A DNA stretch of 38,769 nucleotides from positions 1 to 38,769 of the forward strand of contig NZ_BCXB01000034.1 in the NCBI RefSeq assembly GCF_001894885.1, read 5' to 3'. The notes beneath the pieces are model-generated. The model was not told the DNA's origin. It ran no database searches and saw nothing but the letters and a program-made list of their open reading frames with translations. This stretch comes from Rhodococcus marinonascens NBRC 14363. GTDB taxonomy: Bacteria; Actinomycetota; Actinomycetes; Mycobacteriales; Mycobacteriaceae. Below, in pieces: positions 1-38,769 of the stretch (position 1 is its first letter; every line of letters begins with the position of its first letter). The translations under genes and the position numbers were made by a program.

Positions 1-1005
1 CTAATCCCACAGCTGTTGGATTCCCTTGGAGATGGTATAGGTGGCAAGCCCGCCAGCGATTGCGCCCACGACCAGTCCTGCCGCGGTTCCGGCGCCGGGA
101 ACAACCGAACCGATGGCTCCACCGGCGAGGGCGCTGCCCGCAATACCAGCGCCAGTACCGACTGCGAGACCGACGCCCGCTCCCACGCTCTCGGATACGA
201 CAGCCTTGGTGGGATCCATTCCGCCGTCGATGTCGGTGGTGATCGCGGGTACAGCGCCGAGGGCAGCCCCGAAGGGTCCGAATCCTCGCCCGATCAGTCT
301 TCCGACGTCGTCGCCCGATGCGGCCGCCGCACTCTTCAGGCCGGTGCCGACGGCGTCGGTCATGATTCCGATCGTCGAGGCTGCGGTGGTTGCCTTGGTT
401 GCGGCGCTGTCCAGCTTCCAACTGAACTCGGCCCCGACTGCGATGACGTCGGTGGGGACGACGGCTGCTCCGGCGTCCGTCAGTTGTTCGATGGCACGAC
501 GTATGAGTCCGTTCGCTTCGGTCGCCGCCTGGTTCGCCTGCCGCAGCGCCTCGACGACGCTGATCGTGAGTTCGGCGGCTTCCTTTTCCATCCGGAGCCG
601 CGCGAAGTCGCGAGTGGATTCGGGGGCGAGGGCGAGCCAGCCGATCATCCCCGCGGCATCCACCACTCCGTCGTTGTGAACGTTGAAGCCCCTACCTCGG
701 GTATTGCTGACCAGAGACACCACGTGTTGACGTGCGCTGTCGAGGATTCCCGAGGCTGCACGAAACTGAGTGCCCATTTCGGTGAAGGCTTCGCTGACTG
801 CGCTGCCAAGTGAGCGCTCCCGAACGACGCGGGTGGCGGCTGCGCTCGCTGCGCCGCCGTGCCACGTTTCGGCGAGCGCATCCTGCGCAGCCGCGACTCC
901 GTGGTACTGCTCGGCGAGCCTCTCGGCGAGTCCGTCGAGTCCGTCGGCCGTGGTCATCAGTGAGGCTGGTTTCCACGAAGTGACCTGGGGGATCGTGGCG
1001 GTCAC
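1..1005 (-). CDS. Type VII secretion-type protein with WXG-like N-terminus and glycine-rich C-terminus
   Basis: A 334-residue protein. The N-terminal ~100 residues look like an ESX/WXG100-type helical hairpin with a W-H-G turn at residues 48-50, followed by a helical middle. The last ~70 residues are very rich in Gly/Ala/Val with GxxxG spacing, like a glycine zipper that could insert in a membrane. No enzymatic toxin motif is visible. It starts at GTG and overlaps the stop of the upstream small gene by 4 bases (GTGA), so the two are translationally coupled. By family knowledge such pairs are secretion partner plus substrate of a type VII system. No ESX machinery gene lies in the window. The stop codon is the first three bases of the window. 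The family assignment is inference from composition and the W-H-G turn. Confidence 0.7.
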   Translation of the reverse strand: MTATIPQVTSWKPASLMTTADGLDGLAERLAEQYHGVAAAQDALAETWHGGAASAAATRVVRERSLGSAVSEAFTEMGTQFRAASGILDSARQHVVSLVSNTRGRGFNVHNDGVVDAAGMIGWLALAPESTRDFARLRMEKEAAELTISVVEALRQANQAATEANGLIRRAIEQLTDAGAAVVPTDVIAVGAEFSWKLDSAATKATTAASTIGIMTDAVGTGLKSAAAASGDDVGRLIGRGFGPFGAALGAVPAITTDIDGGMDPTKAVVSESVGAGVGLAVGTGAGIAGSALAGGAIGSVVPGAGTAAGLVVGAIAGGLATYTISKGIQQLWD

Positions 1006-1310
1006 CGTGGGATGTCCAACTCACTGAGCATGCCGACGAAGTCGGACTCGGTGACGTCGTAGTTGCCCGCAGTTCCGTGCGCAATCTCGGCCACTTCGCT
1101 CAGGCGAAGACAGAGGTTCTGCAGAGCGGCGATGCCGGCGTCGCACGCTGTGACGCAGACGTTCGAAAGGTCGGTGCCGGGTGCCGCTGTCTGGGATTCG
1201 GCGAATGGGGTGGTCAGATCAACTTCGGTGATTTCGCGTGCGGCACCGGCTACCGCTCTCGCGAATTGCTCGAGCATCCCCGGGTCTACCTTCAACGTCA
1301 CAGTCGCCAC
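1002..1310 (-). CDS. Small EspC-like type VII secretion-associated protein
   Basis: About 102 residues from a GTG at 1310 (reading VATVTLKVDPGML). A TTG eight codons upstream, at 1334, gives 110 residues but has no purine-rich site in front of it. The protein is a predominantly alpha-helical ESX-1 EspC/DUF2580-like fold with two helical stretches (residues ~10-30 and ~58-85) and a disordered loop between. Two cysteines at about residues 52 and 56 are unusual. It is the first gene of a two-gene minus-strand operon and probably the partner of the 334-residue protein downstream. It diverges from hsdM with ~135 bp between them. A restriction-linked role is only suggested by position. Confidence 0.65.
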   Translation of the reverse strand: MATVTLKVDPGMLEQFARAVAGAAREITEVDLTTPFAESQTAAPGTDLSNVCVTACDAGIAALQNLCLRLSEVAEIAHGTAGNYDVTESDFVGMLSELDIPR

Positions 1311-1446
1311 CCCCCCTGAAGCCTGTTTGGACAAGACGTGAAGGTATCAGGGGCAAAGCAGGGGGCATGGATCGTGCCTGTCGGTGCCGACCTATATACA
1401 GTGCTGTTGGTCCGCGAACAGTGGCAAGACAGGGTGGTAGCAGTAC

Positions 1447-2994
1447 GTGATTACCGGTGACATCAAGAGCAAGGTCGACGCGGTCTGGGATGCGTTCTGG
1501 ACTGGAGGCATCTCCAACCCGCTCGAGGTGATGGAGCAGATCACGTACCTGCTGTTCATCCGCAGGCTCGACGACGAGCAGACCCTTGCGCTGAACAGGG
1601 CGAACACGCTTGGCACGGAACCCGTCGGAAACCCCATCCCCATCGGAACGGATGAAGAGCGCCGCGACTACGACGACCTGCGCTGGTCGAAGCTCATCCA
1701 GGTATCTGACCCCCAGGCCCTGTTCGACACCGTCGATCAGCGGGTGTTCCCCTTCATCAAGAACATGCGCGGCGAGGACTCCACGTATGCCCACTTCATG
1801 AAGGATGCGCGTCTGACCATCCCGAATCCGGGGATGCTGGTGAAGGTGATCGACAGGCTCGACAAGGTGCCGATGGGCAACCTCGACACCAAGGGCGACA
1901 TCTACGAATACCTGCTCGCGAAGATCGCCACCGCCGGCCAGAACGGCCAGTTCCGCACGCCCCGCCACATCATCGACCTGATGGTGGAGATGATGAAGCC
2001 GGAGCCGGGGGATCGGATCGTCGACCCGGCTTCGGGCACCTGCGGGTTCCTGGTGGCTGCCACGGAGTACATGCGCGCCAACCACGCAGACGCCATCAAC
2101 TCGGGTCCGGGTAAAAACCAGTACCACCACGACATGTTCCACGGCTTCGACTTCGACAACACCATGCTGCGCATCGGTTCGATGAACATGATGCTGCACG
2201 GGGTGGAACAGCCCGACATCCGGTACCGGGATTCGTTGGCCGAGTCCAATACCGGCGACGCGGGCGCCTACTCGATGATCCTCGCCAATCCGCCGTTCGC
2301 GGGGTCGCTGGACTACGAGAACACCGCGAAGGATCTGCAGCAGATCGTCAAGACCAAAAAGACGGAACTGCTGTTCCTGGCACTGTTCCTGCGACTGCTC
2401 AAGCCGGGCGGACGTGCGGCGGTGATCGTTCCCGATGGGGTCATGTTCGGTTCATCGAAGGCGCACAAGGAACTTCGACGCATCCTCGTCGAGGACCACA
2501 AGCTTGACGGCGTGGTGAAGCTGCCGTCCGGGGTGTTCAAGCCGTACGCGGGGGTGTCGACGGCGATCCTGTTCTTCACCAAGACCGACTCGGGCGGCAC
2601 CGAGAACGTGTGGTTCTACGACGTGCAGGCCGACGGCCGCTCGCTGGACGACAAGCGCACGGCCCTGCTCGACGAGGAAAAGCTGAGCGTTCACGGATCG
2701 TTGAGCGATGACGAGCACTCGAAGAACAATCTGCCGGACGTGTTGAAGCGCTGGTTCTTACGCGACTCCGACGAACTCGGACGCGAGCGGACAGAGCAGA
2801 GCTTCTGCGTGCCGAAGGCAGACATTGCCGCGCAGGGATATGACCTTTCGCTGAACCGGTACAAAGAGATCGTCCACGAAGTAGTGGAACACCGTGCGCC
2901 CGAGGTGATCCTGGACGACCTGGACCGGATCGAGAAGGAAATCGGCGACAGCATGGCCCAGCTTCGCGAAATGCTCGCTGGGGATGCGCAGTGA
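1447..2994 (+). CDS. hsdM: Type I restriction-modification system methyltransferase subunit HsdM
   Basis: A 515-residue N6-adenine methyltransferase, the M subunit of a type I restriction enzyme, which with HsdS methylates the recognition site. An N-terminal helical HsdM_N domain (residues 1-135) is followed by the catalytic N6_Mtase domain. The SAM-binding motif DPASGTCGF is at 193-201 and the catalytic NPPF at 281-284. Length is normal for the family. The start is GTG at 1447, preceded by a GGTGG-like purine patch, and an AT-rich TATATACA about 50 bases upstream may be the -10 region. Its stop overlaps the hsdS start by 4 bases (GTGA). The gene looks intact, so the methylase is probably functional. 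Confidence 0.97.
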   Translation: MITGDIKSKVDAVWDAFWTGGISNPLEVMEQITYLLFIRRLDDEQTLALNRANTLGTEPVGNPIPIGTDEERRDYDDLRWSKLIQVSDPQALFDTVDQRVFPFIKNMRGEDSTYAHFMKDARLTIPNPGMLVKVIDRLDKVPMGNLDTKGDIYEYLLAKIATAGQNGQFRTPRHIIDLMVEMMKPEPGDRIVDPASGTCGFLVAATEYMRANHADAINSGPGKNQYHHDMFHGFDFDNTMLRIGSMNMMLHGVEQPDIRYRDSLAESNTGDAGAYSMILANPPFAGSLDYENTAKDLQQIVKTKKTELLFLALFLRLLKPGGRAAVIVPDGVMFGSSKAHKELRRILVEDHKLDGVVKLPSGVFKPYAGVSTAILFFTKTDSGGTENVWFYDVQADGRSLDDKRTALLDEEKLSVHGSLSDDEHSKNNLPDVLKRWFLRDSDELGRERTEQSFCVPKADIAAQGYDLSLNRYKEIVHEVVEHRAPEVILDDLDRIEKEIGDSMAQLREMLAGDAQ

Positions 2995-4190
2995 CGGCGT
3001 GGCCGGTGGTGGCGTTGAGCGACGTTGCGGTGGGTAAGGGTCAGTATGGTGTCGGGCTCTCTTCCCGAGTGTTGTCGCCGGGCGATCCACGGTACATCCG
3101 GATCACCGACATCAAAGACGATGGCACCCTCGCACCTAACAAGGTAGGTGTGGAGGGCGATCGTGCGGCGTGGCAGAACGCCATGCTAGATGATGGAGAT
3201 CTGCTGTTCGCTCGCTCGGGTGCGACCGTTGGCAAAACATATCTGCATGTAGGTGCTGTCGAACCTGCGGTGTACGCGGGATATCTCATTCGTTTCAAGC
3301 TTAAACCGGAACTGGCATTGCCGAACTATGTCTTTCGATATACCCAGAGCCCTCAGTATCACGCCTGGGTGAAGGGTAGTCAGCGTGCAGTTGCTCAGCC
3401 GAACATCAATGCGCAGCAGTACGGCGGACTTCCTATCCCTCTCCCGCCCCTCCCCGAACAGCGCCGGATCGCAGCGATCCTCGATCACGCCGACGCCCTC
3501 CGCGCCAAGCGGCGCGAAGCCCTCGCCCACCTCGACGAGTTGACCCAGTCGATCTTCATCGACATGTTTGGTGATACCAGGAATTCAGTAACCACGCGGT
3601 TCGCGGATGTGGTGAATGAATTTCGATACGGCACGTCCGTGAAATCATCTTCGGATGGAGTTCCTGTGCTGCGCATCCCCAATGTTGTTGGTGGAAAGCT
3701 AGATCTCCGTGAACTGAAGAACGTGTCGCTTGGTCAGGCAGAATTTGAACGACTACGTCTCAAGGACGGGGATCTCCTCTTTGTCAGGACCAATGGAAAT
3801 CCAGAGAATGTCGGACGGTGTGCTGAGTACCGCCCGGAATCAATCGAGGATCTAGGTCTTCCCGGTAGCAGGTGTGTTTACGCCTCCTACTTGATCCGTG
3901 TGCGGGTAGATGACGAACTCGTTGTCCCAGCCTTTCTATCGACGTTTCTGAATGGTCCAGGTCGCAAGCAAATGGCAGCGAATGCCAAGACCTCTGCTGG
4001 CCAATTCAACATCAACATTCAGGGTTTAGGGTCCATTGAGGTACCTGTCCCGGACATGGGGCGCCAGGCTGAGTTTGTGCAGCGTGCAAAGCAGATCGAG
4101 CATCAGAAGGAGGCGTGCGAGAGCGCTCTCGCTGGACTAGATGCTCTGTTTGCCTCCCTCCAGTCCCGCGCCTTCCGAGGAGAACTCTGA
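2991..4190 (+). CDS. hsdS: Type I restriction-modification specificity subunit HsdS
   Basis: A 399-residue specificity subunit that chooses the bipartite DNA target for HsdM and HsdR. Two target-recognition domains (about 1-150 and 200-370) are each followed by a conserved helical spacer. The central spacer at ~151-190 contains PPLPEQRRIAAILDHADALR, typical of HsdS, and a second spacer closes the protein. GTG start in the GTGA overlap with hsdM. The two recognition domains are visibly less GC-rich than neighbouring genes (for example 3180-3420 and 3590-4130), which fits the known shuffling of these domains. The recognition sequence cannot be read from the protein. Confidence 0.95.
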   Translation: MTAWPVVALSDVAVGKGQYGVGLSSRVLSPGDPRYIRITDIKDDGTLAPNKVGVEGDRAAWQNAMLDDGDLLFARSGATVGKTYLHVGAVEPAVYAGYLIRFKLKPELALPNYVFRYTQSPQYHAWVKGSQRAVAQPNINAQQYGGLPIPLPPLPEQRRIAAILDHADALRAKRREALAHLDELTQSIFIDMFGDTRNSVTTRFADVVNEFRYGTSVKSSSDGVPVLRIPNVVGGKLDLRELKNVSLGQAEFERLRLKDGDLLFVRTNGNPENVGRCAEYRPESIEDLGLPGSRCVYASYLIRVRVDDELVVPAFLSTFLNGPGRKQMAANAKTSAGQFNINIQGLGSIEVPVPDMGRQAEFVQRAKQIEHQKEACESALAGLDALFASLQSRAFRGEL

Positions 4191-4191
4191 C

Positions 4192-6324
4192 ATGAAAGCC
4201 TCTGAAAGTTCGTTGATGGAACTGCTCTACAAGGGGGATCAGTTCGAGATCCCGATCTATCAGCGAACGTACTCATGGACTGTGGACGAGTGCAGCACGC
4301 TGTGGGAAGACATTCTTCGTGCCGGCGGCAACGACCGGGTGGGCGTGCACTTCGTGGGATCGGTCGTGCACATCAGCAAAGGCCAGTCCAACCTCACAAA
4401 ACGAGAACCACTCTTGGTGATCGACGGACAACAGCGCCTGACTTCCGTCACGCTTCTGGTCCACGCGCTCGCTGACGAACTCGAGAAGCAGCCTCAGGAG
4501 AAGCAGCAGCCGATCGACGGATACTCACCGAACAAACTGCGCAATCGCTACCTCCAGAACGCCGATGAAGACGACGATCGCCGCTACAAATTACTTCTCA
4601 CTCAGACCGACCGCACCACGTTGATGGCGATCGTCGACGGACGTGAACGCCCTAAGGACTATTCGCAGCGGATTGACGCCAACCACACCTGGTTCGTCCG
4701 GACTCTCGACGAATTCGTGCAGGGCGGCGGTGATCTGGCCCGCGTGTGTCGCGGCCTGGCAAAGCTGATGGTCGTCGACATCGCGCTCACTCGCGACCAG
4801 GAGAACCCCCAGCTGATCTTCGAGTCGATGAATTCGACCGGCAAGGAACTCAGCCAGGCGGACCTCATCCGCAACTTTGTGTTGATGGGTCTACCCACCA
4901 CGATCCAGACCAGACTGTATGAACGACATTGGCGTCCGATGGAATTGGACTTCGGGCAGGATTCGTATGCAACACATTTCGATTCGTTCGTCCGAAACTA
5001 CCTGACTGTCCGGACCGGGGCGGCCCCACGGCGAGACCACGTGTACGTGGCTTTCAAGAAGTATTCCCGCGAGGTGGCGGGCCCTGAGGGTGATGTCAAC
5101 GACGCCGACCATTTGGATGCCGTGCTCGGAAGTCTCCGCGCCTACGGTCGCTACTACGGCCGCATCGCTCTGGGAGGTGAGGAGAACAGTTCTCTGCGAG
5201 AAGCATTCAACGATTTCAACGAGCTCAAGGCCGACACCGCATACCCGGCGATCCTCGAGATGTATGACGACTACGAGCGCGGATTGCTGTCGCTGTCGGA
5301 TTTCGTCGCCGCAGTCCGTTTGATCGAGTCGTATGTGTTTCGGCGCGGCGTCTGCGGGGTCCCGACCAACTCGCTCAATCTGACATTCGCCAACTTGATC
5401 AAGAACGTCGACAAGACCGACTATCTGAACAGTCTTCGCTCGTACTTCCTGACCTTGAGTTCCTACAAGGCGTTTCCGACAGACGAGACGTTCGCGGAAC
5501 GGTTGACGAGCTTCGACGCATATCACTTTCAGCGTCGCCTGTATCTGTTACGCCGACTCGAGAACTGGGACACCAAAGAGCCCGCCTCGGTGGCCGAATA
5601 CACCATCGAGCACATCATGCCGCAGAACCCGGAACTGTCCGCGCGTTGGCGTGACGCTCTTGGTGAAGACTGGGAGCGGGTGCAAGATCGATGGCTGCAC
5701 ACGCTCGGGAACCTCACGTTGACCGGATACAACTCCGAGTACAGCGATCGTCCTTTTGCTGACAAGCGCGACATGAAGGGTGGCTTTAAGGACAGCCCGC
5801 TTCGGCTGAACAAGGGTCTACGCGATCTCTCGCAGTGGAATGAGGAGTCGATCGTCGGTCGCGGGGAGGATCTTGCGAAACGTGCCGTGGACGTGTGGTC
5901 CCGACCTGTTGCGCCAGAAGGCGCCATTGGTGTATCGCGTAGGTCGAGCCAAACGCAGGTGCGGTACACAATCGACGACTATGAGCACCTGAAATCGGAA
6001 CACACTCGCGGGATCCACGACGCACTGATCCGCGAGGTCAACGCTCTCGATCCCTCGATTGTCGTGGAGTTCCGCAAGGTTTACATCGGTCTGGTCGCGA
6101 ATGGAACTTTCGCCGACCTCGTTCCGCAGGCGCGCGGGCTTCGTATCCAGTTGCATATTCCGTTCCCCGAGGTCGACGACCCCAAGGGGATCTGCACTGA
6201 CGTGAGCGACGTAGGTCGCTGGGGTTCGGGAGAGACGCGGTTCTTGTTCTCACACGCCGGCGAGTTGCAGTACGTCATGGGACTCGTGCGGCAGGCCTTC
6301 GACCGGCAGCTGGAGGTGGAGTAG
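4192..6324 (+). CDS. DUF262/DUF1524 (GmrSD/RloF-like) nuclease linked to the type I system
   Basis: A 710-residue protein starting at the ATG one base after the hsdS stop. An in-frame ATG 51 bases upstream lies inside hsdS and is less likely. The N-terminus is DUF262, a ParB/sulfiredoxin-like NTPase fold, with QRTYSW at 24-29 and DGQQR at 78-82. Then comes a DUF1524 HNH nuclease domain with E-H-I-M-P-Q-N near 473 and LGNLTLTGYNS near 505. The C-terminal ~100 residues resemble DUF5655. In GmrSD-type type IV enzymes these modules hydrolyse NTP and cut modified DNA. RloF-like DUF262 proteins are known as accessory genes in some type I loci. Here it occupies the hsdMS operon where hsdR would be expected. 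Motifs are intact; the target is unknown. Confidence 0.92.
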   Translation: MKASESSLMELLYKGDQFEIPIYQRTYSWTVDECSTLWEDILRAGGNDRVGVHFVGSVVHISKGQSNLTKREPLLVIDGQQRLTSVTLLVHALADELEKQPQEKQQPIDGYSPNKLRNRYLQNADEDDDRRYKLLLTQTDRTTLMAIVDGRERPKDYSQRIDANHTWFVRTLDEFVQGGGDLARVCRGLAKLMVVDIALTRDQENPQLIFESMNSTGKELSQADLIRNFVLMGLPTTIQTRLYERHWRPMELDFGQDSYATHFDSFVRNYLTVRTGAAPRRDHVYVAFKKYSREVAGPEGDVNDADHLDAVLGSLRAYGRYYGRIALGGEENSSLREAFNDFNELKADTAYPAILEMYDDYERGLLSLSDFVAAVRLIESYVFRRGVCGVPTNSLNLTFANLIKNVDKTDYLNSLRSYFLTLSSYKAFPTDETFAERLTSFDAYHFQRRLYLLRRLENWDTKEPASVAEYTIEHIMPQNPELSARWRDALGEDWERVQDRWLHTLGNLTLTGYNSEYSDRPFADKRDMKGGFKDSPLRLNKGLRDLSQWNEESIVGRGEDLAKRAVDVWSRPVAPEGAIGVSRRSSQTQVRYTIDDYEHLKSEHTRGIHDALIREVNALDPSIVVEFRKVYIGLVANGTFADLVPQARGLRIQLHIPFPEVDDPKGICTDVSDVGRWGSGETRFLFSHAGELQYVMGLVRQAFDRQLEVE

Positions 6325-6460
6325 GGGTTCCACGTCCGGCACCCATCGCTGGATTCTTGCGCCGCAATACCAGTGAATGCCAGCGCTCGGTTCAGACGCG
6401 GTCACAGCGGAGGAGCTGTCCAGCCCTGGGACCTCACCTGTCGGCGCGCAATGGGAAGAA

Positions 6461-6492
6461 CCGCCCCGTGGACGCCGTGGTCCACGGGGCGG
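6461..6492 (-). terminator. Hairpin terminator of the aminotransferase operon
   Basis: A perfect 13-bp inverted repeat (arms 6461-6473 and 6480-6492, six-base loop) lies 8 bases beyond the aminotransferase stop. On the minus strand it is followed by TTCTTCCC rather than a long T-run, typical of high-GC terminators. It could also stop plus-strand transcription from the DUF262 gene, which ends at 6324. The 6325-6500 gap holds nothing else recognisable. Confidence 0.8.
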
Positions 6493-6500
6493 ATCAGGTC

Positions 6501-7892
6501 TCAGGACTTGACGTGACGGTCTGCGACGTCGAGTGCTGCATCCAGGATTTCGAGCCCCTGGCGGGCCTCGGCGTCGGTGATGGTGCACGGCGGAACGGCG
6601 TGGATGCGGTTGAAGTTCGCGAACGGTAGCAACCCACCGGCCTTGCAGGCGGCGATGACCTCGTTCATCGCCGGGCTGGACGCGCCGTACGGGGCGAGGG
6701 GTTCCCTCGTGGCCCTGTCGGCGACGAGTTCGATCGCCCAGAACACGCCGAGGCCGCGGACCTCACCGACCGACGGGTGCCGCTCGGCGAGCGCGCGCAG
6801 TCCGGGGCCGAAGACCTCGGTTCCGATCCGTGCCGCGTTCTCGACGATCCCTTCCTCCTCCATCGCGTTGATCGTGGCGACGGCCGCGGCGGCGGCGAGG
6901 GGGTGACCCGAGTAGGTCAGCCCGCCCGGGTAGGGGGAATCAGCGAACGTTGAGGCGATCTTGCCGCTGATCGCGACACCGCCGAGCGGGACGTACCCGG
7001 AGTTGACACCCTTGGCGAAGGTGATCAGATCGGGCACCACGTCGAAATGGTCTATGGCGAACCATTTTCCGGTCCGTCCGAATCCGGCCATCACCTCGTC
7101 GGCGATGAACACGATGCCGTAGCGGTCGCACAGTTCCCGGACGCCGGCCATGTAGCCGGGCGGAGACACCATGATTCCGGACGTGCCGGGCACCGATTCG
7201 AGCACGATCGCCGCGATCGATGCCGGCCCCTCCATTTGAATCACCTGGTCGAGGTGCGCGAGCGCACGCTCGGCTTCCTGCTGCTCGTCGGCCGAGTGGA
7301 ACTGCGAGCGGTACAGGAACGGGCCATTGAAGTGCACGACCCCGCTGTTGCCATAGTCGTTGCGCCAGCGGCGCGGATCCCCGGTGAGGTTGACCGCGGT
7401 GTCTGTGCCGCCGTGGTACGAGCGGTACCGGGAGAGCACCTTGTACCGCCCGGTGTGCAACCTGGCCATCCGAACCGCGTGCTCGTTGGCGTCGGCGCCG
7501 CCGTTGGTGAAGAACACCTTGTTCAGGTCGCCGGGGGTGTGTTCGGCGATCAATCGGGCCGCCTCGGAGCGGGCCTCGTTGACGAACTGGGGTGCGACGG
7601 TGCACAGCTTCGCCGCCTGATTCTGGATGGCGGCAACCACTTTCGGATGCTGATGCCCGATGTTGGTGTAGACGAGCTGGGAGGAGAAATCGAGTAGCGG
7701 AGTGCCTGCGCCGTCCCACACGTAAGAGCCCTCGGAGGCGAGGATCGTCATCGGGGTGATCTGCTCCTGCGCCGACCACGAGTGGAACACATGCGCACGA
7801 TCGAGTGCGTAGGCGCGTTCACCCTCGGCGCGGGCCTCGTCCAGCTGTTGGCCGTTGGGCAGGGTGACGTGCTCGGGAACCGTCGTCGTCAT
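6501..7892 (-). CDS. Class III omega-amino acid:pyruvate-type aminotransferase
   Basis: A 463-residue PLP-dependent class III aminotransferase. The ATG at 7890-7892 is preceded by GGAAGGA, which fixes the start. The PLP aspartate is in IADEVMAGFGRTG (Asp265) and the Schiff-base lysine in FAKGVNSGY (Lys294). The substrate is probably an omega-amino acid such as beta-alanine, 3-aminoisobutyrate or GABA, giving a semialdehyde. This is inferred because the gene follows, 19 bases behind, a methylmalonate-semialdehyde dehydrogenase that would take malonate or methylmalonate semialdehyde to acetyl- or propionyl-CoA. The divergent PucR-type regulator is the likely controller. The pairing fits pyrimidine or beta-alanine breakdown, but exact substrate preference cannot be read from sequence. 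Confidence 0.92.
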   Translation of the reverse strand: MTTTVPEHVTLPNGQQLDEARAEGERAYALDRAHVFHSWSAQEQITPMTILASEGSYVWDGAGTPLLDFSSQLVYTNIGHQHPKVVAAIQNQAAKLCTVAPQFVNEARSEAARLIAEHTPGDLNKVFFTNGGADANEHAVRMARLHTGRYKVLSRYRSYHGGTDTAVNLTGDPRRWRNDYGNSGVVHFNGPFLYRSQFHSADEQQEAERALAHLDQVIQMEGPASIAAIVLESVPGTSGIMVSPPGYMAGVRELCDRYGIVFIADEVMAGFGRTGKWFAIDHFDVVPDLITFAKGVNSGYVPLGGVAISGKIASTFADSPYPGGLTYSGHPLAAAAAVATINAMEEEGIVENAARIGTEVFGPGLRALAERHPSVGEVRGLGVFWAIELVADRATREPLAPYGASSPAMNEVIAACKAGGLLPFANFNRIHAVPPCTITDAEARQGLEILDAALDVADRHVKS

Positions 7893-7911
7893 GATCAGAT
7901 GTCCTTCCAGC

Positions 7912-9429
7912 TCAGTCGTTCTGGGGAAAACCGAGGTTGATTCCCCCGTGGCTGGGGTCGAGCCACCGACTGGTGACCACCTTGCCGCGGGTGAAGAAGT
8001 GGACACCCTCTGTCCCGTGGGCGTGGGTGTCGCCGAACAGTGAGTTCTTCCAGCCACCGAACGAGTAGTACGCGGTCGGAACCGGGATCGGGACGTTGAT
8101 GCCGACCATCCCGACCTCCACCTCGTTCTGGAACCGCCGCGCCGCGCCGCCGTCGTTGGTGAAGATCGCGGTGCCGTTGCCGAACGGGCCGGAGTTGATG
8201 AGCTCGAGCGCCTCCTCGTAGGAGTCGACGCGCACGACGGACAGTACGGGTCCGAAGATCTCATCGGTGTACACGGACATGTCGGTGCTGACGTTGTCGA
8301 TCAGCGTCGGGCCCAGCCAGAACCCGTCCGCCGCGCCATCCGCGTCTACGCCTCGTCCGTCGACGACGATCGTCGCGCCCTGGGCTTCGCCGGCGTCGAT
8401 GTAGGACGCGACCCTGTCGCGGTGCACCTTTGTCACCAACGGGCCCATGTCCGAGTCGCGGGTGCCGTCGCCGATCTTCAACGTCTTGGTACGGTCGGCG
8501 ATCTTCGACACCAGCTCGTCGGCGATGTCTCCGACCGCGACCAGGGCGCTGATGGCCATGCACCGTTCACCGGCAGATCCGAATCCGGCGTTGACCATGG
8601 CGTCGGCGGCGAGGTCGAGGTCGGCGTCGGGCAGGACGATGGCGTGGTTCTTCGCGCCGCCCAGCGCCTGGACGCGCTTGCCGTGAGCAGTGCCGGTGGC
8701 ATACACGTACTCGGCGATGGGGGTGGAACCTACGAAGGAGATCGCCTTGACGGCGCGGTTGGTGAGCAGTTCGTCGACGGCGGTCTTGTCGCCCTGCAGG
8801 ACGTTGAAGACGCCGGCGGGCAGGCCCGCCTCGGCCCAGAGTTCGGCCATCCAGATCGCGGCGGTGGGGTCCTTCTCCGACGGCTTCAGGATCACCGTGT
8901 TACCGGCGGCGATGGCGACGGGGAAGAACCACATCGGGACCATTGCGGGGAAGTTGAACGGCGAGATGATGCCGACCACGCCGACCGGTTGACGGATCGA
9001 ATGCACGTCGACGTTGGTGGAGGCGTTCTCGGTCATGCCACCCTTGAGTAGGTGCGCTATGCCGCAAGCGAATTCGACGACTTCCTGGCCACGGGATACT
9101 TCACCGAGGGCGTCGGAGACGACCTTGCCGTGCTCGGAGGTGATGATCTCGGCGAGTTCGCCCTTGCGCTCGTTGAGCAGTTCGCGGAATTTGAAGATGA
9201 TCGCGGTCCGCTTGGCGAGGGACGTGTCGCGCCAGGCAGGGAACGCGGCCGCGGCGGCGTCGATGACGGCGCGAGAGTCCTCGACGCTCGCCAGCGCAAC
9301 CTGGCCGGTGATCGCACCGGTCGCCGGGTTCGTCACCGGCGCAGTGTTCTCGCTGGTGCCGGTGAAGGTCTTGTTGTCCGACCAGTGCGCGATCGTCCGT
9401 GCCTGGCCTGCGCCGCCTGTGCGTGTCAT
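7912..9429 (-). CDS. mmsA: CoA-acylating methylmalonate-semialdehyde dehydrogenase
   Basis: A 505-residue aldehyde dehydrogenase of the MmsA family, which oxidises malonate or methylmalonate semialdehyde with NAD+ and CoA to acetyl-CoA or propionyl-CoA and CO2. The catalytic cysteine is in GSAGERCMAIS (Cys290). The nearby GGAKNH has Asn where ordinary aldehyde dehydrogenases have the general-base Glu, as is characteristic of MmsA. The NAD-binding PFNFPAMVPMWFFP stretch is near 157-170. Length is normal. It is the first gene of the operon, transcribed away from the PucR gene with 109 bp between them, and is followed by the aminotransferase. It sits between the two halves of the type I restriction locus. 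Confidence 0.96.
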   Translation of the reverse strand: MTRTGGAGQARTIAHWSDNKTFTGTSENTAPVTNPATGAITGQVALASVEDSRAVIDAAAAAFPAWRDTSLAKRTAIIFKFRELLNERKGELAEIITSEHGKVVSDALGEVSRGQEVVEFACGIAHLLKGGMTENASTNVDVHSIRQPVGVVGIISPFNFPAMVPMWFFPVAIAAGNTVILKPSEKDPTAAIWMAELWAEAGLPAGVFNVLQGDKTAVDELLTNRAVKAISFVGSTPIAEYVYATGTAHGKRVQALGGAKNHAIVLPDADLDLAADAMVNAGFGSAGERCMAISALVAVGDIADELVSKIADRTKTLKIGDGTRDSDMGPLVTKVHRDRVASYIDAGEAQGATIVVDGRGVDADGAADGFWLGPTLIDNVSTDMSVYTDEIFGPVLSVVRVDSYEEALELINSGPFGNGTAIFTNDGGAARRFQNEVEVGMVGINVPIPVPTAYYSFGGWKNSLFGDTHAHGTEGVHFFTRGKVVTSRWLDPSHGGINLGFPQND

Positions 9430-9523
9430 GAAACTCTGTCCTTGCCTCGGTGTGCTGTTCCACCACTCTCACTCGAAGAAGCCGCCAATGGGTGTTACGC
9501 ACTGTATGCACTTCCGAGTTTCT

Positions 9524-9540
9524 ATTTACACTGTGTAAAT
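9524..9540. promoter_or_regulatory. Palindromic operator overlapping the PucR start codon
   Basis: ATTTACACTGTGTAAAT is a perfect 8+8 inverted repeat around one central base. Its last two bases are the first two of the regulator's ATG (9539-9541). It is far more AT-rich than its surroundings and lies in the 109-bp divergent promoter region with mmsA. A related, weaker sequence with the core CACTGT occurs about 25 bases to the left. It is the natural candidate binding site for the PucR protein, and occupancy would block the regulator's own translation start region and could control mmsA. The binding partner is inferred. Confidence 0.65.
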
Positions 9541-11149
9541 GCAGCCGACCATTGCCCAGATTCTCGCGCTCCCGGTTCTGCGGGCAGGGTTGCCGGAGGT
9601 GCTCGGTGGGGGGAATCTCGACCGCCCTGTGCGTTGGGTGCACGTCTCCGATGTCGCCGACGTCACCGACCTCCTCCAAGGTGGGGAACTCGTGCTCACC
9701 ACCGGTCGGCCGCTCGCGGACGAGGACACCAGGGCGGGGTACCTCACCGGCCTGGCCGAGGCGAGGGCGGCGGGCCTGGTCGTCGAGTTGGGCACCCACC
9801 TCGTTTCCGTACCGCCCGAACTGGCGGCGAAGGCCGACGAACTGCAACTCCCGGTCATCGCACTGCACCGTCAGATCAGGTTCGTCGAGGTCACCGAGGA
9901 AGTACACCGATCGATCGTCGCCGAGCAGTATGAGGAGGTTGCGTTCGCACGACACGTGCACGAGGTCTTCACCGACCTGAGCATGAAACGGGCCGCACTG
10001 AGCGAGATCGTCGACGCTGTCGCCGAGATCATCGACGCGGCGATCGTGCTCGAAGACCTCAACCGTCAGGTCCTCGCGTTCGCGTCGCACGGACAACCGA
10101 CGTCGGAACTGTTGGCCACCTGGGAACGCCGCTCGCGGCTGACGCCCGTGTCTTCCCACACCGCCGTCGCCGGCCCCGAATCATGGTTGACCACGCCGGT
10201 CGGGCCGCACCGGCAGGAGTGGGGGCGTCTCGTCGTTCCATGCCCGCCTGGCTCCGCGACGCGCGCCCGCACGGCTCTCGAGCGCGCCGCCCAGGCCCTC
10301 GCTCTACACCGGATGGTCGAGCAGGATCGGACGGCACTTGAACAGCGGGCGCAGAGCGGACTGGTCGACGAACTCCGACGTGGCCGCATCCCAGATGAAG
10401 CCGAGGCCACCGCACGTGCCCACGCGTTGGGCCTTCGGCCGGCCCTGAAGTATGTGCCGATCACGGTTCGGGTCAGCGAGACCGTCAACGCCGACCAAGT
10501 CTTGGCGCAGCGACGCGAGGTCGGCATGCTCGACGCAGTGCGTCACGCGGTGCGATCGGCGCTCCAGACCGCCCTGACGGCGAACCGACGACCCGGCCAG
10601 ATCGATCTTCTGCTGTCTGGGCCGCACATCGGTTCCCTGGAGGATTCGGTCACCGATGTGTGCATCGCGATCCGGGCCGCACTGATGCGACTCGACGGTG
10701 TGTCGCGCTGCGCGATCGGAGTCGGGCCCGAGTCGACCCGGTTACTCGACGCCGCGACTGGGCTCGGCGACTCCGAACACATCGCCGACGTCGCATTATC
10801 GCTGCCCGAGGGGAAACCCTTTCATCGCGCAACAGACATCCGGCTGCGGGGTCTGCTGGCCTTGATCCGGAACGACCCGCGGGTTCAGGCGTTCGCCGAA
10901 ACCGAACTGCGCGGCCTGCTCGACCACCGCACTCGCTACGGCGACGACGCCTTCGACCTTGTCCGCGCCTTCCTCGAGGTGGGGGGAAACAAGACCGAAC
11001 TCGCTAAACGGCTGCACCTCTCCCGGCCCACGCTGTACTCGAAACTGGCGGCGGTCCAGCGCATCCTCGGCGTCGATCTCGACGACGCCGAGTCCCGCAC
11101 CTCACTGCACACCGCCATGTTGATTCTGGACGGCACCAAGCCCGCCTGA
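9539..11149 (+). CDS. PucR-family transcriptional regulator
   Basis: A 536-residue regulator with the usual order of PucR/CdaR-like proteins. An N-terminal PucR ligand-sensing domain (about 1-125, with RPVRWVHVSDVADVTDLLQG) is followed by a GGDEF-like degenerate middle domain. A C-terminal helix-turn-helix (about 475-530, VGGNKTELAKRLHLSRPTLY) ends the protein. The family senses catabolic intermediates such as purine or amino-acid breakdown products and regulates adjacent operons. It is divergent from the mmsA/aminotransferase operon, so it is probably its regulator and its own. The ATG lies inside a palindrome and has no clear ribosome site, suggesting leaderless or weak translation. It ends 95 bp before hsdR. 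Confidence 0.93.
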   Translation: MQPTIAQILALPVLRAGLPEVLGGGNLDRPVRWVHVSDVADVTDLLQGGELVLTTGRPLADEDTRAGYLTGLAEARAAGLVVELGTHLVSVPPELAAKADELQLPVIALHRQIRFVEVTEEVHRSIVAEQYEEVAFARHVHEVFTDLSMKRAALSEIVDAVAEIIDAAIVLEDLNRQVLAFASHGQPTSELLATWERRSRLTPVSSHTAVAGPESWLTTPVGPHRQEWGRLVVPCPPGSATRARTALERAAQALALHRMVEQDRTALEQRAQSGLVDELRRGRIPDEAEATARAHALGLRPALKYVPITVRVSETVNADQVLAQRREVGMLDAVRHAVRSALQTALTANRRPGQIDLLLSGPHIGSLEDSVTDVCIAIRAALMRLDGVSRCAIGVGPESTRLLDAATGLGDSEHIADVALSLPEGKPFHRATDIRLRGLLALIRNDPRVQAFAETELRGLLDHRTRYGDDAFDLVRAFLEVGGNKTELAKRLHLSRPTLYSKLAAVQRILGVDLDDAESRTSLHTAMLILDGTKPA

Positions 11150-11244
11150 GCTAGGCCCAAGGATGCCGTCGCGCCGCACGGCACCAGAAGACGCGGGTTG
11201 TGCCAAAATCAGCGCACGTGACCGGGCGAGGAGACGAGACGTAG

Positions 11245-14200
11245 ATGGTGGGCAACTTCGAGTTTCTGCAGGCCGAATGGCCGCAGCTGTACGCCGAGGC
11301 CAAGAAGGCCGAGCGCGACGCACTGTTCGACCCCCGGACAACGTGCTTTTATGCCCGCAGAACCGTCGAGCACACCGTCAAGTGGATATACCGCGTCGAG
11401 TCGCTGACGGTGCCATACAAGAGCGACCTCTCCGCCCGCCTGCACGACCCTGCGTTCAGGGCGGTGGTGCCGCCCCAGGTCCTGCCGAAGATGAACATCA
11501 TCCGCGAATGGGGCAACAAGGCCGTCCACGAGGATCGGCCCGTCGCGAAGGACATCGGCCAGAAGGCGTTGTCTGAGTTGTTCCACATTCTGTCGTGGCT
11601 CGCCCGCGAGTACGCGAGCCGGCCCACCAGCAGACCCGCGCCGGGAACTCAGTTCGATCCCGCTCGTCTGCCGAAACCCGGCGGTGGTGCGGTGGTGGCC
11701 AAGTCGCTCGCGCAGGTGACGAAACTCGGTGACGAGCTTGCCGCCAAGGATGAGCTGCTCGAGGAAGCCGAGACCCAGCGCAAAGATCTCATCGCGCAAC
11801 TCGACGCCCGCGATGCCGCGATCGAGGCGGGTGAGGCCGCAAAGGCGAACTACGAGGAGTTGATCGCCAGACTCCAGACGGAGATCACCGCTGCCAAGGC
11901 TGACGCGGCGGCTACGCCCGACACCCACGACTACGACGAAGCGCAGACCCGCGCCGACATCATCGACCTACTCCTCGGCGAATCCGGGTGGGCACTCGAC
12001 CAGCCACGGGACCGCGAGTTCCCCGTCGACGGGATGCCCGACGGCAGGAGGGGGTTCGTCGATTACGTTCTGTGGGGGGCCGACGGGCTTCCGTTGGCCG
12101 TGGTCGAGGCCAAACGCGCGTCCACGGATGCCAGGGCGGGGCAGCATCAGGCGTCGCTCTACGCCGACTGCCTCGCGAAGATGTATGGCAGGCGTCCGAT
12201 CATCTACTACACCAATGGGTTCGAGCACTACATCTGGGACGACACCAGGCACGCGCCCAGACTCATAGAGGGATTCCACACCCGCGACGAACTCGAACTC
12301 CACATGCAGCGCCGCACCACGCGCAAGCAGTTGGCCACCATCGAGGTGCCCAAGCGCATCGTCGAACGGCCCTACCAGGAACACGCCATCCGCCGCGTCG
12401 CCGAGCATTTCGAGAGGGATCGCGAGCGGGCGGCGCTCCTGGTCATGGCGACAGGTTCAGGGAAGACCCGAACCGTCATCGCTCTCACCGAGATGCTGAT
12501 GCGCGCCAATTGGGCCAAGCGGGTGCTGTTCCTCGCCGACCGGGTGGCACTGGTCAAACAGGCCGCCAACGCGTTCAAGACCTTCCTGCCCGATTCTGCC
12601 CCGGTCAACCTGCTCACCGAGAGGAGGACGGACGGGCGCGTCTACATGGCGACCTATCCCACGATGATGGGGCTCATCAATGAAATCGAGAACGGGCAGC
12701 GGCGGTTCGGCCCCGGCCACTTCGACCTCGTCGTGATCGACGAGGCACACCGCTCGGTGTATCAGAAGTATCGACGCATCTTCGAGTACTTCGATTCGCT
12801 CCTGCTCGGACTCACGGCCACGCCCAAGGATGAAGTCGACTTCAACACCTACAAGCTCTTCAACCTCGAAACAGGAGTACCCACAGACGATTACACCCTG
12901 GATCAGGCCATCGAAGACGAATGGCTGGTGCCGCCGCGCGCGGTGACCGTTCCGCTCGCCTTCCCGCTGAAGGGGATCAAGTACGACGATCTCCCGGACG
13001 AGGAGAAGAAGCGGTGGGAAGGCGTCGACTGGGGTGAGGAGGACGACGAGGACGAGATCCCGGACGCGGTTCAGGCCGAAGCCGTCAACAAGTGGCTCTT
13101 CAACACCGACACGGTCGACAAGGCCCTCGGGGCCCTGATGACGCACGGACACCGCGTCGCCGGCGGGGACCGTCTCGGCAAGACCATCATCTTCGCGAAG
13201 AACCAGAACCATGCCGACTTCATCGAGGATCGCTTCAACGCCAATTACCCCGAGTTCAAGGGCAAGTTTGCGAGCGTCATCACGCATTCGAAATCCCACG
13301 CCCAGGACCTCATCGACAAGTTCTCGCAGCCCGAGCAGGAACCTCACGTCGCGATTTCGGTCGACATGCTGGACACCGGTATCGACGTACCCGAGGTGGT
13401 CAATCTCGTGTTCTTCAAACCGGTGAGGTCCAAGTCGAAGTTCTGGCAGATGGTTGGCCGAGGCACTCGCCTGTGCCCCGATCTGTATGGGCCCGGTCAG
13501 CACAAGACCGACTTCTTCATCTTCGATCTCTGCGGCAATTTCGAGTACTTCGACGAGCATCCGGACGCGGCGGAAAGTGCCAGGACGCTTCCGCTGTCTC
13601 AGCGACTGTTCGCCACCCGCACCGAGCTGTTGTTGGCGCTGGACAAGACCGCTTCCGACGGCGACTTGCGCGCCGCCACCGCCGACGTTCTCCACAAGCA
13701 TGTTCAGGCCATGCGCGTCGACAATTTCATCGTCCGACCGAAGCGTCGGGACGTGGAGAAGTACGCCGATCGGAGCGAGTGGGAGTCGCTGACCGAGCAG
13801 AAGGCCGCCGAGATCATCGATAATCTGGCGCCCCTGCCGAGCACGATCCGCGACAGCGACGAAATGGCGAAGCGGTTCGATCTGATGGTTCTTCGCGGTC
13901 AGTTGGCTGTCGTCTACGCCGACGGCACCTTGCCGAAGGCCGAGGCGCCGATAAGGGAAATTGCCGATGGCCTGCTCGAGGGACTCACCATCCCCAAGAT
14001 CAAGGCCAAAGAAGCACTGCTCCGCGATGTCTCGAGCGATGAGTGGTGGGAGGACGTCACCCTCCCGATGCTCGAAGAGGCCCGCCGCGAACTCCGTTCG
14101 ATCGTGGGATTGCTCGAGAAGAAGAAGCGGTCGATCGTCTACACCGACTTCAAAGACACCCTCGGTGAGGTCGTTGAACGGGACATGCCGGAGTTGCGGT

Positions 14201-14688
14201 CAGGTACCGGCACCGAGCGGTTCAATGCCAAGATGCGGGATTATCTGCGTCGCCAGCCAGAGAACCTCGCCCTGCAGAAGTTGCGCTCGGGAAAGGCGCT
14301 CACCGAGGCGGATCTGGCGTCTCTCGAGGAGTTGCTCGCGCGAAGCGGGGCGGGAGAACGCGAGGACCTCGACCGGGCGATCGAGAACGCGAACGGACTG
14401 GGCCGGTTCATTCGCTCGCTCGTGGGGCTAGATCACCAGGCAGCCAATGAGGCCTTTGCCGAGTTCCTGCAGGGGCGGACGGCGACCGCGAGCCAGATCG
14501 ACTTCATCAAACTCGTGATCGCCCACCTCACCAGGCACGGGGAGATGGAACCCGGACTGTTGTACGAGGCGCCGTTCACCGACAGCGCACCGCAGGGGCC
14601 TGATCAGGTGTTCGAGCCCAACCAGACTCTGCGCCTGGTCGAGGTCATCCGCACCATCAACGAGTCGGCCGAGGTGAAAAGCGCGTGA
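11245..14688 (+). CDS. hsdR: Type I restriction endonuclease subunit HsdR with N-terminal DUF4145
   Basis: A 1147-residue motor/nuclease subunit. The N-terminal ~130 residues are a DUF4145-like domain (AVHEDR near 97). A coiled coil follows (~150-220) and then the PD-(D/E)XK nuclease (Asp273, with Glu288 and Lys290 in VVEAKRA). The SF2 helicase has Walker A MATGSGKT at 401-408, DEAH at 499-502 and motif VI QMVGRGTR near 736. A long C-terminal helical HsdR_C/EcoEI-type domain would contact HsdM. It translocates DNA and cuts when sites are unmethylated. All key residues are present, so it looks active. It is separated from hsdM/hsdS by the 5-kb mmsA-aminotransferase-PucR block and has its own start 95 bp after PucR. 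GTGA overlap with the next gene. Confidence 0.96.
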   Translation: MVGNFEFLQAEWPQLYAEAKKAERDALFDPRTTCFYARRTVEHTVKWIYRVESLTVPYKSDLSARLHDPAFRAVVPPQVLPKMNIIREWGNKAVHEDRPVAKDIGQKALSELFHILSWLAREYASRPTSRPAPGTQFDPARLPKPGGGAVVAKSLAQVTKLGDELAAKDELLEEAETQRKDLIAQLDARDAAIEAGEAAKANYEELIARLQTEITAAKADAAATPDTHDYDEAQTRADIIDLLLGESGWALDQPRDREFPVDGMPDGRRGFVDYVLWGADGLPLAVVEAKRASTDARAGQHQASLYADCLAKMYGRRPIIYYTNGFEHYIWDDTRHAPRLIEGFHTRDELELHMQRRTTRKQLATIEVPKRIVERPYQEHAIRRVAEHFERDRERAALLVMATGSGKTRTVIALTEMLMRANWAKRVLFLADRVALVKQAANAFKTFLPDSAPVNLLTERRTDGRVYMATYPTMMGLINEIENGQRRFGPGHFDLVVIDEAHRSVYQKYRRIFEYFDSLLLGLTATPKDEVDFNTYKLFNLETGVPTDDYTLDQAIEDEWLVPPRAVTVPLAFPLKGIKYDDLPDEEKKRWEGVDWGEEDDEDEIPDAVQAEAVNKWLFNTDTVDKALGALMTHGHRVAGGDRLGKTIIFAKNQNHADFIEDRFNANYPEFKGKFASVITHSKSHAQDLIDKFSQPEQEPHVAISVDMLDTGIDVPEVVNLVFFKPVRSKSKFWQMVGRGTRLCPDLYGPGQHKTDFFIFDLCGNFEYFDEHPDAAESARTLPLSQRLFATRTELLLALDKTASDGDLRAATADVLHKHVQAMRVDNFIVRPKRRDVEKYADRSEWESLTEQKAAEIIDNLAPLPSTIRDSDEMAKRFDLMVLRGQLAVVYADGTLPKAEAPIREIADGLLEGLTIPKIKAKEALLRDVSSDEWWEDVTLPMLEEARRELRSIVGLLEKKKRSIVYTDFKDTLGEVVERDMPELRSGTGTERFNAKMRDYLRRQPENLALQKLRSGKALTEADLASLEELLARSGAGEREDLDRAIENANGLGRFIRSLVGLDHQAANEAFAEFLQGRTATASQIDFIKLVIAHLTRHGEMEPGLLYEAPFTDSAPQGPDQVFEPNQTLRLVEVIRTINESAEVKSA

Positions 14689-15038
14689 GCCTGCTGGAAG
14701 TGGACCGCGAGGCATTGGTGCGGTGCATCGCGGCCTGCGACAGATTGGCCGCCGAGATGCGGGATCTCGCACAGCGCGCGCGCCGCGACCTCGCGCCCGA
14801 CAACTTCGGCCTCGGTGAAACCCATCTGCGGTCGGCGGCAGCCTTGGCCGCGAGGTTCCGCGCGACGGCGATCGGTGGTCCGGGGGTGGCGGACGAGAAC
14901 ACCGCCGTAGGGATCTTCGCCGCACATGAGCGCTACGCGCTGGATCAGCGGGCGAGGTTCGAGGCAGCCCTCGCTCGGTACGACGCGCAGGACGCGGCGA
15001 TCGCGGATCACATCGAGGGTGCGGGCGCGCGCTTGTAG
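14685..15038 (+). CDS. Small helical protein coupled to hsdR, ESX/EspC-like
   Basis: A 117-residue protein starting at GTG within the hsdR stop (GTGA), so it is translationally coupled. It is almost wholly alpha-helical and Ala/Arg rich. A first helical stretch at 5-35 (LVRCIAACDRLAAEMRDLAQ), a mid loop with GIGGPG-type glycines near 62-66, and a second long helix at 75-112 give a hairpin reminiscent of WXG100/EspC-type proteins, though no W-X-G is present. No signal peptide or membrane segment. I do not recognise a named family. Position suggests either a partner or inhibitor of the restriction complex, or a stray type VII-type gene like those at the left end of the window. Both are inference. 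Confidence 0.7.
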   Translation: MSLLEVDREALVRCIAACDRLAAEMRDLAQRARRDLAPDNFGLGETHLRSAAALAARFRATAIGGPGVADENTAVGIFAAHERYALDQRARFEAALARYDAQDAAIADHIEGAGARL

Positions 15039-15042
15039 TCCT

Positions 15043-15056
15043 GCGCACTCGTGCGC
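15043..15056. terminator. Short hairpin between convergent genes
   Basis: GCGCAC-TC-GTGCGC forms a perfect 6-bp stem in the 28-base gap between the convergent hsdR-linked gene and the GDT1-family gene. No T-run follows. A bidirectional terminator is plausible but weakly supported. Confidence 0.4.
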
Positions 15057-15066
15057 GAACTGCGTG

Positions 15067-15771
15067 TCAGCCCTGGTACTGCATCTCGTCGGCGTCCGCT
15101 GCGACCTCGCGGCATCGGCGCGACCGGACGGAGCGCACCGTCGCGATGGCGATTGCGAGCACGATGAAGGCGCTACCGGCGATCGGGCCCGCCGCGTTGC
15201 CGGGGAACAAGCCTTCGAGTAGCAACCAGATGCCGAATGTGAAGAACAGGATCGCCGCGCCGATGCGGATGAAGCCCTCGGGCAGATGCTTGCCGAGCAT
15301 GGCGCCGAGGATGATGGCGAGGCCGTCGGCGGCAACCATGCCGACGGTCGACCCGATCCACACGCCGACTGTGTCGTGATCGGTGGCGAGCGTGACGGTG
15401 GCGAGCATCGTCTTGTCGCCCAGTTCGGCGAGCAGGAAGGCTGAAGTGACGGCCAGGAAGGCGGACCGCGCGGTCCGTCCGGCCTTGTGTTGCTCGTCTT
15501 CGCTGAGGCTGTCGCCGCGCAGCGTCCACGCGCCGAAGATCAGGTAGGCCACGCCGCCAACGATGCTGATCAGCGCTGTCGGGATGGCAACGCCGAGGTA
15601 GTGCCCGACAGCGACGGAGACCAGATGGACAAGGGCGGTCGCGACGGTGATGGCCGAGATGACGATCCACCAGCGGTAGCGCAGGGCGAACGTCATCGCC
15701 ATGAGTTGGGACTTGTCGCCCAGCTCGGCGACAAAAATTACAGCGAAGCTCAGTAGTGCGGCGGCCAGCAC
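15067..15771 (-). CDS. GDT1/TMEM165 (UPF0016) family divalent-cation transporter
   Basis: A membrane protein of about 234 residues with six to seven hydrophobic segments. The two family signatures E-L-G-D-K-S and E-L-G-D-K-T lie about 100 residues apart, near 16 and 114. GDT1/MneA proteins export Mn2+ (or exchange Ca2+/Mn2+) at the cytoplasmic membrane. I place the start at GTG 15769-15771, because AAGGAGG sits six bases before it. An ATG two codons upstream abuts that site directly and would be mis-spaced. The leader carries a yybP-ykoY-type Mn2+ riboswitch, which supports a manganese role and control by intracellular Mn2+. Confidence 0.93.
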   Translation of the reverse strand: MLAAALLSFAVIFVAELGDKSQLMAMTFALRYRWWIVISAITVATALVHLVSVAVGHYLGVAIPTALISIVGGVAYLIFGAWTLRGDSLSEDEQHKAGRTARSAFLAVTSAFLLAELGDKTMLATVTLATDHDTVGVWIGSTVGMVAADGLAIILGAMLGKHLPEGFIRIGAAILFFTFGIWLLLEGLFPGNAAGPIAGSAFIVLAIAIATVRSVRSRRCREVAADADEMQYQG

Positions 15772-15842
15772 GGACATCCTCCTTCGGTGGTCGGTCGGAG
15801 GATGTCAGGAAAGATTCCTCCGGCCTGGCAAGCGCGGGCGCG

Positions 15843-15972
15843 CCTGCTCGGCCGAAAGTCTCGCCCACCGGCACCGGCTGATCCGGCATCGGTTCACCAG
15901 GCCGGGTCCGGTGCGGTCGAGCACCGAGCCAGTATGTCGACACAGGCGATTGGGGGCTACTCCCCTTCGATG
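15843..15972 (-). promoter_or_regulatory. yybP-ykoY manganese riboswitch
   Basis: Read on the minus strand, the leader of the GDT1 gene has the conserved landmarks of the yybP-ykoY class in order. GGGGAGTAGC is at 15957-15966, GTCGACATAC follows about 20 bases later, then a variable stem, and last GGTGGGCGAGACTTTCGGCC near 15850-15870. The element ends about 70 bases before the gene, leaving room for an expression platform. This class binds Mn2+ and switches on Mn exporters. Boundaries are approximate, and a covariance-model search was not possible. Confidence 0.85.
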
Positions 15973-15978
15973 TCCGCA

Positions 15979-16007
15979 ATGTTAGCGCGGCATAATTGAA
16001 ATGGCAA
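15979..16007 (-). promoter_or_regulatory. Promoter of the riboswitch-controlled GDT1 gene
   Basis: On the minus strand, TTGCCA (16002-16007) and TAACAT (15979-15984) are separated by exactly 17 bases, a sigma-70-like arrangement. Transcription would begin just upstream of the first conserved riboswitch block. Confidence 0.55.
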
Positions 16008-16053
16008 AAGCGTCAACAAGTTTGGTGAACCGCGGGCAATAATTCGGGAAACC

Positions 16054-16581
16054 TTACGAAGCCAGCAGCATGGCCAAAACGGCGGTGTCCGGGTCGCTGA
16101 TCGGGTCGATGCCGACCCGGCTGACCATGGACGTCACCGTCCCGTCTCTTTCCGCCTCGACCCAGGCCGCGCGATGCTCGAGCCCTAGATGCGGGAGACC
16201 GGGCAGCAGTACACAGCCCGAGGCGGCGCCTGCGCACTCCGGCAACGACGGAGTCGTCTCCGACGGCGGGTGCAGCAGCATCAGCGCTGGTGGCTGGTGC
16301 TCGGCAAACTGACCGGGCTCCAGTGCGAACTCGCCGAGAACGGTTCCCTCCGCGACCACGAGACCAATGGTCTCGGGTTCGGGGTTTTCGGGCAGATCCT
16401 CGTGCGCTCCGAAGACCGTTGTGGTGTGCAGCAGTCCCGGAACCGAAGCCACCCGAACGGCGAGAGCTAGAAGCTGCGCCCATTCCTTGGTGGTGTCGGG
16501 CCAACGCCCGGAAATGACGAATCCCCGCAGAGTACCTTCGGCCTGAAAGGGTGAGATGCCGATGTAGCCGTCCTTGTTCAT
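16054..16581 (-). CDS. Hypothetical protein, 175 residues
   Basis: The start is set by GAGGAGGT six bases before the ATG at 16581, reading MNKDGYIGISPFQAEGTLRG. Longer in-frame extensions to 16677 lack a ribosome site. The protein has a mixed alpha/beta composition, a proline-rich middle (QPPALMLLHPPSE) and no signal peptide or membrane segment. I do not recognise the family and assign no function. It stands alone between the Mn riboswitch promoter and a decayed region. A CIRCE-like site lies ~90 bases upstream, so heat-shock (HrcA) control is possible. Confidence 0.75.
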   Translation of the reverse strand: MNKDGYIGISPFQAEGTLRGFVISGRWPDTTKEWAQLLALAVRVASVPGLLHTTTVFGAHEDLPENPEPETIGLVVAEGTVLGEFALEPGQFAEHQPPALMLLHPPSETTPSLPECAGAASGCVLLPGLPHLGLEHRAAWVEAERDGTVTSMVSRVGIDPISDPDTAVLAMLLAS

Positions 16582-16668
16582 CTCTACCTCCTCGGTGCGA
16601 TCGAAACGCAGTCGAACATGCCTCGCTGCACACCTCGTTGGGTACTTGAAGGATGCGCCACATACTGC

Positions 16669-16696
16669 CTGGCACACAAGGGCATGTGAGTGCTAA
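16669..16696. promoter_or_regulatory. CIRCE-like HrcA operator, degenerate
   Basis: The right half is a perfect GAGTGCTAA (16688-16696). The left half CTGGCACAC (16669-16677) differs by one base from the actinobacterial-type CTGGCACTC. The spacer is 10 bases instead of 9. It sits upstream of the 175-residue hypothetical gene. No chaperone gene is nearby, so it may regulate that gene or be a relic. Confidence 0.45.
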
Positions 16697-16788
16697 CTGT
16701 CGCGGGTCATGACGTTATAGACACCGGGTTACGGGGCTGAACGCACTGGTGCCGGGCCACTGAGGCCGAACCACCCTCTCGGCCTCGT

Positions 16789-17013
16789 CTACCCGGGACG
16801 CTGTGGTTGCAAGCTCCGGTAGACGGCGTCCGCCAGCGCCCGGGCTCGCGGGGCGAGCCGGTCGATCACCGTCGATCCCCGGTTCGGCACGCAGCCGAAG
16901 GACACCTCGCGCTCCGGCCCGGCGAAGCCAAACGCACCACTCGCACCGGCGAGGCAGGAAGCCGTGGTCAGCCCCGCGTCTGCAGGGAACTGTGGGCTAT
17001 CGGCCACCACCAC
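16789..17013 (-). pseudogene. C-terminal remnant of a beta-lactamase-like serine esterase
   Basis: This frame ends in AFGFAGPEREVSFGCVPNR and APRARALADAVYRSL. It closely resembles the C-terminal end of class C beta-lactamase/EstB-type serine hydrolases, in which a GH-x-G-x-GG-x-x-GF-A-D-P stretch precedes G-Y-V-P-N-R. The catalytic SxxK and YxN regions are absent, and the expected G-H-x-G motif is damaged (CLAGASGAF). Only ~75 codons remain, so this is a decayed fragment. No residual function is likely. Confidence 0.55.
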
Positions 17014-17224
17014 GCCGAGGTCTCACGTGATCTCGAGTAGAAGGCTGCGGCATGTACCGGCCGAGTGGACTGTGCGGCGCTGTCCCATTAGCTTGGGGGC
17101 CTAACAGTCCGGCCAGTGCCGTGGGCCACCGCAGGCGCGCTCGCCGCACCGTCGTAGGACGGGCTTTCCAGCTATACCCTGAAACGAATACTCAGCGCGT
17201 ACAACTCGGCGAATGAATTGGAGG

Positions 17225-17460
17225 TCATGACTTTTCCAATCTCGAATGCTCGGTGATGGCTTGCACCGGGCAGGTCGAAACGGCCTCGGCGATGATCGAC
17301 TCGTCGACGTGATCCTTCCAGTCCGGCGGGAGCACGCTATAGCCCTCGTCGGTCGGCATGCAGACCGACGACACCGGAGAAGCGGCAAGTGGTGGCCGGG
17401 CCCTCGGTGGAATGCATGCAGAGCGACATCTCGATTGCCGCCCGGGCGAGGGTCTCCGTC
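17225..17460 (-). pseudogene. Ferredoxin remnant, frameshifted
   Basis: One minus-strand frame ends in DEGYSVLPPDWKDHVDESII followed by AEAVSTCPVQAITEH. This matches the C-terminal half of single-cluster [3Fe-4S]/[4Fe-4S] ferredoxins of the P450-partner type, with the last cluster cysteine in TCPVQAI. The upstream cysteine region (SLCMHSTEGPATTC) lies in a different frame, so a frameshift separates the halves. A short next frame starts in an ATGA overlap and stops after 18 codons, as if the following gene were also cut. Family call from motif only. Confidence 0.5.
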
Positions 17461-18149
17461 CGATGCGCTGCTGCCTGTAGACAGTATGGTCGGGACTCGT
17501 CGCTCCGGCGGACTCGGTATCTTCGCGTAGTTCCGGAGTAGTTGAGGCGGTGCTGCGGTCGAAAAGGCCTGCCATGTTTCGTTTTTGGATCGGCGTTCAC
17601 GCCGGAAACCATCCCACATGTGGGGCCCACACGGGGTTGTCCTCCAGCCACTGTATACCGGTCCTGGAGGTGGCTTTTGCGAGCCTGTGGGTGAGCGGTC
17701 GGATTGCCGCTTTCCCGGTCTCCGGAAGGAAACTAGGCATGATCACCGGCGGGAACGTTAATCCCATACTCGCCCACTGCCGTGCCTTCGCTTGTGAACA
17801 CTCGGCCAGCAGCTTCCTGTGCTGGAGAAGAGCGCTGCTGTCGCGCGCGATGACCCAGACTGCCGACACCGCAGCCAGAAGGCACAGTTCTGCAGGGCCG
17901 CCGAAAGACGTTCGTCGATGAGGCGAGCGCAACCGAGTATCCAATCGCCGGCAAGACCAAGGGGAGGGGTGTTATCAATTCAACCTTCGATCCCGACGGC
18001 TGGTCACAGGCCGCGAGATGCGCTTCGTGAACAGCGATTTCGCATCCGGATGCGGCGCTTGTCCTACCGGCATGCTATAGATTTACCTGCGCATTACCTT
18101 GTGCCGCCAAAGGCGTTCACAGTCCAATCCAACTCATCAAGGAGTTTCT
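17461..18149. other. Gene-poor, probably decayed region
   Basis: No convincing intact gene. A minus-strand frame from about 17597 to 17944 has protein-like stretches (LLAAVSAVWVIARDSSALL; RTGIQWLEDNPVW) but lacks a ribosome site and matches nothing I recognise. It may be the remains of another gene. The last ~100 bases are the leader of the secreted protein that starts at 18150. Confidence 0.4.
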
Positions 18150-18533
18150 TTGAAGAAGTCCACGCTCACTGTTGGCGTCGCTGCTGCCGCGGTGGTCGCC
18201 GTCCTCGGTACTGGTGTAGCACAAGCCGCACCATCGACACATGTCGGCGACGGCATGTATGAGGTCAGCGAGATGCTGCCCCCGGACCCTGTCGCCGCTT
18301 TTCGCGCTGATCCTATCGGCGCTTTTGTCGCTGACCCTGCTGCCGCTTTTGCCGCTGACCCTGCTGCGGTGGGTTCTGCGGTGATCGGCGCTGCCGCTGG
18401 AATCGCGTTGATTCCGGTGGTGGTTCCGCAGATCACCGCCCTCGTTGTCCTCGGAGGCCTCGCCGGAAGCCTCGGAAGCGTCAGCGGAAGCGCGTCGCTC
18501 CAGAGTCTGCCGCTTATTCTCCTTGGGCTGTAG
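18150..18533 (+). CDS. Secreted small protein with octapeptide repeats
   Basis: About 127 residues from a TTG at 18150, chosen because AAGGAG lies five bases upstream and because translation then begins with a classic signal peptide (MKKSTLTVGVAAAAVVAVLG, cleaved after GVAQA). The mature N-terminal part contains three to four tandem octapeptides of the form DPxxAFxA (residues ~46-77). A hydrophobic Ala/Val/Leu/Gly-rich stretch follows (~78-105), ending in a Leu-rich tail. Such a small exported Ala-rich protein is typical of Nocardiaceae cell envelopes, but I do not recognise a family. It stands alone; function unknown. Confidence 0.75.
   Translation: MKKSTLTVGVAAAAVVAVLGTGVAQAAPSTHVGDGMYEVSEMLPPDPVAAFRADPIGAFVADPAAAFAADPAAVGSAVIGAAAGIALIPVVVPQITALVVLGGLAGSLGSVSGSASLQSLPLILLGL
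18285..18380 (+). repeat. 24-bp tandem repeats coding for DPxxAFxA
   Basis: Four consecutive 24-base units encode DPVAAFRA, DPIGAFVA, DPAAAFAA and the degenerate DPAAVGSA. The nucleotide units share GCTGA(C/T)CCT and GCTTTT blocks. Copy number could vary between strains by slippage or recombination. Confidence 0.8.
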
Positions 18534-18627
18534 CTTGCGACGCACCCTTCGTAGATGCTGCTGATTGCGGTCGGTGCCATTAGGTGGTACCGACTCCTCA
18601 GGACGGTCTGACAGCAGATCGTGTGTG

Positions 18628-18665
18628 CTGCGGATCAGGCGGTGTCCGCTCCGCTTGATCCGCAG
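18628..18665 (+). terminator. Inverted repeat downstream of the secreted-protein gene
   Basis: A perfect 10-bp inverted repeat (CTGCGGATCA / TGATCCGCAG) encloses an 18-base loop with a GCGG/CCGC pair. It lies 95 bases beyond the stop at 18533. No T-run follows. The rest of the 18534-18890 gap shows no gene. An in-frame ATG at 18816 could extend the next protein by 25 residues. Confidence 0.45.
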
Positions 18666-18890
18666 CTTCCCGGTCGGAATGAGGTCGCCGTTCTTGCGGA
18701 TCGACCGAAACAACGGTGCCCGCACGGTGCATGTGGCGCTCCGCCGCCGCGCCCAGACCGCCTGGTCTGACGAGAGCATGGAGTTAGTTGCCCGGGCCTT
18801 TCGCGACGGTGCGGAATGCGGGTGGGCGTCTTAGGGAAACCACAGAGTAGCCACAATATCGGGCCACTCGATGCCCCTATCGTCGACGGA

Positions 18891-20237
18891 ATGATCTCTG
18901 AGCACGCACGGAAATCCGAGAATCAAGCCCGGACCGAGTCGACGCGAAAGGTCTTCACTTTGCCGCGGATCGCCGCGGCCGCCCTGTCCGGCCTGGTCGT
19001 GGCGTCTGCGGCGGGACTCGGGTACGTGTTCCTGGGCGGAGGCAAGGTTGACAGCCGGACCGTTGCGATCGTGAATACCGATGCTGGCACGACGGTGGAC
19101 GGGAAATCGGTGCGTGCGAGTGACAAGCTGATCGAGCAGCTCGAGGCCAACGAGTCCTTCGACTGGCGGGTGGTCGACGCGGGCACGGCATCGGGCGACA
19201 GCTATTTCGCCACCGTGACCGTGCCGGAGGACTTCAGCGCCGCGGTATCCTCCATCTGGAGCACGACGCCTCGGCAGGCCACACTCGACGTCGACGTCGA
19301 GGGCACTGATTCCGATGCGTCCGACGAGCTTTCCGGAATTGTGTCATCCCGGATCAGTGCCGACGGCATTGCCGATCTACTGGCCGACGCGTCCTCGTCC
19401 CGGATGACATTCCAACGGGCGGGGGTAGCGGCCGGATTCCTCGCGGCCGGAACGTCCGCGGCCGACTCTGCGGTGCAGCAACTCACAGAGGGTGCCGACA
19501 CCCTGCTCCCGTATCTCGAGACGGCACGGTCCGGCGCAGTGGAATTGCAGGAAGTGGCCGACCAGATCGAGGGGGTGGTCGGTGAGACTTCGGGGAACGT
19601 GGACGACCTGGCGGGCAGGCTGAGCGGACTGGGACTCACGCTCGGGCAGGCGAATGACAGCGCCACCGAGATGCAGACGAGTGTCGACGACGCGATCCGT
19701 CTCCTGAGTGCTACTCCTCTTGCGCCGCCAGTCGTCCCGTCCCTACAGCAGGTCAGTGACGATCTCGGACTGCTCTCGTCACAGCTGGGTTCGGTCCCCG
19801 CACTGCTGGGCGGCGAGGTCGGCCCGGGGACCGACCTCGGCGAACTCGTGCGCGTCGCGATGGGTCAGCTGACCGGTGCCAGCAATCAGCTCAGCAGCGC
19901 GGCACAGCAGTTGAACGACGGTATCGTTCCGATCGCCGATCAGGCCCCGGAACTGCTGGACGGCGCCACCTCACAGATTGTGGACGGCTTCGCGGCGCTG
20001 AAAACGCTGTCTGGGCAAGTGTCCACCGATCTCAACGAGGGTGTCGCGGCGATGCCGGCCCGCTCGTCTGCTCAGCAGACCCAGTTGGCGACGGTGTTGG
20101 CCGAACCGGTCGCGGTGACGCGCACTTTCTCCGCGCCCACCCCGATCCTCACGGCCGAACACCTCGCCATCGGATTTGGGATCACGACGGTACTACTGGC
20201 GGGGGCTGTGGCCTGGATGAGCAGGCGCACAGCCTGA
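18891..20237 (+). CDS. YhgE/Pip-like membrane protein
   Basis: About 448 residues from ATG 18891. ATG 18816 would add 25 residues; neither has a strong ribosome site. One N-terminal membrane segment (residues ~25-50) is followed by the YhgE/Pip N-terminal pattern (VAIVNTDAGTTVDGKSV, then FDWRVVDA and a VPEDFSAAVSSI stretch). A long extracytoplasmic helical region with LGQ/LSxA coiled repeats follows, and one C-terminal membrane segment (~415-438) before a basic tail. Related proteins include the phage-infection protein Pip and ESX-type membrane helpers. The multi-pass ABC2-like C-terminal half of full YhgE is missing, so this is the short actinobacterial form. It appears to be a single gene, convergent with the amidase 3 bp away. 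Confidence 0.8.
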   Translation: MISEHARKSENQARTESTRKVFTLPRIAAAALSGLVVASAAGLGYVFLGGGKVDSRTVAIVNTDAGTTVDGKSVRASDKLIEQLEANESFDWRVVDAGTASGDSYFATVTVPEDFSAAVSSIWSTTPRQATLDVDVEGTDSDASDELSGIVSSRISADGIADLLADASSSRMTFQRAGVAAGFLAAGTSAADSAVQQLTEGADTLLPYLETARSGAVELQEVADQIEGVVGETSGNVDDLAGRLSGLGLTLGQANDSATEMQTSVDDAIRLLSATPLAPPVVPSLQQVSDDLGLLSSQLGSVPALLGGEVGPGTDLGELVRVAMGQLTGASNQLSSAAQQLNDGIVPIADQAPELLDGATSQIVDGFAALKTLSGQVSTDLNEGVAAMPARSSAQQTQLATVLAEPVAVTRTFSAPTPILTAEHLAIGFGITTVLLAGAVAWMSRRTA

Positions 20238-20240
20238 CCG

Positions 20241-21677
20241 TCAGCGGACGTCCTGAATCCGCCGCCACGGCGTCGCCTGCTCGAGTTCAAATGCCAACTC
20301 GAGCAGGGTCCGCTCGTCCCCGTGGTCCGCGGAGAAGTGGGACGCCAGGGGCAGACCCCGCGACGTCTCGTGGATCGGCAGTGAGATGGCCGGCCCGCCA
20401 GCCGCGTTGTTGAGTGGCGTGAACCCGGTGTACGCGATGAGTTTGTCGAACAGTTCATCGAAACTCTGTGTCGGCGACAGATATCCGAGCCGCGGGGTCG
20501 TTTGTGCAAGTGTGGGCGACAGGACCACGTCGTACTTCTGGAACACCTTCGCGTACTCGCCGCGCGTACGTCGCAGCCGGTAGAGCAGCCGGGGAGTCTT
20601 CGCGATGTTCTTTCGGTACAAGGCGGCCAGCCCGCGTGTCAAGTTGTCCGTGGCATCACGGTCGAAGTCCGGCCCGAGCGTCCGTTTGCCGGCGTTGGAA
20701 ATGAGGAACGACAGGAAACCCCAGTAAAGGCCGAAGTCCTCGGCGAACGAGGGGCCCACCGGCATCGGGCATTCCTCGACATGATGCCCGAGTTCGGCCA
20801 GCAGGTCTGCGGTGGCGTGCACCGATTTCCGTGTCTCGTCGTCGGTGGGGGTGACTGTCACCGAATCGACGACCACTCCGATTTTCAGGCGGGTGCTGCT
20901 CGGCCCCTCGACCAACCGGATCGGAGGCAGCCCCGGGTTGCGGTATTGGCGTTCGGCGGCGGCCATCCAGCGGGCGGTGTCCCGGACCGATCGGGTGACG
21001 GCACCCTGCGCGATGATCCGGATCGGCATCGATGTGTCCATGGCGTTGGAGACCGTCCGTCCGCGGGACGGCTTCAAGCCGACGAGCCCACATGCCGCGG
21101 CAGGGATGCGGATGGATCCGCCGCCGTCATTGGCATGGGCGATCGGCACCACACCTGCCGCGACGAGCGCGGCCGAACCACCTGACGATGCACCGGGCGA
21201 GAACGCGAGATTCCACGGATTGTGCACGGGTTCGGCGTCTACGAACTCGGTGGACGCGCTCAACCCGAATTCGGGTAGGCGACTCTTGCCGAGCGAGAGC
21301 ACACCGGTGGACAGGTATTGCTTGACGAAGTCGCCGTGCGCTCGGGCAGGTTTCGCAGCGAATGCGACGCTACCGTGCTGCGTGGGCAGGCCGGCAACGT
21401 CGACGTTGTCCTTGACGACGGTCGGCACCCCGGCGAAAACGCCTCGGTGCGGGCGGTCGGCTTCGGTCAGCGCACGATCGAAGTCGGCGCAGGCCAGTCC
21501 GTTCAGAGCGGGTTCGACCGACTCGGCGCGAGCGATCGCGGCTTCGGTCACCTCGCGGATCGACACCTCCCGCGTGGCGATCCGTTCCGCGACGCCTGTG
21601 GCGTCGAGATCGCCGAGGGCGTCGTCTCGAAAGGCATGGACGAGCATCTCGTCCCGGGCATGTATGGATTCGGTCAC
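20241..21677 (-). CDS. Amidase signature family enzyme
   Basis: A 478-residue amidase from a GTG start at 21677. The Ser-cisSer-Lys triad is visible: Lys89 in TVVKDNVD, the cis-Ser in PGASSGGSAA (164/165) and the nucleophile Ser188 in NDGGGSIRIPAAACGLVGLK. It hydrolyses a C-N amide bond in the cytoplasm. The sequence resembles 6-aminohexanoate-cyclic-dimer hydrolase and related nylon-oligomer-type amidases more than GatA, and no gatB/gatC lie nearby. The substrate is unknown. It lies downstream of sodA on the same strand but behind a strong terminator, so it is a separate unit. Convergent with the YhgE-like gene. Confidence 0.93.
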   Translation of the reverse strand: MTESIHARDEMLVHAFRDDALGDLDATGVAERIATREVSIREVTEAAIARAESVEPALNGLACADFDRALTEADRPHRGVFAGVPTVVKDNVDVAGLPTQHGSVAFAAKPARAHGDFVKQYLSTGVLSLGKSRLPEFGLSASTEFVDAEPVHNPWNLAFSPGASSGGSAALVAAGVVPIAHANDGGGSIRIPAAACGLVGLKPSRGRTVSNAMDTSMPIRIIAQGAVTRSVRDTARWMAAAERQYRNPGLPPIRLVEGPSSTRLKIGVVVDSVTVTPTDDETRKSVHATADLLAELGHHVEECPMPVGPSFAEDFGLYWGFLSFLISNAGKRTLGPDFDRDATDNLTRGLAALYRKNIAKTPRLLYRLRRTRGEYAKVFQKYDVVLSPTLAQTTPRLGYLSPTQSFDELFDKLIAYTGFTPLNNAAGGPAISLPIHETSRGLPLASHFSADHGDERTLLELAFELEQATPWRRIQDVR

Positions 21678-21724
21678 GTCCGAAGCCTATTGGACGCTCG
21701 CCCTGATCGAAATAGCAGCAATCG

Positions 21725-21782
21725 CCAAAAAACAAGCACGAACGCACAGGAGCACCGAAACCGGCGTTCTGTGCGCTCGTGC
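21725..21782 (-). terminator. Rho-independent terminator of sodA
   Basis: Arms 21769-21782 and 21736-21749 pair over 14 bp with one G-T wobble on the minus strand, around a 19-base loop. They are followed by TTGTTTTTT (21725-21735 in complement), a classic T-tract. The hairpin begins 15 bases after the sodA stop. Confidence 0.9.
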
Positions 21783-21797
21783 GAAGGTGGAGTGCAT

Positions 21798-22421
21798 CTA
21801 GCCGATGATGCCTGCCCCCTGGGTGCGTGCGCGGTCGAAGCGCTCTGTCGCGTCCGCCCAGTTCACAATGTTCCACCAAGCCTTCACGTAGTCCGGCTTT
21901 ACGTTCTGGTAGTCGAGGTAGAAGGCGTGCTCCCACATGTCGAGCATGACGACGGGGATGATCGCGGCGGTGATATTGCCATGCTGATCTGTCATCTGCT
22001 CGATGACCAGACGCTGGCCGATGGTGTCGTAGCCCAGCAGTGCCCAACCGGAACCCTGGATGGTGGTGGCGACACCGGTGAAGTGCGCCTTGAACTTGTC
22101 GAACGACCCGAACTGGTCGTCGATCGCGGCGGCCAGTTCGCCCGTCGGCTTGTCGCCGCCGTTCGGAGACAGGTTCTTCCAGAAGATTGAGTGGTTGGTG
22201 TGGCCGCCGAGGTTGAAGGCGAGGTTGCGAGAGAAGAGGAGCGCCTTGTCCGCGATCGTGCCGTCCTCGCGGGCCTCGGCCATCTTCTCGAGGGCCGTGT
22301 TCGCGCCCTTCACGTAGGCCGCGTGGTGCTTGTCGTGGTGCAACTCCATGATCTTGCCGGAAATGTGCGGCTCGAGAGCGGCGTAATCGTAGGGGAGTTC
22401 CGGCAGCGTGTAATCAGACAC
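21798..22421 (-). CDS. sodA: Superoxide dismutase, Mn/Fe type
   Basis: 207 residues from the GTG at 22419-22421, preceded by AAGAAGGGA; a longer frame to 22484 has no support. This equals the length of the mycobacterial SodA. Metal ligands are His28 (ELHHDKHH), the His of [12 protein letters not shown], and the Asp and His of [12 protein letters not shown]. It dismutates superoxide. Mn versus Fe preference cannot be decided from sequence, but the window's Mn riboswitch/GDT1 unit suggests managed manganese. No export signal is present; mycobacterial SodA lacks one too and is found outside the cell. A single-gene unit with its own terminator. Confidence 0.97.
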
Positions 22422-22927
22422 GAGCGTCCCTTCTTTGCGGGCCTGGAAGCCCTGGTTTTTCGGGTGCGAGCACACGCCGGACACCCGTCTTCTCTAATCG
22501 TCTTCGGGCTTCTACCCGATCTCGTCCGGGTTTCTGCCCCATGTCATTGGTACACCCTGCGCAAACATCGAAGCGGAGGGGGGCGATGCTCGAAAAAGAA
22601 AGTTCGGTCGTCCGAAAACGTTCTCGGGCGCCGGCGATCGACGCGAGAACGAGTTGATATGGGTGAACGGAGCCAGCAAGCCTCGATTCTGATCGAGTTC
22701 GGCCCACGCAGCCCAGCCTCGATCACGCCCTGGTTCGCGACACGACACACCTTCCTGCGTCGATTCGGACAATTTGTGGAACGCAGGGCTTAGACTTTTT
22801 CGCTGACAGAACTCCTCCGATTGGGCGACTACGGACCTCAGTGACGCATTCCCGCAGGTAGAGTGACCATTTTCGATTTCCGGTGTATGGTGCCGAGTCA
22901 CTCGCCGTGAGCGCGACAGGCTAAGCT
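22422..22927. other. Divergent intergenic region between sodA and the acyltransferase gene
   Basis: 506 bases with no credible gene. It holds a perfect 8-bp inverted repeat, CGTTCTCG at 22619-22626 and CGAGAACG at 22644-22651, spaced 17 bases apart, which could be a regulator site for either flanking gene. Promoters for both genes must lie here, but none is convincing. Confidence 0.5.
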
Positions 22928-24127
22928 GTGGCGGTGCCTTCGCTACTGCCTGTTGTGGATTCGCATGCGGCGGCGCCGCGTGTCCACCTCACAGGCGCGA
23001 ATTTGCTCCGATTTTTGGCAGTTCTGGCCGTTATCTACTCGCACATTTCGTTTTATCTGATCGACGACCTCGGCACCGGATGGTGGGCCATAGACGTCGT
23101 CCATCGGTCACTCATCGAAGTAGGCGGCCTCAACCAGCATTTGTCCTTTCTCGGGGTGGCCATCTTCATGATGCTGACCGGTATGTTGATCACCCGATCG
23201 GCCATTCGTCACGAGCCCGGGCATTTTCTGCTCAACCGACTCGGGCGCATTCTGCCCGCATTCTGGGTAGCCATCTTCGCCGCGATTGTTCTGGTGCGTC
23301 TCGGCATCAATGGAATGTTCAGCGGGCAGGAGGGGGTATCCAATGTCGAGGCGGCCCTGAGTTTTGTGCTCGGTGGTTTCTTCCTCAAACCCGAGGTGGC
23401 GGTTCTCGGTGTCACCTGGACCCTCGCCGTGCAGGTTCTCTTCTACTTCTCCTGTGTGGCGGCGCGTCCCGTGCTGCGCTCAGTACCGATCGCGATGCCG
23501 ATGGCCGGCGCTGCCATTTGCTCGCTCATCCTGCTCTACAACATCTACGTGCCGCAGCCGTACGCGGTCCCGATGCTCTCGAAGATCGCCGCGACGCTGC
23601 CGGCCGTCTTCCTCGGACAGATCCTCTACCTTGCCTGGGCGCGGCTCGCGGACAACCGGTGGATCGTGGTCGCCTTGATCGCACAGGTCGAGGTGATTCG
23701 GTTGGCCACCGACTTCCGGGTCTACTGGGCCGGCAATCACTACCTGTGGACGTTCTTCGTGGTCACCTTGTCCGTCGTGCTGATCGGCCGGTACAACGGG
23801 CCTGCGGCGCACTGGGCCGTGATCCGGTGGACGGCCACGCGCAGCTATGCGATCTACCTCGTCCACACGCTGGTCCTCTACCGGGTGTACGAGACCGCAG
23901 TCGGTCCGTTCGGCGCGACCGGAGCAGTCGTTGCGTTCCTCGTCGTGACCGCCCTGGTGTCGGAGGCTCTTTATCGGTGGGTGGAGATCCCGTCGACGCG
24001 GTGGGTGGCTGCGCTAGCCGAGCGGATGCGCAGGCGGTCGGCGCTCGCGAAGGAGGGTTCGCCGCCGCCGCGGGTAGCATCGAATCATGTCTTGGTACGA
24101 CGACCTTCTGGGTCGAGCCTCCGCTGA
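22928..24127 (+). CDS. Acyltransferase family 3 membrane protein
   Basis: A 399-residue multi-pass membrane protein with about ten hydrophobic segments and the acyltransferase-3 signatures. [19 protein letters not shown] near 24-42 contains the conserved His, and [17 protein letters not shown] and [16 protein letters not shown] (~310-325) segments follow. This family O-acetylates or O-acylates sugars or lipids of the cell envelope. The substrate is unknown. GTG start at 22928; a second GTG six bases on is possible. Its last 41 bases overlap the start of msrA in another frame, so the two are probably co-transcribed and coupled. The basic C-terminal tail (from ~360) is cytoplasmic. Confidence 0.88.
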
Positions 24128-24797
24128 ATCCGTGATGGTAACCGCCGAGGGTGCCCTCCCCGGAAGCGATCGGCCGATACCGGTTCTGGCGACGCACTTC
24201 GTGAGCGGTCACTCTCTCGAGCACCCGTTCCCGGAGGGCATGGAGCGCGCGGTGCTGGGCATGGGATGTTTCTGGGGCGCCGAAAAGGAGTTTTGGCAAC
24301 TCGAGGGTGTCTACACCACCGCAGTCGGGTATGCCGGCGGCTACACGTCCAACCCCACCTACGAAGAGGCGTGCTCGGGTCGTACCGGTCACACCGAGGT
24401 GGTGCTGGTGGTATTCGATCCGAAGATCATTTCGTACGCCGAGATCCTCGCGCATTTCTGGGAGAACCACGACCCGACGCACGGTATGCGGCAGGGCAAC
24501 GATAAGGGAACGCAATACCGTTCGGCCATCTACACGTTCGACGAGGTGCAGGTCGAGATCGCCGAAGCCACCGCCGAAGCCTTCGAGGGGCGCCTCGCCG
24601 ACGCCGGCTACGGTGCGATCACCACCGAGATCGCGCCGCTCACGCAGTTCTACTACGCCGAGGACTATCACCAGCAGTACCTCGCGAAGAACCCTGGCGG
24701 GTACTGTCCGGTGCACGCCACCGGAGTCAGTTGCCCCGTGGGGTTGCTGAAGCAGTACGAGGTTCCGGCGCAGACGGACATCCGGCCACCGTCCTAG
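24087..24797 (+). CDS. msrA: Peptide methionine sulfoxide reductase MsrA
   Basis: 236 residues. The catalytic GCFWG motif starts at Gly60, with the active Cys61. A long [20 protein letters not shown] region and the C-terminal recycling cysteines ([15 protein letters not shown]) follow. It repairs methionine-S-sulfoxide in proteins using thioredoxin. The N-terminal ~50 residues preceding the core are an extension seen in actinobacterial MsrA. The ATG lies inside the 3' end of the acyltransferase gene. Together with sodA and the ferritin gene it adds to an oxidative-stress flavour in this part of the chromosome. Confidence 0.96.
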
Positions 24798-25125
24798 TCC
24801 GCTCCGACTGTCGGATCAGGTGATTCTTGCCGATACTTCCTCCGAAGTGTATGGCAGGTAACTGATTTCACGGACTGCTGATTCCAATATCGAGGATCGC
24901 GAATTCGTCGGCGGATCGGGAGCTTCTGTGCAACCGAATTTTTGCGCCGCCGAAACGCGGGCCTTTCGCCCGACCCGACGCGGCGGTAGTCTTGGTAGCG
25001 CAACAGGTTCGTGAGAGGGCGATGGTAGAAGGGCCCGGTGCGAAGACACACCCTATCGACCTGATCCCGTTCGCCCTATCGTACGACCCCAATCGTAGGG
25101 GTTGTGAGCGGGAGGTGGGGTCGGA
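24798..25125. other. Intergenic region without a recognisable gene
   Basis: 328 bases after msrA. A short TCCGA/TCGGA inverted repeat lies just after the msrA stop and might be a weak terminator. Open frames on the minus strand have no ribosome site or family resemblance. The end of the gap carries GGGAGGTGGGG ahead of the next gene. Confidence 0.5.
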
Positions 25126-25716
25126 ATGTGGATCAATTCTCATCCGCGGGGACCGCGCAAGCACTCTTCCCGTCGGGACAATCCACTTCTCCGACGCTCG
25201 GATCGGATCGAGCGCCGGCTCACCATCGTGCTTGTGCTGCTCGCGTTCGTCATGCTGCCACTCGCCGTCGTGGCGGGTGCCCGGACCATCGACAGTCAAA
25301 CGGACCTGGCGCAGCAGCAGGCCGCGCAGTACAGCACCGCAACCGCGACCACACTCGCCGCCGCGTCCAGCGTGTCCGCAACCTCGCAGTTCGCCACGCC
25401 GGTGGTCTACACCGCGCCCGCCGAGTGGGCGTGGGGCGCCGACGTCCGTCAAGGCAACATCGCCGTCGACCCCGCCACCTCGTCCGGCACGCACGAGCAG
25501 ATCTGGGTCGACACGGACGGGAACCTCGCTACCAAACCGATGTCGCCGGGCTCGGCACGGGTAGCCGGTGTGACCGCCGGGCTCTTCACTTGGTTCGCGG
25601 TGATGACGATCGGGTCGTCCGGATTCGCGATCAGCCGGACTCTCCTGAACCGCGCACGTTACGCCCAATGGGACCGCGAGATCCGTCAGTTCCTGGACTC
25701 ACCCACCCGGCACTGA
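25126..25716 (+). CDS. Rv1733c-like membrane protein
   Basis: A 196-residue protein with two membrane segments (residues ~31-52 and ~146-168), a basic N-terminus, and an extracytoplasmic loop with a VYTAPAEWAWGADVR stretch. This matches the layout of the mycobacterial Rv1733c family of conserved membrane proteins, whose function is unknown. ATG at 25126 with a GGGAGG patch about 11 bases upstream. It is followed 13 bases later by the convergent LLM oxidoreductase gene. Confidence 0.75.
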   Translation: MWINSHPRGPRKHSSRRDNPLLRRSDRIERRLTIVLVLLAFVMLPLAVVAGARTIDSQTDLAQQQAAQYSTATATTLAAASSVSATSQFATPVVYTAPAEWAWGADVRQGNIAVDPATSSGTHEQIWVDTDGNLATKPMSPGSARVAGVTAGLFTWFAVMTIGSSGFAISRTLLNRARYAQWDREIRQFLDSPTRH

Positions 25717-25729
25717 GCCCGGTCGGGCA

Positions 25730-26656
25730 TCACAACTGGGGCATGACTTCGCTCGCGACCAGTTCGAGGTGGTCGAGATCGCTCAGGTCGAGGGTTTGCA
25801 TGTAGATCCGCTGAGACCCGGACTCGACGTAGCGGCCGATCTTGTCGACCAGTTCGGCGGGCGACCCGGTCAGTCCGTTCTCCCGCAGTTCGCCTATGTC
25901 GCGCCCGATGAACGCGGCGCGCCGCGAGACCTCCTCCTCGTTGCGGCCGCAGCAGAGGACGAGTGAGTTGGAGTACACCAATTCGCTTGGGTCACGATCG
26001 ATCGCCTTGCACGCGAGTCGTACCCGGTCGATTGCGGCGCGCGTAGAGTTGGCGCACTGGAAGGGGACGTTGAATTCATCCGCGTATTTCGCGGCTAGTG
26101 CCGGGGTCTTCTTCTTGCCGCCGCCACCGATCACGATGGGCGGACCCTGTGGCTGCTTCGGCTTCGGCAGGGCAGGCGAATCCTTGATCGTCAGGTGCGT
26201 TCCCTCGTAGGAGAAGGTCTCGCCGACGGGAGCGCGCCACAGTCCGGTGATGACGGCGAGAGAGTCTTCGAGCAGTTCGAATCGCTCCTTGAGCGACGGG
26301 AACGGAATGCCGTACGCCTGATGTTCCTCCTCGTACCAGCCTGCGCCGATCCCCAGGTCGATGCGGCCATCACTCATCTGGTCCACCTGCGCCACCGAGA
26401 TGGCAAGCGGTCCGGCACGGCGGAATGTCGCGGACGTGACGAGCGTGCCCAGACGGATCGTGGACGTGTCACGGGCCAGTCCGGCCAAGGTGATCCACGC
26501 ATCCGTGGGCCCGGGTAACCCCTCGACGTTCATCGGGAGATAGTGATCCGACCGGAAGAACGCGCCGTACCCGCATCGTTCGGCGGCCAACGCCACGGTC
26601 AAGAGATCGTCGTAGGTGGCGCCCTGCTGAGGTTCGGTAAAGACTCGCAATTCCAT
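25730..26656 (-). CDS. LLM-class F420-dependent oxidoreductase
   Basis: 308 residues from ATG 26656 (MELRVFTEPQQG); a 16-codon extension has no support. A luciferase-like TIM-barrel protein with FFRSDHYLP near 35, the DLGIGAGWYEEEHQAYGI signature near 100-117 and PIVIGGGGKKKTPALAAKYAD near 175-195, as in F420-dependent TIGR03560-type enzymes. It would transfer hydride between coenzyme F420 and an unknown substrate. Single gene, divergent from the S49 peptidase gene with 41 bp between, in which both promoters must fit. Confidence 0.9.
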   Translation of the reverse strand: MELRVFTEPQQGATYDDLLTVALAAERCGYGAFFRSDHYLPMNVEGLPGPTDAWITLAGLARDTSTIRLGTLVTSATFRRAGPLAISVAQVDQMSDGRIDLGIGAGWYEEEHQAYGIPFPSLKERFELLEDSLAVITGLWRAPVGETFSYEGTHLTIKDSPALPKPKQPQGPPIVIGGGGKKKTPALAAKYADEFNVPFQCANSTRAAIDRVRLACKAIDRDPSELVYSNSLVLCCGRNEEEVSRRAAFIGRDIGELRENGLTGSPAELVDKIGRYVESGSQRIYMQTLDLSDLDHLELVASEVMPQL

Positions 26657-26697
26657 GGCTACCACTGTGCCCGATCCGTCCTCGGTAGGCTTGCTCC

Positions 26698-27564
26698 ATG
26701 GCAAAGAACCCGTTGACTCTGCCGAAACCGCTGGTTGACAAGCTGCCGGTCCGGCTGGGAGGTTCCGGCGACGGCGTGGTCCCAGTGGTGCGCTTGCACG
26801 GAATGATCGCTCCGGGTGGCGCGGGCTTCTCTCGTGTTCTCAGCGCGGAATCCGTAGAGGAGCCTTTGCGGCGGGCGTTCACCACGCGCGGCGCGAAAGC
26901 CGTCGCGCTCTTGATCAACAGTCCTGGCGGTTCACCGACCCAGAGTGAATACATCGCCTCCCGCATCCGGCAACTCGCCACCGAGCACGAAGTGCCCGTG
27001 ATTGCGTTCTGTGAGGACGTCGCGGCGTCCGGTGGTTACTGGCTGGCGTGCGCGGCCGACGAGATCTACGCGACCGCGACCTCCGTCGTAGGCTCCATCG
27101 GCGTCATTTCGGCCGGCTTCGGGTTCTCCGAATTGATCGAGCGCCTCGGCATCGAACGGCGACTTCACTCGGCCGGGGAATCGAAAGCCCGCCTGGACCC
27201 GTTCTTCGTGGAGAAGTCCGAGGATGTCGAGTGGCTGAATACGATCCAGGAAGGCATCCATGACGAGTTCCGCGACTGGGTGGTCGGGCGGCGTGGCGAG
27301 AAGTTGAAGGCAGCTGGGGCGAACTTGTTCGACGGTGACGTCTGGCTGGGCCGCCGCGCCGCCGAACTCGGCATCGTGGATGGCGTCGGCACGCTGCGTG
27401 AGGTTGTGGAGAAGCGGTTCCCCGGCGCGAAGCTCGAAATGACCGAGGCTCGGCGCTCGCTCTTCGCGAAGCTGGGACTGCCCGCCGCCGGCTGGGACGA
27501 GGCCGCCGCCGCGATCGTCGGTGCGGCCAGTGCCCGCGTCGCCTGGTCGCGGTACGGCAGGTAG
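26698..27564 (+). CDS. S49 family peptidase (SppA-like)
   Basis: 288 residues, the short bacterial SppA/SohB form. The nucleophile Ser111 is in EDVAASGGYWLACAADEI and the lysine general base Lys163 in AGESKARLDPF. No N-terminal membrane anchor is visible, unlike E. coli SppA, so a soluble or peripherally bound signal-peptide peptidase is likely. A GSPGG-like INSPGGSPTQS motif is near 74-84. It ends 4 bases before the convergent membrane protein gene. Confidence 0.92.
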   Translation: MAKNPLTLPKPLVDKLPVRLGGSGDGVVPVVRLHGMIAPGGAGFSRVLSAESVEEPLRRAFTTRGAKAVALLINSPGGSPTQSEYIASRIRQLATEHEVPVIAFCEDVAASGGYWLACAADEIYATATSVVGSIGVISAGFGFSELIERLGIERRLHSAGESKARLDPFFVEKSEDVEWLNTIQEGIHDEFRDWVVGRRGEKLKAAGANLFDGDVWLGRRAAELGIVDGVGTLREVVEKRFPGAKLEMTEARRSLFAKLGLPAAGWDEAAAAIVGAASARVAWSRYGR

Positions 27565-27568
27565 TTAA

Positions 27569-29374
27569 TTACTTCGGCACTACAACGCCGACCGGTCCGA
27601 CGCCGATGCAGACGGATAGGTTAGGCGTGAGGGTGCTCACCCGTAAGCTCTGGCCCCCACCGATGAGGCGCACGAACACCGAACTCAGGCCGCGCTGCAC
27701 CGGCACCCGCACCGGGTCGCCGTCCTCCATCGCGACCGAGATTTCCCCGTCGGCGTCGGCCAAATAGTTGAGTTCCGCCGTCCACTCCCAGCCGATCAGC
27801 GGACCGTTGAGAGGGAGCGGCACGAAACTCCGCTGATCGACAAGGTACCCACAGTCCGGGACCGCGCCGGGCTCAATCGATCGCACCCACGTGACCTGGG
27901 CGTCGATCACAGAACCGTCGTCGTCGATCATCCGCAGGTCCGGAGTGCTGTCGGAGAACTCGGGGCGATCACGCAGTGGGCCGAGGAGCCGACTCACCAT
28001 GTTGTAGGGGTAGGCGACCGGCAGCAGTACCCAGATGGAGGTGGGCTGATCGAGGATCGGCGCGTCATTGTGTTCCGCGAGCGACGCACGCGCGGTCGTG
28101 AGGTAGTCGGTGGTCGGGTTCTCGTCCCAGCTCCGGGTGAACGTGTACGTCGACCACAGGCTGCTGGCGACGAACGCGGTGACGGCGGCAACCGCAACGA
28201 GCGGCCGAACCCGGATGGGGGCAGCGCTCCGATGAGGGGCGTGGGCGATCAAGGCGAAGGCGATCGCCAGGATCACCGCGGTGTCGGTGAAGTAGCGCAG
28301 GGTCTGTGCGAGTTCATAGGCGGTGTTGTCGCTCGATCGGGTGACGACCATCGCCGTCACCGACAGGAGGAAATATGCGGCCGTGAGGATCCACACTCCG
28401 ACGATGCGACGCTTGCGCCGCACGGTGGCAACCACAGCCACGACGAAGGCAACCCAGCCGGCCACCACCAGCATCGTCGAGGGGGCGGCCCATGCTGGGC
28501 TCGGGATCCAGCGCGCCCACGCCCATGGGCCACCGATGAGGGTGGGGAGAAGGCCCCGCGACGTGGCGTGATTGAACAATTCGAACGCGGCCACACCGTT
28601 CGGTCGCACCAACCGGGACTCAACCCAGGAGAGGTAGACCAAAGCCCACGTAGCGAGCACCACTGCCGACGCGATCCAGAGCGGTGCGCCCCGGCGCAGT
28701 GTTGAGAGTGCGCACTGGCGCAGCGTCGACTGGAAAGGCCGCTCGCGACTGTCGATATAGCTGAAGAGGGCCACCGTCGCGAACGCGACGAACGGAACCA
28801 GAACGGACTTCTCGAAGAACAGCAGCGACGCGATCAGCACGAGTGTGCCCGAGAACGCGTACCGCCGACGCCCCGTCCGACACAGTTCGAGTGCGTCGCC
28901 CGCCACCCAAGCGAGCGCGATCTGCAGCGGCAGCGCGTTGAGCGCGGCCGCCCACCACGCGAACGCAGGCAAGGTCAGTGGAGCGAAAAGGTACAGCGCC
29001 AGCGGGATCAGCAGGGCCGGCCGTGGGCCGAGGATCTTGCGCAACAACCGGAAGACCGCAAACGACGCGACCGCTTGCAACGCGACCATCGTCAACATCG
29101 GCAGTATCCATTGATACGGCGCGATCCGCGTCACGACTCCCGCGACCAGGAAGGCTCCCGGCATCAAGTGGCCGTCGTGGTCGTAGAGAAGAAGATCGCC
29201 GGAGAACAACGGGACGCTTGCACTGCGTCCGACGAGGATCAGGTCGTCCCAGTAGTAGCCGCCGCGACCGGCCACCCATGCCCGCACGAGCAGTTGTGCC
29301 GTGATGAGAACTGCCGCGACCTGGAGAACTCGGGTAGGCCCGACGTGCCACCGCGACCCGACATCTTCCATCAT
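27569..29374 (-). CDS. Large membrane protein, GT-C glycosyltransferase-like
   Basis: 601 residues with about ten hydrophobic segments, most in the first 420 residues, then a soluble C-terminal domain of ~180 residues predicted to be rich in beta strands. The first loop carries YYWDDLILVGR and DHDGHLMPGAF, the acidic D-D pattern expected of GT-C polyprenyl-sugar transferases, so a role in envelope polysaccharide or glycolipid assembly is plausible. No specific family is certain. ATG-ATG start. Convergent with the S49 peptidase gene. Confidence 0.75.
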   Translation of the reverse strand: MMEDVGSRWHVGPTRVLQVAAVLITAQLLVRAWVAGRGGYYWDDLILVGRSASVPLFSGDLLLYDHDGHLMPGAFLVAGVVTRIAPYQWILPMLTMVALQAVASFAVFRLLRKILGPRPALLIPLALYLFAPLTLPAFAWWAAALNALPLQIALAWVAGDALELCRTGRRRYAFSGTLVLIASLLFFEKSVLVPFVAFATVALFSYIDSRERPFQSTLRQCALSTLRRGAPLWIASAVVLATWALVYLSWVESRLVRPNGVAAFELFNHATSRGLLPTLIGGPWAWARWIPSPAWAAPSTMLVVAGWVAFVVAVVATVRRKRRIVGVWILTAAYFLLSVTAMVVTRSSDNTAYELAQTLRYFTDTAVILAIAFALIAHAPHRSAAPIRVRPLVAVAAVTAFVASSLWSTYTFTRSWDENPTTDYLTTARASLAEHNDAPILDQPTSIWVLLPVAYPYNMVSRLLGPLRDRPEFSDSTPDLRMIDDDGSVIDAQVTWVRSIEPGAVPDCGYLVDQRSFVPLPLNGPLIGWEWTAELNYLADADGEISVAMEDGDPVRVPVQRGLSSVFVRLIGGGQSLRVSTLTPNLSVCIGVGPVGVVVPK

Positions 29375-29455
29375 CGGTCCCCGAGATTACAGGGTTCGGC
29401 GAGATCACAAGTTCGGTGGAACCAGATCGCGCCGGACTGCGTCAGTACAAGTATC

Positions 29456-29471
29456 GGGGCGTTCTCGCCCC
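29456..29471. repeat. Small perfect hairpin GGGGCG/CGCCCC
   Basis: A 6-bp stem with a TTCT loop lies 15 bases before a much longer hairpin, in the divergent intergenic region between the GT-C-like and DUF4328 genes. It may be part of the same structured transcript. Confidence 0.45.
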
Positions 29472-29485
29472 GAAGGGGGTGGGGA

Positions 29486-29564
29486 AACGACGCTCGGTCC
29501 GGAGTTCTCGGGTTGCTTCGCGGGCAGCCCGAACTGGAGGGGTAATTCCGGGCCGAGCGTCGTT
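29486..29564 (+). ncRNA. Long imperfect hairpin, possible structured RNA
   Basis: An 18-base arm (29486-29503) pairs with 29547-29564 with 17 matches and one position that is G-U on the plus strand but A-C on the minus strand. Inside, CGGGTTGC pairs with GCAGCCCG (one G-U) around a TTCGCGG loop. The structure is better on the plus strand. It lies ~110 bases upstream of the divergent membrane gene and ~265 upstream of the DUF4328 gene. No T-run follows, so it is not a simple terminator. Candidate small RNA, leader structure or miniature inverted-repeat remnant; identity unknown. Confidence 0.45.
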
Positions 29565-29650
29565 CACCAGGCTGCGGTGTCAAATTGTCCACTGCTGTGG
29601 ACCGGCCGCTCGAACCTGTCAACAGTCACGGTTTCGAATACGCTCTGACC

Positions 29651-29712
29651 TGTGTATAAGCACCACTCACAACGGTCAAAACTGTGCATGAAGCTGTGGA
29701 AACTGTGGATAA
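29651..29712 (+). promoter_or_regulatory. Cluster of DnaA-box-like sites
   Basis: TGTGTATAA (29651) and TGTGGATAA (29704) match the DnaA box TTATNCACA exactly in complement. TGTGCATGA (29683) differs by one base and TGTGGAAAC (29695) by two. All are in the same orientation within 62 bases of an AT-enriched stretch. DnaA titration, a DnaA-regulated promoter for the DUF4328/glpQ operon, or chance are the options. Confidence 0.4.
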
Positions 29713-29829
29713 CTCCCGAATTCTTGTGTCTCAGCTCACATGTTTGGTTCACGCGGGAAGATTCGACAGTCGTCTGCCCGCATACCCAGGTCGTGGAAGA
29801 ATCGGCGATGTGAAGTGGGTGCGGAGGAC

Positions 29830-30750
29830 ATGAGCCTCATTCAAGTGTGCGCGCGATGCGCGGGCCGGTGGCCAGTCGTCGGTGCTCCGACGCAGTGGTG
29901 CCCCCGCTGCCACGGAATACTGCTTGCTCCGGTCCGGACAGACCAGTTCCTCCCACCGGATCGGCGAGGCTTCCGCTGGATTGCGCGGTCGCCGCTGCAG
30001 AGGGCCGGCCTTACGTCGGATTCATCGGCGCCGAGTCCCACACCGCGCTACACGGAAATCCCGCGGTGGGGGTTGCGCGATCGGGTCGAGATGCCTGCCG
30101 CACGCCGCAACTGGCCGGAACTGCTCGCCGACAAGGTGGCCGTCTTCCTAACTCTCACCGCGAGCCTCTACGGACTCGCAGTCCTGGCCGAATTGGCACG
30201 CTACGGCGTTCTGGTCCGCAACCGGACCCGGCTGATCGACCCGACGGTGCTTGCAGTGTCCGATTTCGCGGTGTTTGTGGCCCAGGTCGGCGGGACGCTA
30301 TTCGCGCTGCTGTCCGGAATCGGCGCAGTGTGCTGGCTGCTGCGGATTCGTCGTCGTACGTTCGACCGATCCGAGACGTCAGACCCACGGTCGATCGGCG
30401 AGGTGATCGTCGGGTGCGCCGTGCCTGGCCTGAATCTGGTGATGCCGGGGGTATTTCTACTCGAGGTGATCCGCAGGGATCCCCGTGCAGTCACGCTGGT
30501 CCGCGCCTGGTGGAGTCTGTGGGTCTTCGGAGCCCTGCTCGTCGTCTTCAACTGGTTCTGGCGCTCGCGACCCGGTCTTCAAATCATGGCCGACGGGGTG
30601 CTGCTGTCCGCGTTCACAGCACTGATCGCGTCCGTAACCGCTGTCCTGACCTTGATGGTCGTCCGAAGGCTCGAAGGCCGGACTGTGACGGGATCGAAGG
30701 GTGCCGTCACTCGCTGGGTGGTCGCCGACCGGGAAGCTCTCGCACCGTGA
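29830..30750 (+). CDS. DUF4328 membrane protein with N-terminal zinc ribbon
   Basis: About 306 residues from ATG 29830. GGAGG lies two bases upstream and a GTG at 29815 is possible. Two CxxC pairs (VCARC and WCPRC, ~6-30) form a zinc ribbon. Four or more membrane segments then follow in a DUF4328 pattern, with ARYGVLVRNRTRLIDPTVLA and NLVMPGVFLLEVIRRD. In mycobacteria the equivalent gene (Rv3843c) stands next to glpQ1, as here. Function unknown. Its stop overlaps the GTG of glpQ (GTGA). Confidence 0.85.
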   Translation: MSLIQVCARCAGRWPVVGAPTQWCPRCHGILLAPVRTDQFLPPDRRGFRWIARSPLQRAGLTSDSSAPSPTPRYTEIPRWGLRDRVEMPAARRNWPELLADKVAVFLTLTASLYGLAVLAELARYGVLVRNRTRLIDPTVLAVSDFAVFVAQVGGTLFALLSGIGAVCWLLRIRRRTFDRSETSDPRSIGEVIVGCAVPGLNLVMPGVFLLEVIRRDPRAVTLVRAWWSLWVFGALLVVFNWFWRSRPGLQIMADGVLLSAFTALIASVTAVLTLMVVRRLEGRTVTGSKGAVTRWVVADREALAP

Positions 30751-31511
30751 GCCCCGACCGGCGAGGACCCCTCGTGGTGGCGCACCGCGGCGCATCCGCG
30801 GCCCGGCCCGAACACACGCTCGCCGCGTACGAACTGGCGCTGGAACAGGGAGCGGACGGCCTTGAGTGCGACGTGCGACTCACTCGGGACGGCCACCTGG
30901 TGTGCGTCCACGATCGCACCATCGACCGCACCTCCACGGGTACCGGCGTCGTCAGTGAGATGACGCGCGACGAGTTGGCCGTTTTTAATTACGGCACCCC
31001 GGATGAACCGGCCGATCTCCTCGAACTCAGCGCTCTGATCGCGTTCACGCTGGACTGGTCTGCGCGACCGGTGAAGCTGTTCATCGAAACCAAGCATCCT
31101 GTCCGTTTCGGTGGCCTCGTCGAGAGCAAGGTGCTCGCCGAGCTGCATCGTTTCGGCGTCGGGTCGCCGCCGTCCGCCGACCATGCGCGTGCTGTCGTCA
31201 TGTCGTTCTCCGCCGGAGCGGTGTGGCGGATCAGGCGCTCGGCGCCACTGCTCCCGACGGTCCTGCTCGGCGAATCTGCCCGAGTCCTCGGCGGGGGAGC
31301 GGCGACGACGGTCGGGGCTACCGCGGTCGGGCCGTCGGTGAAGACCCTGCACGAGCACCCAGACATCGTCGACAGGGCCGCCGCCGCGGGACGTGCCACT
31401 TACTGCTGGACCGTCGACAGCCGCAGCGACGTCGAGTTGTGCCGCGAACTCGGCGTCAGTTGGGTGGCCACCAACTACCCCGGCCGCACCAAGAATTGGC
31501 TCGAATCCTGA
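30747..31511 (+). CDS. glpQ: Glycerophosphodiester phosphodiesterase
   Basis: 254 residues from the GTG in a GTGA overlap with the DUF4328 gene. The family signature is clear: VVAHRGAS (His13, Arg14), PEHTLAAY (Glu22), GADGLECDVRLTRDGHLVCVHD (Glu40, Asp42, His56) and FIETKHP. It hydrolyses glycerophosphodiesters to glycerol-3-phosphate and an alcohol. Slightly short of the ~270-residue mycobacterial protein but with the C-terminal GVSWVATNYPGR block present. No signal peptide. It is the last core gene before the island: 3 bases after its stop, partition-gene sequence begins. Confidence 0.93.
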   Translation: MSPDRRGPLVVAHRGASAARPEHTLAAYELALEQGADGLECDVRLTRDGHLVCVHDRTIDRTSTGTGVVSEMTRDELAVFNYGTPDEPADLLELSALIAFTLDWSARPVKLFIETKHPVRFGGLVESKVLAELHRFGVGSPPSADHARAVVMSFSAGAVWRIRRSAPLLPTVLLGESARVLGGGAATTVGATAVGPSVKTLHEHPDIVDRAAAAGRATYCWTVDSRSDVELCRELGVSWVATNYPGRTKNWLES

Positions 31512-31513
31512 CC

Positions 31514-31939
31514 CGGCCTGCGTCGAGGTTCGGCTTGATCCTCATCGACTGCCAGCCGAGCGTGGGCAAGCTGGTATCGAATGCTCTGATCGCAGCGACC
31601 GGCGTCCTGATCGTGACGGAGCCGAGCATCGACGCCAGTGCCGGCGTCGCCAACGTCATGGACACGATCGAGACCGTCCGCGAGCACTACAACCCCGACC
31701 TCGAAGTTCTCGGCGTGGTCCTCAACAAGGTCCCGCCGCGCAGTCGGGAAGCCGACTTCCGTGCCGCAGAGCTCGGCGACGCCCTCGGCGAGCGGCTCTG
31801 GGAGCCAGCCGTACCGATGCGGACGGTCCTCACCGAAGCCCGCGGCGCCCGCGATCCGATCCACTCGTACGGCAGCCGTGCCGCCGACCTGATCGAGATC
31901 TTCGACGAGTTCCTCACCCGCATCGTCAAGAAGGGATGA
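31514..31939 (+). pseudogene. parA: Truncated ParA ATPase, C-terminal half
   Basis: The open frame contains the ParA C-terminal half: LILIDCQPSVGKLVSNALIA (motif A' region), LIVTEPSIDASAGVANV, then VLGVVLNKVPPRSREADFRA and a terminal helix. The N-terminal ~100 residues with the Walker A KGGxGKT are absent, because the preceding sequence is the end of glpQ. There is no ribosome site; TTG 31535 is the nearest possible start. A partition ATPase without Walker A cannot hydrolyse ATP. It is followed two bases later by the RHH partner gene. Confidence 0.85.
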
Positions 31940-31941
31940 CC

Positions 31942-32199
31942 ATGCCCACCAAGCATCAACCGGCAGGCGCCTTCGGCGGCAAGAAGCTGACCAAGGCACC
32001 CGACACCGAAACCCACCCCCTCGCACCGAATAAGACGGAAGCCCCCGATGCCGAGCCGGCGAAGCTGACACAGTTCTCGGCCCGTCTCGACCCGGAACTC
32101 CTGCGCCAAGTGAAGATCGCCATCGCCACCCGCGGAACCACCCTGCAGGCCGCCACCGCCGAAGCCTTCGAACTCTGGCTGAGTCAAAAATCAAGCTGA
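31942..32199 (+). CDS. Ribbon-helix-helix plasmid partition protein
   Basis: 85 residues from ATG 31942, preceded by AAGGGATG. A disordered, charged N-terminal half (1-50) is followed by an RHH pattern at 52-83: LTQFSARLDPELLRQVKIAI, then ATRGTTLQAATAEAFELWL. It resembles small ParB-type centromere binders (ParG/omega type) that pair with ParA. The partner ATPase is truncated, so the pair is probably non-functional for segregation, but this protein could still bind its site and repress. An AT-rich candidate site lies just downstream. Confidence 0.8.
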   Translation: MPTKHQPAGAFGGKKLTKAPDTETHPLAPNKTEAPDAEPAKLTQFSARLDPELLRQVKIAIATRGTTLQAATAEAFELWLSQKSS

Positions 32200-32202
32200 A
32201 CT

Positions 32203-32224
32203 GCAAGGTTACAAACCTTTTTGC
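32203..32224 (+). terminator. Terminator after the partition genes
   Basis: GCAAGGTT-ACA-AACCTTTTTGC forms an AAGGTT/AACCTT stem with a 3-base loop followed by TTT, 4 bases after the RHH stop. A compact intrinsic terminator. Confidence 0.65.
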
Positions 32225-32241
32225 AATAAAGAAAACTTGCC

Positions 32242-32273
32242 AACAAGCAGGCTCGAGAACAAGCCGTCTTGTT
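32242..32273. repeat. AACAAG repeats, candidate parS-like site
   Basis: AACAAGC occurs at 32242 and again 16 bases later at 32258, and AACAAG-CCGT-CTTGTT (32258-32273) is a perfect palindrome. CTGCAA (32201) and TTGCAG (32277) flank the region. It is unusually AT-rich for this DNA and next to the RHH gene, as expected for a centromere site. Identity is inference. Confidence 0.4.
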
Positions 32274-32355
32274 AGGTTGCAGTCCAAAATCGCCCTGTCG
32301 GAATGCCTCACGTACAACTACCTCTGAACTTTGCCTTGAAGGAGTGCTGACCCGA

Positions 32356-33225
32356 GTGGCACGGATCTTCGACAACATCAAGTCCGACCTGGGCTCGCAT
32401 CTTCAACAGTCGCTGCAGATCTCGGAACGGATGGATGTTGCGGTTGGCTACTTCAATCTCCGCGGCTGGTCAGTATTCGATGCCTTGGTCAAGGAAAAGG
32501 TTGCTGCTGGCGCGGTCGGTCCGGTGGTACGAATCCTGATCGGGATGGTCATGACCGGACCGCAACAGGAGACCCTGGACGATCTCCAGGCCAGCGTCGA
32601 CGGCACACCACGTCCGGATGCGGACGCGAACACGGCCCGCGAACGTAAGGCGCATCTGCTCGAGCAGCTCCGCACACAGTTGATGCGGGGCCTGCCTACC
32701 AACGCCGACCGTGCCGCGTTGCAGTCACTGCGGGATCTGCTCGCCCAGGGCGCGGTGGAGATCAAAGTGTTCACCCGCCGCCCGCTGCACGGCAAGACCT
32801 ACATCTGCCACCGACAGGACCTGAACAACCCGATCACCGGGTTCGTCGGCTCCTCGAACCTCACCGCGCCGGGCCTGATCCACAACCTCGAACTGAACGT
32901 CGACGTCCTGGACACCTCCGGTGCCAAAGATCTGGCGCAGTGGTTTGAGGACCGCTGGAGCGACCGGTTCAGTCGGCCGGTCACCGCCGACGTGCTGGAT
33001 CTACTCGACGAGTCGTGGGTTCGCCGCGAACCTCGTCGGCCGTACGAGGTGCTCTTGAAGGTCTGCTACGACCTGTCCCGCGACGTGCGTGAGGGATTGG
33101 CCGAGTACTCGGTGCCGTCCGAGATCAGCAAGCAATTGCTCGAATATCAGGCCACGGCAGTGCAAACGCTGGCGCGGCGGATCATGACCAAACGCGGCAC
33201 CATGCTCGGCGACGTAGTCGGTCTC
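32356..33225 (+). pseudogene. N-terminal fragment of a PLD-type SF2 helicase
   Basis: GTG at 32356 with GAAGGAG about 11 bases upstream. Residues ~20-230 form a phospholipase-D-like domain with the HKD-type signature HGKTYICHRQDLNNP followed by GFVGSSNLTAPGL. The downstream part (LLEYQATAVQTLARRI, then MTKRGTMLGDVVGL) is the Q-motif/motif I lead-in of a SNF2/SF2 helicase. The reading frame runs on to 33324, but family likeness stops at ~33225, right before the G-K-T of Walker A, where unrelated sequence on the opposite strand begins. Such PLD-helicases occur in defence islands. This one has lost its motor. Confidence 0.8.
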
Positions 33226-33229
33226 ATTC

Positions 33230-33685
33230 CTACAAGCCGAGACCGTCGACCAGGCGCCCGAGCAGGCCGCGTTGTCTCGCGTCCGTCTGCGGTGGCGGGG
33301 TCGTGTCCGGTCGTCCCGTGGTGAGCATCGCGAGCGTGCGCCGTAGGTCGGTGATCTGCTCAGCACGCTCAGCGGCCAGGGTTTCGGCAACCTCGGCGCG
33401 ACGCTGTAGGTCCGCCATTTGTGCCTGCACCTCGGAGGTGGGCCGTGTGTCCTGGTGGCCTATGTCGTCGCCCTGGGGCACGTGGACAGCATCGGGGGGC
33501 GCTGGCCTACCCGGTGTCAGTCCGGCGTGCAGTAGCGCGGCGAGTGGGATCACCCAGACCCCAGCCGCATCTTTGTAGGCGCCACTGTCCCGCAGCTGGT
33601 CGAGGCGCCGCGTGATCGTCTTCCGCGATACTCGGCGCGCTTCGGCGGCCGCGGTCACTGTGAACATTTGCCCTGGGTTGGTCAC
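33230..33685 (-). CDS. Small HTH plus coiled-coil DNA-binding protein, plasmid type
   Basis: About 151 residues from GTG 33685, preceded by AGGGG; an ATG six codons on is also possible. An N-terminal helix-turn-helix (FTVTAAAEARRVSRKTITRR, ~7-30) leads into GAYKDAAGVWVIPLAALL, a winged/excisionase-like recognition part. A middle linker and a coiled coil (~95-130, MADLQRRAEVAETLAAERA) follow, ending in a Gly/Leu tail. This arrangement is common in actinomycete plasmid and integrative-element proteins thought to control replication or conjugation. The gene lies tail-to-tail against the truncated helicase fragment with only ~5 bases between. Confidence 0.7.
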   Translation of the reverse strand: MTNPGQMFTVTAAAEARRVSRKTITRRLDQLRDSGAYKDAAGVWVIPLAALLHAGLTPGRPAPPDAVHVPQGDDIGHQDTRPTSEVQAQMADLQRRAEVAETLAAERAEQITDLRRTLAMLTTGRPDTTPPPQTDARQRGLLGRLVDGLGL

Positions 33686-33768
33686 ACAACCCCTGCTCGG
33701 GTGTGACGTGACGGTAGTCCAACGGGGACGTGTCGCTAGGTCGGTGTCCTGCCCCACCCCGTCTGCTC

Positions 33769-34107
33769 TTAGTAGACGATGCCCTTGAGGGCCGACACCC
33801 GGACGGCGGGGTGCTCGGGTGTGTCGCCAGCCCACCGGGGGAACGGGATGAAGTGCACGGCGGCAGCGTACAAACCCGACTCGTCGGGAATACCGAACTG
33901 GATCGGGCCGGTCGGGGTGACCGGGAACGCGAGTTCGGGGTCGGTGAGTTCCGCCGTGGTTTCGGGGTCGGCCACCCAATCCATCGGGTCACGGTGGTTG
34001 AGCCACCTAGTGCGGTCCTTGTGTCCGTACACCGTCCAATTGATCCCCCATTCGATCAGTCCGGTGTCGTCATGGGCCGATCCTGCCTCGAGAGCCCCGA
34101 ACAGCAC
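33769..34107 (-). CDS. Hypothetical island protein, 112 residues
   Basis: GTG at 34107 directly follows AGGGGA, a close ribosome site. A soluble Trp/Pro-rich protein with GLIEWGINWTVYG near 17-29 and DPMDWVADPETTAELTDPEL in the middle. No family recognised; the composition resembles small phage or plasmid proteins. It lies upstream of, and on the same strand as, the HTH/coiled-coil gene (83 bp between), so the two may share an operon. Function unknown. Confidence 0.6.
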   Translation of the reverse strand: MLFGALEAGSAHDDTGLIEWGINWTVYGHKDRTRWLNHRDPMDWVADPETTAELTDPELAFPVTPTGPIQFGIPDESGLYAAAVHFIPFPRWAGDTPEHPAVRVSALKGIVY

Positions 34108-34145
34108 TCCCCTGGTGTGACGGGGTGGGGGGAACTACCTCCCGG

Positions 34146-34167
34146 ACTCTCGCGACACTCTCGCGAA
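34146..34167. repeat. Tandem 11-bp direct repeat
   Basis: ACTCTCGCGAC followed at once by ACTCTCGCGAA, 10 of 11 bases identical, lying ~40 bases upstream of the first hairpin leader. Possibly a regulator or iteron-type site. Confidence 0.45.
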
Positions 34168-34190
34168 TGTTTGAACCCTCCGCACCAAGT

Positions 34191-34221
34191 GGAACCAGCC
34201 CGAACTTAGCGGGCTGGTCCC
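34191..34221 (+). repeat. Leader hairpin, copy 1 of the duplicated cassette
   Basis: GGAACCAGCCCG and CGGGCTGGTCCC pair over 12 positions with one mismatch around a 7-base loop. Sixty-two bases further is the start of the first micro membrane protein. The following leader (about 34222-34255) shares AGTCTTCCAC and ACGAATTGCAA blocks with copy 2 at 35858-35942. Confidence 0.75.
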
Positions 34222-34283
34222 ACCTGGCAGTCTTCCACTCAACGAATTGCAACGCACCACCGACACCGACAGAAAAAGGTCCG

Positions 34284-34454
34284 ATGAAGAGGTTCATGAC
34301 ACCCATGTTTGGTGTGCTCCTGGCGTACACCGCCCTTACTGGTGTGCTCCTGGCGTACAACTTCACCCCTACCCGCGCGATCGTCTGGGGCATCGTCTGG
34401 GCGTTCACTGTGTTCTGGCTCGGTCGCAGAGAGCTCAGGAGGATAAACCGATGA
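34284..34454 (+). CDS. Micro membrane protein, copy 1
   Basis: 56 residues from ATG 34284 with AAAAAGG upstream. Two closely spaced hydrophobic segments (~8-27 and ~33-46) with the core VLLAYNFTPTRAIVWGIVW, then a basic tail RRELRRINR. Its paralogue at 35943 shares the VLLAYNFTPTRA-IWGI core. No family name is known to me. The stop overlaps the start of the following HTH gene (ATGA), as in copy 2. A phage or plasmid membrane peptide is likely; function unknown. Confidence 0.7.
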   Translation: MKRFMTPMFGVLLAYTALTGVLLAYNFTPTRAIVWGIVWAFTVFWLGRRELRRINR

Positions 34455-34660
34455 TCAAGTATCTGAGTCGCGGAGAGATCGCAGAGCATCTAGGCCTGAC
34501 CCTGTCCGCTATCAAGGGCTACGACGCTCGCGGCTACCTGCCAGAGGCTGACGCCAAGATCGGCCGTAACTTCGGCTGGCGTGTGGAGACCATCGACGAA
34601 TGGAACGCCAACCGGCCAGGTAGAGGGGCACGAACCGACCTCGACGACACGTCTCACTGA
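34451..34660 (+). CDS. Small HTH protein (excisionase/MerR-like), copy 1
   Basis: 69 residues in an ATGA overlap with the micro membrane protein. SRGEIAEHLGLTLSAIKGYD near 6-25 is a helix-turn-helix, followed by a GYLPEADAKIG wing and GWRVETIDEWNANRPGRGAR, the pattern of small excisionase/AlpA-like regulators in actinophages and integrative elements. It may regulate excision or the cassette itself. A broken copy begins at 36116. Confidence 0.8.
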   Translation: MIKYLSRGEIAEHLGLTLSAIKGYDARGYLPEADAKIGRNFGWRVETIDEWNANRPGRGARTDLDDTSH

Positions 34661-34745
34661 GCGCGTCTCACGTCCACGGTGCACCCCGAACGGGCGCCGG
34701 GTGGGTGAGTGGTCCTACATGTCGCCCTGTGCGTCGCTGTACGGC

Positions 34746-34952
34746 TCAGCTGGGAGGCTCTGCCCTGTTCCTGTCCCTGATCAGCAGCCGGGCATTCACG
34801 CCCACGAGCACCAGGACCACGGCGCCGAGGATCAGCGGCCAGGTCAGCGACCGGCCACCGACTGCCGCGACCGCGACGTTGAGCACGGACAGGCCGAGTC
34901 CCAGCCCGGAGAGCAGCCAGGCCAGTCGAGCCTGTCGGGTCCATCCAGTCAT
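34746..34952 (-). CDS. Two-segment micro membrane protein
   Basis: 68 residues with two membrane segments (~11-30 and ~36-57) and basic ends. Its ATG overlaps the stop of a 31-residue peptide gene (ATGA), with GGAAGGA about 11 bases upstream. No family recognised. The layout resembles holin-like or toxin-type membrane peptides of mobile elements, but no evidence decides. Confidence 0.6.
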   Translation of the reverse strand: MTGWTRQARLAWLLSGLGLGLSVLNVAVAAVGGRSLTWPLILGAVVLVLVGVNARLLIRDRNRAEPPS

Positions 34953-35044
34953 TTCGTTTCGTGTCCTTCCGGGGCCGATAGGCTAGCTACGAGGAGCGGG
35001 GCGGCAACCACTGCCGTCACAGCGGCGCGAACTGACTTCTTCAA
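34949..35044 (-). CDS. 31-residue secreted or membrane peptide, TTG start
   Basis: A TTG at 35042-35044 preceded by AGAGGAA (three bases away) opens a frame that reads MKKSVRAAVTAVVAAPLLVA and then SLSAPEGHETK. It has a signal-peptide-like N-terminus with a basic start and a hydrophobic core. The stop overlaps the next gene's start by ATGA, a strong sign that it is translated. It could be a short exported peptide or a leader. Too short for family recognition. Confidence 0.45.
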   Translation of the reverse strand: MKKSVRAAVTAVVAAPLLVASLSAPEGHETK

Positions 35045-35095
35045 CGGTTCCTCTTTCGTCGGTGATGTTGAGACTGGCCGGGAAGTGATGGTTCT

Positions 35096-35761
35096 ATGCG
35101 TCGAGAACCTCGCAAATCGGACTTTCTTCCCAGTGGGACAATAACGACTGGGGTATGGCTGCGGGTCTCGCGACGCTCCTGGGTGTGGGTAGGCCGAACG
35201 AACCGAGCTGCCGCACCGAGTGCCGTACCCGACTTACCTCCGCAGTCTCAGCCGTCTGCTCGCCTTCAGCACGTGGTGACTGGCCGTGGTCCAGACCCGC
35301 AAACTCAATCTGTGACATACCTCTTGCACCAAAGGTGCGACCACGACAAACCGACGAACGGGCAGAAGGGTAACGGTGACGCGGCAACCTGGTTGCCGCC
35401 GAACAAGTCCTACAGATGCACGTACGTCACACGGCAGGTACAGGTGAAAGCCGAGTACGGGCTGTGGGTGACGCAGGCCGAAAAGGACGCCATCACACGG
35501 GTGTTGTCCGACTGCGGTGCCGCAACCGCGCCTGGTCCGGACCTGATTCCTTCGGTGCCGACCACCACCGTCGCTCCCCCACCACCGCTGCCCGCACCCG
35601 TTCCGCAGGAACCGGCACCGGCGCCGGCACCAAGTGGTGGCGCGGTCTATTTCAAGAACTGCAGCGCAGCGAGAGCCGCAGGTGCCGCACCCATCTACGT
35701 CGGTGAACCCGGCTACCGCGGCAAGCTCGACCGGGACGGCGACGGCGTTGCCTGCGAATGA
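35096..35761 (+). pseudogene. Damaged DUF1524-type secreted nuclease with Excalibur domain
   Basis: From ~35350 the frame matches the C-terminal end of secreted DUF1524 HNH nucleases (GDAATWLPPNKSYRCTYVTR, YGLWVTQAEKDAITRVLSDC). A Pro/Ala linker and an Excalibur calcium-binding domain follow (VYFKNCSAARAAG, then DRDGDGVACE at the end). The N-terminal ~80 codons lack the usual signal peptide and the HNH core (D-H-V-x-x-L), and other frames show scraps, so the N-terminal part appears lost by deletion and frameshift. A nuclease activity is unlikely. This is a second, unrelated DUF1524 relative in the window besides the restriction-linked one. Confidence 0.7.
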
Positions 35762-35780
35762 TCACGCGCGCAGGCCGCTT

Positions 35781-35825
35781 GAGCTGATGCTTAAGCTCCT
35801 CGACGAGATCTCGGTCAAGGACGTA
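35781..35825 (+). repeat. Duplicated 3' end of the small gene at 36292-36561
   Basis: These 45 bases encode ELMLKLLDEISVKDV and match 36514-36558 (ELMLQFLDEIPVKDA) at 40 of 45 positions. They stand alone right after the nuclease stop, directly before the copy-2 hairpin. They mark one edge of the duplicated segment: the upstream part of this gene copy is missing. Confidence 0.8.
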
Positions 35826-35857
35826 GCGCAAGGGCAGACACCGAAAGCGACCGAAGA

Positions 35858-35888
35858 GGGACCAGCCCGCTGTTACCGGGCTGGTCCC
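35858..35888 (+). repeat. Leader hairpin, copy 2 of the duplicated cassette
   Basis: GGGACCAGCCCG and CGGGCTGGTCCC form a perfect 12-bp stem with a 7-base loop, the same arm and loop lengths as copy 1 at 34191. The loop sequences differ (AACTTAG versus CTGTTAC) while the stem is kept. The conserved AGTCTTCCAC and ACGAATTGCAA blocks follow, then the second micro membrane gene. There is no T-run. Confidence 0.8.
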
Positions 35889-35942
35889 CTGGTAAGTCTT
35901 CCACACACGAATTGCAAGCCACACCGACCTGGAAGGTTGACC

Positions 35943-36119
35943 ATGCAGAGGCTCAAAACAGGCCTGATCGCGTATCTCATCGCGTTTACGGTCTTCGCCG
36001 CCGTGCTCCTGGCATATAACTTCACGCCTACCCGCGCGGTCATCTGGGGTATTGCCTGGTTGTTCCTTGCCGTCACAATCATTCGTAAGGAGCTCAAGAA
36101 ACCGCAGGAGAAACAATGA
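35943..36119 (+). CDS. Micro membrane protein, copy 2
   Basis: 58 residues from ATG 35943 (GGAAGGTTGACC upstream). Two hydrophobic segments with the core VLLAYNFTPTRAVIWGIAW, clearly paralogous to the protein at 34284, then a basic tail KELKKPQEKQ. The N-terminal segment differs (RLKTGLIAYLIAFTVFAA). Its stop overlaps the start of a broken HTH copy (ATGA). The core motif and coupling are conserved while the rest has diverged, suggesting selection on the core. Confidence 0.7.
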   Translation: MQRLKTGLIAYLIAFTVFAAVLLAYNFTPTRAVIWGIAWLFLAVTIIRKELKKPQEKQ

Positions 36120-36175
36120 TCAAGTACCCCTGAACCCGAGTGAGATCGCCGACCGAGCGTCTCGGCTAACGGGTT
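36116..36175 (+). pseudogene. Broken copy 2 of the small HTH gene
   Basis: ATGATCAAGTAC matches the start of the intact HTH gene at 34451, but two extra bases cause a stop after five codons (MIKYP). After the shift the frame reads LNPSEIADR, equivalent to the LSRGEIAEH helix of copy 1, and a further small insertion disrupts the next helix. So this HTH is a pseudogene while its upstream membrane partner remains open. Confidence 0.8.
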
Positions 36176-36291
36176 TCGTTAGGTTTCCGCTCAGGTTCCT
36201 GAGGTTGTCGACCAGCCGGATCGGTTTCGGGCCTGCCTCGAGCATCAGCAATGCCCGCTGTAGATCCGCGATGGGAAGTGGAGGTGACCCC

Positions 36292-36561
36292 GTGGGGCAT
36301 CTGGAAGAAATGGCGATGTATGAGCGCATTCACGCCGAGATGGACGGAGACTTCGGCGACCTCGCGGGGATCGAGGGACCGGCCAGTGCCGGCGAGTTCG
36401 GGCTGGCTATCCAGTCCGCGATCGAGGCGGCCTGGGAGTTGAAGCGACCACTGAGCCGTGAACTCCTCGACGATATCCGCGCCGAGGACCCGTTCGATAA
36501 TCCGGTGATCCGGGAGCTGATGCTTCAGTTCCTCGACGAGATCCCAGTCAAGGACGCATAG
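36292..36561 (+). CDS. Small hypothetical acidic helical protein
   Basis: 89 residues from the GTG at 36292, chosen because GGAGGTGA lies four bases before it. Reads MGHLEEMAMYERIHAEMDGD at the start and ends in PVIRELMLQFLDEIPVKDA, acidic and helical throughout. No recognised family. A duplicated fragment of its 3' end is at 35781, so it belongs to the repeated cassette. A terminator hairpin follows. Confidence 0.6.
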   Translation: MGHLEEMAMYERIHAEMDGDFGDLAGIEGPASAGEFGLAIQSAIEAAWELKRPLSRELLDDIRAEDPFDNPVIRELMLQFLDEIPVKDA

Positions 36562-36564
36562 CCG

Positions 36565-36586
36565 ACCTACCCGTTCAGGGGTAGGT
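36565..36586. terminator. Hairpin terminator between convergent island genes
   Basis: ACCTACCC and GGGTAGGT form a perfect 8-bp stem with a 6-base loop, 3 bases after the 36561 stop and between that gene and the convergent HTH gene ending at 36613. Confidence 0.7.
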
Positions 36587-36612
36587 GCGTCAGACCCGAC
36601 GCCGCCCGGTCG

Positions 36613-36855
36613 TCAAGAGTTCAGCGCCCTATAACGACTCTTCGCGTACTCACGCACTTCCTCGGGATCCCAGACCGGAGTCTTACCGAACCTGTGGACG
36701 GGCTGAGGTGCAGGGTTTCGCTTGCCGGGCCGGTTGACATATGACCGCCAGGTGCCCTGTGTGACGTTCAGGAACTTGGAGCACTGCTCGGCAGACCAGA
36801 CGTTGCTGAGCAATCTCGGTTCATCATCGTCATGAGTATTGGTCTTGTCGGTCAT
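36613..36855 (-). CDS. Small helix-turn-helix regulator, excisionase-like
   Basis: 80 residues from ATG 36855 with AAGGGG about six bases upstream. The N-terminal acidic arm is followed by WSAEQCSKFLNVTQGTWRSY near 20-40, a helix-turn-helix, then KTPVWDPEEVREYAKSRYR, the usual tail of excisionase-type or phage regulator proteins. It is the last island gene before the chromosomal DUF5926 gene and may mark the island border. Regulation target unknown. The 36856-37150 stretch beyond holds no other gene I can support. Confidence 0.8.
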   Translation of the reverse strand: MTDKTNTHDDDEPRLLSNVWSAEQCSKFLNVTQGTWRSYVNRPGKRNPAPQPVHRFGKTPVWDPEEVREYAKSRYRALNS

Positions 36856-37150
36856 TGCATCCCCTTGGTGACATTGCCGGTGGCGGGTTGGTGGTGCGAT
36901 CCCACTACATCCGTTGCCGGTGCCGCTCAGCCCGCTTGAAATGCAAGACAATCGGCGGTTTCTCGCTTATTGATCTTCCAACTCTTCGATGGTCGGGTGG
37001 CACAGCACTGCAGGGTTGGCGATCGATCGCAGCGATCCAATGGCGCGGACGGTCGGATCTCGGACATGGTGCGGGTCGACGTCGGGACCGAGAGGTTCGG
37101 GCTCAGGACACGCTTTTGCACGTTGCCGCAACGGTGTAGGTTTTGGCTTC

Positions 37151-38065
37151 GTGGGAAAGAAGAGCAAGAGAAACAGTGGTCCGAAGCCAGGTAGTGCCCG
37201 CGCCGAGAAGATCGCGCAGCGACAGGCGGAACGGGAGAACGCTGCGACGGCAGTGACCCGGCCGTTCGAAGGCCTCGCGGCCGAATGTGATCTGGTGGCG
37301 CTGCGCGAATTCGTGCCGTCGGCGACCGCCCCGCTTCCCTTGAAGGATTCGCAGCGCTCAGTGACGCTCGCGACCGTGCTGCCGGGTGCAGTCGCGGCAC
37401 TTGTCCGTGAGGAAGGGGACAGTGCCACCGGCTTCGTCGGGGTGCAGGTCCAAGCGCATTCGGCCGATCTCGGTGCCGATCTGGCCGCATCGGTCACCTG
37501 GGTCCGCGAAGCTGCAGCTGGTGGGTCGCTCGCCTCCGCCGGCCCCGATTCCGAGACGCCCGCTCTGGCCGATGTGATCGACGCGGATGCGCTTCTCGAC
37601 ATCACTGTGCACCAGGATTTCAACTGGTGGATCCCCGAAAGCGTGGAACCGACACCCGAGGTCGCGACCACCGTGCAGCACGCGAATGCGGCGATCATGC
37701 CCTCCGCCCGAATTGAGGCCGATGGCATCGTCGGGGCATGGTGGGTCGATGCGGGCGAGAAGGCACACCTGCGCTGGGTGCGCCCGGAGGACGAAGACGA
37801 TCTGATGCTCGCTCTCGCGCGCGTGCACGCCACCGGTGGTCTGCACCTAGGTGACGGTTCACGGTATGCCGGATCGTTCCGGACGCACGGACTGCTGGTC
37901 CCGGTGTTCGACCTCGATCGGGAGAAGCACCCCAACGAATGGGCAGCGGGGACCATCGAACTCGGTGAGCGGCTGGCGCAGGCTCTCGCCGTCGACGCGC
38001 CCCTCACCACCGAGGAACGACGCGCCCGCGACGGACTGCGTGGCCGTCAGGTCACCCTGCGATAG
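37151..38065 (+). CDS. DUF5926 family protein
   Basis: About 304 residues from GTG 37151; the in-frame stretch upstream to 36989 lacks a ribosome site and looks non-coding. A basic N-terminal tail (GKKSKRNSGPKPGSARAEKI) is followed by a mixed alpha/beta body with HQDFNWWIPE near 155 and GAWWVDAGEKAHLRWVRPEDEDDLML near 195-220. Conserved across actinobacteria as DUF5926, of unknown function. Convergent with the ferritin gene with a shared terminator between. Confidence 0.85.
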   Translation: MGKKSKRNSGPKPGSARAEKIAQRQAERENAATAVTRPFEGLAAECDLVALREFVPSATAPLPLKDSQRSVTLATVLPGAVAALVREEGDSATGFVGVQVQAHSADLGADLAASVTWVREAAAGGSLASAGPDSETPALADVIDADALLDITVHQDFNWWIPESVEPTPEVATTVQHANAAIMPSARIEADGIVGAWWVDAGEKAHLRWVRPEDEDDLMLALARVHATGGLHLGDGSRYAGSFRTHGLLVPVFDLDREKHPNEWAAGTIELGERLAQALAVDAPLTTEERRARDGLRGRQVTLR

Positions 38066-38076
38066 GCGCTCCTGCA

Positions 38077-38120
38077 CGGTGAGTGGTGGGCGAGTGCAGA
38101 GACTTGCCCACCACTCACCG
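38077..38120. terminator. Strong bidirectional hairpin terminator
   Basis: A perfect 15-bp inverted repeat (arms 38077-38091 and 38106-38120, 14-base loop) sits between the convergent DUF5926 (stop 38065) and ferritin (stop 38125) genes, terminating both. Confidence 0.88.
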
Positions 38121-38124
38121 GAGC

Positions 38125-38670
38125 TCAGACGGAACCGCCGGCCGCCTTGGGGGCCCGGGAGGTGTCTGTGACGCCGCCCATCTCGCGTGCGACGAAGTTC
38201 TCGAGGTCGAACAGGTTGCTGCCCGCGCGATCGGCGATGGCCAGCAGGGTGGTCATGCTTGCGACCTCTTCGACCTGTTCCTCGAGGAACCACTGCATGA
38301 ACTGCTCGCCGAGGTAGTCGCCCTCCTCGCGGGCGGTGCTTGCGAGGTGCACGATCTGCTCGGTGACCGTCTTCTCATGGCTCAGCGCGAGGGCGATCGG
38401 TTCACGTGCGGTCTCGAACTGCCCCTTGGCGGGGTCCACACCCGACAGCTCCACGTTGATGCCGCGATCCAAGAAATACTGAATGATCATCATCGCGTGA
38501 TTGCGCTCTTCGACGGCCTGCTTGTAGAAATGCTTGGCCAACTGTGGCAGGTCCGCATTGTCGAAATAGACTGCCGTTGCAATATATTCGTGTGACGCGT
38601 TGAATTCATTTCTGATTTGATCGTGAAGCAGGCCGAGAAATTTCGTTTTGTGCGCGTCAATGGAAGTCAT
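38125..38670 (-). CDS. bfrB: Ferritin BfrB
   Basis: 181 residues from ATG 38670, the same length as mycobacterial BfrB. A four-helix ferritin with ferroxidase ligands Glu22, Glu55 and His58 (in NEFNASHEYI and VEERNHAMMI) and further acidic ligands in FLEEQVEEVASM. No heme-ligating Met pattern of bacterioferritins was noted, so a heme-free ferritin is likely. It oxidises Fe2+ and stores ferric iron in a 24-mer. In mycobacteria this gene stands near glpQ1 and is controlled by IdeR. A longer frame to 38730 has no support. Confidence 0.95.
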   Translation of the reverse strand: MTSIDAHKTKFLGLLHDQIRNEFNASHEYIATAVYFDNADLPQLAKHFYKQAVEERNHAMMIIQYFLDRGINVELSGVDPAKGQFETAREPIALALSHEKTVTEQIVHLASTAREEGDYLGEQFMQWFLEEQVEEVASMTTLLAIADRAGSNLFDLENFVAREMGGVTDTSRAPKAAGGSV

Positions 38671-38710
38671 GGCGTACACAATAGCGCTGGTCAAAGTGCT
38701 TGTCATGCAA

Positions 38711-38756
38711 GTTGTGCCTAACTGTGGCAAGGGTTCCCATAGTTATTCCTACCTAA
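38711..38756 (-). promoter_or_regulatory. Possible IdeR iron boxes upstream of ferritin
   Basis: On the minus strand TTAGGTAGGAATAACTATG (38738-38756) matches the IdeR consensus TTAGGTTAGSCTAACCTAA at about 11 of 19 positions, strongest at TTAGGT and TAAC. A second half-site TTAGGCACAAC (38711-38721) lies 17 bases nearer the gene. Mycobacterial bfrB is known to be IdeR-activated from tandem boxes. Weak match. Confidence 0.35.
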
Positions 38757-38769
38757 TCTCGAGCATTAG

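Follow-up and report, generated by a model that had tools for sequence, protein, structure and literature searches.

The duplicated cassette in the 38,769-nucleotide stretch of Rhodococcus marinonascens NBRC 14363 DNA analysed here (the window) is probably the relic of an actinobacteriophage module resembling type I toxin-antitoxin systems, a reading to which we assign a probability of roughly 55%. The module is widespread in actinobacterial viruses; its fuller form, seen in actinophages and prophages, runs from a promoter and strong Shine-Dalgarno (SD) sequence through a peptide with one transmembrane (TM) segment, a hairpin and a two-TM protein to an AlpA/excisionase-like helix-turn-helix (HTH) gene. 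Both window copies look like worn remnants of this larger module, because neither has a sense promoter like that of the relatives and the spacer between the antisense -35 and -10 elements is shortened. The micro ORF present directly upstream of the hairpin in the relatives is also absent from both. The earlier note had described a duplicated hairpin, leader, membrane protein and HTH gene, and this order can indeed be read in both copies, with the repeats located as follows.

34189..34223, functional strand probably minus: copy 1 hairpin with 7-nt loop AACTTAG and a stem of 14 positions, one of them an A.C mismatch
34229..34234, minus strand: AGTCTT (AAGACT on minus), copy 1, at the place of the relatives' antisense -10
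34247..34252, minus strand: TTGCAA, copy 1, resembling the relatives' antisense -35, 12 nt from the -10
34284..34454, plus strand: small membrane protein of 56 aa with two TM segments, copy 1; its gene contains a 20-nt repeat at 30 bp spacing
34451..34660, plus strand: HTH gene, copy 1 (69 aa), PHROG_597, predicted fold MerR/excisionase-like
35858..35888, no strand assigned: hairpin of copy 2, perfect 12-bp stem (12/12 pairs), 7-nt loop CTGTTAC
35895..35900, minus strand: AGTCTT, copy 2, presumed remnant of the antisense -10
35912..35917, minus strand: TTGCAA, copy 2, presumed remnant of the antisense -35, spacer 11 nt
35943..36119, plus strand: small membrane protein of 58 aa with two TM segments, copy 2
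36116..36133, plus strand: first five codons of the disrupted HTH gene of copy 2, followed by a stop (MIKYP-stop)

The 12-bp stem and seven-base loop originally ascribed to both hairpins hold for copy 2, while in copy 1 the core at 34191-34221, GGAACCAGCCCG-AACTTAG-CGGGCTGGTCCC, pairs at 11 of 12 stem positions with one A.C mismatch, its pairing extends past the core out to 34189-34223, and the two loops differ. Two leader blocks recur in both copies, AGTCTTCCAC at 34229 and 35895 and ACGAATTGCAA at 34242 and 35907. Within the window, a covariance model of the family ranks the two hairpins first and second (E 2e-5 and 3.6e-5), both being among its 21 training rows, and shuffled leaders are expected to yield hairpins of window-like strength in 1.3 of 48 cases; by these measures the window hairpins are not chance. 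Rfam gave them no match at gathering score, and over 18 relative loci it found three tRNAs only, with the cassette hairpins unmatched. The covariance model also matched L137, in the same genome and adjoining a Ku-like gene, and L162, in a tail-gene region, the cassette being absent from both places, and there was a further match at L138 (E 0.11).

The membrane ORFs of the two copies share the core AYNFTPTRA-x-x-WGI and are 49% identical (E 1.2e-13), and at E <=0.001 in the 4.92-Mb assembly they match only each other. Both HTH frames start in an ATGA overlap, at 34451 and 36116, and the HTH gene of copy 2 is broken, as had been noticed. That of copy 1 matches PHROG_597 (E 1.4e-25, residues 1-67 of 69) and has relatives in 669 phage records, some of them annotated “excise”; the statement that no family was known for the cassette was therefore half right, failing for this gene. 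The predicted fold lies nearest to MerR and excisionase domains (best E 0.009, 8dgl 0.018, none at <=0.001), with the excisionases RdfS (8dgl) and GIsul2 (8c3t) as structural neighbours, and this similarity together with the phage annotations suggests an excisionase-like protein. Set against known AlpA/Xis-like HTH proteins, it matches the PHROG_597 profile but falls below the Pfam HTH_17 cut-off (14.3 bits against 27).

Across three samplings, in which 80 of 252, 80 of 132 and 80 of 173 relatives were kept, 110 distinct cassettes were scored (48, 30 and 32), and computation reveals a conserved gene order. In 52 of 102 loci a two-TM ORF sits where the HTH gene starts, and the hairpin and micro ORF lie upstream of it. 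Co-occurrence of membrane protein and HTH gene had been proposed as a check, and the two are found together in all six viral contigs found to encode an NFTPTRA membrane protein and in both other same-genus genomes carrying that protein. The view that hairpin, leader, membrane protein and HTH gene are conserved together as one unit in mobile elements of actinobacteria is supported. Close relatives of the membrane protein occur in 4 of 401 family genomes, the present one included; tblastn searches of phages and plasmids at E up to 1 found none, and a first scan of genome contigs confirmed none.

Strong hairpins are present in 88 of the 110 cassettes, 66 of them with a 7-nt loop, and are lacking in the other 22; stems range from 9 to 19 positions. 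Scores of at least 22 are reached in 41/48, 26/30 and 21/32 cassettes by sampling, against the shuffled expectation given above, with the third set weaker both here and in its share of 7-nt loops (13/21). Among hairpins scoring at least 26 the 7-nt loop is a feature of the cassette (31 of 38) rather than of hairpins elsewhere in the same loci (11 of 121; Fisher 3e-17). Over 21 chosen rows, pairing is kept in 91.9% of cells, and 88 cells show double changes against 24.8 after shuffling and at most 25 when the alignment is slid, so that the stems covary, a point that the earlier note had proposed to check. A classical intrinsic terminator on the sense strand was rejected because there is no T tract: the 9 nt after the hairpin hold 1.34 T in 41 cassette hairpins and 2.32 in 121 control hairpins.

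Upstream of the hairpin, the fuller module encodes a micro peptide of 26-53 residues with one TM segment and usually a basic tail. By script, a short ORF ends at the hairpin in 44/48 and 28/30 cassettes of the first two samplings, counts that include four (L100, L124, L214 and L234) unlike TM peptides, and with a hydrophobicity filter in 17/21 of the third. After removal of these four and of near-identical upstream regions, 51 cassettes show a computed promoter for the micro ORF (mean z 2.54, p 1e-9), commonly TTGNNN-N17-TATAGT, followed by an SD that is commonly GGAGGTGA; the opposite strand of the same region exceeds its shuffles by a little (z 0.38, p 0.014). A small (<~60 aa) hydrophobic peptide with one TM segment, transcribed from a promoter of its own and preceded by a strong ribosome binding site, is characteristic of type I systems; the relatives show such a peptide with a computed promoter and SD, and the window copies lack the peptide. 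The proposal of a toxin-type module remains the best reading, with the candidate moved from the HTH-adjacent membrane protein to the micro ORF upstream of the hairpin. None of 26 micro peptides scanned matched a Pfam toxin family above cut-off, which sets them apart from the named type I toxins; one matched Hol_Tox weakly (E 0.046, 14.0 bits against 23.3), and the other weak single matches fell outside the toxin families, the best being ComGE (E 0.002). A weakly informative search of the window's own genome with the micro peptide gave no match. Fusion of the micro and two-TM ORFs by frameshift or readthrough was rejected because their frame relation is inconstant, the three possible frame differences occurring in 13, 13 and 16 of 42 cassettes; of the 29 cassettes with unequal frames, 21 have a two-TM frame without a stop back to beyond the end of the micro ORF.

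The earlier note had placed the hairpin ahead of the leader; it makes better sense on the opposite strand, where it would form the 5′ stem-loop of a putative antisense RNA. Strand asymmetry and promoters were counted on 62 of 78 hairpins (score >=20, odd loop), clustered to 33. On the strand opposite to the genes, a sigma70-like promoter placed for a start at the hairpin base is enriched in the 33 clusters (mean z 1.08, p 4e-7), whereas the same scan of the sense strand gives z 0.07 (p 0.79), and the -10 ends 4-9 nt from the hairpin base in 23/33, with a peak at 7-8 nt. As the idea was derived from the first two sets, the third sampling alone is a later test, and its loci show the same promoter (z 1.41, p 5e-5; -10 end at 4-9 nt in 12/21). 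In 20/27 loop position 6 is A (p 1.2e-7; third sampling 10/13), so that the second base of the antisense loop is U, the arrangement known from U-turn antisense loops, and stem pair 4 is A.C, hence G.U on the antisense, in 8/33 (third sampling 5/13). A 3′ end of the antisense RNA may lie soon after the first hairpin, where 19/51 have at least 4 T in 9 nt, or at terminator-like sites further along (11/51 against 4 after shuffling); antisense ORFs of at least 20 codons with an SD occur in 7/51. The spacer between -35 and -10 is 17 nt in the relatives L056, L060 and L004a compared with 12 and 11 in the window copies, whose antisense promoter looks impaired.

Taken together, these features point to a mechanism in which a strong promoter would drive an mRNA for the micro peptide, the presumed toxin, followed by the two-TM protein and the HTH regulator, while an antisense RNA would start at the hairpin base from an opposing promoter that lies a short way past the hairpin. 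The first part of such an RNA would therefore fold into a stem-loop, and its U-turn-like loop would be complementary to that of the mRNA hairpin. Loop–loop contact would initiate pairing, leading to a translation block or decay of the peptide mRNA, and the genes further downstream may be limited by pairing as well. The role of the HTH protein would be in integration or excision, or at the promoter of the module itself. Whether the actinophage and prophage cassettes form a type I family of their own seems to us evenly balanced: the antitoxin RNA would start on a covarying 7-nt U-turn hairpin directly behind the toxin stop, and the toxin gene would come first in an operon that also encodes a second membrane protein and an excisionase-like regulator, so that control of the peptide would be linked to the decision for lysogeny.

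The same antisense RNA might instead control an operon for a harmless membrane peptide, serving for example superinfection exclusion or lysogeny maintenance. We regard this as doubtful, even though the micro peptides are unmatched to curated toxin families, the trio is expressed in the Sbash lysogen and in early Kita infection, and prophage membrane proteins can be exclusion factors, as reported for Charlie (PMC6426606). The defence membrane proteins described there, Sbash gp31 and CarolAnn gp43, are bigger proteins predicted to span the membrane four times, and a very strong SD and promoter under antisense control would fit a peptide whose leakage is costly. RNA-primed replication, a mechanism reported for cluster A prophages (PMC7157519), was dropped because several cassette phages have integrases nearby and the micro ORF is protein-coding.

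More doubtful is a role on the sense mRNA, in which the hairpin as attenuator, processing or 3′-end stabilizing element would set the ratio of micro peptide to two-TM and HTH products, the antisense promoter being incidental. The hairpin does begin 3-10 nt past the micro stop in 34/42 cassettes (range 0-18), the stretch 3′ of it is C-rich and G-poor, and wobbles at stem pair 10 lean to the sense strand (8 G.U or U.G against 1 A.C). In four members of the window subfamily (L004a, L056, L059 and L061) the leader is also complementary to the micro SD and 5′UTR (-28 to -30 kcal/mol, z -2.7 to -3.9). Yet sequestering of the SD by the leader is unsupported as a general feature over 38 cassettes (SD paired to the leader 0.36 against 0.29 for shuffled leaders; p 0.24 and 0.64), the sense side lacks a T tract, and the placed antisense promoter and the A.C at pair 4 would be left unexplained. 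A first swap comparison looked positive and then failed to hold, though pairing is strong in the window subfamily.

The palindrome could finally be a DNA site, a recombinase core or operator, beside an excisionase-like HTH gene, since a 7-bp spacer with 12-bp arms resembles the core sites of tyrosine recombinases. The core-site reading is unlikely, and a DNA site of any kind seems to us very improbable: the arms diverge widely between phages with pairing kept, though the HTH protein stays 51-71% identical to that of the window, the palindrome is fixed in position behind the micro stop codon, and the pair 4 mismatch and loop base 6 are strand-asymmetric.

Among the known systems closest to the toxin-antitoxin-like module are par of plasmid pAD1 (Fst/RNAII) and similar type I loci, with which it would share a small one-TM peptide with a charged tail, a strong SD, an opposed antisense promoter and U-turn loops. 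The two RNAs of par converge on a shared terminator hairpin, whereas the cassette antisense would begin at the hairpin, and two-TM and HTH genes follow the peptide. In ColE1 RNAI/RNAII and CopA/CopT, 7-nt or U-turn loops make the first contact between complementary hairpins; these pairs control plasmid replication, while the target of the cassette RNA would be a peptide mRNA. The same trio is found as Sbash genes 32-34 and Kita genes 36-38, the hairpin lying between genes 34 and 33 in Sbash and between 38 and 37 in Kita. Published RNA-seq reports it as transcribed in the Sbash lysogen and early in Kita infection (PMC6426596, PMC6426606), and the accessible parts of these papers describe no function, hairpin or antisense RNA for it.

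The reading can be tested directly on the RNA-seq sets already deposited for the Sbash lysogen (GSE121829) and Kita infection (GSE121959). If true, it would assign a function to genes that in many sequenced actinophages mostly carry the label hypothetical or membrane protein. Type I systems are reported from Proteobacteria, Firmicutes and Tenericutes only, plus a cyanobacterial case in 2025, and Actinomycetota is not among the phyla given in the accessible part of that account (PMC12390103); the module would add an RNA-controlled peptide system to this phylum.

Sequence and repeat inspection confirms that the window, one contig of a 4.92-Mb assembly, contains the duplicated cassette that the earlier note had located there, with the following elements.

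34191-34221, hairpin 1, one A.C mismatch in the stem
34284-34454, membrane ORF of copy 1
34451-34660, HTH ORF of copy 1, intact
35858-35888, hairpin 2, stem perfect
35943-36119, membrane ORF of copy 2

The 12-bp stem claimed for both copies therefore stands without qualification for hairpin 2 only, and the HTH gene of copy 2 is indeed broken, its reading frame ending after five codons. Within the membrane gene of copy 1, an exact 20-nt repeat at 30 bp spacing (34310-34359) forms an in-frame duplication of GVLLAY-T/N. A 43-nt stretch recurs with 91% identity at 35781-35823 and 36514-36556; the end of ORF 36292-36561 is thereby repeated immediately ahead of hairpin 2, which means that the duplicated unit contained, or was pasted beside, that gene. 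Between the copies, ORF 35096-35761 (plus strand) ends in ...GDRDGDGVACE, and its C-terminal 39 residues match PHROG profiles (best 5.7e-13). A tRNA-Glu (ctc) predicted at 26807-26897 lies within the long ORF 26698-27564; it could represent an overlapping gene or a false prediction.

The HTH protein of copy 1 is a member of PHROG_597, with relatives detected by tblastn in 669 of 50,697 phage records, mostly from Mycobacterium (480) and Gordonia (117) phages. Its predicted fold is nearest to MerR and excisionase domains, and none of its Foldseek matches reaches 0.001. Another, distantly related PHROG_597-type HTH gene (E 1.9e-12) adjoins the cassettes on the opposite strand (36613-36855, minus). 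The window-type membrane protein forms a narrow family of 17 proteins, two from the window itself and the named members from Rhodococcus or Prescottella; counting its own genome, it is present in 3 of 28 genus and 4 of 401 family genomes. Co-occurrence with the HTH gene holds in all six viral contigs that encode the membrane protein. More broadly, 52 of the 102 phage and viral loci examined have a small two-transmembrane (two-TM) ORF that either overlaps the start of the HTH gene or directly adjoins it; the pair occurs in Gordonia phages Vasanti, Ebert, Goib, Huffy, TimTam, Eudoria and BENtherdunthat, Mycobacterium phage Sbash, and Rhodococcus phages Sleepyhead and Whack. Catfish has an additional small gene between the two, and Avani, Gsput1, Banquo and KayaCho are examples of the HTH gene without a small two-TM ORF.

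Intact relatives carry a further gene upstream of the hairpin, a micro ORF of 26-53 residues (38 cassettes) encoding a single hydrophobic segment, usually with a basic tail after it. In 34 of 42 cases the end of the micro ORF is 3-10 nt away from the hairpin. Of 26 micro peptides scanned, none matched a toxin family above the cut-off. The micro ORF has a sense promoter of its own, with z 2.54 (p 1e-9) over 51 cassettes; z on the other strand of this region is 0.38 (p 0.014). By eye, a short inverted repeat lies between the sense -10 and the Shine-Dalgarno sequence at six loci (L059, L056, L104, L081, L078, L074), so the peptide mRNA may itself start with a stem-loop. A prophage-like locus of a same-genus genome (L004 in G022) has two consecutive cassettes, both with micro ORFs, and tandem duplication is thus not peculiar to the window.

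For each distinct two-TM ORF, the best hairpin in the preceding 130 nt was scored. In the first set, 41 of 48 reached a score of at least 22, where dinucleotide shuffles predict 1.3, and 32 of the 41 had a 7-nt loop. A second set, drawn from another HTH alignment and two Rhodococcus phages (82 loci, less 28 already seen, 17 without a usable two-TM ORF and 7 repeats), gave 26 of 30 and 21 of 26; a third from named genomes (80 loci, less 20 already seen and 28 without a two-TM ORF or at an edge), gave 21 of 32 and 13 of 21. Pooled, 88 of 110 cassettes have the hairpin, 66 with a 7-nt loop. Among hairpins scoring at least 26 at first-set loci, this loop marks 31 of 38 cassette hairpins versus 11 of 121 others, and at third-set loci without a two-TM ORF a 7-nt-loop hairpin was the best within 270 nt upstream in 3 of 26. 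The stem covaries: in 21 selected stems, pairing holds in 91.9% of cells, and double changes number 88, against 24.8 in shuffles and at most 25 when slid. At E up to 0.06, a covariance model derived from these stems recovered the hairpin in 19 of the 23 records with a cassette, most of these 23 belonging to its training set, and made no match in 7 records that lack a two-TM ORF. In the four cassette records that it missed (L045, L070, L095, L134), of which two are training rows, direct scanning does show the hairpin, and Sleepyhead and Whack, outside the training set, match at the predicted place. Two loci whose annotated gene preceding the HTH is longer (L165, L166) gave no match. Rfam scans of the window and of 18 loci gave no family for the hairpin. 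Elsewhere in the own genome, a third two-TM and HTH pair (contig C36, 1164-1722) adjoins, as judged by eye, lipoprotein-like and phage-like ORFs, with no model match among the 150 of 4096 candidates scored; on contig C11 (36511-36543), a hairpin with a family-like score (33.4 bits) at the end of what by eye is a Ku-like gene, facing a convergent ORF, is probably an ordinary terminator.

Several features favour reading the hairpin on the antisense strand. Over stem pairs 1-9 in 33 clusters, A.C or C.A mismatches exceed G.U by 10 to 1 (p 0.012), and eight of these mismatches fall at pair 4; on the antisense strand they become G.U wobbles. Pair 10 has the opposite bias (8 G.U or U.G versus 1 A.C). 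At loop position 6, 20 of 27 have A, equivalent to U at antisense position 2, where antisense and anticodon loops make their U-turn. T counts in the nine bases after the hairpin are 1.36 on the sense versus 3.73 on the antisense strand (third set, 1.38 and 3.43). The leader beyond the hairpin holds a conserved A-N3-T motif that reads as a -10-like element on the antisense strand. With a two-hexamer score over the 50 nt beyond the hairpin, compared with shuffles, the antisense strand gives a mean z of 1.08 (p 4e-7, 33 clusters) and the sense strand 0.07 (p 0.79); the third set, obtained later and scored with identical parameters, gives 1.41 (p 5e-5) and -0.16 (p 0.2). The distance between the end of the antisense -10 and the hairpin base is 4-9 nt in 23 of 33 clusters, peaking at 7-8 nt, and in 12 of 21 in the third set, so that an antisense RNA would be expected to start at the hairpin base.

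The leader blocks of both window copies occupy the place of the minus-strand TTGCNN-N17-GAGNNT of relatives L056, L060 and L004a, AGTCTT at the -10 and TTGCAA at the -35 region, with spacers of 12 and 11 nt versus N17. Copy 1 (WIN1 in the scoring) has an antisense promoter z of just 0.54. A consensus scan of 33950-36700 found no promoter (0.3 expected by chance); its criteria would pick up the sense promoter seen in relatives but are too stringent for the antisense one, which makes loss of the latter in both window copies likely rather than proven. Neither copy has a micro ORF upstream of its hairpin, and we read both, from their sequence, as relics.

The most likely mechanism, to which we assign a probability of about 55%, is a toxin-like membrane peptide under antisense-RNA control that heads a small lysogeny or early operon. 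Cassette gene order, covarying hairpin, loop length and promoter sequences are computed results; the antisense RNA, the toxicity, its neutralisation and the role of the HTH protein are inferred. Sbash genes 32 to 34, which span the HTH, two-TM and micro ORFs in its record, form a leftward operon expressed in a lysogen, according to the accessible part of PMC6426596, and the same trio in Kita (genes 36 to 38) is expressed early, according to that of PMC6426606; neither part mentions a hairpin or antisense RNA at the trio. No description of the module appeared by title or abstract among the literature matches listed. According to PMC12390103, type I toxin-antitoxin systems were known from just three phyla until the cyanobacterial case that it presents. 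If confirmed, the module would be a new version of a type I-style system.
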